From: Murdochiella vaginalis
Lineage (GTDB): Bacteria; Bacillota; Clostridia; Tissierellales; Peptoniphilaceae
Assembly (NCBI RefSeq): GCF_900119705.1
Contig: NZ_LT632322.1
Coordinates: 1,550,001 to 1,614,000 of the forward strand
Direction of reading: 5' to 3'
Length of the DNA: 64,000 nucleotides
The notes under the pieces were generated by a model. It was not told where the DNA came from, did not search any database, and saw only the letters and a program-made list of their open reading frames with translations. Position numbers and translations under genes: made by a program. Positions 1 through 64,000 of the stretch are shown here, one piece after another; positions within the stretch are counted from its first letter, which is position 1, and every line of letters starts with the position of its first letter.

Positions 1-159
1 GCCGATGGGCAAGGTGGGAAACGCGATCGCAAACATTTTGTTGGAATCGTCATTTTGTAGCCAGTACACCTGCGCACCGGTTTTTTCGTGCGAAAACTCT
101 TTATACGTCGTCTGTTCCTCGGCAATGCTCTCCGAGCGCAGCAAGCGAAAGTCATTCAT
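1..159 (-). CDS. M16C-family metallopeptidase (presequence protease-like), N-terminal 53 residues
   Basis: The reverse strand encodes 53 residues that run off the left edge of the window. The protein begins [16 protein letters not shown] and continues with [19 protein letters not shown], the N-terminal pattern of the insulinase-like M16C (PreP/Cym1) peptidases, in which a short lead strand precedes the zinc-site domain. The zinc motif HxxEH itself lies outside the window. The start is supported by GGAGG six bases upstream of the ATG. These enzymes degrade peptides in a closed chamber. The gene diverges from exonuclease III. The family call rests only on this short N-terminus. Confidence 0.7.
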
Positions 160-283
160 AGAAGCCTCCAAGGGTCATCAGGGTTTGTACGCAATCCGAT
201 TTTATATGGTTTCATTATACCCGGTGTCCTCTTGCCCGGAAATGGGTTATCATGAAGGGCAAGTGAAACAGAAAGGAAACCTC

Positions 284-1045
284 ATGCTGAAACTCATGTC
301 TTGGAACGTAAACGGCCTGCGCGCCCAGGTGCGCAAGGGCTTTTTGGATAAGCTCGAAGAGCTGAATCCCGATATTCTCTGTATGCAGGAAATCAAGCTG
401 TCGGAAGGACAATTGACATTGGATCTTCCCGACTATGAACAATATTATAATTATGCAGAACGCAAAGGCTATTCCGGCACGGCAATATTCACGAAAAAAA
501 AGCCCCTCGACGTTCAGTACGGCATCGGTATGGCCGAACATGACGACGAGGGACGTGTCATTACGATGGAGTTTCCATCGTTTTATTTAGTTACGGTCTA
601 CACGCCGAATTCCAAGCGTGCCCTGGAGCGGCTGGATTACCGCCAGGTCTGGGAGGACGCCTTCCTGGCCTATCTGAAAAAGCTGGAAGAGAAGCATTCC
701 GTGGTGGTTTGCGGCGATTTAAATGTGGCGCATCAGGACATCGATTTAGCAAACCCGGCGACGAACCGAAAAAGTGCGGGATTTACCGATGAGGAGCGCG
801 CCAAATTTAATCAACTGCTGGATCACGGATTTATTGATACCTTCCGTTATTTTTATCCGGACCGCACCGAAGCTTATACCTGGTGGTCCAATTTTGCCAA
901 ATCCCGTGAGCGCAACATCGGTTGGCGCATCGACTACTTTTTGGTTTCGCAAGCGCTCGAAAAGCAACTGGTATCAGCCGCCATTCACGACGACGTCATG
1001 GGATCCGATCATTGCCCGGTCGAGCTGGTGCTCTCGCTCGCGTAA
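284..1045 (+). CDS. xth: Exodeoxyribonuclease III (AP endonuclease)
   Basis: A 253-residue protein of the ExoIII/ExoA branch of the endonuclease-exonuclease-phosphatase fold, which cuts DNA 5' of abasic sites and trims 3' ends in base-excision repair. Visible motifs are SWNVNGLRA at the N-terminus, MQEIKL with the metal-binding Glu near residue 36, GDLNVAH with the catalytic Asp and Asn near the middle, WRIDYFL, and GSDHCPV with the catalytic Asp-His at the C-terminus. All catalytic positions are present. The frame is open far upstream, but the ATG at 284 is chosen because it follows AAAGGAAA and gives the usual family length. It is monocistronic, convergent with the ABC permease gene after a 23-bp gap. 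Confidence 0.95.
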
Positions 1046-1068
1046 ACTTTCGCTCTGCCCATTCGACG

Positions 1069-1932
1069 CTAGCGGTCAATCTTTTTCCAGTAGGCTTGCG
1101 CTCTCCAAAGCAAGAAGACGATCGCCACAAGGAAAAATACGATCAGCAGGATCGGTGTGCCCGTGTGATAAAGCGGCTCTCCTGCGCCCGCTTCCATGAG
1201 AAAAGTACTCACCGGCTCTAAAAAAGCATCCAGCCGCGCCACTGTCTTTGGATGAAACAGCTGGAACGTGTTCACGTCCACGTACCAAGTGGAGAACCTC
1301 GTAACCAGCGAGCCCAACTGGTCAAAAGCAAAAAAGGCAACGAGGAAAGATACGACGCGAAGCGCAAACTTTCCCCGGCGAAGAACGCCGCGCGAATAGA
1401 GCACTTCTGTCCAGCCCAACGCCCAAAAAACAAGAGCAAGGACGAAGGTCCAGTGCAAGACGAAGAGCAAACAGCGCACGGCAGTCATCCCGGTGAGAAA
1501 CACAAAAGGCACATTCACGGGATGATAGTTCTCCGCTAACGCTGTAAACGGCTGGAAGCCAAACGGAAAGCCTTCCTCTTCCAACGGGAAGAGAATAAGA
1601 AGAAAGCGCATCATGAGAAACGACAGTCCGAAGGAAACCATGAAATTAAGCCATTTCGCGACCATTAGTTTCCATGGAGCAAGCGGAGTGAGGAACGTCA
1701 GCAAACCGGATGGCCGGGAAAGTTCTTGACTGACGTTCACAATGACGTAAATCACCGAAGCGGCGACAAAAGCCAACGCGATGAAAATCGGTAAAAGAAG
1801 GGGCACCGTGTAGAGAAGTTCCGGATGCATAATCATGTGCCGTACCGTCAGCCAATAAATGGCCCCGCCAAGAACGAGCGTCAAAAAGAACGGCAGGCTA
1901 CGCATAAATTCATATCGAAATCGTTTGATCAT
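1069..1932 (-). CDS. ABC-2 type transporter permease subunit (distal)
   Basis: A 287-residue integral membrane protein with about six hydrophobic segments. The first follows a short basic start (MIKRFRYEFMR) and the last ends before RAQAYWKKIDR. The pattern fits ABC-2 permeases. It starts one base after the stop of the upstream permease gene and belongs to the operon 3892 to 1069 that also encodes the ATPase. The two permeases differ in sequence, which suggests a heterodimeric exporter. The substrate is unknown. Permeases of this shape paired with a YtrB/EcsA-like ATPase often serve in stress or peptide export, but nothing here fixes the cargo. Confidence 0.8.
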   Translation of the reverse strand: MIKRFRYEFMRSLPFFLTLVLGGAIYWLTVRHMIMHPELLYTVPLLLPIFIALAFVAASVIYVIVNVSQELSRPSGLLTFLTPLAPWKLMVAKWLNFMVSFGLSFLMMRFLLILFPLEEEGFPFGFQPFTALAENYHPVNVPFVFLTGMTAVRCLLFVLHWTFVLALVFWALGWTEVLYSRGVLRRGKFALRVVSFLVAFFAFDQLGSLVTRFSTWYVDVNTFQLFHPKTVARLDAFLEPVSTFLMEAGAGEPLYHTGTPILLIVFFLVAIVFLLWRAQAYWKKIDR

Positions 1933-1933
1933 G

Positions 1934-2782
1934 TTACACCTCCCAGTCCAGGCGATCTTCCACTAAGATAACCGAAAGAATCCACTGTAACATACTGAGA
2001 AGAATCATCCCCACCAAAACAGGCACAGACAGCACGGTCTGTCCCGCTTCCGTCATGGTCAGCGGCCATAACAGTAAATTGCCGTCAAAGGTAGGATTTC
2101 CCGCCAAAACCAAGGATCGGCTGACAACACCGTTCAGCACGTCCAACACCAAGGGCCAGCGAAAGAGAAGGCGCATGGCAAAAGAATACAACAGCGTCCA
2201 TATGCCCATCGTCAAAAGAAAGGTGATCAGATTCGCAGCGGAACGCGGAAGGCGCTTACCCAGCGTCGTGATCTGCCCCAGACGGCGGAAGAAAAGTTGT
2301 AAAAACATGACCAATGTAATGGTAAAGAATAACTGTACCACCACCGCCGGAACGAAGGACGCCAACGGATAATGAAAATTCTCCCACAGCATCGCTTTGT
2401 TAGGCAATTGCCCCGTACGTAAAAAGGAGTCCAGAAAGGTGCATAGCAAGGCACAAAGGCCATATAAAGCCGCACTCACCAGCAGACTTACCAGCACAGC
2501 CAGAAGCGGTTTTCGTTCCTGTTCCGGAAGCAAATGGCCGAAGCGGTCATCAAAAACCAGCAATACGGAGCGAAAAAGCTCCAGAAAAAAGGCTGCGAAG
2601 AGAACAAACCGGGCTAAGAAGACGGGAACCGCATCGGTGATATCATTCATTTCCGGCATTTCGTTCTTCTGCAAGAGCGGAAGAAGGATGGAGGCGAGCA
2701 GAATCAGGACGACGGCTCCGAGAATCAGCCCCCAGCGAGCCGGCCCCGTGCGGCGGCGCAAAAGAGAGTAATAATACTTCAT
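1934..2782 (-). CDS. ABC-2 type transporter permease subunit (proximal)
   Basis: A 282-residue membrane protein with a basic N-terminus (MKYYYSLLRRRTG) and six or so strongly hydrophobic segments, the first at roughly residues 18-38. It follows the ATPase gene after a 9-bp gap and is nearly fused to the next permease gene, so the three are very probably co-translated. No substrate-binding or catalytic motif is visible. It is named a permease from its topology and from its position next to an ABC ATPase. Function beyond transport is not shown. Confidence 0.8.
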   Translation of the reverse strand: MKYYYSLLRRRTGPARWGLILGAVVLILLASILLPLLQKNEMPEMNDITDAVPVFLARFVLFAAFFLELFRSVLLVFDDRFGHLLPEQERKPLLAVLVSLLVSAALYGLCALLCTFLDSFLRTGQLPNKAMLWENFHYPLASFVPAVVVQLFFTITLVMFLQLFFRRLGQITTLGKRLPRSAANLITFLLTMGIWTLLYSFAMRLLFRWPLVLDVLNGVVSRSLVLAGNPTFDGNLLLWPLTMTEAGQTVLSVPVLVGMILLSMLQWILSVILVEDRLDWEV

Positions 2783-2791
2783 CTTTTCCTC

Positions 2792-3892
2792 CTATCCGAA
2801 AATCGAGCGATAGACATGATCTAAATCCGCCTGCTCTTCTTGGCGAATCTCTTCGGCAACGCCGTAGCGAGCTATCGTTCCTTCGCGCAGGAAACAAACT
2901 TCATCAAATATACGTTCCAGATCACGCACCTGATGCGTGGTGATCAGCATTGTTGCTTCATCCCCAAGCGCTTCCACTAAAATGTCGAGAATTTCATCAC
3001 GAACAACGGGATCCACTCCGCCAAGCGGCTCATCCAGAAGATAGAGGCGTGCGCGGCGGCTCATGACCAGCGCCACAGCGAGACGATCCCGATAACCTTT
3101 GGACATTTTCCCGACCTTCGTGCCTTTCGGCAACTGGAAGCGTTCCGAAAGTTCTTCAAAGCGATCCCGATCAAAATCCATAAAAAATGTCTCGTAGTAT
3201 TTTCGTGCCGCTTCTACGGTCATTTCCTGCCCTAAGAAAAGCGTATCCGGAAGATAGGACACCATGCTCTTCGTCTCGGTTCCCGGCGTGATGCCGTCTA
3301 TTTCGACCCGGCCCGCATTGGGATGCGCTAAGCCGGCCAAAATACGCAACAGCGTCGTTTTCCCGGATCCGTTCGGGCCCAACAATCCCAGCACATGGCC
3401 GTTAAACAGGGCGAGATTGATATCGTTAAGAACCGTCTTTTTCGCAATCTTTTTATATAAATGAGAAATCAACACCACCGGACGATCTTCTTCTGTTGCC
3501 GGCTCCGCATCGGTTTCCACAGAGACTTCTGTCGTTTCCTCGATAGCCGACTCCGGAACAGAAATAAGGACTTCCTCCTCTTGTTCATACGTGGTGGGCA
3601 TTTCTTCCGATTCCGACAGTTCCGACGGTTCCGGCGGTTCCGGCATGATCCATGGACGTGTACGGAAGGTTTGCTGCGATTCTTCTTCGCTCGGTGCTTC
3701 AAGCGGGGCCGCTTCCCCTTCTTCCGCAGCCGTTTCGCTGGGCTCTTCCGGCGTTTCCTCCGCCATCGCATCGCCTTGTTCTTGTGTCGGTTGTTCCTCC
3801 GTGATGTCGTCGGACGGCAAAACGGGCGCGTCGTCCGCTTGGATGCCCTCCAGCATTTCCGCTATGGTCATCACGTGTTTCTTTTCACTCAT
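2792..3892 (-). CDS. ABC transporter ATP-binding protein with long acidic N-terminal extension
   Basis: A 366-residue protein in two parts. Residues 1 to about 138 are acidic and low in complexity, rich in Glu, Pro, Ser and Thr, and probably disordered. The rest is a complete ABC ATPase with Walker A GPNGSGKTT, a signature of the KGYRDR type in place of LSGGQ, Walker B LYLLDEPLGGVD, and an H-loop in TTHQVRD. Such signatures occur in YtrB/EcsA-type exporters. The ATG at 3892 has GAGGAGG upstream and overlaps the stop of the helicase-nuclease gene by 8 bp; a start 10 codons further up lacks such a site. The acidic arm is unusual for this family, and a docking or regulatory role is a guess. Confidence 0.9.
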   Translation of the reverse strand: MSEKKHVMTIAEMLEGIQADDAPVLPSDDITEEQPTQEQGDAMAEETPEEPSETAAEEGEAAPLEAPSEEESQQTFRTRPWIMPEPPEPSELSESEEMPTTYEQEEEVLISVPESAIEETTEVSVETDAEPATEEDRPVVLISHLYKKIAKKTVLNDINLALFNGHVLGLLGPNGSGKTTLLRILAGLAHPNAGRVEIDGITPGTETKSMVSYLPDTLFLGQEMTVEAARKYYETFFMDFDRDRFEELSERFQLPKGTKVGKMSKGYRDRLAVALVMSRRARLYLLDEPLGGVDPVVRDEILDILVEALGDEATMLITTHQVRDLERIFDEVCFLREGTIARYGVAEEIRQEEQADLDHVYRSIFG

Positions 3893-6677
3893 GCGATTCC
3901 TCCTCTCGTGGGCAACATGCACGCATCGGGCAAATTCTGCAATGCGTTAAATTCGGGGTTGGGGCCGAAAAAGCGCCCTGTTCAATGGCGGCGACCGTTT
4001 GTCGAATTCCCTGCAAGAACGGCTCTCGTTCTTCTTGAGGAAAAAAGAATTCTTCGCTGGGATGCTCCGTATCCTCTACGTCTGTATAATAGAGCATCTG
4101 CCGTGATATCTCGTCCGCAGGGTCTTGGTTTGCCGCATTGTCTACTGTCGGTGAGAGCAGACAGCGATAAAAGCGCAACTGATCGCGATAGACCGCCTGC
4201 TGTTCCGGCGCAGGGCGCGCCGTCTTGAAATCCACGATGCTGTTTCCATCTTCTAAAAGGAGATCAATTTTCCCCTCCAGCAGGTGCTCATCCAAAACGG
4301 CATAGACTTCGCGTTCGGTAGCCGTAATCTGTGTCGGCGAAAACGGCTGCGCCCGATGAAGCGCAATAACCTGCTCCTCGGCACGCGCAAGGTCGTCGGC
4401 GCACAATGCCGCGCCGGAACGAACCATGCCATCACGGACTAATTGTACCATGGAGAGGACCCATTCATCCGACGGTTTTTCCCCCTCAGCATGCAAAAAT
4501 CGATAGTAGCGTTCTAAACACGCATGCACGAGTGTGCCGAAATCTGCCGCACGGCTCGGCTTCCTCGGCATGCGCAATTTTTGCAGAAAATAATATTGTC
4601 GAGGGCAACGGCGATAGGCGGCAATGTCCCCGGTAAACGTATAGCGATGACTGACCGGTACGGGCTCTGCGGGAAAAAATACACAGGCTTGCACGGTGGA
4701 GGCGCTGAGGGCAGGATCATCTTTTCCGTGGCGCACCCCGGTTTCCACCAATAGGGATTTTGCCCTTGTGCGCGCCGTGTACATCAAGCGCGCATGGTCC
4801 ATCCCCTCGGCGACGCCCGCAGAGAGTGGTGTTCCCAGCGCAGGAGAACGCGTCAGACAGGATATCCCGCTGCGCGAGGAAAACGCACGTCGCGGCGGGG
4901 ATTCCACTAAAAACACCGCCGAATATTCCAAGCCCTTCGCCTGGTGTATCGTAAACATCGGGAGGGCTCCCGGCAAATCCGCCTCCTGCTCTTCCCGCAC
5001 AGCAGCCTGTTTAGTGCGCTCCAGAAGAGACAGCCATTGACCGAATAGGATCGCGCTTTGCGAAACGATATTGTCACGCGTTAAAACGCTCTGCGCCTGG
5101 GGGTCCACCGCAAGCATCTCCAACAGGTCCGTCAAAACGTTGCGTATTGCGCTAAGATGCGCCTCCGCAGACTCTTCGCCGGACAGAGCTTTTCGGATGA
5201 GGGCGCTAAACGGCGAATGCCCTAAAAGTTCATAACACAGGTCCAGAAACACCATGGTCTCGCCTTGCGCAAGACGGCCGGCAACATCGCGTGCAAACTC
5301 TTCCTGCGCGGCAAAATCGCGCTTGGGAAGGGTCAAGGCATACGTGACGAACGGATCCAAAACGGAACGGGAAAGCAATCCTTCCTCGATCGCGCGCTTT
5401 AAAAACGGGCGAAAGATAATCGTAAGGGTCCCCACAAAACGGCGAACATCACGGTCCGCCATCAGCGTCCCGCCTCGCGGCATATTGAGCGGAATCCCAC
5501 GTTGACGCAGCGTCCTGGCCAAGGTCATCATGGCTGCAGAACGCACCGAAAAAGAAAGAATCGCCATGTCTTGATACGGCAAGCCCTGCGCATGCAGCGT
5601 CAACACGGAGTCGGCCACCCGTTCGGCCCATACGGATTCGTCGGCGCAAAAAAGCTGCTGCACAGCCGCCGCATGCCGACGCGTCCGATCCGCCGGAAGC
5701 AGATTCTTTTCTTCCCGCAAAAGACCGCCGGGCGCGGCGGAAGCCATCTTGGCAATATCCCGGCGAAACGCATTTTCTGCAGTGTCCAGAATCGTGCCGT
5801 CACTGCGATAATTTTCATCCAGGCGAATGACGGTCGTGTTTTCATATCGCTCCGCGAAAGACAATAAGTTGTGCACGCTCGCCCCGCGGAAACGATAGAG
5901 GCTTTGGTCCCCATCCCCCACAACGCAGAGATTTCCGCTTTTTTGTTGCAACAGGCGTAATAGCTGCTCCTGGATGGGATTGGTGTCCTGGTATTCATCC
6001 ACCATCAAATAGCGGCATTTCTCTTGCTCCGCCGCCAATACGTCCGGGCATCGTTTCAAAATGAGGTATGCGCTGAAAAGCATTTCGCTAAAATCCGTCA
6101 CGTTATGTTGCATCAACAGCTGTCGATACCGGCGAAGTGCCTCTTTTGCAGCCGTCGTGGCCGCATTCCGAGGACGAAAATCCACAAAGCCTTCACGAAG
6201 CTGATCAAACAAGCGGCACCAGGCGCTGACGGCCCAAGGCTCTTCGGCGGACAATGGAATACCGAGCATGGCAATATCGGGAATGTCGCACAGCAAGGAG
6301 AGATGCGAGGCAACAAGAGCCTGTTTTGCCATGTCGTTTAACAGCCTCACGCCGGGAGCAAAGCCTGCCCGCTCCGCCGCTCTTTCCACGATGGCTCCCG
6401 CCAAATGATGAAAATTCCCGACGTGCACTTTTCCCGCATCCTGCGCACGCCCGCTGGAAGACAACAACCGTGACAGGCGCACGATCACTTCCTGTGTGGC
6501 TTTGCGCGTAAACGTCGTTACGGTGATGTTTTCCGGTGCGACGTCTTTTTCCTCTATTAAATACGCCGTTCGCCGCACCAGTGTCCGGGTCTTTCCCGTT
6601 CCGGGGCCGGCAATAATCAGCACATGCCCTTCGGTTGTGCGGATCGCTTTTTTCTGTTTTTCATTCATGCTCTCCAT
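3885..6677 (-). CDS. UvrD-type DNA helicase fused to an Fe-S PD-(D/E)XK nuclease
   Basis: A 930-residue protein. The N-terminal two thirds are an SF1A helicase with Walker A GPGTGKT at residues 24-30, TTFTRKA, Walker B in VDEYQDTNP, GDGDQSLYRFRGA, LDENYRS, a KGLEYSAVF motif V and a YTARTRAK motif VI. Residues of about 690-930 form a RecB/AddB-like nuclease with LVHACLERYY, an Asp in LEGKIDLLL, the DFK of IVDFKTA and QLRFYR. A Cys in YRRCPRQYY and a C-terminal cluster HCRICPMRACC match the four cysteines that bind a 4Fe-4S cluster in AddB and Cas4. The likely role is double-strand-break end processing or repair. It heads an operon with the ABC exporter, overlapping the ATPase gene by 8 bp. GGGAGG stands 9 bases before the ATG. 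Confidence 0.88.
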   Translation of the reverse strand: MESMNEKQKKAIRTTEGHVLIIAGPGTGKTRTLVRRTAYLIEEKDVAPENITVTTFTRKATQEVIVRLSRLLSSSGRAQDAGKVHVGNFHHLAGAIVERAAERAGFAPGVRLLNDMAKQALVASHLSLLCDIPDIAMLGIPLSAEEPWAVSAWCRLFDQLREGFVDFRPRNAATTAAKEALRRYRQLLMQHNVTDFSEMLFSAYLILKRCPDVLAAEQEKCRYLMVDEYQDTNPIQEQLLRLLQQKSGNLCVVGDGDQSLYRFRGASVHNLLSFAERYENTTVIRLDENYRSDGTILDTAENAFRRDIAKMASAAPGGLLREEKNLLPADRTRRHAAAVQQLFCADESVWAERVADSVLTLHAQGLPYQDMAILSFSVRSAAMMTLARTLRQRGIPLNMPRGGTLMADRDVRRFVGTLTIIFRPFLKRAIEEGLLSRSVLDPFVTYALTLPKRDFAAQEEFARDVAGRLAQGETMVFLDLCYELLGHSPFSALIRKALSGEESAEAHLSAIRNVLTDLLEMLAVDPQAQSVLTRDNIVSQSAILFGQWLSLLERTKQAAVREEQEADLPGALPMFTIHQAKGLEYSAVFLVESPPRRAFSSRSGISCLTRSPALGTPLSAGVAEGMDHARLMYTARTRAKSLLVETGVRHGKDDPALSASTVQACVFFPAEPVPVSHRYTFTGDIAAYRRCPRQYYFLQKLRMPRKPSRAADFGTLVHACLERYYRFLHAEGEKPSDEWVLSMVQLVRDGMVRSGAALCADDLARAEEQVIALHRAQPFSPTQITATEREVYAVLDEHLLEGKIDLLLEDGNSIVDFKTARPAPEQQAVYRDQLRFYRCLLSPTVDNAANQDPADEISRQMLYYTDVEDTEHPSEEFFFPQEEREPFLQGIRQTVAAIEQGAFSAPTPNLTHCRICPMRACCPREEESHE

Positions 6678-6770
6678 TGCTTCCGCCCTCCCGGTTCCAT
6701 TTTAACAAAAGAACGCTACGAACGGCGCCTGTATGCAGCCATACGTCCGACATGTCTTCACCCGTTTTTC

Positions 6771-6800
6771 TTGTTCGATGTTCACTCCGTGTGATATCAT
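6771..6800 (+). promoter_or_regulatory. Probable sigma-A promoter of the polysaccharide deacetylase gene
   Basis: TTGTTC at 6771-6776 and TATCAT at 6795-6800 are 18 bases apart, and the deacetylase start codon follows 23 bases after the -10 box. The match is fair, not perfect, and there is no experimental support. Confidence 0.45.
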
Positions 6801-6823
6801 ACGAGCAAATAAAGGAGGTCATT

Positions 6824-8206
6824 ATGTTAGACGAGAATAACAACGTGCAAACGTCCAGCGAATCCGCCTCGAATGAACCGAATGAAGAAAAACCGATACG
6901 AGAAACGTTGCACGAAGATGTTACAAACGAAGAAATGACGGCCGAAGAGGAGACTTCTCAAGAAGATCCATCTGCCGAAAGCACGGCCGAAGAAAAGACG
7001 CCGCAAGAAGCGCCATCTGTAGAAGATGCGACCGAAATATTGTCCGGCGAAGAGACGTGGACCGAAAATAGAGCAACCGAAGCAAAGATAGTCCGAGAGA
7101 CGTTGAGGGAAGAGAGAAAAGCGAGTTTCGACACGCACACACATAGACACCACAGCCATTCCAAACCGGATTTGCAACAACGTCGAATTCGTCGCCATCG
7201 GCGACAAGAACGTCGCATGGTTCTGAAAGCGGTTTTCCTATTGGTGCTTTTAGTGACCGCCTTTGGCTTGCTTACTGCTCTGTGGAATCGCTTCCAATCT
7301 GCACAACCTGCATCGAGCACGGAAACTCCTCAATCCTCCGGTGCGGCTGTCGCAACCAATACCCCATCGGCATCCGCCACAGCATCAAAGGAAGGAAGCA
7401 GTCTTGCCGAATCCTCCTCCGAAACGCCCTCTGTGTTTGCCGGTACGGCGCAGCCCAACGCGAATACGACTGAGGTCAAACAAAATGCCGGCGGCACCGG
7501 GTCCAACCACAACACGGCTGCTGCAGTATATGCCTACAAGACCGCCGATGTGAATGACGCGATGTTTGACGGCAAAACCATTTTTTCGGAAAAGCTGGCC
7601 TTCCTCACCTTTGATGATGGCGTCGATCCGAACTCTACGCCACTTCTTTTGGATACCCTCAAGAAACTCGGCGTGCCGGCGACATTTTTTATGGTCGGTC
7701 AATCGTTTACGGAAAAAAATAAGCTCCTTTTGGAACGGACAATGGCGGAAGGACATGCTCTGGCATTTCATTCCTTCGACCATGAATACAGCAAATTGTA
7801 TCCCGGACGCGTTGGAGATTCGACCGAAATCCTAGCGCAGTATCACAAAACAAAGGAAGCGCTGCAAAAGTTGCTGGGAAAAGAAGTCGATCCCAAGGTT
7901 TGGCGCTATCCGGGCGGCCATATGTCTTGGAAGGGACTAAAGGAAGCGGATGCCCTGCTGAAAAAAGAAGGTGTGCAATGGATTGATTGGAATTGCCTGA
8001 ACGGCGATGCCGAGGGATCCACTTCGCCGGAATCCACAGAAGGACAGGTCAAGCGCATTCTGGAAACGTGGGAAGCCTATGGCAAACCGAGCGTCATCAC
8101 GATTTTGATGCACGATACGGGGGCCAAAACACTTACGCGCAATTCCGTTCCATCCATTGTAAAAGCATTGCAGGAGCAGGGATTTTCCTTCGGCGTGCTG
8201 GAATAA
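6824..8206 (+). CDS. Membrane-anchored polysaccharide deacetylase (NodB/CE4 domain)
   Basis: A 460-residue protein. Residues 1-100 are an acidic, Glu/Thr-rich cytoplasmic arm, followed by a His- and Arg-rich stretch, a membrane segment at about 132-154, a Ser/Thr/Ala-rich linker to about 245, and a CE4 deacetylase domain. Its motifs are TFDDG with the catalytic and metal Asp (264-265), HSFDH with the two metal His (316 and 320), RYPGG, a WIDWN motif and LMHD with the catalytic His. All active-site positions are intact. Such enzymes remove acetyl groups from peptidoglycan or other surface glycans outside the cell. AAGGAGG lies 7 bases before the ATG. The long acidic cytoplasmic arm resembles in composition that of the nearby ABC ATPase. 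Confidence 0.88.
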   Translation: MLDENNNVQTSSESASNEPNEEKPIRETLHEDVTNEEMTAEEETSQEDPSAESTAEEKTPQEAPSVEDATEILSGEETWTENRATEAKIVRETLREERKASFDTHTHRHHSHSKPDLQQRRIRRHRRQERRMVLKAVFLLVLLVTAFGLLTALWNRFQSAQPASSTETPQSSGAAVATNTPSASATASKEGSSLAESSSETPSVFAGTAQPNANTTEVKQNAGGTGSNHNTAAAVYAYKTADVNDAMFDGKTIFSEKLAFLTFDDGVDPNSTPLLLDTLKKLGVPATFFMVGQSFTEKNKLLLERTMAEGHALAFHSFDHEYSKLYPGRVGDSTEILAQYHKTKEALQKLLGKEVDPKVWRYPGGHMSWKGLKEADALLKKEGVQWIDWNCLNGDAEGSTSPESTEGQVKRILETWEAYGKPSVITILMHDTGAKTLTRNSVPSIVKALQEQGFSFGVLE

Positions 8207-8263
8207 GGCCGGATGGAGCGAGTCCATCTCGTTATAACTTGTCGACGTCCACTTTAATGAAAG

Positions 8264-8315
8264 AACAATCCGCTACAACGTCATCCGAATTGCGTTATAG
8301 CGGATTGTTTTTTTC
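8264..8315 (+). terminator. Rho-independent terminator after the deacetylase gene
   Basis: A 17-bp stem with one mismatch (8264-8280 pairing with the arm that ends at 8309), a loop of about a dozen bases, then a T-run at 8308-8314. It ends the deacetylase transcript and separates it from the queT promoter that begins just downstream. Confidence 0.85.
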
Positions 8316-8344
8316 TTGAAGGATCGATGGAAGAACGTTACAAT
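8316..8344 (+). promoter_or_regulatory. Sigma-A promoter of queT
   Basis: TTGAAG at 8316-8321, a 17-base spacer and TACAAT at 8339-8344. Transcription would begin near 8351, just before the preQ1 aptamer, which supports the assignment. Confidence 0.75.
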
Positions 8345-8353
8345 ACAAGCTAC

Positions 8354-8385
8354 AGTGTTTCTTGGCACCCACTCTAAAAATCAAG
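8354..8385 (+). ncRNA. PreQ1-I riboswitch aptamer
   Basis: The RNA has the layout of class I preQ1 aptamers. A short P1 stem AGTG (8354-8357) pairs with CACT (8370-8373). The loop carries CTTG (8361-8364), and an A-rich tail (CTAAAAATCAAG) ends in CAAG (8382-8385), which can pair with the loop CTTG to form the pseudoknot. It lies directly upstream of a queT-family gene, the classic target. Binding of preQ1 would be expected to stabilise the pseudoknot and favour the terminator at 8388-8410, shutting off uptake when the precursor is plentiful. The aptamer is recognised by eye, not by a covariance model. Confidence 0.82.
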
Positions 8386-8387
8386 AT

Positions 8388-8410
8388 GGTGTCGTTTTGA
8401 CGCCTTTTTT
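8388..8410 (+). terminator. Riboswitch expression-platform terminator
   Basis: GGTGTC (8388-8393) pairs with GACGCC (8399-8404) around a GTTTT loop, followed by six T residues. It sits three bases after the preQ1 pseudoknot and before queT, so it is the likely regulated terminator. Confidence 0.8.
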
Positions 8411-8447
8411 GTTGCCATGAACACTCCATACTTTTAAGGAGGTTCAC

Positions 8448-9002
8448 ATGAACAAAACACAGTCCTATTCTTCTTTGCTATCGGCCAGAACCATGGCCCG
8501 TCAAGGCATCATTGCCGCCGTCTATGTGATTTTCACGCTTTCCGGCTTCGGCTTCAGTTACGGACCGGTCCAATTCCGCTACGCGGAAGTCATGACGTGG
8601 CTTGCCTTTTTCGATCCCAAAAACGTCATCGGCTTAACGCTTGGTTGTCTGGTGGCAAATATCTGGAGCCCGTTCGGCGCAATCGACATGATTGTCGGCA
8701 CTCTGGGTACGTTGCTTTCGACGCTCTTGATGGCGAAAGTTTCCTCTAAATGGATTGCCTCGCTCTTTCCTGCGGCTTTTTCCTTTCTCTATAGCGGTGA
8801 GGCCTGGTTTTTAGGGGAAATCACAGGGGATCTGTTTCCCCTTGTAACCGCACAAATTATGCTCTCGCAATTCATCATCACGGCGATCATCGGGTTGCCG
8901 CTCTGGACCGTTTTATGGCGCAACAAGCTGGTTCGTGAAGCCTTAGCGGATCCGGTCCCGGCGCGTGACGACAAAAGTGGGCGCGGTAAAATAATCTCGT
9001 AA
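8448..9002 (+). CDS. queT: QueT-family queuosine precursor transporter
   Basis: A 184-residue membrane protein with about five hydrophobic segments and family sequences such as GPVQFRYAEVMTWLAFF and GLTLGCLVANIWSPFG. QueT proteins are substrate-specific S-components that work with a shared ECF energy module to import preQ0 or preQ1 for the modified tRNA base queuosine. The preQ1 riboswitch immediately upstream supports the function independently. AAGGAGG lies 7 bases before the ATG. The last 60 bp overlap, in antisense, the 3' end of the convergent ATP-grasp gene, so the C-terminal tail after about residue 164 is coded by DNA used on both strands. Confidence 0.9.
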   Translation: MNKTQSYSSLLSARTMARQGIIAAVYVIFTLSGFGFSYGPVQFRYAEVMTWLAFFDPKNVIGLTLGCLVANIWSPFGAIDMIVGTLGTLLSTLLMAKVSSKWIASLFPAAFSFLYSGEAWFLGEITGDLFPLVTAQIMLSQFIITAIIGLPLWTVLWRNKLVREALADPVPARDDKSGRGKIIS

Positions 9003-10409
9003 GCCCGAAATCATATTATGTTGCCCGATGCGCACATAGCAGCCCGCAAATTGCTCATCAAAGAGGAAACAGCCGAGCACATGGCCAAAAGGCTTCACCA
9101 CAAACGCTCCGGCGGTTTCCGGCGTTTCGGCATCCTTCAAGGCTTGGGCAAAGGAAACAGCTTTGGGGTCGTCGAGAGATCTAACAATGGGGAGCACTTC
9201 TTCGCCGTCCCCATTTGCCGCGTTGGGATCGTTTTGCAAGCAAAGGAAGGGAGTCGGGTCATTGTCCACAAACTCCTGTGCGATATATTGCGCATACGGC
9301 AGTGCATTCACTAACGTTTCCCATTCGTTCTGTGTATGATCCCGACCGATGACAACGCCCTGTGAACCGTACGAGTTATAGGGCTTGAGAATATAGGCAT
9401 CTTTCTTTTCGATCACCTCGGCTTTTTCTTCCGGCGTGGTGATTTCCCACGTCATAGGAATGCGCCGGGCAATGAATTCTCTTTCTTCCGGCGTTAACAA
9501 CGCCAGGGTCTCCTCTTTATGCAACATGGCAAAGGTGGTTTTGGCGTGCATCACTTGCGAACGGAAGGATCCGAAAGAGAGAAAGGCACCGGCACGATAC
9601 GCTTCTTCAAAGGCCTTCGCCTCTTTGCGCACGGCGAGAAAATCGGAGGTCACCAACCGGCGATACACCAGATCAATCGCGAGCGGCTCTCCCTTTTCAT
9701 CCTTTGCCCATAATTTACCGTCTGCAAAGCGTAAGTCGCGCACGTCGGCCACCACGGCGCGCACCCCGGCGGCAGCAAAACGGTCGCGATACACATCGAA
9801 CTCCATTCGCGTCCCTTTGTCCAAGACATCGACGATGGCGACACTTTTCGCCTCGCGTCCGCGAATTTTTCGATAGCGATCCAAAAAGACCGACACCAAG
9901 GAATCAAAAAGGGAAAAACGGGAAAGAGACCAATCCTTTTGCATGTCCTGCATAATCCGACTTTGCAAGAGCAGATCGCCCAAAACACGATCTTCATTCA
10001 TCGCGGAAGCGCCGTCCGTGTTCAACTCACAAAAACGGTAGTCTCCCCCGCCGCGATAAAAAATATCGTAGCGACCGACCGGAACGGGCATGTCATAGCC
10101 CGGATCCAATAAAATCAGTTCTTCCATCGCAGGATCGAAGTGAAATCCCTTGCGATACGCCGGATTTTTGACATATTCCGCCGTAACCTTCCGACCGATG
10201 GAGACCATCGTATGGATCATCTCCTGAAAGATTTCCACTTCTTGTGGCGTTAAAAACATGCCCTGATACGTCATGGGTACTTCCATGCCGTGGTAGAGTC
10301 GTCTTTTTTCAATACTCTCGCCAATCAAGGACTGCGCATCCTCGGCATAGCGATCGGGATGCGTCATGACCCGGCGAATATAGTCTTTGGTAAATTCAGG
10401 ATAAAACAT
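8943..10409 (-). CDS. Glutathionylspermidine synthase-like ATP-grasp ligase
   Basis: A 488-residue protein with the circularly permuted ATP-grasp layout of glutathionylspermidine-synthase-like ligases. The substrate-side motif DIFYRGGGDYRFCELNTDG lies near residues 115-135, the ATP-grasp lysine region DAYILKPYNSYGSQG near 345-360, and the C-terminal KPFGHVLGCF with the GCYVRIGQHN strand near 440-470. Family members join a carboxylate to an amine through an acyl phosphate. The gene overlaps the stop of the gamma-glutamylcysteine-ligase-like gene by 14 bp, so the two probably act in sequence, the second extending a gamma-glutamyl product. Whether the product is glutathione, a spermidine conjugate or another thiol is not shown. 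AGGAAG lies 7 bases upstream of the ATG. Confidence 0.8.
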   Translation of the reverse strand: MFYPEFTKDYIRRVMTHPDRYAEDAQSLIGESIEKRRLYHGMEVPMTYQGMFLTPQEVEIFQEMIHTMVSIGRKVTAEYVKNPAYRKGFHFDPAMEELILLDPGYDMPVPVGRYDIFYRGGGDYRFCELNTDGASAMNEDRVLGDLLLQSRIMQDMQKDWSLSRFSLFDSLVSVFLDRYRKIRGREAKSVAIVDVLDKGTRMEFDVYRDRFAAAGVRAVVADVRDLRFADGKLWAKDEKGEPLAIDLVYRRLVTSDFLAVRKEAKAFEEAYRAGAFLSFGSFRSQVMHAKTTFAMLHKEETLALLTPEEREFIARRIPMTWEITTPEEKAEVIEKKDAYILKPYNSYGSQGVVIGRDHTQNEWETLVNALPYAQYIAQEFVDNDPTPFLCLQNDPNAANGDGEEVLPIVRSLDDPKAVSFAQALKDAETPETAGAFVVKPFGHVLGCFLFDEQFAGCYVRIGQHNMISGLRDYFTAPTFVVTRRDRIR

Positions 10410-11721
10410 GACGCACTTCCTGCTTTCTCAATGCTGCAAGCCATCCTTCCTGCTCCACCGCACGTTCGATTTCTAAGCGCGGTGTATCGAGGTTGTCCCA
10501 CATTTTCTCCAACGGTGCCAGCAGCGCTGCCTCCGGTTCACTCAACCCTTCCCGTGCCATGGCGCAAAGTGTCGTTCCCCAATGCGCAAAATAATCCCCG
10601 TGATAATACGCTTGGATGCCGTTATCCCGGCCGGCATTTTTTCCTCGTTCCACCCAGTCCGCCTGCATCGGCGTGAAGCGCTCTTCCAAGCGATCCAGCG
10701 TGTCCGCATTATAAAGCAGTCCTTTGAGGAGCGCCATGGCGCCAAATGTATACGGTCCGGATACCGCATCCATCATGCGAATCTCCAAAACCTGCTTGGC
10801 GCGGACGTCCGGAAATACGATGGACATGCCGTGACGCACAAAACGGTCGAGTTCCTCTTCATCCCTCGCCTCATCCAGAAGGTCGCGTAACGGACGATTC
10901 CCGGTGGAGACAACCTTCCCGTCTTTCGGCAGGAAAATCAGGGGTGCGGAAAGCACCCAATCCGCATAGCTTTCGACTCCGAAATCCGGTGAGAATACAT
11001 CCGGGACAAAGCCGGTACGTGCCGGATCCGTACGCCTCCAAATTTCCTGGCGCGCGTTATACGACGTAATCCGTCTTCCCTCGTTCTCTGCGGCAGAATC
11101 AAAAAGTGTATACAGAATCGGAGAAAGGGCTGTTAAGACACGGTACTTCCTGCAAAAGTCCGCATCGCTTTCGATATCGAGAGAAACCTGAAGCGCGGCG
11201 CTTTTTCGCATCATGGTGCGCGCCAAATCCCCCGTATTGCGTAAATAGGCATCCATCATGTGATAACGGGACTTGGGCAGAAGCGGAATATCGTCCACCG
11301 CATTAAAGGGATCCAGACCAATGGCAACCAGCATATAACCCAGCGGATCCAAAATTTCATACATCGCATCCAGCATTTCCTGGTAGCGGCGTTGCAAAAT
11401 CAAAACCGATTCGGACGGTGCCAGGGAAAACTCCAGCTGCGCACCGGGTTCCAAGGTAATGCTGCTGCCGCATTTTTCCAAGGCGAGAAGATGCCCTTCT
11501 TCAAAGGTCGCAAGCCAATCCGGATGATGGTGCATAAAGGCTTGTAAAATGCCTTCTACGCCGAGTTCTCCCGGATACATCACGCGCTTTCCGCTTTGCC
11601 GGTCAAACACAAAATGTTCCATCTCCGGTCCGACTTGCCAATGTTTGCGCGCCGTATATCCGCCTCGAATCACGTCGGTTATGCACCGTATTTTTTCTTT
11701 TTCTGTCAGCCGTTTTTCCAT
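10396..11721 (-). CDS. Glutamate-cysteine ligase family protein (GCS2-like)
   Basis: A 441-residue protein of the glutamate-cysteine ligase GCS2/EgtA superfamily. The motif GPEMEHFVFD near residue 31 carries the metal-binding Glu residues, and GAQLEFSLAPSE gives the second acidic strand. Later blocks are SLDIESDADF, SYNARQEIWRR with DPARTG, and VLEIRMMDA. The expected reaction joins L-glutamate to the amine of cysteine (or another amino acid) using ATP. The chosen ATG has GGCGGAG upstream; an ATG 15 codons earlier lacks a site. It is the first gene of a two-gene operon with an ATP-grasp ligase. The true acceptor amino acid is unproven. Confidence 0.82.
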   Translation of the reverse strand: MEKRLTEKEKIRCITDVIRGGYTARKHWQVGPEMEHFVFDRQSGKRVMYPGELGVEGILQAFMHHHPDWLATFEEGHLLALEKCGSSITLEPGAQLEFSLAPSESVLILQRRYQEMLDAMYEILDPLGYMLVAIGLDPFNAVDDIPLLPKSRYHMMDAYLRNTGDLARTMMRKSAALQVSLDIESDADFCRKYRVLTALSPILYTLFDSAAENEGRRITSYNARQEIWRRTDPARTGFVPDVFSPDFGVESYADWVLSAPLIFLPKDGKVVSTGNRPLRDLLDEARDEEELDRFVRHGMSIVFPDVRAKQVLEIRMMDAVSGPYTFGAMALLKGLLYNADTLDRLEERFTPMQADWVERGKNAGRDNGIQAYYHGDYFAHWGTTLCAMAREGLSEPEAALLAPLEKMWDNLDTPRLEIERAVEQEGWLAALRKQEVRHVLS

Positions 11722-11862
11722 ATCTCCGCCTTTCCCGGTTGCTGCGATGTTCCCTGCTCTTCGCATTTTTAGATCCCCGGTGTCTTGTTCGGCCGGTTCT
11801 TTCTGTCTTTTTCATCCGTGTGGGGTATAATCGAAGGGAAATTGCCACGAAAGGAGCTCTTC

Positions 11863-12621
11863 ATGCCCCACACGCTTACCGTACAGTATTTATATAACAG
11901 CGGCTTTACCATTTCGTATCAGGACACCTTCCTCGTCATCGATTATTGGAAGGGTGATTTGGTGTTGCCCACCGATAAAAAGATCCTGTTTATTGTTACC
12001 CATGCCCATGCGGATCACTACAATCCGGCCATTTTCTCTCTGCCCGGCAGTGAACAGGCGCTCTATGTGCTTTCGGAAGATGTAGAGCACGTCGAGGAGC
12101 AAGGAAAAATTCTGCAGCTCAGCGACAGTCCCGCACAAACGCGTGCACGCAAAATTGCCTATGATCCCCGGCGTACCTACCGTGCCGATGCGGATAGCGA
12201 ATTTACCTTCGGTGGACTTTCCTTTAAAACCTTCCCTTCTACGGATCAAGGGTTTTCTGTATTATTTACGCTACACGATGTCAATTTTTTCCATGCCGGC
12301 GATTTAAACGCATGGAAATGGCCTTCTTTTTCGGAAGCGGAACAAAAACGGGAAGTACGGGATTATCTGCGCATTCTTCGGGAAGTGAGCGTCCACCCCA
12401 TCGACGTCGGCTTCGGCGTGGTGGATCCGCGGTTGGAAGAAAACGCCATGCTCGGCGGAGCGTATTTTCTCAAGCATCTGCATCCGCAAATCTTCTTCCC
12501 CATGCATTTTCGCGATCATCCTGAAATCACCGAAGAATTTCATGCCCGCTATGCCGGCGAAACGAGCTCCGTCATTCAAACGATTTCGCACGCCGGCGAG
12601 CGCTTCGTGATTCAGGCATAG
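11863..12621 (+). CDS. MBL-fold metal-dependent hydrolase (UlaG-like)
   Basis: A 252-residue metallo-beta-lactamase-fold protein. The metal motif THAHADH supplies His47, His49, Asp51 and His52; further metal ligands are the HAGDLNAW region and the late MHFRDH. It aligns in style with the small UlaG/YycJ-like group of MBL proteins, which hydrolyse lactones, phosphodiesters or other esters, but the substrate cannot be read from sequence. AAAGGAG precedes the ATG by 7 bases, and TATAAT at 11826-11831 is a likely -10 box with a poor -35. The HAD phosphatase follows 12 bp downstream, so the two are probably co-transcribed. Confidence 0.82.
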   Translation: MPHTLTVQYLYNSGFTISYQDTFLVIDYWKGDLVLPTDKKILFIVTHAHADHYNPAIFSLPGSEQALYVLSEDVEHVEEQGKILQLSDSPAQTRARKIAYDPRRTYRADADSEFTFGGLSFKTFPSTDQGFSVLFTLHDVNFFHAGDLNAWKWPSFSEAEQKREVRDYLRILREVSVHPIDVGFGVVDPRLEENAMLGGAYFLKHLHPQIFFPMHFRDHPEITEEFHARYAGETSSVIQTISHAGERFVIQA

Positions 12622-12633
12622 AAAGGATCTGCT

Positions 12634-13296
12634 ATGCTAAAATATTTATTCATCGACTTTGACGGTGTCATTACCGACACGGAAAAAGAAGTCTATCGCC
12701 TTATGCGCGAATGGATCCTCGAGCACACCGGTCATGCCCTGACACTGGAAGAATATGCCATTGCGGCGGGCGCATGGCATGTGGAATTGGTCAACTATTT
12801 TCAGCGGGAATATCAGATCGATCTGGATGAAATGGGCTTTACGCGCTTTTGCCATACCTTGGAAGAGAGGGCGCTCAGCCATCTTCCGCTCATGCCCGGC
12901 GTGGCACGCTGGTTAGAGGACGCCGCGTCCCTCGGCATTCGCTGTGCCATTGTCTCCTCGAATCGAGCCCAAACCATTCATTCGCGCCTGGATTTTTTAG
13001 GCCTTCGGGACTACTTCGCCTTCATTCTCACCGCGGACGATGCCACCGCCTTAAAGCCCGACCCGGATCTGTATCTGCAAGCCCTGCAACGAGCAGAGAT
13101 CACGCCGAAGGAAGCACTGGTCATCGAAGATTCCATGAACGGCGTTCGTGCCGCCGCTGCTGCCGGCCTGCGCGCCTTGGCAGTACCCTGCAGCGTGACG
13201 ATCGGCCATGCCTTTGACGATGCCTGGTGGAAGCTGGATTCGCTGGAAGAGGTCTCTCTATCTGAGGTGTTGGAGCGCTTTGCGCGGGAAAAGTAG
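12634..13296 (+). CDS. HAD-superfamily hydrolase (beta-phosphoglucomutase-like)
   Basis: A 220-residue haloacid-dehalogenase protein of the beta-phosphoglucomutase/phosphoglycolate phosphatase type. Motif I is FIDFDGVITDT with the nucleophilic Asp, motif II is the Ser in AIVSSNR, motif III is the Lys in ALKPDPDLY, and motif IV is VIEDSMNGVRAA. A helical cap lies between motifs I and II. It should hydrolyse or transfer a phosphate on a small sugar phosphate. It follows the MBL hydrolase gene by 12 bp with GAAAGGA as ribosome binding site. The substrate is not determinable. Confidence 0.85.
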   Translation: MLKYLFIDFDGVITDTEKEVYRLMREWILEHTGHALTLEEYAIAAGAWHVELVNYFQREYQIDLDEMGFTRFCHTLEERALSHLPLMPGVARWLEDAASLGIRCAIVSSNRAQTIHSRLDFLGLRDYFAFILTADDATALKPDPDLYLQALQRAEITPKEALVIEDSMNGVRAAAAAGLRALAVPCSVTIGHAFDDAWWKLDSLEEVSLSEVLERFAREK

Positions 13297-13382
13297 ATAT
13301 ACAAATGTATCACGTAAAATTTACCCTATATAAATATCCGCTTTGGAAACGAAAAATTTTATTTTCAAGATAGTAGGGTCTG

Positions 13383-14276
13383 TTAATGAACTATGCCATT
13401 AAAATAGTCTTCAAACAGACGCAAGGCATAGGAAGAGGTGTTTCTTTTATACGTGACCATTGCCGTTTGTGTTTTATATATTGGGCGAAGAGGAATGCTG
13501 ACGAGGTCTTTCCGCAAATATGATCGTGCTACACCGGAAGATAAAAATGTAATGCCTATGTTAGCCCGCACCATTCCCAATAGGCTATCTATATCCGGAC
13601 AAGTACAGACGATCTTCGGCGACCGGTGCATATTTGAAAAAATGTCATTCATCTGCATGCGAATGCTCGTCTTGTTGTCAAGCCCAATAACCGGTATGTC
13701 ACTGAGGTCATCCATAGTCAAATATGCCTTACTACCAACACGGGAACGACGAGCGGCTACTACAGCAATCGTATCTTCAAAATAAGGTATGATATTAAGG
13801 CGTGGATCTGGCTCATTGTCTTTAGAAAAATAAACGTTTGTAACCGCCGCATCCAACTCCTGCGTTTTTACCCTCGTAATTAATTCCGAACTCCAGCCAA
13901 TCTGAATCTCAATTTGAATATTGGGGTAATGTTGACGAAAACCCATGATATATTCAGGAATATTGAGATGAGACAATGTACTGAGAAGCCCTACGGATAG
14001 ACTACTGCGTATTTCGCGACGGCGAAGCTCCACAATTCTTCCCAATTCGTCCATTTCTCGCAATACAGACTGTGCCCGCTCAACAAATTCTTTTCCGACC
14101 TCTGTGAGGTCGACCTTTCTTGTAGTTCGTTCAAAAAGCTTTACGCCGATCTCATTTTCTAATGCGCTAATCTGTTGTGATAGTGCTGGTTGCGTAATAT
14201 AAAGTTGGTTTGCGGCCTTGGAGTAATTCGCAGTCTCCGCTAACTTCACCGCATATCGAAGCTGAGATAACTCCAT
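13383..14276 (-). CDS. LysR-family transcriptional regulator
   Basis: A 297-residue LysR protein. The N-terminal winged helix-turn-helix carries YSKAANQLYITQPALSQQISALE and FERTTRKVDLTEVG; a linker helix follows, and the remainder is a periplasmic-binding-protein-like effector domain. It is transcribed divergently from the EPSP-synthase-like gene across a 130-bp gap that holds palindromes, the usual arrangement for a LysR protein that controls its neighbour in response to a pathway metabolite. The effector may be the substrate carried by the TRAP system downstream, but this is inference. Confidence 0.9.
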   Translation of the reverse strand: MELSQLRYAVKLAETANYSKAANQLYITQPALSQQISALENEIGVKLFERTTRKVDLTEVGKEFVERAQSVLREMDELGRIVELRRREIRSSLSVGLLSTLSHLNIPEYIMGFRQHYPNIQIEIQIGWSSELITRVKTQELDAAVTNVYFSKDNEPDPRLNIIPYFEDTIAVVAARRSRVGSKAYLTMDDLSDIPVIGLDNKTSIRMQMNDIFSNMHRSPKIVCTCPDIDSLLGMVRANIGITFLSSGVARSYLRKDLVSIPLRPIYKTQTAMVTYKRNTSSYALRLFEDYFNGIVH

Positions 14277-14350
14277 AAAAACGCCCCTTTCCTATAAGCT
14301 TCTCTTATAAGTTTATTATAGATAGTTATTTCACGTAACTCAACCCCTTT

Positions 14351-14367
14351 GTTATATTGAATATAAC
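14351..14367. promoter_or_regulatory. Candidate LysR operator palindrome
   Basis: GTTATAT and ATATAAC are perfect 7-bp arms around TGA, inside the gap between the lysR gene and the EPSP-synthase-like gene. A second dyad, TATAAG with CTTATA, lies nearer the lysR start at about 14294-14311. Either could be a binding site for the adjacent regulator. The assignment rests on symmetry and position only. Confidence 0.4.
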
Positions 14368-14406
14368 CTTCGGCCGAACGAATTACGAAGAAGGAGCGGT
14401 TATTCA

Positions 14407-15717
14407 ATGTATTACATGATTAAACCTACCTCGCGTCTAAATGGTGAGGTGCATATTCCCGGCTCCAAAAGTCAGACTGCTCGCGGTCTCATTTTGGGAA
14501 CTCTTGCCGAGGGAACCAGTCACGTTTTGAATCCGATGTTGAGCCTCGATAGCTATGATATTGCGGAGTGTTGCCGCCGTCTGGGTGCTACGGTAGATAC
14601 CTCGAATGATAACGATTGGGTAATTACCAGCCCCGGCCTTAATGGACTGCATATTCCTTCCAGTGTATTGGATGTCGGAAATTCCGGTACGGGCTACTAT
14701 TTTTTAACGACACTTGCTGCTATGCTCCACGGAAAGAGCGTCGTCACCGGTGATTATCAAATTGCCTATCGCCCCATTGCCCCACTCCTGAATGCCATTC
14801 GTGAAATGGGCGGAAAAGCGATTTCTACGCGGGACAATGAGTTAGCGCCCCTCATTATAGAAGGTCCTATTGAAGGTGGGCACACGGTCCATTTGAACGG
14901 TAAAAATGTGCAATGGGGCATTGGTCTCATGGTATGCTGCCCAGCGCTTAAAGATACCACGACTATCGTCTACGACGGGGTCCTTGGTGAGCGCCCTTAT
15001 GCAAATCTAACTATGGACTGGATGGAGGCTGCCGGGGTTCATCTTGAAAATCACGATTATAAAAAATTCGTCATTCCCGGAAATCAACAGTATCGTCCTT
15101 TCACTAAGCGTACTGCCTGTGACTGGTGTTCCGCCAGTTATCCCATGGTTGCTGCTGCCATCATGAAGGAAAAATGTCGCATTAAGTTGCATGGCATGGA
15201 CATCCATGACTTTATGGGTGAGCGTCATTTTGTGGACTGGATTAACCAAATGGGCGGCCATGTAGAAGTTCTTAACGAAGGCAAGGATGGGATCATTGTT
15301 GAGGGTGGGCATACTTTGCACGGTATCGAAATTGATTGTGGCGATACTCCAGATGCCGTGCCCGCTCTGGCTGTTCTCGGCTGCTATGCACAAGGCAAAA
15401 TGAAACTTTATAATGTCGCAGCCAGCCGAATGAAAGAAACGGATCGAACGAAAACTATCGCCGGCGAGTTACGCAAAATGGGAGCGAAAATTGATGAAGA
15501 AGAAGACAGCATTACGATCTACCACTCTCCTCTTCATGGTGCTACCATCGACGGCCATCAGGATCATCGCATCGTCATGGCAACTTCCTGCGCTGCGCTT
15601 GGCGCAGAGGGACATAGCTTTATTGATTCGGTCTCGCATGTTGGGGTTTCTTTCCCGCGCTTCTATGAGGAAATGAAAGGTATTGGCGCCAACATCTTGC
15701 GTTTGGCTGAAAAGTAA
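14407..15717 (+). CDS. EPSP synthase (AroA)-family enolpyruvyl transferase with altered substrate pocket
   Basis: A 436-residue protein with the two-domain fold signature of 5-enolpyruvylshikimate-3-phosphate synthase. From memory of E. coli AroA, it keeps Lys22-Ser23 and Arg27 (PGSKSQTAR), the GNSGT loop, Arg124 (YRPI), Gln171, Tyr200, Asp313 (TPDA), Lys340-Glu341 and Arg344 (MKETDR) and Arg386 (QDHRIVM). It differs at all three serines that hold the shikimate phosphate: Ser169 and Ser170 become Asn-Val (NVQ) and Ser197 becomes Glu (GERPY). Asn26, Arg100, Asn336 and Lys411 are also changed. PEP chemistry therefore looks feasible, but shikimate 3-phosphate is an unlikely acceptor. No other aromatic-pathway gene is nearby. 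It heads a cluster with a TAXI-TRAP transporter. GAAGGAG lies 10 bases before the ATG. Confidence 0.75.
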   Translation: MYYMIKPTSRLNGEVHIPGSKSQTARGLILGTLAEGTSHVLNPMLSLDSYDIAECCRRLGATVDTSNDNDWVITSPGLNGLHIPSSVLDVGNSGTGYYFLTTLAAMLHGKSVVTGDYQIAYRPIAPLLNAIREMGGKAISTRDNELAPLIIEGPIEGGHTVHLNGKNVQWGIGLMVCCPALKDTTTIVYDGVLGERPYANLTMDWMEAAGVHLENHDYKKFVIPGNQQYRPFTKRTACDWCSASYPMVAAAIMKEKCRIKLHGMDIHDFMGERHFVDWINQMGGHVEVLNEGKDGIIVEGGHTLHGIEIDCGDTPDAVPALAVLGCYAQGKMKLYNVAASRMKETDRTKTIAGELRKMGAKIDEEEDSITIYHSPLHGATIDGHQDHRIVMATSCAALGAEGHSFIDSVSHVGVSFPRFYEEMKGIGANILRLAEK

Positions 15718-15777
15718 AGGTAGTTTGGAAAGCTTCACACGTTGTAAAAGGGATAGAAACTTTTAAGGAGGAAAAAC

Positions 15778-16827
15778 ATGAAAAAGATCGTCGGAATTTT
15801 GCTTGCGGTCGCTATCATTTGCAGCTTGGCTGCCTGCGGCAAAGGTCAAGCACCAGCTCCTGCGGATAGCACCTCCGGTGCAGAGAGCGTCTCAACTGCG
15901 GATAGCTCTACGTCCAAGCGTACAGGAGAACTGCGCATCACAATCGGTACCGCCGGTACTGCCGGTGCTTTGTATCCCATGGGTGTGGCGATGGCAGAAA
16001 CGATTACCAAACACGTAGACGGCATCTCGGCAACTGGTGAATCCACCGCAGCCTCCATCGAAAACTTGCGAAATCTCCATGAAGGCAAAATGGCTATGGG
16101 CATCTCTATGAGCGAAATTTGCTCCTATGCCTACCACGGCGTGAGCGACTATGAAGGTAGCGCCTATACGGATATTCGGGCGATGTTCTCTACCATCAAT
16201 AACTATCTACAAGTCTTCACGTTGAAAGACAGCGGTATCAAATCCATTGCGGATCTGAAGGGTAAAACTGTCAGCATGGGCGCCGCAGGTAGCGGCGGGG
16301 AAATGGCCGGTCGATTACTTCTTGGTGTCTACGGCCTGGATTACAACACGATCAAGGCACAATTTATGGGTGAGTCCGATGGCGCAGCTGCTCTCAAAGA
16401 TCATAAAATTGACGCTATGATCGCCACGCATCCTCTGAACTCGGCTGCGCTTACGGAACTCACCACTTCCTGTGATGCAATACTGTTGCCCGTTGACAAC
16501 GATGAATTCTATAAAACCTATCCCGCCTATGCTCGTTGCACCGTACCTGCGGGGACGTATCCTAACAATGACAAGGACGTAATCATTCCACAGAACAGTG
16601 TCATTATGTGCACCTCTCTCAACAGTGGTCTGACGGATGACGATGTTTATGAAATCACCAAAGCCATCTGGGAAAATCGTGATGAATGGGCATCCAGCGC
16701 CAAGAGCGTAGAAAAACAAGCTGTCTGGGACTCCATTCTGAAGAATATCGATATTCCACTGCATCCCGGTGTTATTCGTTACTTTGAAGAAAAAGGAGTG
16801 ACGATACCGGATGGTTTAAAGGGCTAA
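15778..16827 (+). CDS. TAXI-family TRAP transporter solute-binding lipoprotein
   Basis: A 349-residue exported lipoprotein. The signal peptide ends in the lipobox LAAC with the modified Cys at residue 19, followed by a Ser/Ala-rich linker. The mature domain opens with ITIGTAGTAGALYPMGVAMAE, the signature of TAXI (TRAP-associated extracytoplasmic immunogenic) binding proteins. These capture small carboxylates and deliver them to a fused TRAP permease, driven by an ion gradient. TAAGGAGG precedes the ATG. It lies 60 bp after the EPSP-synthase-like gene and before the permease, so all three are probably one transcription unit. The ligand is unknown. Confidence 0.92.
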   Translation: MKKIVGILLAVAIICSLAACGKGQAPAPADSTSGAESVSTADSSTSKRTGELRITIGTAGTAGALYPMGVAMAETITKHVDGISATGESTAASIENLRNLHEGKMAMGISMSEICSYAYHGVSDYEGSAYTDIRAMFSTINNYLQVFTLKDSGIKSIADLKGKTVSMGAAGSGGEMAGRLLLGVYGLDYNTIKAQFMGESDGAAALKDHKIDAMIATHPLNSAALTELTTSCDAILLPVDNDEFYKTYPAYARCTVPAGTYPNNDKDVIIPQNSVIMCTSLNSGLTDDDVYEITKAIWENRDEWASSAKSVEKQAVWDSILKNIDIPLHPGVIRYFEEKGVTIPDGLKG

Positions 16828-16840
16828 AAAACAACCGGAA

Positions 16841-16868
16841 GGGCCGGGGTATACCCCCGGCCCTTTTT
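16841..16868 (+). terminator. Intercistronic hairpin between TRAP binding protein and permease
   Basis: GGGCCGGGG pairs with CCCCGGCCC around a short TATAC-type loop, followed by TTTTT. Standing between two genes of one system, it probably acts as a partial terminator or 3'-end stabiliser that gives more binding protein than permease. Confidence 0.8.
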
Positions 16869-16889
16869 CACATGAACTGAGGTAATACG

Positions 16890-18791
16890 ATGAACGAAAA
16901 ACAAAGTTCAAAAAAAAAGAATATACTGGACGTGATCCTTGCTATCGTGTGCCTTGCAGCGGCGATCTTTCATATTTTTATTTCCTGGAATACCTCTATA
17001 AGCATTATTCAACAACGAGTATTTCACGTTTTTGTAATGATTCTTATTTTCTTCCTTATGAAATGCTCTGCCTCTACAAAAGCGGAAAAGAAATTCTCTG
17101 CCACAATCTACGGCGTCTGTTCCCTATTATCGATAGTCTCCGGATGCTATTTTCTCCTGCGCACAAACCTGGATGTGATGTTAAAGCGAAGCATTCGAGG
17201 CGCTTCGGATATAGAGATTCTCTTTGGAGTTCTTTTAATTATTTGTGTCATGTATTTGGCTTGGCGAACAGTGGGTTGGGCCCTTTCCATTCTTAGCGCT
17301 ATTTTTCTACTATATGCTATTGCCGGACCATACATGCCGGATATTATCTCTCACCGAGGCTACACGATTCCCTATATTACAAATTATGTTTCTTGGACAA
17401 GCGAATCCATTTTTGGAACTTGCGTTAGTGCCTGCGTTTCTTTTGTTGCGCTATACATTATATTTGGCGAACTGTTAGATAAATTCGGTGCCGGCCAGTT
17501 CTTTATTGATATCGCTTATGCGCTTACCGGTCGCATGAAAGGAGGCCCGGCCGAAGCAGCCGTAGTGTCCAGCGCACTGATGGGTTCTATCAATGGCAGC
17601 GCCGTAGCCAATGTTGTTACCACCGGAACCTTTACGATTCCTTTAATGAAAAAAGTGGGATACCGGCCTGAATTTGCGGGTGCTGTAGAAGCGGTCGCTT
17701 CAACCGGAGGACAGATCCTTCCTCCCGTTATGGGAGCAGCGGCTTTTGTTATGGCCGATTTAACAGGTATTCCCTATTCAACCATCATCATTGCTGCTAT
17801 CGTACCCGGTATCCTCTACTATTTAAGTCTTGGTATATCGGTCTATCTGGAAGCGGATAAACGCGGACTGGAAGCAGAACTCCCGGAAAACTTACCGCAG
17901 ATTAAACAGGTCCTCAAAGAAGGTTGGTACTACGGATTACCTATTATTACCTTAATTGTCGCTTTACTTGGATTTAACCTCTCCGCTAACTATTCCGCTC
18001 TGTTCAGCATTGGCGTGCTGCTTGTCATCGGCTTTGGAAAAGAGTGGTTTAGGAATCGACGTCTTCCCTTCCGCGAAGTGTTCGAAGCCCTTGTCAAAGC
18101 CTCTAAAACCACCGTTTCGGTAACGATCGCCTGTGCTTGTGCGGGAATTGTGATTGGTATCGTCTCTATGACCGGCATCGGAATCAAGTTTACAAGTATC
18201 GTATTTCAGCTCTCCGGCGGCAATATTATTCTCATGCTCCTCTTGGTCATGCTGGCCTGCATTGTCATGGGCATGGGGCTTCCCAGCACCGCCGCTTATA
18301 TTATTGCTGCTACCGTCGGCGTTCCTACACTGGTCGCTGCCGGAATTTCAACGCTTGCTGCTAATCTATTTGTATTCTACTTTGCTATCATGTCGTTTAT
18401 CACGCCACCGGTTGCTGTTGCGGCCTATGCCGCTGCCGGTTTAGCGGATACAAGCGCCAGCAAGACCGGTTGGCAAGCATTTATGCTGGGAATGCCCGGC
18501 TTTATCATCCCGTTCGTTTATGTTTTTAATCCGGCATTACTCATTGTGGATACATCGACGATTGACACGCTTTACATTGTAGTGCTAGCAACATTCGGTG
18601 TAATTCTCACCTCCATTGCCGTAATTGGCTGGTTTAAAGGGAAGTTACATCCAATAATCCGGCTCCTCATCGCCATCAGTGCCATCCTCATGTTTGTCAG
18701 TGGAACGATCTATGATATTATCGGGGTCGTAATGGGAGTTGCAATTATGGGCTATCTTTTGGTCACCAGAAAAAAGCGCGTTGCTGCATAA
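16890..18791 (+). CDS. TRAP transporter fused permease (DctQM, TAXI-associated)
   Basis: A 633-residue integral membrane protein uniting the small (four-segment) and large (about twelve-segment) TRAP permease subunits. The large-subunit part begins near residue 190 and carries GGPAEAAVVSSALMGSINGSAVANVVTTG and ILPPVMGAAAFVMA, and later GMGLPSTAAYII and FITPPVAVAAYAAAG, all standard in TAXI-type fused permeases. It lies 62 bp after the binding protein, beyond an intercistronic hairpin, with TGAGGT as ribosome binding site. It should import, with an ion gradient, the solute captured by the lipoprotein. C-terminal segments after residue 560 are additional membrane helices. Confidence 0.92.
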   Translation: MNEKQSSKKKNILDVILAIVCLAAAIFHIFISWNTSISIIQQRVFHVFVMILIFFLMKCSASTKAEKKFSATIYGVCSLLSIVSGCYFLLRTNLDVMLKRSIRGASDIEILFGVLLIICVMYLAWRTVGWALSILSAIFLLYAIAGPYMPDIISHRGYTIPYITNYVSWTSESIFGTCVSACVSFVALYIIFGELLDKFGAGQFFIDIAYALTGRMKGGPAEAAVVSSALMGSINGSAVANVVTTGTFTIPLMKKVGYRPEFAGAVEAVASTGGQILPPVMGAAAFVMADLTGIPYSTIIIAAIVPGILYYLSLGISVYLEADKRGLEAELPENLPQIKQVLKEGWYYGLPIITLIVALLGFNLSANYSALFSIGVLLVIGFGKEWFRNRRLPFREVFEALVKASKTTVSVTIACACAGIVIGIVSMTGIGIKFTSIVFQLSGGNIILMLLLVMLACIVMGMGLPSTAAYIIAATVGVPTLVAAGISTLAANLFVFYFAIMSFITPPVAVAAYAAAGLADTSASKTGWQAFMLGMPGFIIPFVYVFNPALLIVDTSTIDTLYIVVLATFGVILTSIAVIGWFKGKLHPIIRLLIAISAILMFVSGTIYDIIGVVMGVAIMGYLLVTRKKRVAA

Positions 18792-18886
18792 AAGATAAAA
18801 GCTGGGCTTCTTTTGCTACATGAAATTTTAGTTTTCAAACATCTGTTTCATGCAGAGCATCACCCATGCTCCTACGTTCACTATTC

Positions 18887-18934
18887 AAAAACCTGCGTAA
18901 TACACTCCTATCTTGTGTATCGCGCAGGTTTTTC
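18887..18934 (+). terminator. Rho-independent terminator after the TAXI-TRAP cluster
   Basis: Arms AAAACCTGCG..ATACAC and GTGTAT..CGCAGGTTTT pair around a 9-base loop with a small internal mismatch, and a T-run follows. It closes the cluster that begins at 14407. The arms also end in A/T runs on both sides, so it could work for the convergent higA gene too. Confidence 0.85.
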
Positions 18935-18986
18935 TTTCGCTTTTAGAGCGTCTCTGAGATGCTTTATAAAGCCATACTTCTAAAAA

Positions 18987-19283
18987 TTATGCATAATGCG
19001 TCGTTTTGATTTGTTCCAGTTCTTCCTTCATCGTGTGCTCAATGTTACGCACATCAATATCTCCCTGAAGATTTAGAAAGTACCTAGGCGATACACCGAA
19101 ATATTTCCCCAGGCGCACAGATGTATCCGCAGACACTTTGCGTCTGTCGTGAAGTATGTCCTGAATGCGAGACACAGGAACGTTAATGTCCTGTGCCAAT
19201 CTATAAGCTGATAGCTCCAGCGGAGCCATAAACTCCTCCCACAAAATCTCGCTCATCTTCGGAGTTTCAATATAGTCTCTCAT
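18987..19283 (-). CDS. higA: HigA-family addiction module antitoxin
   Basis: A 98-residue protein with the HigA/VapI-type helix-turn-helix: EILWEEFMAPLELSAYRLAQDINVP, SRIQDILHDRRKVSADTSVRLGKYFGVSPRYFLNLQ. These antitoxins bind DNA as dimers and neutralise a HigB ribonuclease encoded just upstream. AAAGGAGG lies 7 bases before the ATG. Only a nine-codon scrap that looks like a HigB C-terminus remains upstream (19300-19332), so the antitoxin is an orphan here unless a partner lies elsewhere. The C-terminal helix (NIEHTMKEELEQI) is intact. Confidence 0.88.
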   Translation of the reverse strand: MRDYIETPKMSEILWEEFMAPLELSAYRLAQDINVPVSRIQDILHDRRKVSADTSVRLGKYFGVSPRYFLNLQGDIDVRNIEHTMKEELEQIKTTHYA

Positions 19284-19299
19284 CTAATGGCCTCCTTTC

Positions 19300-19332
19300 T
19301 CAGTGATAATCCATAAAATCTCTATAGTGTCG
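19300..19332 (-). pseudogene. Remnant of a HigB-like toxin C-terminus
   Basis: In the frame just upstream of higA the codons read RHYRDFMDYH followed by a stop. HigB/RelE toxins paired with this type of HigA typically end in a similar Asp-Tyr-His. The stop is 16 bp from the higA start, the normal spacing for a higBA operon. The rest of the toxin is missing; the preceding DNA codes for the end of an unrelated YcxB-like fragment. The stretch is short, so the call is tentative. Confidence 0.35.
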
Positions 19333-19612
19333 CTAATGCTGTGTACGAAACTTTTCTTTTTCTCTCGCTTTCCCGCTTATGCGCGTGAAAGTTATCCCTT
19401 TCCGCACCTCTCGCCTGATGAAGTCTTTGAAGCCGCGCCAATAATTCCTTCGTACAGTCGGCCTTTTTGACCGCAAAACTTTGGTTTGCACCGACCAAAA
19501 GATAAAAATTCGTATTTGTTTCCATCACTTGATACAGCTTGTCATAGGGCACTTCCGAATTTCCTGCTTCCGTCTTTGCTGTCAAGCGATCCTCGTAGAA
19601 GACATATTCCAC
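19322..19612 (-). pseudogene. Truncated YcxB-like protein fragment
   Basis: From a GTG codon, 96 residues read EYVFYEDRLTAKTEAGNSEV, PYDKLYQVMETNTNFYLLVG and FAVKKADCTKELL, the C-terminal cytoplasmic part of YcxB-family membrane proteins. The two N-terminal membrane helices of the family are absent, and an in-frame stop lies seven codons upstream. The basic C-terminal tail (RESERKRKVSY) looks unrelated to the family and runs into the higB remnant. It is best read as a broken gene produced by a rearrangement next to the toxin-antitoxin locus. Confidence 0.5.
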
Positions 19613-19676
19613 CCGGTGATTCCGAATAGGTCATCTCTGTTGTGGCTTAGTAGAGGGGTCCATGAGGGCGCCTTTC

Positions 19677-20822
19677 CTATTTTTTGAGAGGCTCGAATGT
19701 ATAGGTGACAATAAAATGAGCGGTCTTTCCCCTGTTTTTACCACCATTTTCCGTTACATATACATCCAGCTTTTCTTCAAAACCGTTTGCGACATCCTCT
19801 TCCGTTACTACATGGGTCAGAGAAGCCTCACCCACATCCGGTTGTTTATCATCTTCCGTGAGTTGAGCGTATAAGGAAAGGCTATCCCCAACGATCAAAG
19901 CCACTTCGTTTTTTGCAGGTTCTCCATTGAGCTCAAAATAATTGCTCCACTCATTGCCAATGTGAACATCATTTTCTTGCCTATGTTGAACGTACAAATG
20001 CATCAACGCTTTTGTCCCGTCAACGCTCACCTCAACCGTTGAAGAAGCTCCGCCGGTCGCGGTAGCGGTAATGGTACATTCTCCACCGCTCATGGCAGTA
20101 ACATTGCCCTCTTCATCAACAGCAGCAACGTGGTTATCGCTCGATGTCCAAGTCAATTTCTGGTCTTCGGCATCTGCCGGAGAAATGGATGCATTAATCT
20201 GCAATGTTTCACCTATGGCCAGTTCGCTTTTTGCAGCCGTTAAATTCACTGCTTCCACTTTGATGGGTTCCGAGACAACCACATGGCTAGAGTCCGATTT
20301 CATAGAATCGGTGGAGTACGGTTTCATAGAATCGGTTGTTGAGATCATCGAACTTTTGAAATTGTCCGCACGATCAGATGATTTTCCGAAAGCAGCAATA
20401 GCAAAATAAAGCCCCCAGGCTGCTACAATAACGCCTATTTTGACCTTCTTGTTCAACTTCTTATTTCTGACCATTAAAATTGTGAGAGGCACAGGGAAAA
20501 ACAGAAGCCATCCTAAAACCCACGGCCAAATCTTTTTCTTCTTTGTCGATTTTGCCGTTGTGCCATCCTTAGCCACGGCAGCTTTATCGAAAACAGCCGT
20601 GTAGCCGCAATCCGGGCAGGCGGAAGAGTAGTAGTTGGTGCCGCATCGCGGACATTTTTTTGGTTTTGCACCGACTTTTACGCCACACTGTGGGCAATAC
20701 TTTCCCTTACCAAATATGGTTCCGCAATTCTCGCATTTGTATTGAAATTCATTAGCTCCACACGATGTACAAACCGTTGCAGAGTTTTCATTCTCTGTCC
20801 CACAGGACTGGCACACTTTCAT
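19677..20822 (-). CDS. Zinc-ribbon membrane protein with bacterial Ig-like domain
   Basis: A 381-residue protein in four parts. Four CxxC zinc-ribbon pairs occupy about residues 1-75 (MKVCQSCGTEN, VCTSCGAN, KCENCG, YCPQCG, KCPRCG, CPDCG). Two hydrophobic segments follow (WPWVLGWLLFFPVPLTILMV and VKIGVIVAAWGLYFAIAAFG). Then comes a BIG2-type Ig-like domain (LTAAKSELAIGETLQINASISPADA, VDEEGNVTAMSGGECTITATA) and a C-terminal beta-rich region. The zinc ribbons would be cytoplasmic and the Ig-like part outside. The frame is open 48 codons further up, but the ATG at 20822 opens the zinc ribbon directly and has AGGAG upstream. No function is assigned; a sensor or surface-organising role is conceivable. 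Confidence 0.78.
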   Translation of the reverse strand: MKVCQSCGTENENSATVCTSCGANEFQYKCENCGTIFGKGKYCPQCGVKVGAKPKKCPRCGTNYYSSACPDCGYTAVFDKAAVAKDGTTAKSTKKKKIWPWVLGWLLFFPVPLTILMVRNKKLNKKVKIGVIVAAWGLYFAIAAFGKSSDRADNFKSSMISTTDSMKPYSTDSMKSDSSHVVVSEPIKVEAVNLTAAKSELAIGETLQINASISPADAEDQKLTWTSSDNHVAAVDEEGNVTAMSGGECTITATATGGASSTVEVSVDGTKALMHLYVQHRQENDVHIGNEWSNYFELNGEPAKNEVALIVGDSLSLYAQLTEDDKQPDVGEASLTHVVTEEDVANGFEEKLDVYVTENGGKNRGKTAHFIVTYTFEPLKK

Positions 20823-20920
20823 CGCCTTTGTCTCCTCTTGTTTGACTGAATCTGTTTCCTGTTGCGTAGATTTATTATATTGATTAGCAAGCAATATTTC
20901 TATTAAACGGAAAATTTTAC

Positions 20921-20949
20921 AAAAAACCGTAGCGCAAGCTACGGTTTTT
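20921..20949. terminator. Bidirectional terminator between the formamidase and zinc-ribbon genes
   Basis: AAAACCGTAGC and GCTACGGTTTT form a perfect stem around GCAA, with A- and T-runs on both sides. It lies downstream of the formamidase gene on the reverse strand and should end that transcript before the zinc-ribbon gene. Confidence 0.85.
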
Positions 20950-20975
20950 GCTGTTGCAATTTGCAAATTTTCTAA

Positions 20976-21890
20976 TTATAGAGAGTGGAGCAATTTTTCT
21001 AAACTCAAGATCTCTTTTGAAATCGTCGCACGAAAGGTCTTCATGGGGTTCACCAGTTGAGAAACTTCGAGATCGACCGCCATAGAGCCGATCATATACG
21101 CTTCTTCAAAAGAGATATCTAACGCCTTGGCAATATGTTGAATAGCCACTTTCGCCGCCTTAAAAGATGCTTCATCGCCGGTCTCTGCGGATGCAAGGAA
21201 AGAAATCTTGCCATCATGAACGAGGAAAGGCCATTCCACATTGTTGCCTTTGTTCTTAATCAGTTCAAAACGTACCGTTACATCCGCTTTGATTTCCAAT
21301 GCTGCAAAGGACATCTCTCCATCGCCCATGCATGCGTGGCAGTCACCAAGAGCAAACATCGCCCCCTCTTGGCCAACAGGAAGATACAGTGTCGATCCTT
21401 CTTTAATCGCTGTGGTGTCCATGTTTCCGCCATGTTTCCAAGGAATGGCATTTTGCCAAGATCCGTTGCCGGCTTTGGACGCTACGCCAAGAACCCCAAC
21501 CATGGGATTGAGAGGGATTTTTATCTCATCCGAAAAAATCGCATATCCACCTTTGATGGGAATATCTCTTTGCGCTCTATTAAAATTCAAAGAACCAAGT
21601 ACGCCATGACCGGGCTCGCAAAGCGCGGTTCCAAAATCAGAGAGATCGATCTTCTCAATGGTCACGGCCAAAAGATCGCCGACCTCAGCTCCTTCTATTT
21701 CCACAGGGCCGGTGGCAGGATTCAAATGAGCCATGTTAAGATCCTCGATGGTCGCGCCTTCTTTTCTAAGTTGTTGGTAGAAACAATCGTTCGCCTCAAA
21801 AATGACCGTCTCTCCACTTTTAACCGTTTCCACTGGCATCAAGTTTTCAGTAAATTCATAAATCACCTTGTCTCCTGGAATTCGTTTCAT
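20976..21890 (-). CDS. Acetamidase/formamidase family protein
   Basis: A 304-residue protein of the FmdA/AmdA family, cytoplasmic amidases that hydrolyse formamide or acetamide to ammonia and the acid. Family landmarks are NPATGPVEIEGAEVGDLLAVTI, GHGVLG, a PMVGVLGVA block, PWKHGGNMDTTAIKEGSTLYLPV and FALGDCHACMGDGEMSFAALEI, which holds the metal and active-site His and Cys region. All blocks are present at normal spacing. It stands alone between a terminator and an AT-rich gap, with GGAGG-like sequence before the ATG. The natural amide is not shown. Confidence 0.92.
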   Translation of the reverse strand: MKRIPGDKVIYEFTENLMPVETVKSGETVIFEANDCFYQQLRKEGATIEDLNMAHLNPATGPVEIEGAEVGDLLAVTIEKIDLSDFGTALCEPGHGVLGSLNFNRAQRDIPIKGGYAIFSDEIKIPLNPMVGVLGVASKAGNGSWQNAIPWKHGGNMDTTAIKEGSTLYLPVGQEGAMFALGDCHACMGDGEMSFAALEIKADVTVRFELIKNKGNNVEWPFLVHDGKISFLASAETGDEASFKAAKVAIQHIAKALDISFEEAYMIGSMAVDLEVSQLVNPMKTFRATISKEILSLEKLLHSL

Positions 21891-22199
21891 TCAATCCTCC
21901 CTTGTCAATCACGCTTTTAGGCTTAACGGTGTTATGCTTTGCTTCCATTATGTCTGGAAATTTATAAAAGTACAAGAAAAGAGAAACCATACACCCGCTC
22001 TTAATTAAAGCGTATCGTTTTGTAAATTATTTGACACTGTCTTCTTGTAACCTATTATTTATTCTTATTTATTAAAAAATGACACAAAGAAGGCTCTATT
22101 AAAATAGAACATTACATAAATTCCAGTAATTAATCAAAAATCACCAGTGAAAATTCTGACATAAAAATTTTCTCAGTGACCTTTTTGTTCCCTTTTAAG
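21891..22199. other. AT-rich intergenic region
   Basis: About 309 bp without a supported gene. It holds the upstream region of the formamidase gene and, near 22134-22182, a hairpin downstream of the PH-domain gene. From here rightwards base composition becomes A+T-rich, which marks the left side of the atypical region. Confidence 0.6.
22134..22182 (-). terminator. Weak terminator after the PH-domain gene
   Basis: On the reverse strand CACTG..AAAATT pairs with AATTTT..CAGTG with a small bulge, and TTTTTG follows. The hairpin begins 18 bp after the stop codon. The stem is A+T-rich and imperfect. Confidence 0.45.
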
Positions 22200-22802
22200 T
22201 TATCTTTTATAGCTTGTATTATAGCCTTCATTCTCTTTTGGTCTATAGGCATTGGGGAAGGCTTGGTCTGTTGCAACATCGAGAGATACTTTTTTAAGAA
22301 GTTTATAAACATCGTAGGGATCTTCTATGGAAATAAATTTATTTGCGTCAGCCTTAAAGTTGTAAGATGAATTTCCCCCTTCGCCATTATAAATTAGGAT
22401 AATTGTTCCAAGCTCCTTGAGATTTTCCATAAAATTTATATTTACTTTTAAATTTGTAAGCTCTCTGTGTTCATAATTATTTACATCTCTTCCAAAAATG
22501 CCCTGACTGATGTAAACTCTCTTGTCTGTAATTGCATATTCTATTGTTCCGTAATTTAAAAGCCTGTAAATGGGCATTAAAATTGCAAACCAAACAGGAA
22601 AAAGATGAATTATAAAGAAAATTATAAAAAATCCATGCATAAAGCTAAATTCTCTAGAAAAATTAGAAATAAAAAAGAAGTCAAAAATCCCCCAAATTAA
22701 TGCAATTAAATACATGCTTGGGTTGCCTACAATATAAAGAAAGGCATTGGGTTTTCCTCGCCACAATATATTTTCATTGTCGTCAATAATTTTTTCAATC
22801 AT
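22200..22802 (-). CDS. Bacterial PH-domain membrane protein
   Basis: A 200-residue protein opening with IIDDNENILWRGKPNAFLY, the start typical of bacterial PH-like (bPH2) membrane proteins. Two hydrophobic segments follow at about 25-50 and 65-90. A PH-like region comes next: YAITDKRVYISQGIFGRDVNNYEHRELTNLKVNINFMENLKELGTIILI. The ATG at 22802 is chosen for GGAGG four bases upstream; ATG codons further up lack this. The family has no known biochemical role. Codon use is A+T-rich like the mobile region to its right. Confidence 0.8.
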   Translation of the reverse strand: MIEKIIDDNENILWRGKPNAFLYIVGNPSMYLIALIWGIFDFFFISNFSREFSFMHGFFIIFFIIHLFPVWFAILMPIYRLLNYGTIEYAITDKRVYISQGIFGRDVNNYEHRELTNLKVNINFMENLKELGTIILIYNGEGGNSSYNFKADANKFISIEDPYDVYKLLKKVSLDVATDQAFPNAYRPKENEGYNTSYKR

Positions 22803-22922
22803 AATTTCCTCCATTGCTTTCTCTTTATTAAGATAAAGCATTCTTGCTTGGCATTTTATCACAGAGATACTTGTGAAAAAATATTTGAATGGCTGAATCG
22901 TCCCACAGTGTTCTTAACTGTC

Positions 22923-23574
22923 AAGACATATGTTACACATTCCACTTAAGATGCATCTGACACAGTTAGCTTTTTTCCGGCGGTTCTTTCACAGGCACTT
23001 CCTTTCGACTTGTCAAGGGCGAAGAGCGACCAGAGGGAGCGTCCCTTGACCGGGAGAAAGGAAGTGTCTATCCTCTCGATGGCTTCGTTCCACTTTCCCG
23101 TTTTGCCAAGGAGGATAGGGTCTTGTCCTTCGCAGTGCCCATCCTTTCTTCTTTACCGCCCGTTCAAATCGACTTTCCCGGTTGGTTCGATCCTCGTCAT
23201 TCACAAATTCGCAACCATTGTCCACCTGAATGGTATGAATGGAAAATCCCATGCTTTCTTCTAAATCGTCTAAAAATTTTGTCGTCTCATAGGTCGATTT
23301 CTCCTCAACGATTTTTAGAACACGCTTTCGACTGAATTCATCAATTGCTGTTATCTGATAGTAGCGTAATCCATAGCTTGGAAAGCGGATGCATTTCTGC
23401 GTGCTGCTTTTGTCACGCCGTGCTTTAATGCGTATTCACATTCTTTTTGACGATATCTCATTTCTTAAGTTATAATCTTACGCAAGAGGGGCTCCTTTCG
23501 ATGCAACGAGTTTTGGTTAAACACATTGTATCAGAGCACCTCTTTTCTTTTGTTGAAAGTGTCACATATGTCTT
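22923..23574 (-). mobile_element. Decayed insertion sequence with internal deletion (IS3/IS481-type DDE integrase)
   Basis: Inverted ends of about 24 bp (22923-22946 and 23551-23574) share AAGACATATG and about 19 of 24 positions. Between them the reverse strand has an ATG at 23461 followed by RYRQKECEYALKHGVTKAA, the usual N-terminus of a transposase. It joins out of frame to the catalytic core, where ITAIDEFSRKR, TIQVDNGCEF and NGKVERSHRED carry DDE motifs. The helix-turn-helix to linker part is deleted, and the frame is lost again after the HRED motif. The element is dead. No target duplication is evident. Confidence 0.75.
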
Positions 23575-23627
23575 ACTACACTACAATCAAGCATCTTTTC
23601 ACGCTTAATTTTAAATTTGTCATTTTC

Positions 23628-24524
23628 TTACCTCACCTTATTTATAAGACTTTGAATCAAATCTTTATCTTCTATCTTAGTAATTCCAAAACTCTTTTTT
23701 CCTGCATCCTTAATTGATGCTCCAATATGATAGACTTCAGTTTTGTCTATAATCAAAAATCTTTCATGAAAATCAGTAGTAGTTTTTACTGACAATTTCG
23801 GATATTGAGCATTGAATTTATTTATATCTTTTATTGATAAATTTCCTTTACCTGCAGTTGCAATAATGATGTCTACACCTTTATTTTTCTTGCATAAAAT
23901 ATTAAGTGTATTAATATCAACATAGTTATCAATCAAAACTATCTCTTTTTTAGCTTTACCAATAAGCTCAACAATAAAGCTAAAAGCATCATAGATTTGA
24001 CCATCAAAGAAAATATTTTGTTGTACTTCTGTGTTTGTTGCGATGTAGTTAAACACTTCTTCCAATTTTTTATCTGTTTCTAATTGTTTAAGCTCCACCC
24101 GATCAAGACGAGCAAACATTTCTCTATTTGAAAGTAAGAAATTACGCATTTTAACAAATACATCCATAATTTTAATACTAACATCTACTGCAATGTCGCT
24201 TTTAAGCACCGCTGAAAGCATAGCTATTCCTTGTTCAGTAAAAACATATGGCATATAACGTCTACCACCGTGCGTACTGTCGTTTTCTCTTGAGGTCACA
24301 ATTTGTGACCTCAAGTTTTTAAATTCTGATTCTGTTAATTGAAACCTAAAATGTTCAGGAAATCTATTTATATTTCTTTTTACTGCTTGATTAAAAACTT
24401 TCGTCTCTACGTGATAAAGTTGTGCAAGATCACTGTCAAGCATCACCTGCTTTCCTCTAACAGAATAAATCATATTCTGTATTTCTATATTATCAACTAT
24501 GACGAGATTGTTATCTTCTACCAT
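23628..24524 (-). CDS. ORF6N-domain protein with PLD-like C-terminal domain
   Basis: A 298-residue protein. Residues of about 10-95 are an ORF6N (KilA-N related) domain with VRGKQVMLDSDLAQLYHVET, FPEHFRFQLTESE, LRSQIVTS and YVFTEQGIAML. A coiled linker follows (REMFARLDRVELKQLETDKKLEEVF). Residues of about 165-298 look like a single phospholipase-D-type half, with IVLIDNYVD and a degenerate HxK motif as HERFLIID near residue 253. Proteins of this type occur in phages and mobile loci and are thought to bind nucleic acid. The gene carries a perfect palindrome inside codons 71-79 that recurs upstream of its start. It lies between two insertion sequences, beside a small XRE regulator. Confidence 0.85.
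   Translation of the reverse strand: MVEDNNLVIVDNIEIQNMIYSVRGKQVMLDSDLAQLYHVETKVFNQAVKRNINRFPEHFRFQLTESEFKNLRSQIVTSRENDSTHGGRRYMPYVFTEQGIAMLSAVLKSDIAVDVSIKIMDVFVKMRNFLLSNREMFARLDRVELKQLETDKKLEEVFNYIATNTEVQQNIFFDGQIYDAFSFIVELIGKAKKEIVLIDNYVDINTLNILCKKNKGVDIIIATAGKGNLSIKDINKFNAQYPKLSVKTTTDFHERFLIIDKTEVYHIGASIKDAGKKSFGITKIEDKDLIQSLINKVR
24289..24315. repeat. 27-bp perfect palindrome inside the ORF6N gene
   Basis: CTTGAGGTCACAA and its exact inverse flank a central T. It coincides with the codons for LRSQIVTSR, a conserved stretch of the ORF6N family. The identical 27 bp recur at 24585-24611. Confidence 0.85.
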
Positions 24525-24582
24525 AAATACATCCTATCATTTCTTAAACAAGTCACAATTTGTTGCCGGTTAATTATTATCT

Positions 24583-24613
24583 AACTTGAGGTCACAATTT
24601 GTGACCTCAAGTT
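24583..24613. repeat. 31-bp perfect palindrome upstream of the ORF6N gene
   Basis: The 27-bp palindrome of 24289-24315 is repeated here with two further paired bases on each side (15-bp arms around T). It begins 59 bp before the ORF6N start codon and ends 3 bp from the stop codon of the XRE gene. A partial copy, GTCACAATTTGT at 24552-24563, lies between it and the start codon. Operator, nicking site or transposition target are possible readings. Confidence 0.85.
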
Positions 24614-24615
24614 TA

Positions 24616-24831
24616 TCACTCTGCTTTAGCTTCTCTGACAATCGAAACCATCTCTCCAAAATCTGCATCAAGTTTTGTTCCTATACGATACAAAACATCC
24701 ATACTTACAAACTCTCCCCTACCCATTTTAGATACTGTTGCAGGAGATAGTTCGCAAACTTCCGTTAGTTCTTTTTTATTCATATTTTTATCTATTAAAA
24801 TTTTCCACAATCCGTTATATCTAACTTTCAT
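24616..24831 (-). CDS. Small XRE-family helix-turn-helix regulator
   Basis: A 71-residue protein consisting of little more than a Cro/C1-type helix-turn-helix: LWKILIDKNMNKKELTEVCELSPATVSKMGRGEFVSMDVLYRIGTKLDADFGEMVSI. The ATG at 24831 follows GAGAGG. Transcription runs toward the ORF6N gene, whose start is 91 bp beyond the stop, with the 31-bp palindrome in between. Small regulators of this type often control phage-like or toxin-antitoxin genes beside them. Its target here is unknown. Confidence 0.85.
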   Translation of the reverse strand: MKVRYNGLWKILIDKNMNKKELTEVCELSPATVSKMGRGEFVSMDVLYRIGTKLDADFGEMVSIVREAKAE

Positions 24832-24875
24832 GTAATTACCTCTCATCTATAAGTTTATGAAGTTTTTCTATAGAT

Positions 24876-24903
24876 ATAGTAACATTTTTAAAGCCCTTTT
24901 CAA
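24876..24903 (-). promoter_or_regulatory. Probable promoter of the XRE regulator gene
   Basis: On the reverse strand TTGAAA (24903-24898) and TACTAT (24881-24876) are 16 bases apart, about 45 bp before the start codon. Position and match are good for sigma-A. Confidence 0.5.
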
Positions 24904-25029
24904 AGTCTGAAAATATTTTACGGCATACTACACTGTAGAGATACAATTGATGTGAGACCAAGAGAAAAAAATATAGAGAGAATTCCTGTACAATGAAAGT
25001 GTCCACCAAACAAAGAAAGGATTCTCTCT

Positions 25030-25980
25030 ATGTCAACCAGTATAGCAAAAACGCAGCGGTATCTGCCACATACTTTGGAAACAAGATTTCATGCCGTTAA
25101 AACGTATCGCTTGGGATGGTCAGTGAAATTTGTTGTTCGCCGCTATAAGATCTCAAAGGCTTCTCTAATGCGCTGGAATCGTCGTTTTGACGGAACAATC
25201 GATTCCCTAAGAGACCGCTCACATCGTCCAAAAACGCCGCATCCGAATGCCCATACACCACAGGAAAAGACTTGGATAAAAAATTTCATCCGGCGAAATC
25301 CAACCATCTCCCTCATTGAACTGTACGCGAAACTCAAGTTTCAACGTGGCTATCAACGTCATCCCTGCTCCCTTTTTCGCTTCCTTCGAAAACAGAGCTT
25401 CTATAAGGAAAAAACAACAAAGAAGAAAGTCTATGTACCGAAACCTTACGATACACCGAAAAAGCTGGGCATAAAATGGCAGCTTGATGTGAAATACGTT
25501 CCCAAAGCCTGCTATGTAGGGAGAATGCCCGACAAGTTCTATCCGTACACGGTCATTGACGAAGCCAGTAGGGAGCGATTTATCTACGCCTTCCGCGAGC
25601 AATCTTCCTACTCCAGTGTGGAATTTATCAAAATGGCTATCAAGCATTTTGGCTATCAACCAAAAATCATACAGACGGATAATGGCTTTGAATTTACCCA
25701 TTTCCGTGAGACACGTCGAACGCATCCATTCGATCTGTACTGCCAAAAACAAGGGATTGTACACCAGCTTATACGCCCAAGAACGCCGAGACATAATGGC
25801 AAAGTAGAACGGAGTCACCGCAATGACAATGAGCGCTTCTACGCGCGTTTGTCTTTCTACAGCTACGAGGATTTGCTGGTGCAAATGAAGCGCTATTTAT
25901 ATAAGTCGAATCGGTTGCCTATGCAAACCTTGGGGTGGTTAACGCCCATGGAAAAACGCACCCTATTGCTGGCGGGTTAA
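25030..25980 (+). CDS. IS481-family transposase
   Basis: A 316-residue transposase. The N-terminal helix-turn-helix region reads RYLPHTLETRFHAVKTYRLG and YKISKASLMRWNRRFDG. The catalytic core of the rve/DDE type has the first Asp in WQLDVKYVP, the second in IIQTDNGFEF, and the Glu in NGKVERSHRNDNERFY. Length and motif spacing are normal, so it is probably active. AAAGGA precedes the ATG. The stop codon lies at the centre of a 40-bp perfect palindrome that would form a strong RNA hairpin at the end of the message. Confidence 0.92.
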   Translation: MSTSIAKTQRYLPHTLETRFHAVKTYRLGWSVKFVVRRYKISKASLMRWNRRFDGTIDSLRDRSHRPKTPHPNAHTPQEKTWIKNFIRRNPTISLIELYAKLKFQRGYQRHPCSLFRFLRKQSFYKEKTTKKKVYVPKPYDTPKKLGIKWQLDVKYVPKACYVGRMPDKFYPYTVIDEASRERFIYAFREQSSYSSVEFIKMAIKHFGYQPKIIQTDNGFEFTHFRETRRTHPFDLYCQKQGIVHQLIRPRTPRHNGKVERSHRNDNERFYARLSFYSYEDLLVQMKRYLYKSNRLPMQTLGWLTPMEKRTLLLAG

Positions 25981-25998
25981 CCCGCCAGCAATAGGGTG
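25959..25998. repeat. 40-bp perfect palindrome spanning the transposase stop codon
   Basis: Bases 25959-25978 and 25979-25998 are exact inverse complements (20-bp arms, no loop), including the stop codon TAA. There is no T-run after it, so it is not a standard terminator, though the hairpin could block ribosomes or transcripts entering from either side. Confidence 0.85.
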
Positions 25999-26129
25999 GC
26001 ATACAGGAAATTCTCTCTCCTGTTTTTGGCCTCACATCATTTACAAATGTACACAAAGCCTTTCTACTAAAGCAAATCTGCTGAATAGAAGAAAGATAAA
26101 GTAATTATTCCAAGGGAGGCAGTTTTGAT

Positions 26130-26338
26130 TTATGAAAGATCTACAGGTTCGGATACATTGCCAAGCTTGAAGTTTCTAATGGATTGATCCATTACTTCTA
26201 ATGTTCGACCAGACAGGTCTTCCGGGACATTTAATTCACAAAGCTCAAGCATAATGCAGCCACTCTCCAATAAATGCTTCAGCCCTTGCATGACCCTCAT
26301 TTTCACTGGAATTTTCGACCAGAATCACAGTTCTGTTA
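26130..26338 (-). pseudogene. Unrecognised gene remnant between the IS and the GntR gene
   Basis: Two overlapping reverse frames carry protein-like sequence: TVILVENSSENEGHARAEAF in one and ELNVPEDLSGRTLEVMDQSI followed by RNFKLGNVSEPVDLS and a stop in the other. This looks like the frameshifted end of a longer enzyme whose front was lost, perhaps when the IS moved in. The rest of 26040-26351 holds nothing else I can support. I do not recognise the family. Confidence 0.35.
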
Positions 26339-26351
26339 TATTATCCCTCTT

Positions 26352-27068
26352 TTATTTTTCATCTTTTTGAGTAATAAGTAAGCTGCTTAAATCAAGATCC
26401 TTGCGCACTTGCTTTAGATGTTCCTCGGCATATTCTCGGGCACCTTGAATATCCTTTGATTTAATAGCCAAATAAATAGCTTTATGTTGGGCAAGTACCA
26501 GCTTTGCCTGCTCTAATGTTGGCATATTTTCAGTTAATTTATCCAGGTAATAGCTAGAAATATCTGCCAAAAGCGGATTATGTGTTGATTTCCCGATGAT
26601 CAAATGAAATTCCATATCTATGCTATGAAAGCGAGTCATATCGTTTTTCTGCAAGGCTTTTTCCATTTCATCAACATTCATTTTTATAGCAAAAATATCT
26701 TCATGATTTGCTCGTTGAGCAGATAAGGCGCACATTTCTGCTTCAACAATCCGTCGAACTTCATAGGCTTGCCGATAGGTTATACCTTTTGATGTGATGG
26801 ACGAACTATATTTAGCTCTAATTTTTTCAATTAACTCCGTATCATCTGTTAAAAAAGTTCCATTTCCTGGCAAAATAGTTACCACATCTACAAAGGATAA
26901 TGCTTTTAAGGCTTCACGAATTGATGTGCGGCTAACATTCAATTTTTCTGCTAAATCTCTTTCAGAGGGTAATCTCTCTCCAGGCAAGAAGATACCATCA
27001 TGCACCATCTTTAAAAAGCTTTCTAAAATGAGATCAACAACGGATTTTTTCAGTATTTTGGGAAACAT
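26352..27068 (-). CDS. GntR-family regulator, FadR subgroup (FCD domain)
   Basis: A 238-residue regulator. The N-terminal winged helix-turn-helix carries LPGERLPSERDLAEKLNVSR and TSIREALKALSFVDVV. The C-terminal all-helical FCD domain has the metal/effector ligands in EVRRIVEAE, DMEFHLIIGKSTHNP and AQHKAIYLAI. FadR-type proteins with this domain usually repress sugar-acid or carboxylate catabolism and are released by a pathway acid. It is encoded beside the TRAP/sugar-acid cluster in the same orientation as its first half. It is the likely regulator of the divergent promoters near 32.2 kb, an inference from position. Confidence 0.92.
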   Translation of the reverse strand: MFPKILKKSVVDLILESFLKMVHDGIFLPGERLPSERDLAEKLNVSRTSIREALKALSFVDVVTILPGNGTFLTDDTELIEKIRAKYSSSITSKGITYRQAYEVRRIVEAEMCALSAQRANHEDIFAIKMNVDEMEKALQKNDMTRFHSIDMEFHLIIGKSTHNPLLADISSYYLDKLTENMPTLEQAKLVLAQHKAIYLAIKSKDIQGAREYAEEHLKQVRKDLDLSSLLITQKDEK

Positions 27069-27087
27069 AAGACCACCTTTATCGTTA

Positions 27088-27115
27088 AAATACTAATCAA
27101 TGTATCTTAGTATTT
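27088..27115. promoter_or_regulatory. Candidate operator upstream of the GntR-family gene
   Basis: AAATACTAA and TTAGTATTT are perfect inverse arms 10 bases apart, 20 to 47 bp upstream of the gntR start codon. Autoregulation is common in this family, but binding here is only suggested by symmetry. Confidence 0.4.
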
Positions 27116-27198
27116 AAGGGAATCAGAAACCATTTTCTTTAAACATTAAATATATTATAAAGACATCGATCAAATTGTCCAATATAAACATAAAATTT

Positions 27199-27263
27199 CT
27201 CCAGTGCAATTAGATGATTATCCAAAATACCGTCCTTTGGATAATCGCCTAATTGCACTGGAG
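27199..27263. repeat. Long near-perfect inverted repeat (28-bp arms, 9-base loop)
   Basis: Bases 27199-27226 and 27236-27263 are inverse complements at 26 of 28 positions. There is no T-run, so it is not a standard terminator. Paired IS ends left after excision, a MITE-like remnant, or an RNA processing or stability hairpin are possible. Confidence 0.8.
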
Positions 27264-27376
27264 ATGGGAAACCATGCGGTCAGTTGGAGGTTTTGACCGT
27301 AAGGTGATCATAATGAACTTGATTTAAACAAATCTTTTTCGAGATTCTATAAATCAAAAATGTCTCATTATATAAT

Positions 27377-28228
27377 TCATTGGTCTTTGATTAAATCTTT
27401 CGTTGTGTTATATGCCTTTTGAACTAGTAAATCTGGTTTCCACTGGCCATATTCATCGCGGAAGGTTTCAATGGAAATCATTCCCTGATAACCTAAGCGA
27501 TTTAGTTGATAAAGAAATCCCGTTAAATCAACCACGCCTTTATCGCATAATCTTCGGTGACTTTGATCTTTATAATCCAGGCCATATCCATCAGCATTAT
27601 TCACATGTACAACAAAAATTTTATCCTTCTGAGCGAGTTGAAGGTCTGAAAAATCATTTGATTTGTTGGCACAGTAAATGTTAAATGCATCAAATGTATA
27701 GCCCACATTAGGTCTATCAACCTTCTCGACGATTTCTACCGCATGTTTAATGGTACGGACCATGCTTTTTCTCAAACCTACTAGCTCAAAAGCTAGGTTG
27801 ATTTTGAAGGATCCTGCAACATCTGACATTTTTTTTAATGCTCTAACACAGGTTTCCGTCGCCTCATCCCTTGTTCCTTCATACGCCGGTTCCACAAACG
27901 GAGGAACAATAACAATACATTTTGAACCTACCTGACGTGCCAGGTCACAGGCATTAAGAAATTCCATATCAAAGGCTTCCTGTAGGACCGGATCACATTG
28001 ATTAGAATATATGAAGGGCTTTAAGTAAACTGCATTCATCGCATGTGGTTTTATATGCATACAAGAAAAGCTCTTTGATAAGGTCTCTAGAGAATTGGTT
28101 TCCATATAGGCTTTTAACTGATCAAATCTTATCTCAATAAAATCAAAGCCCATCTTGTCACATAGCTTCAAATCCTTCTCTAGTGTAGAGCACTTTAGCG
28201 ACGTTGCCTGATTAAATCCGATTTTCAT
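27377..28228 (-). CDS. Sugar phosphate isomerase/epimerase-like TIM-barrel protein
   Basis: A 283-residue protein of the xylose-isomerase-like TIM-barrel family. It starts MKIGFNQAT, and metal-site strands include the Glu of DFIEIRFD, the Glu of LAFELVGLR, Asp-Ala in GYTFDAFNIY, His in VVHVNNADG and Glu in GMISIETFRDEYG. Such enzymes isomerise or epimerise sugars, keto-acids or their phosphates. It is the last gene of an operon with a TRAP transporter and a Gfo/Idh dehydrogenase, 14 bp after the permease gene, so it should act on the imported sugar acid. The exact reaction is not known. Confidence 0.85.
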   Translation of the reverse strand: MKIGFNQATSLKCSTLEKDLKLCDKMGFDFIEIRFDQLKAYMETNSLETLSKSFSCMHIKPHAMNAVYLKPFIYSNQCDPVLQEAFDMEFLNACDLARQVGSKCIVIVPPFVEPAYEGTRDEATETCVRALKKMSDVAGSFKINLAFELVGLRKSMVRTIKHAVEIVEKVDRPNVGYTFDAFNIYCANKSNDFSDLQLAQKDKIFVVHVNNADGYGLDYKDQSHRRLCDKGVVDLTGFLYQLNRLGYQGMISIETFRDEYGQWKPDLLVQKAYNTTKDLIKDQ

Positions 28229-28242
28229 AGACTCAATGCCTC

Positions 28243-29535
28243 CTAACGCCCCATTTGACCAAATGCACTTGGAATTGCCATTGAAATGGCAGGAATAAAT
28301 GTTATTAACATCAGATCAATGATCATGATTAGAACAAAAGCTATTACCCCTGATACTACTTTATCTAGTGTGGTTTGACCTACTCTTGCTGAAACAAATA
28401 AGTTGATGCCTAATGGTGGAGTACAGAATCCGATCGCTAAATTAACAACCATAATTAGGCCGAAGTGAATGGGATTGATTCCATATACTTGGGCGATAGG
28501 AAGTAAAATAGGCGCAAGAACCATAATCGCCGGGGTTGTATCCATTACACAACCAACAATAAGTAAAATTATATTAATAATTAGGAGAATGATAATCGCG
28601 TTATCCGAAATACCTAATATTGCATTGGAGATAATGACAGGAACCTGTTCTATTGTCAAAATCTTTGCAAATGCCGTGGCACATCCGATAATGACCATGG
28701 TTGTTCCATTTGTTGAGAAAGCCCGCGTCATAGTGAAAAAAAGCTCTTTTGGCGTAAATTCCCGGTAAATTAGCGCTCCACAAAGGAAGGCATAAACAGC
28801 AGCAACCGCCGCCGCTTCTGTTGGTGTGAAGATGCCGCGATAAATCCCTCCCAAGATAATGATTGGATTGATAAGCGCCCATTTTGCTTCCCAGATGATA
28901 CCAAGTTTTTCCTTAAATGGAATGGGATCTCTATCATCCTTCCAACCTCTCTTTTTTGCATAAAAATAACAGTAAATAATAAGGGAGAACCCAATGAGAA
29001 GGCCAGGACCAAATCCTCCCATAAAAAGCCCTGAGATTGATGTGTTTGTGGAAACACCATATACAACCATTGGAATAGAAGGAGGAATAATAACCCCAAT
29101 GCTACCTGCTGCTGCTATTAATCCTAGAGTAAATGGCTTGGAGTATCCTTTTTCCAGCATGGTGGGAACTACCATAGTTCCAACGGCGGCAACTGTGGCA
29201 GGACCAGATCCAGAAACTGCTGCAAAAAACATGCAAACAACGATCGTAACGATTGCCAACCCGCCTGTTATTCTTCCAAAGAATGCATTAAAAACATTGA
29301 GAAGGCGCTTAGAAACGCCACCTGCTCCCATTAGCTCCCCTGCAATTATAAAGAGAGGAATTGCCATTAGTGGAAAAGAATCAGATGCCGTAACAAGAGA
29401 TGCCGCTATAAAAGTATGTCCAAGAGTATCTGATGCAAGCACTGCTAAGAAGGAGGCACAGCCAATAGAGATGCCAATTGGAACATTGAGTAGCAAAAAG
29501 ATAACCAAGCCTCCAAAGAGCAATAGTGTGATCAT
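28243..29535 (-). CDS. dctM: TRAP transporter large permease (DctM)
   Basis: A 430-residue membrane protein with the twelve-segment pattern of DctM. Standard blocks include LNVPIGISIGCASFLAV, FPLMAIPLFIIAGELM, AVSGSGPATVAAVGTM, AAAGSIGVIIPPSIPMVVYG and FTPTEAAAVAAVYAF near the middle, and MVVNLAIGFCTPPLGINLFV toward the end. It overlaps the small-permease stop by 4 bp. With DctQ and the binding protein DctP at 31144 it forms a sodium-coupled importer for a carboxylate or sugar acid. Confidence 0.95.
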   Translation of the reverse strand: MITLLLFGGLVIFLLLNVPIGISIGCASFLAVLASDTLGHTFIAASLVTASDSFPLMAIPLFIIAGELMGAGGVSKRLLNVFNAFFGRITGGLAIVTIVVCMFFAAVSGSGPATVAAVGTMVVPTMLEKGYSKPFTLGLIAAAGSIGVIIPPSIPMVVYGVSTNTSISGLFMGGFGPGLLIGFSLIIYCYFYAKKRGWKDDRDPIPFKEKLGIIWEAKWALINPIIILGGIYRGIFTPTEAAAVAAVYAFLCGALIYREFTPKELFFTMTRAFSTNGTTMVIIGCATAFAKILTIEQVPVIISNAILGISDNAIIILLIINIILLIVGCVMDTTPAIMVLAPILLPIAQVYGINPIHFGLIMVVNLAIGFCTPPLGINLFVSARVGQTTLDKVVSGVIAFVLIMIIDLMLITFIPAISMAIPSAFGQMGR

Positions 29536-30035
29536 CTCTTAGCCTCCATTTCCTTTTCAAGTTTTCCATCTTTAAAGCAGTTAAATAAGTTTTGTATTAT
29601 GCGAATGGCTGATAAGGCCATCCCAACGACAGGTGCCGCATAAACTACCTGCATGGGGAGACCCAATGCGGGAGATGTGCGGTTTAATAAGCCCTGCTTC
29701 GTGACCAGCTCCCATCCAGTGAATGCTATGTAAATGGCAAAGATGGCAAAGACAATATTTCCGATAATATCAAATATCTTATGATATTTCTTTGGAAGTA
29801 TTTTTGTCATAATATCCAGTTTGATATGAGTGCTCATCTTACAACCATAGCTAATTCCAAGATAAATAGCCCAAATAAAAAGATATCGGGCAAGCTCCTC
29901 AGACCAAGATAGGGAGTTTTGAAAAACGTATCTTGCAAGTACTTGGATGAAGATAACTATCGTCATTACTGAAAGTATGGCAATACCAAGAGCTACTTCT
30001 AAGTATTCATCTATCCACTTAAAAATTCTTTTCAT
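29532..30035 (-). CDS. dctQ: TRAP transporter small permease (DctQ)
   Basis: A 167-residue protein with four hydrophobic segments and the DctQ block VFQNSLSWSEELARYLFIWAI, followed by GCKMSTHIKLD. It overlaps the Gfo/Idh gene by 17 bp and the DctM gene by 4 bp, so the three are translated together. DctQ binds DctM to form the membrane part of the importer. Confidence 0.92.
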   Translation of the reverse strand: MKRIFKWIDEYLEVALGIAILSVMTIVIFIQVLARYVFQNSLSWSEELARYLFIWAIYLGISYGCKMSTHIKLDIMTKILPKKYHKIFDIIGNIVFAIFAIYIAFTGWELVTKQGLLNRTSPALGLPMQVVYAAPVVGMALSAIRIIQNLFNCFKDGKLEKEMEAKR

Positions 30036-31134
30036 GGTTAGCTCCTTTTAACCATTCTGAAAAATGGATGGGCTTTCCTAACTTGGTGCTTTCATAAATT
30101 GCTTCCATTAAAGCAACTGTCTGAAACCCTTCCTCTGCCAGAACCAGAGGTGGCTTACCTTCAAGGATAGAGTCGATATAATTTTCAATTTGGAGTTTAT
30201 GGTAGTGAACCTCTGGATTGTCACTGAAAAAGGCTTTCTTATCTTCCGCTTTCCACAGGTCAACTTTTTCAGTTTCATTAGGAATAGTCCAAACATCATT
30301 GTATGGAGCATCTGTTATTGGTGTGACACCAGCAATAAACATAGCTCCACCATCGGTTTGGACTCCTACGGAAGCACCATTGTCCCCATGGACTCGAACT
30401 TTTCCATAAAGTGCAGGGTTTTGAGCATTGCTGGCAGTAATTGTACCAAGAGCTCCATTCTTAAATTCAATGATAGCTACTGCTGTATCTTCAACCTCTA
30501 TATAGGGGTGATTGAAGTTTCTCCATATTCCATATACCGTATCTATTTCTGAATTCATAAACCAAAGCAATAGGTCTAGCTGGTGGCAGGCCTGCGTGGG
30601 GAGCACCCCTCCGCCCTCTCCCTTCCATGTTCCTCTCCAGGGATCGGATTCATAATATGCTTGATCTCTCCATCCCAGCATTGTTACATTTCCTAAGATG
30701 GGTTTGCCTATCTTACCATCGATAATGGCTTGCTTTACTCGTTGAGATGCTTCATACAAACGTCTCTGAAAAAGTGTACTCACCAAGACATTATTCTTCT
30801 TACCAGCATTCACCATCCGTCTTGCGTGTTCTATACTCACTGAAAAGGGCTTCTCAACGATAACATTAGCTCCTGCGTTAGCTGCAGCTTCGCACCCCTC
30901 TGCATGAAAGGGGTGTGGAGTGCAGATGCTGACCAGGTCTAATTTTTCACCTTCAACCATACTTTCTACGGTTGGATAGGCATGAACATTAAATTCTTTT
31001 CCAAAAGCTTCTGCGCGTTTAAAATCAACATCACATACTGCTGTAAAATTGGATTTGGAAATTTCTTTGTAAATCTGGGCATGTGTCCGCGCAACCTTCC
31101 CGCAGCCAACTATGCCTGTTTTAAGTACACGCAT
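30019..31134 (-). CDS. Gfo/Idh/MocA-family NAD(P)-dependent oxidoreductase
   Basis: A 371-residue dehydrogenase. The N-terminal Rossmann fold has GIVGCGKVARTHAQIYK, VCDVD, and the EKPF motif as VIVEKPFSVS. The C-terminal alpha/beta domain has WRGTWKGEGGGVLPTQACHQLDL, in which the Cys-His region bears the catalytic His. Family members oxidise or reduce a hydroxyl on sugars, inositols or sugar acids. It sits between dctP and dctQ in an operon for sugar-acid uptake, so it probably performs the first oxidation or reduction of the imported compound. The substrate and position of attack are unknown. Confidence 0.9.
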   Translation of the reverse strand: MRVLKTGIVGCGKVARTHAQIYKEISKSNFTAVCDVDFKRAEAFGKEFNVHAYPTVESMVEGEKLDLVSICTPHPFHAEGCEAAANAGANVIVEKPFSVSIEHARRMVNAGKKNNVLVSTLFQRRLYEASQRVKQAIIDGKIGKPILGNVTMLGWRDQAYYESDPWRGTWKGEGGGVLPTQACHQLDLLLWFMNSEIDTVYGIWRNFNHPYIEVEDTAVAIIEFKNGALGTITASNAQNPALYGKVRVHGDNGASVGVQTDGGAMFIAGVTPITDAPYNDVWTIPNETEKVDLWKAEDKKAFFSDNPEVHYHKLQIENYIDSILEGKPPLVLAEEGFQTVALMEAIYESTKLGKPIHFSEWLKGANHEKNF

Positions 31135-31143
31135 ATCATCTCC

Positions 31144-32181
31144 CTATTTTAAAATAGTATCCAGGTACTCAGGATGCGATAACTTTTCACGGATTAATTT
31201 ATAAATCCCAGCGTCCTCGATTTTCTTTTTCCAAACAGCCTGTTCGTCTGAACTAATATCGATCACCTCAAGTTGGTCATCCTTCTGATACTTTTCCAAG
31301 ATGCTGTGGTCATACTTCTGTGAAAACTCTCTTTGATTTTTCACCCAGGTCTTCCCTGCCTCAAGCAGGACTGCTTGATCTTCTTTGCTTAATTCATTGA
31401 ACTTATCTAAATTCATACAAAATACAAAGGGAACATAGGTATGCTTATCTAGGGTCAGATATTTCTGAACAGTCATAAATTGGCTACTATCGATTATCCC
31501 TAATGAATTTTCCTCGCCATCTACAGTGTTTTGCTGTAACGCAGTATATAGTTCATTAAAAGACATCGGTGTAGGGTTTGCTCCTAATGCTTCCCATGTT
31601 TTTAACTGAATTTCATTTTCCATAACACGAATTTTGAGTCCCTTTAAATCATCAGGGCTTTTAACAGGAAGCTTATTATTTGTCAGGTATCTAAATCCAT
31701 TTTCACCAAAACCTAAGACTTTTAGTTTGAATTGTTCTAGATCCCTCATCATTCCTTGCCCAACTTCACCATCTAAGACATCATAAACTTCCTGATAGTC
31801 GCTGAAAATAAATGGGGCATCAAACAAAAAGAAATCATCGAAGAAAGAAGCAAGAGGCGTAATCGGTGAAATGGCCATATCGATATCCCCCATTTGAGTA
31901 CTCTCGACAACAGCTTTATCATCACCTAATTGATTGTCATGGAAAAATTTTACTTGGATTCGTCCATCTGTTTTTTCTGCCACTTCTTTAGTAAAGATTT
32001 CTGCAGCATCCTTGGCTGATTGTGAAACAACACTTGCCACTCTTAAGGTTATCGAATCGTTTTCTTTTTTGGGTGAAGAAACTTCTTTTTCCCCAGGTTT
32101 TCCTCCATTACCTTGGCAAGCTACTAACAGTAACATTGAAAAAATTAACCCCGCTGTCAAGATCTTTCTAATTTGTTTCAT
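31144..32181 (-). CDS. dctP: TRAP transporter solute-binding lipoprotein (DctP)
   Basis: A 345-residue lipoprotein. The signal peptide ends with the lipobox LLVAC (Cys at residue 22), followed by a Gly/Lys/Ser linker. The DctP fold opens with TLRVASVVSQSAKDAAEIF and continues with IQVKFFHDNQLGDDKAVVESTQMGDID, and the specificity-bearing block GLKIRVMENEIQLKTWEALGANPTPMSFNELYTALQQ has the Arg that binds the ligand carboxylate. DctP proteins capture acids such as sugar acids or dicarboxylates outside the cell. It is the first gene of the reverse operon and starts near the divergent promoter region at 32.2 kb. Confidence 0.95.
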   Translation of the reverse strand: MKQIRKILTAGLIFSMLLLVACQGNGGKPGEKEVSSPKKENDSITLRVASVVSQSAKDAAEIFTKEVAEKTDGRIQVKFFHDNQLGDDKAVVESTQMGDIDMAISPITPLASFFDDFFLFDAPFIFSDYQEVYDVLDGEVGQGMMRDLEQFKLKVLGFGENGFRYLTNNKLPVKSPDDLKGLKIRVMENEIQLKTWEALGANPTPMSFNELYTALQQNTVDGEENSLGIIDSSQFMTVQKYLTLDKHTYVPFVFCMNLDKFNELSKEDQAVLLEAGKTWVKNQREFSQKYDHSILEKYQKDDQLEVIDISSDEQAVWKKKIEDAGIYKLIREKLSHPEYLDTILK

Positions 32182-32220
32182 AACCTTCTCCTTCTTCTAT
32201 TGTATTTGTTTCGGTTTACT

Positions 32221-32237
32221 GGTATGCTCTTTATACC
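32221..32237. promoter_or_regulatory. Candidate GntR operator over the dctP start site
   Basis: GGTAT and ATACC form an inverted repeat 7 bases apart, widened by AC and GT one base outside each arm (with a mismatch). It lies at about +3 to +20 of the predicted dctP transcript, where a repressor would block initiation. FadR-type GntR sites are often built from GGTAT-like half sites, though usually closer together. Confidence 0.45.
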
Positions 32238-32246
32238 GGTGCTGAT

Positions 32247-32275
32247 AGTATATTAGCTTCTTGATCTCTTGTCAA
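32247..32275 (-). promoter_or_regulatory. Sigma-A promoter of the dctP operon
   Basis: On the reverse strand TTGACA (32275-32270), a 17-base spacer and TATACT (32252-32247). This is close to consensus. Transcription would begin near 32240, right beside the dyad at 32221-32237. A divergent -10 box, TATAAT, for the kinase operon lies at 32349-32354 with a poor -35. Confidence 0.8.
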
Positions 32276-32453
32276 GGGGAAAAGCGTTTCCATTTCAGGC
32301 CCCTCGCCCTGCCATGTAAATTAGCTATTCTCCACAAGTTTCGCGCCGTATAATTTAGTTAAATGATTATCTTAAAGGTAGAAAAAGTTTTCATTTCACT
32401 AAAAAAGCAAATGATGTGTATGTTTATAAATGTTCTAAATCTGGGAGGTGAAT

Positions 32454-33860
32454 ATGAAATTTTTGGTATTAGAATCTTCAACATCTTCAGGTAAAGCACT
32501 CTATTTTGATACCGAACAAGAATCTGACCCACAAATAAAAGCTATTAGTTATCCTTTTACAGGGGCTGATCTCACCCAGCATAATGCACAAGTCGTATAT
32601 GAATTGACTCTTCAGTCTGCGAGAGAAGTATTACAGGATAGAAGGGTTGATGCTATTGCTATCAGTGGTACGTGGCATTCCCTTGGATTATTCGACCAAG
32701 AGATGAAGCCAGTAACTCCAGTTTTTCCATGGAATTCAACAATTGCCTCTCCCATTTGTAGAGAGTTAAGAAGTGACCTTGCTTGGAAATCATATTATCT
32801 AGAAACGGGATGCATGATAAATTCAATTTATCCTTTTTTCAAACTTTTATACCTATCCCAATTAGGCTATGACCTCAAAGATTATTATATAGGTGGACAA
32901 AATGTTTTTAATTTCTATCAATTAACAAAGAAGTATATGGTATCGGAATGCTTAGTCTCAGGTTCTGGATTATATAATATAAACACACAAGATTATGATG
33001 AAAAATTAAATCGTCTTTTAGGCGTTTCTACTTCTAACTTACCAAGTATTGTTCCTTCTAACTCTGTTTTTCCGCTAGATCCAGGAGCTGCTCGGCTACT
33101 AAATATATCTCCAGGAATCCCAGTCATGGTTCCAAATTCTGATGGTGGGCTTAATCAAGTTGCTGAAAATGCTCAGAATCCAGGGCAAGCTACATTTTCT
33201 GTGGGAACTAGTGGTGCCATAAGGATCTCAACAGCTCAGCCTGTATTATCACCAAACCAATCTACCTGGTGTTATCGTTCCCCTGTTAATTGGCTTACCG
33301 GGGTTGCAACCTCAGGTGCCTGTAACTGTATTGACTGGTTCCGAATGAATTTCGCTGCTGGAATGGATTATTCTGCTCTGGAGGCTGAACAAAATTCATA
33401 TGATGCACCTATTTTCCTCCCATTCTTGAATGGAGAGCGATGCCCGGGGTGGAATGATCAAAGGGAGGCAAGCTTTCATGGTATTAAAGCACAGCATACC
33501 ATACAGGATTTATATCAAGCTGTTCAAGAGGGTATTCTATTCAACTTATTTCAATCCTATCTTGAGCTTATTGCACTTGTTGGAAAACCCGACAGCATTT
33601 ATCTATCAGGAGGTATCCTTAATTCAGATAAATGGATTCAAGTTTGTGCAGACATCTTCTGTCAACCATTGTTTCTATCCCATAATAATCAGGCATCTTT
33701 GATTGGAGCCCTAAAATTGCTCCTCAATCATTTTAAAGAAAAAGATTGTTTCTTGGAAACTAGCAGAAAAACTGTTTTTCCTAAAGGGGAAAGACAGCGT
33801 CTCTATCAAAATCGCTATGAACGATATCTAGAGGCGTACAATTCATTTAAGCAAATATAA
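32454..33860 (+). CDS. FGGY-family carbohydrate kinase (gluconokinase-like)
   Basis: A 468-residue kinase of the FGGY family, which phosphorylates sugars or sugar acids with ATP. The N-terminal phosphate motif is atypical: LESSTSSGKALYFD in place of the usual DxGTxxxK. The substrate-side motif AISGTWHSLG and PVTPVFPWNSTIA, the central GLNQVAENAQNPGQATFSVGTSGAIR, FLPFLNGERCPGW and the C-terminal SGGILNSDKWIQVCADIFCQP are present. A downstream 6-phosphogluconate dehydrogenase suggests gluconate as substrate. The ATG at 32454 has GGGAGG five bases upstream; a GTG two codons earlier is not needed. It begins the forward operon divergent from dctP. Confidence 0.85.
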   Translation: MKFLVLESSTSSGKALYFDTEQESDPQIKAISYPFTGADLTQHNAQVVYELTLQSAREVLQDRRVDAIAISGTWHSLGLFDQEMKPVTPVFPWNSTIASPICRELRSDLAWKSYYLETGCMINSIYPFFKLLYLSQLGYDLKDYYIGGQNVFNFYQLTKKYMVSECLVSGSGLYNINTQDYDEKLNRLLGVSTSNLPSIVPSNSVFPLDPGAARLLNISPGIPVMVPNSDGGLNQVAENAQNPGQATFSVGTSGAIRISTAQPVLSPNQSTWCYRSPVNWLTGVATSGACNCIDWFRMNFAAGMDYSALEAEQNSYDAPIFLPFLNGERCPGWNDQREASFHGIKAQHTIQDLYQAVQEGILFNLFQSYLELIALVGKPDSIYLSGGILNSDKWIQVCADIFCQPLFLSHNNQASLIGALKLLLNHFKEKDCFLETSRKTVFPKGERQRLYQNRYERYLEAYNSFKQI

Positions 33861-33938
33861 TTTGTTGTATTTATTATAAATTTGAGTGTGAGCAGGAAAA
33901 GATGAGTCCAATTCAAATGGAGGAAGAGAGGCAAAGAG

Positions 33939-35348
33939 ATGCGTAAATCAAGGATAGGTATTATTGGGCTGTCTGTTATGGGCAAGGGGCTTGCTCTAAA
34001 TATGGCTAACAATGATTTCTTGGTGTCTGTTTATAACCGAACTGAGAAGAAAACTAGAGATGTTATTGCTCAAGATCATACGGGGAATCTTCATGGTGTT
34101 TTTTCTCTTAAAGAATTTCTTGATAGCCTGGAAAGTCCAAAGAACATTTTAATTATGATCAAGTCTGGTTCTGCTGTGGATGAGATGCTAGATAAGCTTC
34201 TACCTCTATTAAGAGAAAATGACCTTATCATTGATGGAGGGAATTCACACTTTAAGGATACGATTCGCAGGAGTAATTATTTGGAGGAAAAAGGAATTTT
34301 CTACCTAGGAATGGGGGTTTCGGGAGGAGAAAAGGGAGCACTCGAAGGTCCAGCTATTATGGTGGGTGGAAATTTTCAGGCCTATAATCGTATAGATGAT
34401 GTTTTAGAGGCGATCTCTGCTAAAGCCGAGGACGGCCTCCCCTGTTGTAAATATATTTCTGATAATGGATCCGGTCACTTCGTCAAAATGATACACAATG
34501 GAATTGAATATGGTGATATGCAAATAATAGCTGAAGCTGTCTCAATTATGAAACATCTATTACATATTGACAATAAGGAAATGTCTGAAATATTTCGTCA
34601 ATTTAATAAGGGCCATCTGGAAAGTTACCTTATTGAAATCACTGCTCAATTATTAAAGGAACCCGATGACCAAGGAGAGGGATTCTTGGTTGATAAGATT
34701 CTTGATCACGCAGAGCAAAAGGGAACAGGAAAATGGGCCAATCTAGAAGCTATCGATTTGGGTATTAACACCTCCGTCATGATGGCCGGCCTACAGGCTC
34801 GCATGATGTCCTCTATAAAAGTGCAAAGACGAAAAGCCGCTGGGATCTATGTAAAAAGAAAAACACCTATCGTTCCTGACAAGGAAAGTCTATTAAAAGA
34901 TCTTGAGTCTGCTCTACTTGCAGCTAAGGTTATGTCCTATGCACAAGGCTTCTCGCTACTACGGAAAGGAGCACAAATCTATCATTGGAAATTTGATTAT
35001 AAAGAAATCGCATCCGTCTTTCGAGCTGGCTGCATTATACGGGCAGACTTGCTTTACGTTTTAATGGATGAATTTAGCAAAAATAATGAGCTAGATAATA
35101 TTTTGCTAACAGAATCCTTTTCAAAGATTCTAAAAAATAGTGTATCTGGCCTACGTAAAATTGTTGTCCACTGCATCGATGGAGGATTTGCCTGCCCTGC
35201 TATGAGCTCAGCCATTTCCTATTTCGATGCCTTCTGCACGGAAAATAGTGAAGCAAATATTATTCAAGCCCAGCGGGATCTGTTCGGAGCACATACATTT
35301 CAACGTAATGATGGGAAGGAAGGTTATTTCCATCATAATTGGTCATAA
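33939..35348 (+). CDS. gnd: 6-Phosphogluconate dehydrogenase, decarboxylating
   Basis: A 469-residue enzyme of the long 6PGDH family that converts 6-phosphogluconate to ribulose 5-phosphate and CO2 with NAD(P). The Rossmann start is IGIIGLSVMGKGLALNMA with VYNRTEKKT. The substrate motif is GVSGGEKGALEGPAIM, the catalytic Lys and Glu lie in GHFVKMIHNGIEYGDMQ, and FRAGCIIRADL supplies the phosphate-side Arg. The C-terminal all-helical half is complete. It follows the FGGY kinase by 78 bp, which fits gluconate phosphorylation then oxidation. A terminator follows at 35405. Confidence 0.94.
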   Translation: MRKSRIGIIGLSVMGKGLALNMANNDFLVSVYNRTEKKTRDVIAQDHTGNLHGVFSLKEFLDSLESPKNILIMIKSGSAVDEMLDKLLPLLRENDLIIDGGNSHFKDTIRRSNYLEEKGIFYLGMGVSGGEKGALEGPAIMVGGNFQAYNRIDDVLEAISAKAEDGLPCCKYISDNGSGHFVKMIHNGIEYGDMQIIAEAVSIMKHLLHIDNKEMSEIFRQFNKGHLESYLIEITAQLLKEPDDQGEGFLVDKILDHAEQKGTGKWANLEAIDLGINTSVMMAGLQARMMSSIKVQRRKAAGIYVKRKTPIVPDKESLLKDLESALLAAKVMSYAQGFSLLRKGAQIYHWKFDYKEIASVFRAGCIIRADLLYVLMDEFSKNNELDNILLTESFSKILKNSVSGLRKIVVHCIDGGFACPAMSSAISYFDAFCTENSEANIIQAQRDLFGAHTFQRNDGKEGYFHHNWS

Positions 35349-35646
35349 CAGATGCTGTTCAAGAAGGAGCCATGTGAAAGAGGGGTGATCAAAAACTCTA
35401 TTTGGACAGTATTCTTTCTAATACTGTCTTCTTCCACAGAATAAAAGAAAGCTATTTAGAAGGGAGAAAACATTATGCTCTAAAAATATAATTTCTTTAA
35501 GTGATTAAAAATCTAACATGGGTTCCTGCATACGTATGAATACTGGGATACGCCCATTGATTTCAGCAACTACAAAGAAAAGGGATTAATTGATATTAGA
35601 AACACCATTGATGTTTGCGGGAAACTGATAAGGAGGAACGGCTTTA
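35349..35646. other. 298-bp intergenic region, possible gene remnant
   Basis: Besides the terminator at 35405-35432, the forward frame near 35535-35640 reads TYEYWDTPIDFSNYKEKGLI followed by DIRNTIDVCGKLI, protein-like but lacking a start and running into the next gene. It may be the tail of a lost catabolic enzyme; I do not recognise it. AAGGAGG at about 35630 serves the following dehydrogenase gene. Confidence 0.35.
35405..35432 (+). terminator. Terminator after the 6-phosphogluconate dehydrogenase gene
   Basis: GACAGTATT (35405-35413) pairs with AATACTGTC (35420-35428) around CTTTCT, followed by TTCTTCC. The T-tract is short and broken, so termination may be partial. Confidence 0.65.
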
Positions 35647-36582
35647 ATGAAAATACTAATCACGCCACGTTCATTTGGAAAATACAATATGGATGAATTA
35701 AAATCTCTTCTTTCAGAGAAAAATATTGAATATAAGTTAAATCCATATGGTCGTATCCTAACAGAGGATGAAATGATAAAAGAATTGGAAGATATGGATG
35801 GAGTTATTGTTGGAGTAGATCCTCTAAATAATAGGATTATAGAAAAGTCAAGGCAACTTAAAGCTATCTCCAAATATGGAGTTGGCGTAGATAATATTGA
35901 TGTGGCGTTTGCTAAATCGAAAGGGATTCCTATATCCGTCACACGAGGTGCGAATTCAGATGCTGTTGCTGATTATACTTTTTCCCTTTTATTAGCCGTT
36001 GCTCGGCGATTAATAGAAATTAATAATACTGGGAAAGCTGGTGATTGGTCTAAAAAGATATCACTTGATGTTTTTAAAAAGAAACTTGGCGTCATCGGTA
36101 TGGGGGCAATTGGGAAAAAAGTTATTGAGAGGGCTAAGGGCTTCCAGATGGAGGTTTTGGGCTTTGATATTTTTGAAGATCAAGGCTATATGAGAACTAA
36201 CCATGTAAGAAGCGCCAGCATTAAAGAAATTATGCAGGAGTGTGATTTTGTGAGCCTACACCTTCCATTAACCCCCGAAACCAAGCATGTAATTAATAAG
36301 GACGCATTGTCATTGGCGAAAAAAAATTTGGTTCTTATTAATACTGCACGCGGAGGATTAATCGAGGAAGAAGCTTTGTATCAGGCGTTAAAAGAAAAAA
36401 GGATTTATGGTGCAGGTCTGGATGCCTTTGAAGAGGAAGGTCCATGCAAATCTCCTTTGTTCTCACTGGATAATGTGGTGATTGGGACGCATACTGCTGC
36501 CTCAACGATCGATGCAACAAAGAATATGAGTCTGATGTCGTTAGAAAATTTAATACATGATTTGGAGGATATTAATGAATAA
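35647..36582 (+). CDS. D-isomer-specific 2-hydroxyacid dehydrogenase (SerA/GhrB-like)
   Basis: A 311-residue dehydrogenase. The catalytic domain has ISKYGVGVDNIDVAFAKSKGI and NSDAVADYTFSLLLAVAR. The NAD-binding motif is LGVIGMGAIGKKV, with FVSLHLPLTPETKHVI and INTARGGLIEEEALYQAL carrying the catalytic Arg. The catalytic Glu lies in GLDAFEEEGP and the catalytic His in VIGTHTAASTIDA. Proteins of this type act on 3-phosphoglycerate or, in the GhrB group, reduce 2-keto-aldonates. Given the gluconate-type kinase and 6PGDH next to it, reduction of a keto-aldonate to the aldonate is a reasonable inference. It overlaps the KDPG-aldolase gene by 8 bp. Confidence 0.88.
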   Translation: MKILITPRSFGKYNMDELKSLLSEKNIEYKLNPYGRILTEDEMIKELEDMDGVIVGVDPLNNRIIEKSRQLKAISKYGVGVDNIDVAFAKSKGIPISVTRGANSDAVADYTFSLLLAVARRLIEINNTGKAGDWSKKISLDVFKKKLGVIGMGAIGKKVIERAKGFQMEVLGFDIFEDQGYMRTNHVRSASIKEIMQECDFVSLHLPLTPETKHVINKDALSLAKKNLVLINTARGGLIEEEALYQALKEKRIYGAGLDAFEEEGPCKSPLFSLDNVVIGTHTAASTIDATKNMSLMSLENLIHDLEDINE

Positions 36583-37231
36583 GTTTCAAATGATGCAATA
36601 CTTATATGAAGAAAAACTTGTCGCCGTAATACGCGGGAATAATGAAGAACAGGTGATTGAAACTGCAAAAGCAGTAGTTGCTGGAGGAATCCATTTTTTA
36701 GAGATTACCTTTACTGTGCCTAATGCTCAAATTATTATTGGCAAACTAAATGGGATGTTTCCATGTGATTCCAGCGTAGTTGTTGGTGCAGGAACCTGCT
36801 TAGATGCTGAAACCGCCCGCATTGCTATTTTAGCCGGAGCAAAGTTTGTAGTATCTCCTCATTTTGACCCTGATATAATGAAAATTTGTAACTCATATTG
36901 TGTTCCGGTTTTCCCAGGGTCAACAGATGTAACAGGTATTAAAGAATGCTTATCCTATGGTGCAGAAGTGGTAAAACTCTTTCCCGGTGAAATCATGGGA
37001 ATCCATGCTATTAAGGCTTTTAAGGGCCCACTCCCCCATGCAGAATTCATGCCTACAGGTGGTGTAAACGTAGATAATGTCATTGAATGGCTCAAGGGGG
37101 GTGCTTTTGCCGTTGGTGTTGGAGGAAGCCTGACTGGTGCTGCAAAAAATGGAGAGTATACTAAGGTCACTGAAATGGCCAAACAATTTGTAGAACAGGT
37201 TCACAAATTTAAAAGCCAGCAGGGTGCTTAG
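36575..37231 (+). CDS. eda: KDPG/KHG aldolase (2-keto-3-deoxy-6-phosphogluconate aldolase)
   Basis: A 218-residue class I aldolase. Landmarks are LVAVIRGNN at the start, FLEITFTVPNA with the catalytic Glu, VGAGTCLDAETARIAILAGA, SPHFDPDIM, PGSTDVTGI, VVKLFPGE with the Schiff-base Lys, and the phosphate-binding MPTGGVNVDN. It cleaves KDPG to pyruvate and glyceraldehyde 3-phosphate, or the related hydroxyketoglutarate. The ATG at 36575 has TTGGAGG seven bases upstream, and the gene overlaps the previous one by 8 bp. No 6-phosphogluconate dehydratase or KDG kinase is present here, so KDPG must come from elsewhere or the enzyme works on another keto acid. Confidence 0.93.
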   Translation: MNKFQMMQYLYEEKLVAVIRGNNEEQVIETAKAVVAGGIHFLEITFTVPNAQIIIGKLNGMFPCDSSVVVGAGTCLDAETARIAILAGAKFVVSPHFDPDIMKICNSYCVPVFPGSTDVTGIKECLSYGAEVVKLFPGEIMGIHAIKAFKGPLPHAEFMPTGGVNVDNVIEWLKGGAFAVGVGGSLTGAAKNGEYTKVTEMAKQFVEQVHKFKSQQGA

Positions 37232-37310
37232 GGGCTAGTGAATCATTGAATGATACATTTGAGATTAAGCTAATTAATATCTAGTTTACAATCTGAAAAT
37301 AGTTATATAT

Positions 37311-37352
37311 TGTCCCCCAAGATTGGATTTTTATCACTTTCTTTGGGGGACA
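37311..37352 (+). terminator. Terminator after the KDPG aldolase gene
   Basis: TGTCCCCCAA (37311-37320) pairs with TTGGGGGACA (37343-37352) around a loop of about 22 bases, followed by the T-rich GTTTATTTATT. It ends the forward sugar-acid operon. Confidence 0.7.
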
Positions 37353-37433
37353 GTTTATTTATTCAACCTCCATTTTATCGTTCTCTTCTTGTTATTTATT
37401 CGATTAAACTATAAATGAAGTTATTGATTCTGT

Positions 37434-37533
37434 GATGCTGGAGATAAAAAAACTATGAATGATATCAACCATAATCTGATTTAGAAAATTAATTCCCTAT
37501 AATCAGGAAATTCATAGTTAGATCTAAAGCATC
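37434..37533. repeat. Imperfect 100-bp inverted-repeat element
   Basis: GATGCT..GAGAT..ACTATGAAT at 37434-37460 is the inverse of 37510-37533 apart from a few substitutions and three extra bases, and a smaller stem CTGATT/AATCAG lies inside. A MITE-like remnant or a structured RNA are both possible. It lies in a 500-bp gap (37232-37736) that holds no intact gene. Confidence 0.55.
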
Positions 37534-37584
37534 ATTTTTCTAATCAGAAAAGTAATATTTGCTGGGATTCCGCTCAATATAAAA

Positions 37585-37735
37585 TAAGCTCATAGGCTAA
37601 GGCCATCCGCAGGTCATGGTCAAGGTCAAATTTCGGCGGCCGGTAGTCCAGTGGCCAGAGTCCTCAGCATTAACAGTGATAGGCCCTAGTTGTGGTTGAC
37701 ACCTTCTTGCCACACTTGGTACAAATAAATTTCAT
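37585..37735 (-). pseudogene. Fragment resembling the N-terminus of a threonine-synthase-like PLP enzyme
   Basis: After GGAGG the reverse strand reads MKFICTKCGKKVSTTTRAYHC and stops; a shifted frame continues as LWPLDYRPPKFDLD. A zinc-binding CTKCGKK start followed by a C-rich turn and an LDYRPPKFDL-like stretch is typical of threonine-synthase-like enzymes. The body of the enzyme is missing. The piece is a relic and the family call is tentative. Confidence 0.35.
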
Positions 37736-37736
37736 C

Positions 37737-38814
37737 CTAGAACCTCCAAAAACGACGGACCAGAGGGATCTTTCCCATAATATATGTGGTAAGAAAAGCA
37801 AGAGCAATGATGAGGAGAGTCTTGGCGGGGATGGCCAGAAAGCTATTAAAACTTATGGTAGTAAAGCCAAGTTTCGCGGATAGCTTGTTAATGAGAAAGG
37901 GATGGAATAGGTAAAGACCCAGGGTCAAGGAGGAAAGCTGGTAGATCAGCTTTTTTACTCCCTGCGCCCCTTCCCAATTTATCTGCTTGAAAAGTAGGAA
38001 AAGAGAAATAGCTTCGATAAAAGTCGTGAGGGAAAAATAGTCGTGAAGAGGAATTTATACACCCCCTTTTGCCAGAGTCCCCATCTGGGTTGAAACGGTG
38101 CAAATTGCAACTGATAAGGCATAAAGGGCAAATAATGCCATTGGATGATAGGAAAGCCTATTCGTATTGGCGAAATAGTAACCGAGGATCATGTGGCCAG
38201 CATACCCCATAAGGTCCATAGGAATCTTATTTATCAGGCTTAGGATCAAGGGATTTTGAACAAATGAGTCCCGGGTCGGTCGAATGATACCGAAAAGGAA
38301 AAATAAACCTAAGAAATACTTTAAAAGTTCTCCCTGCTTGTAAGATCCAATGGTCCTTAGGAAGGGTTGGAGCATATACAAGCCAATGAGGCTGGGGAGA
38401 AACCATAGGTGGTAGTGGCTTTTCGCTGTAGCTAGAGATAAGTCCCTCCAGTTCGTATCCAGGATGGCATCCAAACCGATTGAATCAACCGCATATGAAA
38501 ACGACCATACGCCCAAATCAAGAAAAGAGGGATAATCTTTTTTTGGAACAAGTCCTTTAGGGGAAGGTCCTTTTCAACAGAAAGACGCCGCTTAACATGA
38601 AGAAGAGGGGGTCGGAAGACCGGACCATGCTATCATAGCAATTCATGGCGAACCAGGAAGCAGATCCGGGAGAAAGCTCATAAAAACAAGAGACGGAAAC
38701 ATGGAGCAAGACCACCATTCCTGCTGCGCAGATACGCAATAAATCATAGGAGATATTCCGGCTCGTGGGAGCCAGTTGATTGATTTCTTTCCTTTGAGTT
38801 TGATTATCCTTCAT
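37737..38814 (-). pseudogene. Frameshifted acyltransferase-3 family membrane protein
   Basis: The reverse strand encodes an OafA-like O-acyltransferase in pieces. The start is intact (SYDLLRICAAGMVVLLHVSVSC with the catalytic-type His, and DPLFFMLSGVFLL). The frame slips near 38565 (next piece EKDLPLKDLFQKKIIPLFLIWA) and again near 38510 (VWSFSYAVDSIG through SHYHLWFLPSLIGLYMLQPF). A third slip lies near 38055 (DYFSLTTFIEAISLFLLFKQ, then LTLGLYLFHPFLINKL to the end). All parts are in order, so this was a full gene of about 340 residues that decayed by at least three small indels. It would have acylated a surface polymer. Sequencing error is less likely with three breaks but not excluded. Confidence 0.78.
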
Positions 38815-38923
38815 CCGAATACTTTTCCTCTTCCCTTCTCCCCATTGTACTTCCCTTTCATTTCAGGAGTGTATTTTATAATCCCAAGTTCACTGGCTCT
38901 TGTATATTCTAAACCACCAGTTA

Positions 38924-40474
38924 TCATTCCCATTCAATCGTCGCCGGGGGCTTGCCGGTGATGTCATAGACGACGCGGCTGACGCCGTCGACTTCGTTCA
39001 CGATGCGATTGGAGGCGCGGTCAAGGACGTCGTAAGGAATGCGGGCCCACTCGGCGGTCATGAAGTCGTTCGTGGTGACGGCACGCAGACCGAGGACGCA
39101 ATCGTAGGTGCGATGATCGCCCATGACGCCAACGGTGGCAATGTCGGTGAGGACGGCAAAATATTGGCCGATGGTGCGATGGAGGCCGGCGTTCTTGATT
39201 TCTTCGCGCCAGATGGCATCGGCATCCTGGACGATGCGAATGCGTTCGCGCGTGATGTTGCCCAGAATACGCACAGCAAGTCCGGGACCCGGGAACGGCT
39301 GACGCCAGACGAGATCCTCGGCGATGCCAAGTTCGGTGCCGACAGCGCGCACTTCATCCTTGAAGAGATCGCATAAGGGTTCTACGAGCTCCTGAAAACG
39401 AACATTTTTCGGCAAGCCGCCGACATTGTGGTGCGATTTGATGACGGCGCCGCCCACTCCGGACTCAATGACGTCCGGATAGATCGTGCCCTGAACAAGG
39501 ACATCCACCGCGCCGATTTTTTCCGCCTCTTCTTCAAAGACACGGATAAACTGCTCGCCGATGATTTTGCGCTTCTTTTCCGGATCGGTGACTCCGTCCA
39601 GCAGACGCAAAAAGCGTTCCGAAGCATCCACGCGAATCAGATTGAGACCGAATTCTTCCTTAAATACGCGCTCAACCGTATCCGCCTCATCCTTGCGCAA
39701 AAGGCCATGATCCACGAAAACGCAGGTCAGATCCTTGCCGATGGCTTTGTGCACGAGAAGTGCCGCCACGGATGAATCCACGCCGCCGGAAAAGGCGCAA
39801 AGCGCTTTCTTCCCCGCCAACGTTTCTTGCAAATGCGAAATGGTCTGCGAAACGAAGGTGGACATCTTCCACTGTCCCGTCACGCCGCAGATGGCATAGA
39901 GAAAGTTGTGAAGCAATTGCTTGCCGAAGACCGTATGCTCCACTTCGGGATGAAATTGCATACCGTAGAGACGGCGGCGGTCATCGCCGAAGGCGGCCAC
40001 CGGACAATTCGCGGAATGCGCAATGGCGGAAAAGCCTTCGCCCAAAGCGTGAATCTGATCGCCATGGCTCATCCACACGACGGAAGTTTCCGGCATCTCC
40101 TGAAAGAGAGGCGAGGAAAGGTCGAAGGTCGTCTCTGTTTTACCGTATTCGGCAACACCGGCTTTAGCAACTTTTCCCGCTGTATGATGCGCGATCCACT
40201 GCGCACCGTAGCAAATGCCGAGGATGGGAATGCCCAGCGACAGGATCCCTTCATCCGCCTGAAGCGATTGCGGATCATAGACCGAATCCGGGCCGCCTGT
40301 CAAAATCAGGCCGGAATAATGCCCTTCCTGAATAACGGAAAGCGGTGTCGTACAAGGCTTAATCTCACAATAGACGTGTTCTTCCCGCACCCGACGACCG
40401 ATGAGCTGTTTATATTGTCCGCCAAAATCCAAAATCAGGATTTTTTCCTGCCGAAGCGTTTCTGTTTGAAGCAT
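38924..40474 (-). CDS. guaA: GMP synthase (glutamine-hydrolysing)
   Basis: A 516-residue enzyme that converts XMP to GMP in the cytoplasm. The N-terminal class I glutaminase has GICYGAQW with the nucleophilic Cys and [10 protein letters not shown] with the His-Glu pair. The ATP-pyrophosphatase P-loop is [12 protein letters not shown]. The C-terminal dimerisation domain contains [35 protein letters not shown]-like sequence and the end PPATIEWE. All expected motifs are present. The ATG at 40474 has AGGAGG five bases upstream; the frame is open 21 codons further up but without a site, and that stretch belongs to the structured leader. It has its own -10 box at 40590-40585 and a long leader that may regulate it. 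Confidence 0.96.
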
Positions 40475-40578
40475 AATTCCTCCTGTTTGCACTACACCCG
40501 CGCGGGTAGATAAAAGAGCAGTCACAAGCCTCCGCATGCCGGAGTCGAAGAGCCCGGCACGAAAAGGCTACCCTTGAT
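40475..40578 (-). promoter_or_regulatory. Structured guaA leader, candidate riboswitch-like element
   Basis: Between the predicted transcript start (TATAAT on the reverse strand at 40590-40585) and the guaA ribosome binding site lies about 100 bases of strongly paired RNA. GGGTAG (40573-40568) can pair with CTACCC (40509-40504), enclosing AGCCT/AGGCT and a TGCCGG/CCGGCA hairpin. The same CTACCC can instead pair with GCGGGTGTAG just downstream, next to the ribosome binding site. Mutually exclusive stems of this kind are typical of ligand-controlled leaders. It does not match the purine, ZTP or glutamine aptamers I can recall. Confidence 0.5.
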
Positions 40579-40680
40579 AGCTTCATTATATCGAATTTTA
40601 CCGTCCCGATGGAACGGATATGCGGATGTTGCCGCCGATATGCGGAAACAAACACATCTCTACGGAAGAAAGGATCCCCT

Positions 40681-41580
40681 ATGTCTACGATAAAGCGAAT
40701 TCGCTATTTTGACGACTTTACCGTCGGCGAGACATTTCCGATCGCACCGATACGCCTTGACGAACAGGATCGTCTGGCGTTTTCCACAAAGTTTGAAGGC
40801 GGTACGCTCTTTCCCGGCCTATCCCCTTGGCATGTGGCGACCGCCGTCTGGGGAAAATGGGTGGAGACGAAAACGGATGCCGGCGGGATGGTGGCCGGCA
40901 TGAGCATTGATTTTGCCCGCTGGTATCGAAACGTATCGGTCGGCGAAATACTCCTCGGCACCGTCACCATTTCCCGCAAGCGCGTTTTCTCCACCGGGGA
41001 TGCCGGAAGCGTCTCCTTTTTGCTTTCCGTCGTAGACCAAGACCGTCGGCCCATTCTGGAGATGGAAATTACCGGCAAAATGCGGCTCCGCACACCGGTA
41101 GCACCCGATTCGCAAGCAACCTCTGCGCCGAAACAAAAGGAAACCGAACCGCAGAGCATGCAAACGTGGCATCCTGCGCCGTTCACGCTGTCGGAAGAAG
41201 AAATCATCGCCTTCGGCCTGGCGTTTGATGATCGCCCCATTCATGTGGATCGCGACGTTGCCGCCCAAGGTCCTTTCGGGGAGCTGATCGCCTCGGGATT
41301 GCATTCCATGGCGCGTCTTCTCGGCCTGTGGTATGCAACCATCCACGAAAAAGAAAGCGCATTTTCCGACGATGGTACATTCGAAATTCTCAATGCCCGC
41401 TGGCTTTCGCCGGTGAGAGCGAAACGTACCATCGTTCCATCCATTGCACTTACAAAAAAAGAACCTGCGCCGGATGGACGCGCGGTTCTTTATTTTACAA
41501 ATCAACTATGCGATATACGGGAAAGCCCCCTCGTTCTCTGCCACATCCGAACGCTCCGATCAACAGGTATCCAATCCTAA
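40681..41580 (+). CDS. MaoC-like double hot-dog dehydratase family protein
   Basis: A 299-residue protein with two hot-dog folds. The first (about 1-140) starts RYFDDFTVGETFPIAP and includes FPGLSPWHVATAVWGKW. After a Lys/Gln/Ser linker the second carries the hydratase motif FGLAFDDRPIHVDRDVAAQG and PFGELIASGLHSMA, with the Asp-His pair of MaoC/R-specific enoyl hydratases. The motif is intact only in the second fold, as in many paired hot-dog proteins. Substrates are probably acyl-CoA or acyl-carrier thioesters, which is not proven. It diverges from guaA across a 206-bp gap and stands alone. Confidence 0.82.
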   Translation: MSTIKRIRYFDDFTVGETFPIAPIRLDEQDRLAFSTKFEGGTLFPGLSPWHVATAVWGKWVETKTDAGGMVAGMSIDFARWYRNVSVGEILLGTVTISRKRVFSTGDAGSVSFLLSVVDQDRRPILEMEITGKMRLRTPVAPDSQATSAPKQKETEPQSMQTWHPAPFTLSEEEIIAFGLAFDDRPIHVDRDVAAQGPFGELIASGLHSMARLLGLWYATIHEKESAFSDDGTFEILNARWLSPVRAKRTIVPSIALTKKEPAPDGRAVLYFTNQLCDIRESPLVLCHIRTLRSTGIQS

Positions 41581-41621
41581 AACGAGAAAAGGCAACCTTG
41601 GAATAGGGGCAGATGTTTTTT

Positions 41622-41630
41622 TGCTATAAT
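41622..41630 (+). promoter_or_regulatory. Extended -10 promoter of the surface protein gene
   Basis: TGCTATAAT is an extended -10 box about 100 bp upstream of the chosen start codon. No convincing -35 is present at the normal distance, as expected for extended -10 promoters. Confidence 0.55.
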
Positions 41631-41731
41631 GAGGAAGAAGCGATAGATACGTCAGGATGAAAGAAGATAGAGACTCGCTTGACGGTAAGAAAAAGGGGAA
41701 CAATCGCGTGGGAAAAGAGAGGAAAGTGAAA

Positions 41732-43405
41732 ATGAAGAAAAAAGCACTGGGAGCAGCACTACTATCTTTTTTGCTGGTCTTTAGCATGATTTTCGGCCTC
41801 CTGCTGGGAAATGTCCGGGCAGAGGTAGTTCCTGACCCGGAGGGCATTTCGTATGATGCCGATGGGAATCTGAACATTGCAAATCAAAAAGATTTGCAGA
41901 CGGAAATCGAAAAAGCACGCTCGTTAGGCGTAAAGGTCAATGTGAGTGAAAACAAGAACCCGGCTTTATATGTTGGTGATACGGCTGCGTTAAATGCAGC
42001 AATAACGACTATTGAAAACCAGAATCACGCCGCAATAACAAATTTAAAAGCCGCTGTCGAGCAGCAAAAGGTGAATAACGATGCATATAAAGAGCAGCTC
42101 GTTCAGTCTTTCAAAGATGCCAACGGCCAGACCTGGTCTTATGATGACTTGCGTCGTTTAGTGTTATCGCCATCCGAACTGGATGCATATAAAAGCGATC
42201 CTACGGTCTTGCTCGCAAAAGTGATCCAGCGCTTTTCGGAATCCTCCGTCGTGACCGCAAATAAAAATACGAAGCGAGGAGAAACACATCTCGCCGAAAA
42301 AGACTTTTTAACTACCGGGGATACAATTCGCTACAACAACGTGTTTACCGACCGTCGAAGCGGAAAAATTGTCGATCTTCTCATAACAATAGGCAACATT
42401 GAAGAAATACAGGGCATCAAGGAGAATGCCACCAGAGTACCGGTAACAAAAACCACATTAATAGGCGGTCTTCCAGATCAACCTCGCTTCTTTTATGGAA
42501 GACATGACGTCACCATGGATGTCAAATTTCTCGAGAACGGTACAGACAATCCAATTTCCATTATACCTATCTTGCTTTTTGTCGATGTGGATCACTATCA
42601 AGGTGTGAAAGTAACCAATGCTGCGATCATCGGCGCCTTGCCCGGAAAAAACGTCGCGAGTGATCAAAATCGCCCCGGAGTGTACGCTGCAACAGTTAAT
42701 ACAGATGATCGCCCCGATGGAGGAAGCAATGTTTACTGGCTGATGTTTGGTGCCCAGGAAACCACCGGCTTCACATATACCTTCTATGCGCATACCGTTG
42801 ACGGACTAAATGTTTATCAGGGTATAGGGGCCATGGATAGTGTCATGAAAGACGGCTACACCCCACCAACCAAGCCTCAGCAGGAAGTCGTTACGGTGAA
42901 CGTCTTAAAACAGCCGATCTATCACCAGGTTTCCTACCAGTTTATGGGCAATTATCCCAAGAAGGCGAAGCTTCCGACCGACGCAACGAAATATGCCGTT
43001 GGGCAACAGCTTAACGTGGCGGCAGAGCCGGATAAAATCTCCGGATGGACATTCTTGGGTTGGTTTGAAGATCAGACACTGAAGACTCCCATCAAAGCCC
43101 ACCCTGTCAATACCAACGAAATAATCTACGGCGCATGGAAAAGAAAGCCTACTCCGCCAACAATCTCTTCCAGCGTGAGCAGTTCGTTGCCACCAAGCTC
43201 CGACTCGATGAGCACTGTTCCGGGCATTCCCCAGACACCGGAGCAGCCGCCGGAAACGTCGAGCACGCCGAAGCCGACGAAGACGAATGCTAAAGCACCG
43301 AGGACCGGGGAATTGGAGAATCGCATGTGGGGTATCACCCTGCTTGGCCTTGCAACTGCGGCCGTCGGTTTTGCAACGATCGAGAGAAAGAAATCGAAAC
43401 GCTAA
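41732..43405 (+). CDS. Cell-wall-anchored surface protein with SHIRT/adhesin-like domain
   Basis: A 557-residue exported protein. The signal peptide has a Lys-rich start, a hydrophobic core and an ARA-like cleavage site near residue 30 (GNVRAE). A helical stalk follows (NAAITTIENQNHAAITNLKA), then a beta-rich region of about 180-390 that recalls surface-adhesin domains. A SHIRT/InlB-repeat-like module follows with YAVGQQLNVAAEPDKISGWT and FLGWFEDQ. A Pro/Ser/Thr-rich wall-spanning stretch and a sortase-type end complete it: APRTGE in place of LPXTG, a hydrophobic segment, and RKKSKR. The ATG at 41732 follows AGAGGAAAG; an ATG 25 codons earlier would add a charged stretch that does not suit a signal peptide. 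Ligand unknown. Confidence 0.82.
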   Translation: MKKKALGAALLSFLLVFSMIFGLLLGNVRAEVVPDPEGISYDADGNLNIANQKDLQTEIEKARSLGVKVNVSENKNPALYVGDTAALNAAITTIENQNHAAITNLKAAVEQQKVNNDAYKEQLVQSFKDANGQTWSYDDLRRLVLSPSELDAYKSDPTVLLAKVIQRFSESSVVTANKNTKRGETHLAEKDFLTTGDTIRYNNVFTDRRSGKIVDLLITIGNIEEIQGIKENATRVPVTKTTLIGGLPDQPRFFYGRHDVTMDVKFLENGTDNPISIIPILLFVDVDHYQGVKVTNAAIIGALPGKNVASDQNRPGVYAATVNTDDRPDGGSNVYWLMFGAQETTGFTYTFYAHTVDGLNVYQGIGAMDSVMKDGYTPPTKPQQEVVTVNVLKQPIYHQVSYQFMGNYPKKAKLPTDATKYAVGQQLNVAAEPDKISGWTFLGWFEDQTLKTPIKAHPVNTNEIIYGAWKRKPTPPTISSSVSSSLPPSSDSMSTVPGIPQTPEQPPETSSTPKPTKTNAKAPRTGELENRMWGITLLGLATAAVGFATIERKKSKR

Positions 43406-43426
43406 GCAAAAAAGATAGAAGAAACA

Positions 43427-43466
43427 AAAGGGAAGGCATCGCGTAGATGCCCTCCCTTTCTTTCTT
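43427..43466. terminator. Bidirectional terminator between the surface protein and HAD genes
   Basis: AAAGGGA..GGCATC pairs with GATGCC..TCCCTTT around GCGTA with one mismatch, with A-rich sequence before and a T/C-rich tract after. It serves the two convergent genes. Confidence 0.85.
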
Positions 43467-43491
43467 CACACGCCATTTCTGAATCTTGTTT

Positions 43492-44364
43492 CTACCTTTC
43501 CGGCATAAGCCGCGCCAAAAACTGGTAAATTCCGCCGGCATTATTGGATCCCGTGCGGTACTTCGCTGTTGCCGCCGCTCGATCGGAGGCTTTTTCCATC
43601 GCCACACTCACCCCGGCATAGGCCAACATGGGAATATCATTATCTTCGTCCCCAAAGGCCACGATTTCATCCGGCATGATGTCATAGCGATCCGCATATT
43701 CCTGCAACCCGGTGCCCTTGTTGATGCCACGCATCATGGCCTCAAAATACGTTTCCGCCGAAAACGCGCCGTAGATATCGGCTTCATAGTCATCTTTTAC
43801 CATGGCCTGCGCCTTTAAAATCAGCGAACGGTCGCCTAAAACGCAAGCTTTTACCGGTTCCTCCGGAAGCGGCGTACTCAAGTCATAGTGTTCCACTTTC
43901 ATCGACGTCACTTTTTCAATGCGTTCCAGTCCCTTTTCCATGGATATCCCAAAGTAGGTAAGCCCTTCTCGTTTCGGCACGTCTACATAAATTTTCTCGC
44001 GTCCATAGGCGATCAATGTCAATAGAAATGGCTTCCATAGCTGAAAATAGTGCTGTGCGGATGCAATTGTCAGGGTGTGTCGCCAAAGTTCCTTTTCCAC
44101 GCCCAGTTGGTAGGCATGCCCGCCGTTTGCGCCGATGATGACGCCTTCGTGGCGATCCATTTGCAATTCGCGCGCATAGCGCATCATGCTCTGAATGGGG
44201 CGCCCGGAAATTAAGGTCAGTCGAATGCCCTCTTCTTGCCAGGCAATGAGCAACTCTTTGGTACGCTGCTCAATCGTTAGGTCCGACTGGAGGATGGTAC
44301 CATCCATATCCGATGCGATCAGACGCAACGGATGTCCGTTCGGAAGGAGTATCGTTTTTGTCAT
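43492..44364 (-). CDS. Cof-type HAD-IIB family phosphatase
   Basis: A 290-residue HAD hydrolase of the Cof/YidA type. Motif I is IASDMDGTILQSDL, motif II the Ser in TLISGRPIQSM, the C2B cap lies in the middle, motif III the Lys in GINKGTGLQEYAD, and motif IV GDEDNDIPMLAYAGVSVAMEKASD. Such enzymes dephosphorylate sugar phosphates, pyridoxal phosphate or flavin phosphates with wide specificity. AAGAGGAAG precedes the ATG at 44364; an open extension upstream has no site. It is convergent with the surface protein gene and divergent from ppk1. Confidence 0.88.
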   Translation of the reverse strand: MTKTILLPNGHPLRLIASDMDGTILQSDLTIEQRTKELLIAWQEEGIRLTLISGRPIQSMMRYARELQMDRHEGVIIGANGGHAYQLGVEKELWRHTLTIASAQHYFQLWKPFLLTLIAYGREKIYVDVPKREGLTYFGISMEKGLERIEKVTSMKVEHYDLSTPLPEEPVKACVLGDRSLILKAQAMVKDDYEADIYGAFSAETYFEAMMRGINKGTGLQEYADRYDIMPDEIVAFGDEDNDIPMLAYAGVSVAMEKASDRAAATAKYRTGSNNAGGIYQFLARLMPER

Positions 44365-44614
44365 TCTTCCTCTTTTCTTTGTTTCTGCGCTTGCACCTTC
44401 TCTGTCACCGCTCCTGCGGCGACGGCAAGCGCCTCTTTTCTTCTCTTTGTTCCCTGCCAGTATAACCGATTTTTTATCTTCGCTCATGCGCAAACAGAGA
44501 AAAGCGGGCAAAAACGACCGATTTTAACCTGTTTCTAACACAAACCCGTCGGTTCATTCGAGACTAAGGATATAATACCAATAGATCATCATCACGGGCA
44601 TCAGGGAGGACGAA

Positions 44615-47320
44615 ATGAGCGAACAACGTACCGTACAACCAAATGAGGACAAATTACGCGAAAACAAGAAGCAAGCCAAGGGCTCGGATACCAGTTTTAC
44701 CCAGAATCGCGAGCTTTCCTGGCTGGAATTTAATCGCCACGTCCTGCAGGAAAGTACCGATCCTCGTGTTCCACTTTATGAGCGTTTTAAGTTTATCGCC
44801 ATTTTTACTAGCAATCTCAGCGAATTCTTCCGGGTGCGCGTCGGATCGCTTATGAATTTAAAGGAATGGAAGGGTAATGTTCTTGACAACAAGACGGGCT
44901 GGAATGCCGATGAGCAGCTTTCCCATGTCTTTGCGGAAATGCCGCAGCTCTATGCTGAACGCGATGCCGCTTTCGCACAATTAAGCGATGCGCTGGAGCT
45001 TTCCGGTGTGCATCACAAAAGCATGGAAAACCTGACCAAGTCGGAGGCGAAATTCATTGCCAGCTATTATGAAACCAATGTTTTGCCGCTTTTGTCGCCG
45101 CTGATTATCAATGCGCGTCATCCATTCCCACACATGGTCAACCAAATGCTGTATATATTCTGCGACGTGGAAGACCTCAAGGGCATCGAGTATTATGCTC
45201 TCATCGGCGTCCCGGCCTGGATCTCACCCATTGTTTTCTTTCCGGAAGGAGCCTCGTATGTGCTGCTGGAAGAAATCATTATGGATCAAGCGGCGACGCT
45301 GCTGAGCGGCTTCAAGATTAAGGATTCCGCCGTCATTTCATTAACACGCAATGCGGATATCGATCTGGATGACGGCATCGACGAGATGGAGGGCAACCTT
45401 TTACAGGCCATGAAAAAGGCGATAAAAAAGCGGAATCGTCTTGCACCGGTGCGTCTGGAAATTCAGGGTTCGCTTCCGAAAGCATCCATTAAATTCCTGT
45501 TGAAATATCACCGTCTAGACAATACCCAGGTATATTTCAGCAAGGCCCCCTTGCGCATGAAATACGTCTTCGCGATTGAGGATCTGTTAACGCCCAAGCA
45601 GAAAGATCAGCTCTGCTATCGGTCCTTCGCGCCACAGCCTTCCCCCATGTTTTTGCCCGATGTGCCCGTCATTGACCAGGTGTTTCAGGAGGATAAGCTG
45701 CTGCACTATCCGTATGAGTCGATGGAGCCATTCCTTCGCATGTTAAAAGAAGCGGCGCAGGATCCGACCGTGATCTCTATTTCCATTACCATCTATCGTA
45801 TGGCCTCCATTTCCAAGGTGGCGGAATATTTAGCCATGGCAGCGGAAAATGGCAAGGATGTGCTGGCCCTGATGGAATTGCGAGCTCGTTTCGATGAAGA
45901 AAACAACATAGACTACTCGGAACGTCTGGAACAGGCGGGCTGCACCGTGATTTACGGTCTCGAAGACTACAAGGTGCATTCCAAAATCTGTCATATTGCA
46001 CTCTACCGGGAAGGCAAAGTACGCGAGATCACGCAGATCGGAACCGGCAATTACAACGAAAAAACGGCAAAGCAATACACCGATTTAAGCTACTTCACGG
46101 CGGATGAGCGCATCGGTGCGGATGCCGGAGCCTTTTTCAAAAACATGCTCATCAGCAAAGTCGACGGCCGCTATGACAAATTATGCGTTGCTCCTACGGG
46201 CATTAAGCCGATGTTGTTGACGCTGATTGATCGCGAGATTTTGCGGGTCAAAAACGGCGAAGATGCGCGCATCCTCTTGAAATGCAATTCCATCACCGAA
46301 CGCGATCTGATGGACAAGCTTTCCGAGGCCTCGAACGCCGGCGTTCATATTGTGATGATTGTTCGAGGCATCTGCTGTCTTTTGCCCGGCATCCCCGGCA
46401 AAACCGAAAATATTCGGGTGCTGTCCGTAGTCGGCCGTTTTTTGGAACATCACCGCATTTATTGCTTCGGTGCGAACCGCGAAGATATGTATATTTCTTC
46501 TGCCGATCTGATGACGCGCAATTTAGTGAATCGCGTCGAAATCGCCGTGCCGATTCAGCAGGATGCCATTCGACAACGCATCAGTCATATTTTGGATGTG
46601 TTTCTGGCCGATGATGCCAAGGCACGGGAGCTCTTCTCCGACGGCAGCTATCGCCGCGTACAAGGAACAAAAGGTCTCTCCGCACAATCCCGCTTCATGG
46701 AAGAAGCGGAGGACGCCGCAGGAAGATTCCGGGAAGAATTGCGGGCAAGAGAAAAGCCGGTCTCTGCGCCCGCTACTACACCAAAACAGACGCCCGCACC
46801 GGCACCCGCGCCAAAACTGACCCCTGCACCCACTACTGCACCAAAACCGACACCTGCACCTGCGGCCGAACCGAAGCCGACGCCTGCGCCCGCGCCTGCA
46901 TCAATACCGACATCGGCACCCGCGGCCGAACCAAAGCCAACGCTCGCACCCGTAACAGCTCCAACGCCTAAAGTAACACCGAAAACGGAAAAGACACAAA
47001 AAGCAGGCGAGGTGACTCGTCACGGTACTCTACACCAAGCCATCCAGGCTGCAACACAAAAACCGCAGCAACCGCCAGTCGCGCCTGTGACACAAAAGCC
47101 GCAGCAGACAGACCATGCTGACGTCACAACACAAAAACCACAAAACACGATTTCTGTTCCGGCATCGGAAGAAACAGGCAAAGAGGATAACGCGCAGACG
47201 GCCGCAAAAGCAGCGCCAACTGAAAGCGCGTCAACGTCTAACAAGGAAAAAAGTGCGCCAAAAGCTGCCGAACCACGTAGCTTGTGGCAAAAAATTAAGG
47301 CGTTTTTCCATCGCGGATGA
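44615..47320 (+). CDS. ppk1: Polyphosphate kinase 1 with proline-rich C-terminal tail
   Basis: A 901-residue protein. Residues of about 28-700 are a complete PPK1, which reversibly makes polyphosphate from ATP. FTQNRELSWLEFNRHVL opens the N-domain, LSEFFRVRVGSL follows, the catalytic His lies in YKVHSKICHIAL near residue 455, and the second His region in EHHRIYCFG near 610. SADLMTRNLVNRVEIAVPI and DVFLADDAKARELF close the core. The last 200 residues are a low-complexity tail of Pro-Ala-Thr-Lys repeats such as PKPTPAPAAE, then Gln- and Ser-rich sequence, ending in a basic amphipathic SLWQKIKAFFHR. Normal PPK1 ends near residue 700. GGGAGG precedes the ATG. Confidence 0.93.
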   Translation: MSEQRTVQPNEDKLRENKKQAKGSDTSFTQNRELSWLEFNRHVLQESTDPRVPLYERFKFIAIFTSNLSEFFRVRVGSLMNLKEWKGNVLDNKTGWNADEQLSHVFAEMPQLYAERDAAFAQLSDALELSGVHHKSMENLTKSEAKFIASYYETNVLPLLSPLIINARHPFPHMVNQMLYIFCDVEDLKGIEYYALIGVPAWISPIVFFPEGASYVLLEEIIMDQAATLLSGFKIKDSAVISLTRNADIDLDDGIDEMEGNLLQAMKKAIKKRNRLAPVRLEIQGSLPKASIKFLLKYHRLDNTQVYFSKAPLRMKYVFAIEDLLTPKQKDQLCYRSFAPQPSPMFLPDVPVIDQVFQEDKLLHYPYESMEPFLRMLKEAAQDPTVISISITIYRMASISKVAEYLAMAAENGKDVLALMELRARFDEENNIDYSERLEQAGCTVIYGLEDYKVHSKICHIALYREGKVREITQIGTGNYNEKTAKQYTDLSYFTADERIGADAGAFFKNMLISKVDGRYDKLCVAPTGIKPMLLTLIDREILRVKNGEDARILLKCNSITERDLMDKLSEASNAGVHIVMIVRGICCLLPGIPGKTENIRVLSVVGRFLEHHRIYCFGANREDMYISSADLMTRNLVNRVEIAVPIQQDAIRQRISHILDVFLADDAKARELFSDGSYRRVQGTKGLSAQSRFMEEAEDAAGRFREELRAREKPVSAPATTPKQTPAPAPAPKLTPAPTTAPKPTPAPAAEPKPTPAPAPASIPTSAPAAEPKPTLAPVTAPTPKVTPKTEKTQKAGEVTRHGTLHQAIQAATQKPQQPPVAPVTQKPQQTDHADVTTQKPQNTISVPASEETGKEDNAQTAAKAAPTESASTSNKEKSAPKAAEPRSLWQKIKAFFHRG

Positions 47321-47345
47321 CTTTGAAAAACGCCTTGCATCATTA

Positions 47346-47422
47346 AAAAAACGCCGTGCTGTGTGCGCAAGCGAAACTACTTTATTTCTCGGTGTTTCGC
47401 CTGCCCTCGGCACGGCGTTTTT
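47346..47422. terminator. Large bidirectional terminator overlapping the end of tadA
   Basis: AAAAACGCCGTGC (left) pairs with GCACGGCGTTTTT (right), enclosing a second stem GCGAAAC/GTTTCGC. The right arm lies within the last codons of tadA. It can end both ppk1 and tadA transcripts. Confidence 0.75.
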
Positions 47423-47879
47423 GAAAAAAAGTCCGAAGAAGATTTGCGGAAACGTCCGCATAGAGCCCGGATGTGACCGGAAAGGCATGCAGATTATCCC
47501 CATGGCCGAGAATGGCAAACTGGGATCCGCAGCCGCCGCGTTCCGGGTCATCGGCGCCGTAAACAAGGCGACCGAGACGCGCATGAAGCATGGCGCCGGC
47601 GCACATCACACAAGGTTCCAACGTGACATAGAGTGTCATCTCGGTCAACCGACGTCCGTATCGACGACCGGCAGCTTCCAGAAGCAATAATTCTGCATGC
47701 GCGAGTCCGTTATGATCGCGTTCGACGCGGTTGATGCCTTCCGCCACTACGACGCCACGGCATACTAAAACAGCACCGACAGGCACTTCGCCCAAGGATG
47801 CTGCCCACCGTGCTAAACGCAACGCGCGACGCATATAGTGTCGGTCTATCACGCGGCGCGGGAAACAGACGACCGCCAT
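47382..47879 (-). CDS. tadA: tRNA-specific adenosine deaminase TadA
   Basis: A 165-residue cytidine-deaminase-fold enzyme that converts A34 to inosine in tRNA-Arg(ACG). Zinc motifs are HAELLLL (HAE) and TLEPCVMCAGAML (PCxxC), with GEVPVGAVLV and the RLVYGADDPERGGCGS loop typical of TadA. The start is uncertain: 47879 has GGAGG nine bases upstream and gives the normal length, whereas an ATG overlapping the uvrA stop (47954) would add 25 basic residues ([15 protein letters not shown]). The gene follows uvrA closely and is the last of a repair operon. Confidence 0.88.
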   Translation of the reverse strand: MAVVCFPRRVIDRHYMRRALRLARWAASLGEVPVGAVLVCRGVVVAEGINRVERDHNGLAHAELLLLEAAGRRYGRRLTEMTLYVTLEPCVMCAGAMLHARLGRLVYGADDPERGGCGSQFAILGHGDNLHAFPVTSGLYADVSANLLRTFFQKRRAEGRRNTEK

Positions 47880-47950
47880 GGGACGCTGCCTCCCCTTCGG
47901 TCCGCGCAAAACCTTCTTTAATTGCGCACGACGCATGAATCGCATGTCCC

Positions 47951-50794
47951 TCATCCTTGCTCTTTTAAACGATCCCGTTCCAGAATGGGCTGTAGATACT
48001 TTCCGGTATAGGATCCTTTTACGCGACAAACTTCTTCCGGCGTGCCTTCGGCTACAATTTGGCCGCCGCCGTCTCCCCCTTCCGGGCCCAGATCGACCAG
48101 ATAATCCGCCACTTTAATCACATCCAGATTATGCTCAATGACGACAATCGTGTTTCCTTGATCAATCAGGCGCGTAAATACCTTGATGAGCTTATCAATA
48201 TCTGCCACGTGCAAGCCTGTAGTGGGCTCGTCCAGAATATAAATGGTTTTACCCGTGGACACTTTTCCGAGCTCCGCCGCCAATTTGACACGCTGGGCTT
48301 CACCGCCGGAAAGCTCCGTCGACGGCTGGCCGATCTTGAGATATCCCAGGCCCACGTCCACCAATGTTTGCAGCTTGCGGGCAATGCCCTTATGGTTGCG
48401 GAAAAATTCCAGTCCCTCTTCGATGGTCATTTCCAACACGTCGGAGATGGTTTTTCCGCGGTAATGCACCTGCAGGGTTTCGTGGTTGTACCGATGCCCG
48501 TGGCAGACTTCACACGGAACGTAGACGTCGGGAAGAAAGTGCATCTCCACCTTGATGGTGCCATCCCCCCGGCAGGCCTCGCAGCGCCCGCCCTTCACGT
48601 TGAAGGAGAAGCGTCCCTTGTCAAAGCCGCGCATTTTTGCTTCATTCGTCTGGGCAAAGACGTCCCGGATGAGATCAAAGACCTTCGTATACGTTGCCGG
48701 ATTGGAGCGCGGTGTACGCCCGATGGGCGATTGGTCAATTTCAATGACTTTGTCCAGTTCTTTTTCACCGCGAATGCTGCGATAGGCACCCGGACGCAAA
48801 TGCGCTTGGTTCAGGCGATTCGCCAGCACTTTGTATAAAATGCCCTCCACAAAGGAGCTCTTTCCGGAACCTGATACGCCCGTAATGCACGTCAAAACGC
48901 CCAGCGGCAAACGGATATCGATGTTCTTCAAGTTATTTTCCTGACATCCCAACACTTCCATCCAGCCGGTGGGTTTGCGACGTTCGACCGGCACGGGAAT
49001 GAATTTACGGTGGGCAAGATAATCGCCCGTGATGGAGTTCGGATTGGCGCAGATGTCATCGAAGGTGCCTTCCGCGACCAAAGTGCCACCCTGAATGCCT
49101 GCTCCGGGGCCGATGTCCACAATCCAGTCGGCCGCGCGCATGGTGTCTTCATCATGTTCGACGACGATGAGGGTGTTGCCCAGATCGCGCAGATTTTTTA
49201 AGGCGCCGAGCAGACGATCGTTATCGCGCTGGTGCAGACCGATGGACGGCTCATCTAGCACGTAAACGACACCCACCAGCCCCGCGCCGATTTGCGTGGC
49301 CAAACGAATGCGCTGACTTTCCCCGCCGGAGAGCGTGGCCGCATAACGATCCAAGGTCAAATAGTCGAGTCCGACATCCACCAGAAATTGCAGGCGCGCC
49401 TTGACTTCCTTGAGAATCGGACGCGCAATGATGGCCTCCGCTTCGGTAAAGGTGAGCGTATCCACCCAGGCCAATGCCTCATGGATAGACATACGGTTAA
49501 ATTCGGCAATGTTTTTTTCGCCAATATGGATGGCCAGCGCTTCCGGACGCAGACGATCCCCGTGACAGGTTGTACAGGTGTTTTCCGCCATATATTCGCG
49601 GATGCGCTGCTGCATAAAATCGGAATTGGTCTGATGGTACCGGCGCGTTAAATTGGGAATGACGCCTTCCCAGGCATCATAGTATGTTTTTTGGCCGGAG
49701 AAATGCGAATCAAACCGAAAACGCAGCTTTTTCCCCTTCGTTCCATAGAGAATCGCATCGGTGACTTCCTTCGGCGCTTCGCCGATGGGCCGATCCGTCG
49801 GCCAATCATAGAGCGCGCAGAGCGCATGAATCATCTCGTAATAGTAGGTGCCCTTCACGGAAGTCGCAAACGGCGCAATGGCTCCCTCGTCGATGGAAAG
49901 ATCGGGATTGGGAATGCAGAGTTTGGCATCCACCGCAATATGGAAGCCGATGCCGTTGCAATCGGGGCAGGCCCCCTGCGGGCTGTTAAACGACAGCAGA
50001 CGCGGCTCAATTTCTTCGATGACCATGTGTCCGTTAGGACAGGCAAGCTTCGAGGAATAACGGTGCAGTTCTCCGTCTACGACCTGAATGGAACAGCTGC
50101 CATTCGCCTGTTTCAGTGCCGTTTCAATGGACATGGCAAGCCGCGAACGCATCCCGTCGCGGCGCACCAGACGATCCACGACAATGGCGATGGAATGCTT
50201 CGTATTTTTGTCCAATTCCGGCTGTGTGCCGAGATCATACATCTCTCCATCCACCAGCACACGGGTAAAGCCTTGCCGCTCTAAATTGGTGAAAATCTTA
50301 TCGTGGCGTCCCTTTTTGTCGCGCACCACAGGTGAAAGCACGAGAAAGCGCGTTTTTTCGGGAAACGCCATCACCTCTTCGACGATCTGATCCACCGCCA
50401 TAGCGCGAATCGGCTCGCCGCATACCGGACAGACTGCCTTTCCCACTTTGGCGTAAAGCAGGCGTAGATAGTCATGAATTTCCGTCACCGTGCCCACGGT
50501 GGAACGCGGGTTGCGGTTGGTCGTTTTCTGGTCAATGGAGATGGCCGGCGACAGGCCTTCCACAAGGTCGACATCCGGCTTGTCCATCTGCCCCAAAAAC
50601 ATGCGCGCATAGCTGGAAAGACTTTCCACGTAGCGACGCTGTCCCTCGGCATAAATCGTATCAAAGGCTAACGAGCTTTTTCCGGAGCCGGAAAGCCCGG
50701 TCATCACAATCAGTTTGTTGCGCGGCAGCGTCAAATCCAAGTTTTTCAGATTGTTGACGCGCGCACCGCGTATAACAATGTTTTCGAGTGTCAT
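47951..50794 (-). CDS. uvrA: Excinuclease ABC subunit UvrA
   Basis: A 947-residue DNA damage-recognition ATPase. The first ABC half has [14 protein letters not shown] near residue 33, a zinc module (CPVCGEPI and CPDCNGIG), the UvrB-binding region and the signature [16 protein letters not shown]. The second half has [15 protein letters not shown] near residue 640, the zinc module [20 protein letters not shown] and the signature [17 protein letters not shown], followed by a glycine-rich end. All are normal for UvrA. The start [11 protein letters not shown] at 50794 has GAAAGG at suitable spacing; an ATG two codons earlier touches that site. uvrB lies 24 bp upstream. Confidence 0.97.
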
Positions 50795-50818
50795 GTCCAT
50801 CCTTTCTATACAATTTGC

Positions 50819-52813
50819 TTAGGATAGGCCGTATTCGCGCTTCATGGCGCGAATCGCATCGCGCAGACGGGCTGCGCGTTCAAAGTCGAGTTCTTCCGCT
50901 GCCTTGCGCATCTCCACATCCATTGTGGTGATCATGCGGGAAAGATCCTCGCGCGAGTAGCTTTCTTTTTCTTCTGTCGGCAATTCGCCCTGATATTCTT
51001 TCAGCTCTTCGGCGGCAATTTCGGTCGAAATACGAGCATGAATTTCTTTCTGTATGGTCGTGGGCGTAATGCCGTGTTTCTTATTATAAGCCTGCTGCAG
51101 AGCGCGGCGACGTTCCGTTTCTTCGATCGCGGCCGCCATGGAATCCGTCATTCGGTCACCATACAAAATGACATGACCGTTCACATTGCGCGCCGCACGG
51201 CCGATGGTTTGAATGAGGGACGTCTCCGAACGTAAGAAGCCCTCTTTATCCGCATCCAAAATGGCAATCAGGGATACTTCCGGCAAATCCAGTCCCTCGC
51301 GAAGGAGGTTGATGCCGATGAGCACATCATAGGTTCCCAGACGCAAATCGCGCAGAATTTCCATGCGCTTGAGCGTCTCGACATCCGAATGCAGATAAAT
51401 GGCCTTGACCTTCGCTTCTTCCAGATACTTGGTCAAATCTTCTGCCATCTTTTTGGTCAGCGTAGTGATCAAGGTGCGCTCCCCGCGTTCGGTGGTTTTT
51501 TGGATTTCCGCCATCAGATCATCAATCTGATGCTTTGTCGGGCGCACTTCCACGAGCGGATCCAAAAGCCCCGTCGGCCGAATGACCTGGTCAACCGTCT
51601 GCGTTGCATGTTCGTTTTCATAGGGGCCCGGCGTGGCGGACATGAAAATCGCCTGCGGAACCAGTGCCTCAAACTCATCAAATTTCAACGGACGATTGTC
51701 CAGCGCCGAAGGCAAACGGAAACCGTAATCCACTAAGTTTTGTTTCCGCGCGCGGTCGCCGTTATACATTCCGCGCACCTGCGGAATCGTCTGATGGCTC
51801 TCGTCCACCATGAGAAGAAAATCCTTGGGAAAATAGTCGATCAGCGTATACGGGCGCGATCCCGGCGGTCGCCCGCTCATCGGAGCGGAATAGTTTTCAA
51901 TGCCGGAACAAAAGCCCACTTCCGTCAGCATTTCCAAATCATAGAGTGTACGCTGCTCGAGTCGCTGCGCTTCCACCAGTTTATTTTCGCTTTGCAGAAC
52001 GCTGAGGCGCTGTTGCAGTTCCTCTTCGATGCGCACGATGGCGCGTTTGAGCTTTTCTTTTGTGGTCGCATAGTGACTGGCCGGATAAATCATGTAATAG
52101 CTTCGGCCGCGCAGAATTTCGCCCGTTAAGGAGTTAATCTCCACAATACAGTCAATCTCATCCCCAAAAAACTCGACTCGGATGGCTTCTTCATCGGAAG
52201 AAACCGGAAAAACGTCTACGACATCGCCGCGCACCCGAAAGGTGCCGCGCTGAAAAGCCACATCGTTGCGCACATATTGAATGGAGACGAGCTTGCGCAA
52301 AAAATCGTCGCGGTCCATAGTCATACCCGGACGCACGGAAACCGTCAGTTCCAAATAGTCTTCCGGGTCGCCGAGGCCGTAAATGCACGAGACCGAGGCA
52401 ACGATAATCACATCCCGGCGTTCAAAGAGAGACATCGTGGCGGAGTGACGCAATTTATCAATTTCATCGTTTACCGAGGAATCCTTCGCAATATAGGTGT
52501 CCGTCGCCGCTACATAGGCTTCCGGCTGATAGTAATCATAGTAGCTGACAAAATACTCCACCGCATTGTGAGGAAAAAAGCCGCGCAGCTCCGAACAGAG
52601 CTGCGAAGCCAATGTTTTATTATGGGCAAGCACTAACGTCGGGCGCTGAATGGCCTGAATGATGTTGGCCATGGTAAAGGTCTTGCCCGAGCCGGTCACG
52701 CCGCGAAGCGTTTGATAGCGATCTCCGCGGCGAACGCCTTCGACCAGCGCCTGAATGGCCTGTGGCTGGTCGCCCGTCGGCTGAAACTTGGATTCAAGCT
52801 GAAAACCGCTCAT
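50819..52813 (-). CDS. uvrB: Excinuclease ABC subunit UvrB
   Basis: A 664-residue helicase-like subunit that receives damaged DNA from UvrA and loads UvrC. Motif I is [13 protein letters not shown] near residue 40, the beta-hairpin [11 protein letters not shown] follows, and then [23 protein letters not shown]. Motifs V and VI are [20 protein letters not shown] and QTIGRAARN. The C-terminal UVR motif that binds UvrC is [20 protein letters not shown]-like (at about 628-655). Complete and ordinary. It starts inside the ctpA stop with a 4-bp overlap. Confidence 0.97.
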
Positions 52814-54015
52814 AAGCCCTTCACTTCTTCAATCGCGCGCTTCAGCTGCGGATCCTCCTCTAAAAAGTCCGGGCCGATGCCTTTCGCATTATCCGGTGCC
52901 TTGACGACGATGTCGGGCGTGATGCCTTTTCCGTGAATTTTTTCTCCGTTCGGTGTGAGGTATTCGGCCATAGTCAATTTGAATCCGCCGTCTTTTCCGT
53001 TGTCACCGAGGGGATAAATCTGTTGCACGATGCCCTTGCCGAAAGTCGTCTCGCCAATGGATTTGGCGCGTTTGTTATCTCGCAAGGCTCCCAGCAGAAT
53101 TTCCGATGCGGAAGCCGATCCGCCGTTCGCCAGCACTGTGATGGGTTCCGTAAAATGCTTTTCGTCGGATTCGCTCTTTTCTTCCTGCCCTTTGTTATTC
53201 ACCGTGGTAACGATGGTGGCCTTGCCGAGCAGAAGATCGGCAATGTCTTCACAGGTGTCCAGCAAACCGCCCGGGTTGTTGCGCAAATCCAGGACAAAGC
53301 GCTTGGCACCCTGCTTCTCAAGCTCTTTCCATGCCTTTTCAAAATCCGTAGCGGTTTCTTCATCAAACGAAGTCAGCTGCAAGTAGCCGATATCATCGGG
53401 AAGCATCTTGCTGATCACGGTATCGACTTTAATCATTTCGCGGATAATGCGTGCATGGGACGTCTGGGTCTTTCCCTGAATCACGCGCTGCACGGTTAAT
53501 TCCACCGGTGTCTGCGGATCGCCGCGCATCTTGTCTGTCGCTTCCTGCAAATCCTGTCCCGTATAGGTCACCCCATCCACTTCGATGATTTTATCCCCTG
53601 CTTTGATGCCCGCTCGCGCAGCCGGGGTATTGGCAATCGGCGAAACCACGGTAATCAGATTATCCTCTCCGGCCGTGATGACCAGACCCACGCCGGCAAA
53701 CTTTCCGCTCGTATCCTCCACCAAACGCTGATATTCTTCCGGCGTGTAGTATTCCGAATACGGGTCTTTAAGCCCCCAAAAGAGGCCTTTATATATGCCA
53801 GTTTCCAGATCTTCCGGCTTGTAGGAAAAGAGATAGTCGCTCTTGATGGTCTTGCGGTACAGATCCAGATTCTTCATGATGCGCTCATCCGCATCCGTTG
53901 CCTCCGAAGCCTTCTGGACCGGTTCGGTTTCCATGTTGTGACCTAAAATAAAGCCGCCGCCTCCCACCGCAACCAAGAGGAGCAACAGCAGTATGGTTTT
54001 TCCCAATTTCTTCAT
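52810..54015 (-). CDS. ctpA: S41-family C-terminal processing peptidase
   Basis: A 401-residue membrane-anchored protease. A signal anchor lies at about residues 5-25 ([19 protein letters not shown]). A PDZ domain follows at about 95-180 ([33 protein letters not shown]). The S41 core has [14 protein letters not shown], the nucleophilic Ser in [15 protein letters not shown] and the catalytic Lys in [11 protein letters not shown]. It cleaves proteins outside the membrane at their C-termini. The ATG at 54015 has AAAGGAG seven bases upstream; the frame extends 20 codons more without a site. It leads the uvrB-uvrA-tadA operon by a 4-bp overlap. Confidence 0.94.
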
Positions 54016-54175
54016 GGTTTTCTCCTTTTCTGCAAAAACTTTCCCGTTTATTATAGCACGGAACGCCGATACCATGCCGCAAAGGTCTCGTGTCCTTCCC
54101 CATGATTTCGCACGTGTCTTCTGCGCCGTGTTATAGTATAGGCAGTTCGTGCAGAGGAGAAAGAAAAGGGGACAT

Positions 54176-54799
54176 ATGGCTAAACTGTATTTTCGCTACG
54201 GCGCAATGAATTCCGGCAAATCGACCTTGCTGTTGCAGGTCGCCTACAACTATGAAGAACGCGGAATGCAGGTCCTGCTGCTGAAACCGGGCGTGGATAC
54301 CAAGGGCGAGGATGAAATTGTCAGCCGTCTGGGCGTGCGCCGCCGCGTCGATCGCACCATCACAAAAGATACGGATTGTCGCGTGCTGGTGCAAGAAGAA
54401 ATCAAAAAGCGCCCCATCGACTGTATTCTGGTCGATGAAGCGCAATTTCTCTCTCGGCAGCATGTGGAACAGCTTTTTACCACCGTTATCGATGCCGATA
54501 TTCCCTGCATCTGTTATGGCCTGCGCACCGATTTTCGCGGGGAAGGTTTCCCCGGCAGTCAACGTCTGCTGGAGCTTGCCCATTCACTGGAAGAGCTCAA
54601 AACCATCTGTCATTGCGGGCGTAAAGCCATCATGAATATCCGCCGGGTAAACGGCCAAACCGTTTTTGAAGGCGATCAGGTGTGCATCGACAACAGCGCC
54701 ACCATCGAGTACGAGGCCGTCTGCGGACAGTGCTTTTTGGCGGAACGAAGAAAGCTTGGTGAGGTGCCTTTAGCAAGCCTGGATGCAGATCTTTGCTAA
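54176..54799 (+). CDS. tdk: Thymidine kinase (type II)
   Basis: A 207-residue salvage kinase that phosphorylates thymidine with ATP. The P-loop is GAMNSGKSTLLLQ, followed by the Walker-B-like DEAQFLS, the YGLRTDFRGE lid region, and zinc cysteines CHCG and CGQC. The ATG at 54176 follows AAAGGGG; an ATG nine codons earlier lacks one. It is divergent from ctpA, and its stop overlaps that of the convergent B3/B4 protein gene by three bases. Confidence 0.95.
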   Translation: MAKLYFRYGAMNSGKSTLLLQVAYNYEERGMQVLLLKPGVDTKGEDEIVSRLGVRRRVDRTITKDTDCRVLVQEEIKKRPIDCILVDEAQFLSRQHVEQLFTTVIDADIPCICYGLRTDFRGEGFPGSQRLLELAHSLEELKTICHCGRKAIMNIRRVNGQTVFEGDQVCIDNSATIEYEAVCGQCFLAERRKLGEVPLASLDADLC

Positions 54800-55515
54800 A
54801 TTTCTACTTCTCTATTTTTCGTCGTAAGAACCGTCTTTACCGCTACTTCCGCATCCAAATAACGCTTTCCATCTTCGGCCAGCCGATCAAGAATCGCGAG
54901 TAAATCGGCATGTCGTGTCGGATCCACGCTTTCTACGATCAAAAATGCCTTCTTCGTGTTTTCCGTAAGCATGGTGCGCTGACCATCACGCCAATTCCAG
55001 CAACGGCAGACCGCTCCGGCATCATCCAGATAGCACAGTTCGCCGGGCAGCGTGGGGTTGTTCTCTTCATCGCCCAGCGCGAGAAAAGCATCGCCACCAT
55101 TTTCAGAAACCGTCAGGCGCAAATCCCCCACGAAACAGTCGATGTCTTCACCGCCGACCGGAAGTGCATAGGTAAGGGATGCCATATTGTAAATGTCCAC
55201 AAGTGGATTGATGCAGGATATCTCATTTCCTTTGTAAACACGGGTAAGCAGCGCTTCGATGGAAGAGCGATTGCCTTTTTTCTTTTTGAATTTTTGAAAG
55301 GCCTCGCGCCAGACCGCAATCACCTTGCTTTGGCTAATGGGCGTCGTGTCCAACCACTGTAAAGCTTTTTTGTTGGCTTGCTGCAGTTCCTCTTTTAATT
55401 CCGGATGTTCGGTATAGACCGCATCCGTATTGTTCACATTCTCCAATACTACAACGCCAATTTCCGCTTCCGGAAACAGAGTCCAAAACGATTCTTCCGT
55501 AATAAACTTCGTCAT
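54796..55515 (-). CDS. B3/B4 tRNA-binding domain protein (PheT-like editing domain)
   Basis: A 239-residue protein made of the B3/B4 domain found in the phenylalanyl-tRNA synthetase beta chain, here free-standing. Landmarks are SQSKVIAVWREAFQKFKKKK, LLTRVYKGNEISCINPLVDIYNMASL and YALPVGGEDIDCFVGDLRL, and near the end CWNWRDGQRTMLTENTKKAF. Free-standing proteins of this kind are thought to edit mischarged tRNA or free amino-acid adducts, but few are characterised. It is probably co-transcribed behind pyk, pfkA and dnaE only by chance proximity, since 15 bp separate it from the pyk stop in tandem. Confidence 0.85.
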   Translation of the reverse strand: MTKFITEESFWTLFPEAEIGVVVLENVNNTDAVYTEHPELKEELQQANKKALQWLDTTPISQSKVIAVWREAFQKFKKKKGNRSSIEALLTRVYKGNEISCINPLVDIYNMASLTYALPVGGEDIDCFVGDLRLTVSENGGDAFLALGDEENNPTLPGELCYLDDAGAVCRCWNWRDGQRTMLTENTKKAFLIVESVDPTRHADLLAILDRLAEDGKRYLDAEVAVKTVLTTKNREVEI

Positions 55516-55530
55516 TCCTTCTCCTTTTTT

Positions 55531-57291
55531 CTAAGCGAACGCCTGTATCCCCTTGTACACCACGCCGGTTGAAGCATCGACCGTGACTTCTTCTCCCTCT
55601 TGCAACAGTTTATAGGCATCCGTCGCCCCGACAATGGTCGGAATATTGTAATGTCTTCCCAGAATGGCTGCATTGGACGTCAGGCCGCCTTCTTCCACGA
55701 CGACGGCGCCCGCTTTTTCAATATATGCAATCATATCCGTTCCCGTGGTGCGACAAACGAGAACGCTGCCGGGAACAAAGGAGTTTTTGATTTCTTCCAC
55801 CGTGGAGCCGTGAACGACATGGCCGGAAACGATGCCCTTTCCGATGCCGGTGCCGGAGGCGACGATATCGCCAATCGTATGCACCTTGATGAAGTTGGTG
55901 GATGCACCCCGCCCGACGGGAATGCCGGCGGTTAACACGATCTGATCGCCCTGATGACATATTCCAGTGGAAAGCGCCGCCAAGATAGAACGCTCAATGA
56001 GTTCATCCGTTTCTTTGGAAACGGTGGAAAGCACCGGGGAAACGCCCCATACCAGCGACAGCTGGTGATACACCGATTCGTCCGGCGTAACCGCAATGAT
56101 CGGGGTTGCCGGGCGATAGCGGGAGATCTGGCGCGCCGTAAAGCCGCTGGCCGTGGAGGCCACAATGGCAGCAAGCTGGATCTGTTGCGCAATAATACAG
56201 GTCGAGCGGGAAATGGCACTGGATACATCAATGCTCACCCACATATCCCGATCTTCAATGGTACGCAGAAAATCCGGCGATTTCTCCGTGGTTTCCGCAA
56301 TGACGCGCATCTGACGTACTGCTTCCACCGGATATTTTCCCGCTGCCGTTTCTCCGGAAAGCATCACCGCGTCCGAGCCGTCTAAAATCGCATTGGCGAC
56401 ATCGTTGACTTCCGCCCGCGTCGGACGGGGATTGCGCTGCATGGAATCCAGCATTTGCGTGGCGGTGATCACCGGCTTGCCGGCTAAATTGGCTTTGCGG
56501 ATAATCTGTTTTTGTACCAGCGGTACCCGTTCGGTAGGTATTTCCACGCCCAGATCGCCGCGTGCGACCATAATTCCGTCGGCAACATTCAAGATGTCAT
56601 CCAGATTGGTCACGCCCTGCTGCGATTCAATTTTGGCAAAAATAAGCACCTTCTCGCCGCCATGCTCTTCACAAAGCGCTCGAATATCCAAAATATCTTT
56701 CGCGGAGCGAATAAAGGACGCAAAAATGATTTCGATTCCTTCCTGCAAGCCGAACAGAATATCGGCACGATCCGTGTCCGTCAGCGCCGGAAGCTGGATG
56801 TCCGTCGCCGGCACATTCACGCCTTTTCGATTGGAAATCACCCCGTTATTGTTGGCTTTGCAATGAATTTCCGTGCCGTTTTCCACCGAGAGCACTTCCA
56901 GTTCGACTAAGCCATCGTCAATGAGAATGCGCGTGCCTTCGCTCACATCGTTCGGCAAACCCGGATAAGAAACATGGGCAATCTCTTTTGTTCCCTCCAC
57001 ATCACGCGTCGTCAGCGTGAAAAGATCCCCTGTCGACAGTTCCACCGGCGTATCGTTTTGAAACGTACCCAGGCGAATTTCCGGTCCTTTGGTGTCCAAG
57101 GCGATAGCAAGTGGCACCTGCAGTTCCTCACGCACCCGATGCAGCGTTTCCAATTTTCGTCTCTGTTCCTCATGCGTGCCGTGCGAAAAATTCAGACGCG
57201 CGACGTTCATTCCTTCTTTGACCAATGCTTCTAAGCAGCTCGCCTCTTCCGAAGCGGGACCTATGGTACAAACAATTTTTGTTCGCTTCAT
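55531..57291 (-). CDS. pyk: Pyruvate kinase with C-terminal PEP-utiliser domain
   Basis: A 586-residue glycolytic enzyme that makes ATP from PEP and ADP. The core begins RTKIVCTIGPASEE and has LNFSHGTHEE, ALDTKGPEIRLG, IFAKIESQQGV, MVARGDLGVEIP, the TATQMLDSM signature and SGETAAGKYPVEAV. From about residue 475 a PEP-utiliser-type swivel domain is added, as in Bacillus and Geobacillus. Its TSHAA motif reads TSNAA here, so the His that carries phosphate in related dikinases is Asn. The gene lies 11 bp after pfkA and forms a glycolysis operon with pfkA and dnaE. Confidence 0.96.
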   Translation of the reverse strand: MKRTKIVCTIGPASEEASCLEALVKEGMNVARLNFSHGTHEEQRRKLETLHRVREELQVPLAIALDTKGPEIRLGTFQNDTPVELSTGDLFTLTTRDVEGTKEIAHVSYPGLPNDVSEGTRILIDDGLVELEVLSVENGTEIHCKANNNGVISNRKGVNVPATDIQLPALTDTDRADILFGLQEGIEIIFASFIRSAKDILDIRALCEEHGGEKVLIFAKIESQQGVTNLDDILNVADGIMVARGDLGVEIPTERVPLVQKQIIRKANLAGKPVITATQMLDSMQRNPRPTRAEVNDVANAILDGSDAVMLSGETAAGKYPVEAVRQMRVIAETTEKSPDFLRTIEDRDMWVSIDVSSAISRSTCIIAQQIQLAAIVASTASGFTARQISRYRPATPIIAVTPDESVYHQLSLVWGVSPVLSTVSKETDELIERSILAALSTGICHQGDQIVLTAGIPVGRGASTNFIKVHTIGDIVASGTGIGKGIVSGHVVHGSTVEEIKNSFVPGSVLVCRTTGTDMIAYIEKAGAVVVEEGGLTSNAAILGRHYNIPTIVGATDAYKLLQEGEEVTVDASTGVVYKGIQAFA

Positions 57292-57302
57292 CGGTACTCC
57301 TT

Positions 57303-58262
57303 TCAGCTGGACAGCACTTGCGCCATTTCATACAATTCCTGATTAAAGGTGTGTGGCACCGCAATGGCTTCCAAAATCGGCATGGCGAAGATTTCTTCTC
57401 CGCGTACGCCGATGGCGATGGAACTGGATCCGGCTAACAGCTCTTTCACGGCCCGATAGCCCATGACACATCCTAATTTCGCATCGGTGAAGCTGGGGCT
57501 TCCGCCGCGCTGCACGTGGCCTAAAATAGTGAGTTTGGTTTCCACACCGGTTTTTGCTTCAATTTCTTTGCGCATGTTATAAGGCTCACCCGTACCTTCG
57601 GCAAAGACGATGATGTGATGGCGTTTGCCGCGCTTTCGTCCGCGCAGAATGCGATCCGTAATTTCCTGCATAGAGAAGGAATGCTCCGGCACGATGATGG
57701 TTTCGGCGCCACCGGCAAGCCCCGCATAGAGAGCGATATCGCCGCAGTGACGTCCCATCACTTCAATGATGTTGGCGCGACCGTGCGAGTTGGAGGTGTC
57801 GCGCAATTTGCCGATGGATTCGATCACCGTCTCGACAGCCGTATGAAAGCCGATGGTATAGTCTGTGTAGCCCAGATCATTGTCAATGGTTCCCGGAATG
57901 CCCACCGTGCGAATGCCGCGGTGATGCATCTGTGCGGCCCCCTGAAACGAGCCGTCGCCCCCAATGACCACCAACCCGTCGATGCCGAACTGCTGCAGAA
58001 TGCGTACGGCCTTATCCTGTCCCTCCGCTGTTTGAAACTCTTCCGAACGCGCGGAGCCTAAAATGGTTCCACCTTTTTGAATAATATCGGCGACGCTGGA
58101 GACATTCATTTCATAAATGTCGCCGCTCATCAAACCGTCGTAGCCGTAGCGAATGCCCTTGACGCGCAGTCCGGCATCAAAGGCGGTACGTGCCACGGCA
58201 CGAATCGCCGCGTTCATGCCGGGCGCATCGCCACCTGACGTGAGTATGCCAATCGTCTTCAT
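57303..58262 (-). CDS. pfkA: ATP-dependent 6-phosphofructokinase
   Basis: A 319-residue enzyme that phosphorylates fructose 6-phosphate to the 1,6-bisphosphate. GILTSGGDAPGMNAAIRAVAR opens the fold. GGDGSFQGA holds the ATP-type Gly (the PPi enzymes have Asp), the catalytic Asp lies in PGTIDNDLGYTD, and MGRHCGDIAL, PEHSF and ILGHVQRGGSPS complete the allosteric and substrate sites. Length is normal. It overlaps the dnaE stop by 4 bp and is followed by pyk, a standard Firmicute order. Confidence 0.97.
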   Translation of the reverse strand: MKTIGILTSGGDAPGMNAAIRAVARTAFDAGLRVKGIRYGYDGLMSGDIYEMNVSSVADIIQKGGTILGSARSEEFQTAEGQDKAVRILQQFGIDGLVVIGGDGSFQGAAQMHHRGIRTVGIPGTIDNDLGYTDYTIGFHTAVETVIESIGKLRDTSNSHGRANIIEVMGRHCGDIALYAGLAGGAETIIVPEHSFSMQEITDRILRGRKRGKRHHIIVFAEGTGEPYNMRKEIEAKTGVETKLTILGHVQRGGSPSFTDAKLGCVMGYRAVKELLAGSSSIAIGVRGEEIFAMPILEAIAVPHTFNQELYEMAQVLSS

Positions 58263-61200
58263 TCTGTATCCTCCTGTGTCTCGTTGAACACGACATTGCG
58301 CTCCCCGAAGAGCTGTGTGAGCTCCTCCAATAAAGCGGAAGTGCCGTCTCCATAATACCCCTTCGGGATGGAATAGGCTCTTTCCTCATCCGCAAAATAC
58401 ACAATTACCGGAACCGACCCGGAATGTCGTTCCAAAATGGACGTCATGGCTGCATAGTCTTCGCGATTCTGCTGTGGCAGGCGCACATACAGTTTGCCGG
58501 TCCTTTTGGGTCTCGCCTTCGCAGTATCGGTTGCCGCAGTAGTCTTCTCCTCCGTCACACGGTAGGAAGAAGCCTCTCTTCCTTTCGGCGCCGTCGGCAA
58601 CTCTTCTTTCGTCCAAAGGCGATCCACCAACAGATTCACTTCGTCCTCCCGCACCTGCAAAGAACCGCTTAACAGCAACGGCTCTTCCATGCGGATGCGG
58701 TCGCGATAGGACGCGTAGACGCGCGGAAACACCACGCAGCGCAGACTCCCGGTGCGATCCTCCACCTCGAGAAAGCACATGGCTTCCTGCTTTTTGGTCA
58801 ACAGATCGCGCTTCCCCCGAACGATGCCCGCAAAACGCACCTTTCGCCCATCCAAGTGCTCACGGTTCTCCTCTTCCAACAGTTCCTCCGTCGAAAAGGA
58901 CTGAAAGGGTGCAAACGCCGCTTCATACGGCGCAAAGGGATGCCCGGAAAGATACACGCCCAAGACCTCTTTTTCATAGGCAAGCCGCTCGGGAAGGCCA
59001 TATTCCGGAACCGGTTTTGTGTGCCATTCGCCCGAACCTTCTAAAGCGGAGAGCGTGCCAAAGAGCGATTGCTGCCCACTGAGATTCTGGCGATGTGCCG
59101 TTTGGATGCCCGAAAGGGACATCTCCAAATTCGCCATCATCTGAGCGCGATGCGCGCCCAGGCCGTCACATGCGCCCGCATAAATGAAGCTTTCCAGTGA
59201 TTTGCGATTCAGTGCGTTGCTGTCGACATCACAGATGCGGCGCATATATTCTTCCAGGGACGTAAACGGCCCATCTTTTCGTGCCTTCACCGTCGCCTCC
59301 ACGATGGCGCTGCCGACATGCTTGATGCCCAACAGGCCGAAGCGCATGGAATTCCCCTCTACCGAAAATTTGTTGAAGGAAGCGTTCACATCCGGCGGAA
59401 GCAGTTTGACCCCGATGCGTTCCGCTTCACGAATATAGAGCGACATTTTCGAAAAATCGCCCATTACGCTGGATAGCAGCGCGGCAAAATATTCGCAGGG
59501 ATAATACCGTTTCAAATAGCCCGTCTGCACCGCCAAAAACGAGTAGGCCACGGAGTGCGATTTGTTGAACGCATATTTGGCAAATGCGATCATCTGGTCA
59601 AAGATTTCATTGGCGACCGCAGCAGGAATACCGCGGTGCACACAGCCCTCAATGACGGCCGTTCCATCCGCCTCCGTCTTGCCGTGTACAAAATATTCGC
59701 GATTTTCTTCCATGACGGCCATCTTTTTCTTGGACATGGCGCGGCGCAAATTGTCCGCTCCGCCAAGCGTATAACCGGCCAATTGCTGCACAATCTGCAT
59801 GACCTGTTCCTGATACACGATGACGCCGTAGGTTTTTTCCAATATGGGCGCCAGAGCCGGATCCAGATAGCGTACCAGCGCGGGATTATGCCGCGCCTCG
59901 ACATAGGTCGGAATCTGTTCCATGGGACCCGGACGGAATAAGGCGTTGGCAGCAACCAGATCATCAAAACGCGTCGGCTTGAGCTGCGAAAGAAAACGGC
60001 GCATTCCCGGCGACTCGAATTGAAAGAGACCGATGGTTTCCGCATCCTGAAACTGTTTGAGTACTTCGGGATCATTGACATCCATGTGATCCAGATCGGG
60101 ACGCGTTCCCGTTCGTTTTTCAATCATATCCAGGGCATCATCAATGACCGTGAGGTTGCGCAGGCCGAGAAAGTCCATCTTGAGAAGACCCAGCTCTTCC
60201 AACTCGATCATGTTGTACTGCGTCGTCACCTGACCGCTGTTGGTCGAGAGGGGAACCAGATTCTCCACCGCCTCACCGGCAATGAGAACGCCGGCGGCGT
60301 GCGTGGATGTATGGCGCGGCATGCCTTCAATCGCACGAGCCAAATCCACCAACCGCTTATTTTGTTCATTTTCCTGATAGATCTGTCGGAAATCGGGGCT
60401 TTCTTCCAACGCGCGATCCAGTGTCATCTTTAACGCATTGGGAACCGCTTTGGCGATGCGGTCGACAGCGGCAAGCGGCATGTCCAGAACGCGGCCGACA
60501 TCCCGAATGGCCATTTTGGCCGCCAGCGTACCGAATGTGACAATCTGCGCCACTTTTTCAGCGCCGTACCGTTTTTTCACATAGTCAATCACTTCTTCCC
60601 GGCGCACATCGTCGAAGTCGATATCAATATCCGGCATGGATACACGCTCGGGGTTAAGAAAGCGTTCAAAAAGAAGATCAAAACGCAATGGATCAATTCC
60701 GGTAATGTCCAAGGCATACGCCACGATGGATCCGGCGGCGGATCCGCGGCCCGGGCCGACGGATATGCCGTGGGTTTTAGCAAAATGCACAAAGTCGGAC
60801 ACAATGAGAAAATAATCCACAAAGCCCATGGAGGCGATGACGTCCAACTCATGCTCGGCACGCGCCATCGCCTCTTCGGAATCCGGATATTTCTGTTTCA
60901 CATTTTCACGCACCAGGCGGCGCAGATAGGTTTCATGGTCTTCCCCGCCGGGCACTTCAAAGTTTGGCAAATGCGGCTCATGAAAAGCAATTTCAACATT
61001 GCAGCGTGCGGCAATGCGCGCCGTATTCTCGATCGCACCGTCATAGTCGCCAAGAATGGTTTCCATCTCTTCCGGACTTTTTACGTAAAACGAATCATTC
61101 GGAAAGCGCATCCGCTTTTCCTGATCAAGGGTCGCCCCGGTCTGGATGCAGAGCAGAACGTCGTGCGCTTCGGCATCCTCCTGGCGCAAATAATGACAGT

Positions 61201-61801
61201 CGTTGGTGGCGACCAAACCGATGCCGGTTTCCTCATGAATGCGGGCAAAAATGCGGGCAACCGCGGCCTCTTCCCGCAATTCATGATGTTGAATTTCCAG
61301 AAAAAAGTGATCCTTGCCAAACAGTCGTTCATAGCGCAGCGCCGTTTCTTTCGCCACGTCATACGTGCTGTCTAACGCGCGCTGGGCGCACTCGCCGGCA
61401 AGACATGCCGATAACGCGATCAGACCCTCATGATATTTTTCCAAGATGGAAAAATCCACGCGCGGCTTATAGTAAAAGCCTTCCACCCATCCGGTGGAAA
61501 CAATTTTCATCAGATTATGATAGCCGATCTCATTTTCGGCCAATAGCACTAAATGATAGCGCGTACGGTCCTTGCGATCGAAGCGATCCTCCGTTACGTA
61601 GATTTCGCACCCGATAATGGGCTTGATGCCGGCATCTTTCGCAGCCTTATAGAATTGAATCGCGCCGAACATATTGCCGTGGTCCGTGATGGCGACGGTA
61701 TCCATTCCCTGTTCGCGCACGGTATCCATCAAGCGGTCAATACGGCAAAAGCCGTCCAACAGGCTGTACTGTGTATGTAAATGGAGGTGTGTAAAGGTCA
61801 C
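58259..61801 (-). CDS. dnaE: DNA polymerase III alpha subunit (DnaE)
   Basis: A 1180-residue replicative polymerase. The N-terminal PHP domain has FTHLHLHTQYSLLDG, and its metal ligands recur in ITDHGNMFGAIQFYKAA. The catalytic core has GPGRGSAAGSIVAYAL and PDIDIDFDDVRREEVIDYV with the active-site Asp residues. The AFNKSHSVAYSFLAVQTGYLK thumb-finger block and a C-terminal OB-fold (KVRFAGIVRGKRDL, LEVEDRTGSLRCVVFP) follow. It lacks the exonuclease insertion of PolC, as expected. The start MTFTHLHLHT is normal and pfkA follows with a 4-bp overlap. Confidence 0.96.
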   Translation of the reverse strand: MTFTHLHLHTQYSLLDGFCRIDRLMDTVREQGMDTVAITDHGNMFGAIQFYKAAKDAGIKPIIGCEIYVTEDRFDRKDRTRYHLVLLAENEIGYHNLMKIVSTGWVEGFYYKPRVDFSILEKYHEGLIALSACLAGECAQRALDSTYDVAKETALRYERLFGKDHFFLEIQHHELREEAAVARIFARIHEETGIGLVATNDCHYLRQEDAEAHDVLLCIQTGATLDQEKRMRFPNDSFYVKSPEEMETILGDYDGAIENTARIAARCNVEIAFHEPHLPNFEVPGGEDHETYLRRLVRENVKQKYPDSEEAMARAEHELDVIASMGFVDYFLIVSDFVHFAKTHGISVGPGRGSAAGSIVAYALDITGIDPLRFDLLFERFLNPERVSMPDIDIDFDDVRREEVIDYVKKRYGAEKVAQIVTFGTLAAKMAIRDVGRVLDMPLAAVDRIAKAVPNALKMTLDRALEESPDFRQIYQENEQNKRLVDLARAIEGMPRHTSTHAAGVLIAGEAVENLVPLSTNSGQVTTQYNMIELEELGLLKMDFLGLRNLTVIDDALDMIEKRTGTRPDLDHMDVNDPEVLKQFQDAETIGLFQFESPGMRRFLSQLKPTRFDDLVAANALFRPGPMEQIPTYVEARHNPALVRYLDPALAPILEKTYGVIVYQEQVMQIVQQLAGYTLGGADNLRRAMSKKKMAVMEENREYFVHGKTEADGTAVIEGCVHRGIPAAVANEIFDQMIAFAKYAFNKSHSVAYSFLAVQTGYLKRYYPCEYFAALLSSVMGDFSKMSLYIREAERIGVKLLPPDVNASFNKFSVEGNSMRFGLLGIKHVGSAIVEATVKARKDGPFTSLEEYMRRICDVDSNALNRKSLESFIYAGACDGLGAHRAQMMANLEMSLSGIQTAHRQNLSGQQSLFGTLSALEGSGEWHTKPVPEYGLPERLAYEKEVLGVYLSGHPFAPYEAAFAPFQSFSTEELLEEENREHLDGRKVRFAGIVRGKRDLLTKKQEAMCFLEVEDRTGSLRCVVFPRVYASYRDRIRMEEPLLLSGSLQVREDEVNLLVDRLWTKEELPTAPKGREASSYRVTEEKTTAATDTAKARPKRTGKLYVRLPQQNREDYAAMTSILERHSGSVPVIVYFADEERAYSIPKGYYGDGTSALLEELTQLFGERNVVFNETQEDTE

Positions 61802-61868
61802 CCGTGCCTCCTGTCCGTGTTTGCGTCTTCATCGACGAAAAATATGCTTCGCCCTTTTCCCCGCTTTC

Positions 61869-62606
61869 TCAGTCTTTCACCAAAGCTGGCAAAATTTCGG
61901 CGATGTTGCCATGGATCGCAATATCCGCTTGCGAATCCGCCGGGGTCGGATCCCGGTTGAGAAGAATAAACCGGTGACCGCGATAATAATTGAGCAGTCC
62001 CGCCGCCGGATAGACCACGAGCGACGTTCCGCCCACAATGAGCGTGTCGGCCTTGGCAATGGCCTGAATCGCACCGAGAAACACTTCTTCATTGAGGGGT
62101 TCGCCATAGAGAACCACATCCGGGCGCATAATCTCCCCGCAGATCGGGCAAAGCACCCGCCCCTTTCCGGCCATAAATTCTTCGCTTGGCATATGATGGT
62201 GGCAGGCGGGACAATAGATGCGCGACATATTGCCATGCACTTCAAAAACACGTTTGCTGCCGGCCCGCTGATGCAAACTGTCGATGTTTTGCGTCACCAC
62301 CGCATCCAGTTTTCCTTCCTGCTCCAGACGCGCCAACGCCAAGTGGGCGCCGCTGGGCGGCACCTGATAACTGGCGATACATTCGCGGGTAAAATCCGCA
62401 AAGCCGTCGGGATCTTCGACGCTAAATTCGTGACTGAAATAATATTCCGGAGAATGCTCGCGCTTCATGGTGTGATAGAGGCCGTTTTCCGAACGGAAAT
62501 CCGGAATTCCCGAAGCCGTGGAAACGCCGGCGCCCCCGAAAAAGACAATGTGGGAGCTCTCTTTGATCCAAGCTTTCGCTTTGTTCATCGCGTCTGTAAA
62601 TTCCAT
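61869..62606 (-). CDS. cobB: NAD-dependent protein deacetylase (sirtuin)
   Basis: A 245-residue sirtuin that removes acyl groups from lysines with NAD. The NAD motif is GGAGVSTASGIPDFRS, then VTQNIDSLHQRAG, the catalytic His in FEVHGNMSRIYC, and zinc cysteines CPAC and CPIC. The specificity region is PDVVLYGEPLNEE. Length and motifs are normal for class U/III bacterial sirtuins. It is encoded 25 bp after the NUDIX gene in the same direction. Confidence 0.94.
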   Translation of the reverse strand: MEFTDAMNKAKAWIKESSHIVFFGGAGVSTASGIPDFRSENGLYHTMKREHSPEYYFSHEFSVEDPDGFADFTRECIASYQVPPSGAHLALARLEQEGKLDAVVTQNIDSLHQRAGSKRVFEVHGNMSRIYCPACHHHMPSEEFMAGKGRVLCPICGEIMRPDVVLYGEPLNEEVFLGAIQAIAKADTLIVGGTSLVVYPAAGLLNYYRGHRFILLNRDPTPADSQADIAIHGNIAEILPALVKD

Positions 62607-62631
62607 GGCTTCCTCCTTTGGCTTGGTGGCG

Positions 62632-63099
62632 TCACCGAATGAAGGTGACCTCGCCCTTTTTTCCGTCCTGGACGGTAATCAGCACCTCTTTCGCTTTTCC
62701 CTGATAAATTTCCAGCATCTCATCCATAGAATCGCTCTTCGGTTGAATCGCTAAAAAAGAAGAAAACGGCATCCACGTAAGGCTGCCTTCCGGCCCGGCT
62801 ACGACCTCGCCGGAAAAGTCCTCACAGCGATATAGGAGGCCCAGCTGGCGCAAGGGTTTATCCTGATGCAGCCAATGCACCATGCCGACGAGCTCCACGC
62901 GGCCGAGGGTAAGGCCGGTTTCTTCCCACGCTTCCCGGCGCATGGCATCGGTCAAACTCTCGTTCGGCTCCACTTTTCCGCCCGGAAAGGTCAGACCTTC
63001 CCAGCCTTCTTTTTTCACTTTATCCAGCACTAAAACGGCGCCGTCCGCACGCTTAAGCATTACCATGTTAAGCAGCTGAACGTCTTCCTGTCGATGCAT
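62632..63099 (-). CDS. NUDIX hydrolase (8-oxo-dGTP diphosphatase-like)
   Basis: A 155-residue MutT-like protein with an intact NUDIX box from GGKVEPNESLTDAMRREAWE to EETGL, preceded by WEGLTFPGG. NUDIX enzymes cleave nucleoside diphosphate derivatives. The sequence near the start (LLNMVMLKRADGAVLVLDKV) and EGSLTWMPFSSF resemble the group annotated as 8-oxo-dGTP diphosphatases, but specificity is not shown. It lies 16 bp after deoC and before the sirtuin gene. Confidence 0.88.
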   Translation of the reverse strand: MHRQEDVQLLNMVMLKRADGAVLVLDKVKKEGWEGLTFPGGKVEPNESLTDAMRREAWEETGLTLGRVELVGMVHWLHQDKPLRQLGLLYRCEDFSGEVVAGPEGSLTWMPFSSFLAIQPKSDSMDEMLEIYQGKAKEVLITVQDGKKGEVTFIR

Positions 63100-63115
63100 G
63101 CTTGCCTCGTTTTCG

Positions 63116-63763
63116 TTATTTCATGCCTTCCACGATGGCAATCCCCGCGCTGGCACCGATACGCGTCGCGCCGGCTTCGATCATGGCCAAGGCTTCTTCT
63201 GCTGTGTGGATGCCACCGGAGGCCTTCACTTCGGCGCTGTCGCCTACGGTTTCCTTCATCAGTCGCACATCGTGAACCGTCGCGCCGCCCGTCGAAAAGC
63301 CGGTAGAGGTTTTCACAAAGTCCGCACCGGCCTGAATCGCTAACACACAGCCGAGGGATTTCTCCTCATCGGTCAATAGACACGTCTCCAGAATGACCTT
63401 CAGGATGCGATTGCCGCAAGCGGCCTTGACCTGGGCGATGTCCTCGCGCACGTATTCGGTATCGCCGCGCTTCAACGCGCCCACGTGAATCACCATATCA
63501 ATTTCATCCGCGCCGTTTGCTACCGCGTCGCGCGCTTCGGCCGCTTTGGCCGCCGTTGACATAGCGCCAAGCGGGAAGCCGACCACGCAGCACGTCTTCA
63601 CATCCGAGCCGACGAGACGTCCATGCACCTGTGCGACAAACGAGCCGTTTACACAGCAGGAATAAAAGTGGTACTGCAAGGCCTCTACGCACAATTTTTC
63701 AATTTCTTCCGGCTGCGCGTCGGGCTTTAGCAACGTGTGATCGATCATCCGATTGATCTGCAT
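63116..63763 (-). CDS. deoC: Deoxyribose-phosphate aldolase
   Basis: A 215-residue class I aldolase that splits deoxyribose 5-phosphate into acetaldehyde and glyceraldehyde 3-phosphate during nucleoside catabolism. It starts MIDHTLLKPDAQPEE. The key Asp is in ADEIDMVIHVGALK, the second Lys region in ILKVILETCLLT, the Schiff-base Lys in ADFVKTSTGF, and SGGIHTAEEAL and IGASAG bind phosphate. Complete. It follows deoD on the same strand with a gap of about 35 bp, a natural nucleoside-salvage pair. Confidence 0.96.
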   Translation of the reverse strand: MQINRMIDHTLLKPDAQPEEIEKLCVEALQYHFYSCCVNGSFVAQVHGRLVGSDVKTCCVVGFPLGAMSTAAKAAEARDAVANGADEIDMVIHVGALKRGDTEYVREDIAQVKAACGNRILKVILETCLLTDEEKSLGCVLAIQAGADFVKTSTGFSTGGATVHDVRLMKETVGDSAEVKASGGIHTAEEALAMIEAGATRIGASAGIAIVEGMK

Positions 63764-63798
63764 AGTTTCCTCATTTCTATTTTATTTCGTTCTTTACA

Positions 63799-64000
63799 TT
63801 ACACGGCCAGTGCAATTTCCATCATAGCGTGAAAGCTGTTCTGTCGTTCCTCGGAGGTGGTTTCCTTGCCGCTGACGAGGGAATCGGAAATGGTGAGAAT
63901 GCCCAGCGCATCGACGCCGGCAGCGGCAGCTAAAGCGTAAAGGGCGTAGGTTTCCATTTCCACAGCCAAACAACCCATATTGGCCCATTTTTTCCAATGG
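63799..64000 (-). CDS. deoD: Purine-nucleoside phosphorylase DeoD, C-terminal part
   Basis: The last 67 residues of a hexameric purine-nucleoside phosphorylase enter from the right edge. They include [20 protein letters not shown], with the ribose-binding Glu-Met-Glu motif, [20 protein letters not shown] with the catalytic Asp, and the end MMEIALAV. The frame runs off the window. The enzyme splits purine nucleosides with phosphate and supplies deoxyribose 1-phosphate to the deoC pathway. Confidence 0.9.

Follow-up and report, generated by a model that had tools for sequence, protein, structure and literature searches.

The enzyme gene described here seems to belong to a LysR-controlled operon that imports an acid, and its product, a former EPSP synthase, would carry out enolpyruvyl transfer, or the reverse, on that imported and probably unphosphorylated ring acid. 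We put the probability of this reading at roughly 0.55. It draws on the clade to which the enzyme belongs (clade T), its residues, its fold, its gene neighbourhood and the absence of the searched pathway genes, all of which are directly observed. The gene lies in a 64-kb stretch of the Murdochiella vaginalis genome (the window); the genome is 1,671,491 bases long and 99.84% complete. Murdochiella vaginalis Marseille-P2341T is the subject of at least part of PMC6011929, which carries an expression of concern (PMC12918405).

The features of the locus are collected in Table 1. Gaps of 60 and 62 bases separate the enzyme gene from the TAXI gene and the TAXI gene from the permease gene. The first-pass annotation had recognised a LysR regulator and a complete TAXI-TRAP uptake system beside the enzyme, and the ORFs and NCBIfam scores bear this out: the binding protein scores 260.9 bits against its model (cut-off 84.35) and the fused permease 626.9 bits (cut-off 320.65), both components of the transporter thus exceeding their cut-offs. 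The LysR ORF reaches the cut-off of none among the best 25 of 55 NCBIfam models listed. The candidate operator in the divergent intergenic region is present again at one related locus, L099, and the block adjoining it is conserved in L099, L100 and L102. At the gathering threshold, Rfam gave no match within the window. A promoter scan of the window stood at shuffle level (11 against a shuffle mean of 10.4) and a terminator scan gave 10 against 5.4 (sd 2.4); neither is used as evidence.

Table 1. Features of the M. vaginalis locus (positions in the window)
Feature	Position	Strand	Basis or remark
Clade-T EPSP-synthase homologue, 436 aa	14407..15717	+	ORF, families, alignment, predicted model
LysR-family regulator, divergent from enzyme gene	13383..14276	-	
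Palindrome TATAAG-N5-CTTATA, candidate LysR-type operator	14293..14309	.	Divergent intergenic region; putative function
Codons for N167-V168-Q169-W170 (E. coli S169-S170-Q171-F172)	14905..14916	+	N and W mark clade T; V confined to the window subclade
Codon for E195 (E. coli S197)	14989..14991	+	Also present in AroA of the E197 type, found in aro operons
Codon for A339 (E. coli N336)	15421..15423	+	Q or H in 57/59 E197-type AroA
TAXI-family TRAP solute-binding lipoprotein	15778..16827	+	TIGR02122; lipobox by eye
Fused TRAP permease	16890..18791	+	TIGR02123

The enzyme is a member of PF00275 (302.9 bits). NCBIfam scores it as AroA, since it reaches 349.9 bits against TIGR01356, for which the cut-off is 287.25. 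The predicted model (mean pLDDT 95.7) has an EPSP synthase fold, and the structures closest to it are EPSP synthases, those with bound S3P coming first (Z ~51, rmsd 1.7-1.8, 421 residues); the rmsd to the apo Klebsiella enzyme is 3.0. The gene is under purifying selection, with dN 0.0185 and dS 0.81 in the comparison with M. massiliensis.

Alignment to E. coli AroA, whose numbering is used for residues here, shows that K22, S23, R27, N94, G96, R124, Q171 and Y200 are kept, as are D313, K340, E341, R344, H385 and R386 further on. The residues that we take to be catalytic or PEP-binding (K22, R124, Q171, D313, E341, R344, H385 and R386) are thus all present, and so is the presumed carboxylate-binding pair, S23/R27. 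Every residue that the first-pass annotation had listed as kept (Lys22, Arg27, Arg124, Gln171, Asp313, Lys340, Arg344 and Arg386) is real by this alignment, and each loss that it listed (Ser169, Ser170, Ser197, Asn26, Asn336 and Lys411) is likewise found. The 3-phosphate site S169/S170/S197 has become N, V and E, and the enzyme also has A26, A336, V411 and F101.

These losses had been read as the sign of a new acceptor, but the comparison was with E. coli only. A scan of named genomes with the first subfamily alignment gave 546 matches, and among the best 80 of these, which were retained, the enzyme's next relatives (38-43% identity) form an E197-type AroA class that spans Acetivibrio and MAGs of Spirochaetes, Planctomycetota and Omnitrophota. 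All 59 E197-type AroA have I26, S170, E197 and either V (52/59) or I at 411; 57 have Q or H at 336, and 58 have T or S at 169, with N in the remaining one. The class is like the enzyme in E197, V/I411 and N94-S95-G96-T97, and unlike it in I26, T/S169 (58/59), S170, Y/F172, S244 and, mostly, Q336. Clusters of aro, pheA or tyrA-type genes lie within 4.5 kb at 46 of the 62 E197-type loci outside clade T, the clusters counted being aroC, aroB, aroD/E, aroK, the AroH kind of chorismate mutase, and prephenate dehydratase or dehydrogenase. In 7 of 12 Clostridia genomes, selected from 21 with an E197-type match, the E197-type protein is the sole match over the aroA cut-off; the other five have two such matches, and one of the seven has a second AroA-like match that is split and falls under the cut-off. 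As many of them lie near aro clusters or are the sole match over the aroA cut-off, the E197-type proteins are most likely working EPSP synthases, and the combination of E197 and V411 is compatible with S3P and PEP. It follows that S197E, K411V and the changes at 26 and 336, which are also seen in the AroA of aro operons, are alone no argument against an EPSP synthase. Comparison with E. coli alone was discarded as evidence, as the E197-type class has most of the same changes.

The first-pass interpretation stands in part, on other and better grounds than those first argued: what holds up is a changed acceptor pocket, a tie to uptake and, in this genome, a function outside chorismate synthesis. 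A 66-protein tree, in which 21 of its 24 members are included, recovers clade T with support 100/100. W172 is found in 24/24 members against 0/59 of the E197-type class, N169 in 24/24 against 1/59, and A336 in 21/24 against 0/59, the exceptions being L106 (frame-broken) and L111, both with S, and L114, with P. Position 26 is A or T in all 23 readable members and I throughout the E197-type class, whilst position 244 is C, E or G in all 24 members and S in 59/59; further differences lie at 249, 348, 391 and 412. The catalytic and PEP residues are conserved in every readable member (L106 is frame-broken and L112 truncated). The counts of 24 clade-T and 62 other loci draw on the best 80 among 546 matches and on loci of a further search, and outside these counts stand the locus duplicates L046, L047, L049, L052, L053, L055 and L058 and a cut-off gene, L057 (48% identical, with N169, W172 and a TAXI gene adjoining). 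The trees omit L106 and L114, whose matched range contains stops, along with L112, a number of duplicates and the majority of ordinary AroA rows, and they include the E197 class in thinned form; n_L059 and c_L071 are absent from the second tree.

Within clade T, the window's enzyme falls in a subclade of nine (the window and L099-L106) from Murdochiella and from Oscillospiraceae or other Clostridia MAGs. V170 is confined to this subclade within the sample. The subclade has K168, found also in 7/59 of the E197-type class, and R198, and these two residues might still hold an anionic group of the acceptor. Its nesting in Oscillospiraceae, together with the ordinary AroA (L059) of a congener (G001), suggests that the operon moved into Murdochiella by transfer. 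Among 391 genomes of its own class, 22 match at E <= 1e-70, its own included, and the other 21 matches are E197-type, none being clade T. The 80 plasmid records all fall below 60% identity, with 31-34% among the 15 matches listed.

The link to uptake that the first-pass annotation proposed for this one locus extends to the clade. Importer genes lie within 4.5 kb at 22 of 24 clade-T loci, against 2 of 62 other E197-type loci (L051 and L138, both TctCBA); Fisher's test gives 4e-16, which is only a description and no probability because the loci are related. Fifteen of the clade-T importers are TAXI-TRAP, four Liv-type ABC and three NMT1-type ABC, and in L106 the TAXI and TRAP genes lie upstream of the enzyme gene. 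The two loci lacking an importer are L112, which starts at a contig edge, and L111 (10 kb upstream, 1.8 kb downstream). On the tree the importer label changes at least five times (23 labelled rows, with the two TctCBA loci included and five states that include 'none seen'), so that different importers have joined the same enzyme. None of the 24 clade-T loci has a counted aro cluster within 4.5 kb, against the 46 of 62 given above. The importer kinds counted were picked after inspection of the transporter-linked loci, and the count excludes the ABC-ATPase cluster that adjoins L141 and L174 and a permease-like ORF seen by eye in L056. Neighbour labels come from BLAST clustering, and only clustered genes were counted; the aro, prephenate dehydratase and prephenate dehydrogenase labels were given by eye, those for AroC, AroB and AroE being backed by Pfam in the pathway-searched genomes only, and for importers, IclR and chorismate mutase, single members were checked with Pfam or NCBIfam.

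Neighbourhood alone is no proof that importer and enzyme share a substrate. The importers, and the LysR (8/24) or IclR (10/24) genes that lie near 18 of the 24 clade-T genes, would also suit a protein that has lost catalysis and become a ligand sensor or a binding partner of the transporter. We regard this as very improbable, in view of the conserved acid-base and PEP residues of clade T and the purifying selection on the gene. A type II chorismate-mutase ORF lies 3-12 bases 3' of the gene in four of the 24 clade-T loci (L108, L109, L112 and L127), which argues for some link to aromatic or chorismate-like chemistry; this cluster, CM_2, was kept outside the aro-cluster count. In L113 a UbiD decarboxylase gene lies 39 bases upstream.

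PF01264, PF01202, PF08501, PF01761 and PF00800 were searched in 14 genomes, 11 of them with clade T, AroD and DAHP synthase lying outside the search. Neither the window's own genome (G000) nor M. massiliensis (G003) has a match to any of the five families, so that AroB, AroE, AroK, AroC and prephenate dehydratase are undetected in the own genome by the family searches. The control genomes (n = 14) gave matches in 14/14 for three families, in 12 for SKI and in 11 for DHQ synthase. On the families searched, there is no AroK and no AroC between which an AroA could act in this genome, and the enzyme cannot feed chorismate synthesis there. The role outside chorismate synthesis that had been proposed for it is thus backed by the absence of AroB, AroE, AroK, AroC and prephenate dehydratase. 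The first-pass annotation had also held that the lack of a second aroA would speak against such a role. There is indeed no AroA in the genome besides this enzyme, but that is no refutation because aroB, aroE, aroK, aroC and the prephenate dehydratase gene are likewise absent.

The same five of the 11 clade-T genomes (G000, G003, G177, G247 and G328) lack AroC, AroB and prephenate dehydratase; AroE is absent from these and from G300. Shikimate kinase is absent from four of the five, G247 having one weak match at 23.6 bits, barely over the cut-off. AroC is present in the other 6/11, where the clade-T enzyme may have a part in aromatic synthesis. Of these six, G148 and G240 have another PF00275 match, and G222, G270, G300 and G408 have an AroA-like protein that is outside the E197 class by its residues. 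It is rather unlikely, on this evidence, that the enzyme is an ordinary E197-class EPSP synthase retained for the salvage of imported shikimate. Such a role would fit its score above the TIGR01356 cut-off, the occurrence of E197 and V411 in the AroA of aro operons, the conservation of S23, R27, Y200, D313 and K340, and the finding that L060, L061 and L067, three further AroA-like proteins, have A in place of S170. However, its own genome has no shikimate kinase or chorismate synthase match, it departs from the E197 class at 26, 169, 170, 172 and 336, and a non-E197 AroA-like protein is also found in at least four of the six AroC-bearing genomes.

In the preferred reading, a LysR-type regulator would sense a small acid and turn on the operon, TAXI-TRAP would bring the acid into the cell, and the former EPSP synthase would act on it there. 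Conservation of S23/R27, of the acid-base residues and of the PEP site makes enolpyruvyl transfer probable, with PEP as one partner and a hydroxyl on the ring of the imported acid as the other; alternatively, the reaction may run in reverse, with release of PEP. N169, V170 and W172 alter what was once the 3-phosphate site, so a hydroaromatic or aromatic acid that lacks a 3-phosphate is the probable acceptor.

The reverse direction would, as a special case of this reading, make the system catabolic: phosphate and an imported enolpyruvyl ether, such as a chorismate-like acid, would yield PEP and the free acid. A regulator and an importer with a single enzyme have a catabolic look, the PEP-side residues are conserved, and Murdochiella has an orphan chorismate mutase. 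We nevertheless think this direction unlikely, since the operon holds no further catabolic gene, free enolpyruvyl ethers are, to our knowledge, not common nutrients, and the equilibrium of EPSP synthase lies toward the forward reaction. For the clade as a whole, the imported-acid reading can be extended tentatively to an undescribed reaction in which an enolpyruvyl group passes from PEP to a hydroaromatic acid that is imported and unphosphorylated, or in the opposite direction. In L108, L109, L112 and L127, an enolpyruvyl group placed on a free 3-hydroxyl could then give an allyl vinyl ether, which the adjoining mutase could convert to a prephenate-like acid, skipping both shikimate kinase and chorismate synthase.

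The known natural acceptors of an enolpyruvyl group are few, namely S3P, UDP-GlcNAc and a handful of antibiotic precursors. AroA homologues that persist without the shikimate pathway and beside varied importers may thus point to unrecognised enolpyruvyl chemistry in host-associated and sediment bacteria, and the solute-binding proteins offer a direct way to the substrate. As the enzyme passes the aroA model by which such proteins are named, predictions of glyphosate sensitivity and of the ability to make aromatic amino acids would be misled. Full-text searches on EPSP synthase paralogs, enolpyruvyl transferases and TAXI found no account of an importer-linked clade of AroA homologues; EPSP synthase classes are treated in at least part of PMC9145961, and a liverwort MurA that makes EPSP in part of PMC11588093.

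Amongst known systems, E. coli AroA (1g6s) resembles the enzyme in the fold of the predicted model (Z 51.4, rmsd 1.8, 421 residues), in the catalytic and most PEP residues and in S23/R27. It differs in that its phosphate serines are intact where the enzyme has N, V and E, whilst the enzyme's genome is without the searched pathway genes and an importer and a regulator adjoin its gene. MurA belongs to the same superfamily and shares the enolpyruvyl chemistry, but the enzyme reaches only 81.7 bits against TIGR01072 (cut-off 392.7), and the predicted model matches MurA with Z ~40 rather than the ~51 for EPSP synthase. NikO (4fqd), which we take to be an enolpyruvyl transferase with another acceptor, is a weak match, at 26.5 bits over 62 residues with no stretch passing alone. 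In a quick tree clade T has as its sister (support 87) a small group made up of L056 and the loci L051 and L138, which are linked to TctCBA. Like clade T, the TctCBA-linked loci have an AroA homologue beside an importer and no counted aro cluster within 4.5 kb, and L051 has, by eye, the E at 244 that is seen in part of clade T; unlike clade T, outside which they lie, they have I26, position 169 is F or L, and the importer belongs to a different family.

At four loci carrying a gene of clade T, the group of EPSP-synthase (AroA) homologues that includes the window protein, a chorismate-mutase ORF follows after a gap of only 3-12 bases, and in three of these four cases a DUF362 gene and an ABC transporter of the NMT1 type are also present. 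An orphan type II chorismate mutase is present in two Murdochiella genomes, the window's own among them, where searches for AroC and prephenate dehydratase found no match. Its catalytic residues appear intact on inspection by eye, and its gene is adjoined by CstA-like and CitMHS-like transporter genes.

The TctCBA-linked AroA-like genes form a sister group separate from clade T, and one genome (G177) holds a copy of each kind. The tree places with this set the AroA homologue of L056, which carries P169, E197 and G336 (E. coli AroA numbering); of its neighbours, AroE and AroC were identified through Pfam matches, whilst AroD and the TIM-barrel protein were assigned by eye. Within the window, the GCS2 and ATP-grasp pair could specify a gamma-glutamyl peptide pathway.

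Coordinates of the features discussed (each locus, L, numbered separately)
Feature	Position	Setting
Chorismate-mutase ORF	L108:7168-7476	3' of clade-T gene
Chorismate-mutase ORF	L109:11281-11562	3' of clade-T gene
Chorismate-mutase ORF	L112:1173-1469	3' of clade-T gene
Chorismate-mutase ORF	L127:8266-8631	3' of clade-T gene
Orphan type II chorismate mutase	L204:9314-9685 (own genome C1 949313-949684)	outside window
UbiD-family decarboxylase	L113:8008-9579	immediately 5' of clade-T gene, Desulfobacteraceae MAG
AroA-like gene, sister group	L051:8576-9865	adjoins TctCBA tripartite transporter
AroA-like gene, sister group	L138:3904-5196	adjoins TctCBA tripartite transporter
AroA homologue and flanking genes	L056:802-5906	AroE, AroC, AroD, TIM-barrel protein
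Glutamate-cysteine-ligase-like (GCS2) and circularly permuted ATP-grasp genes	window 8943-11766	side by side
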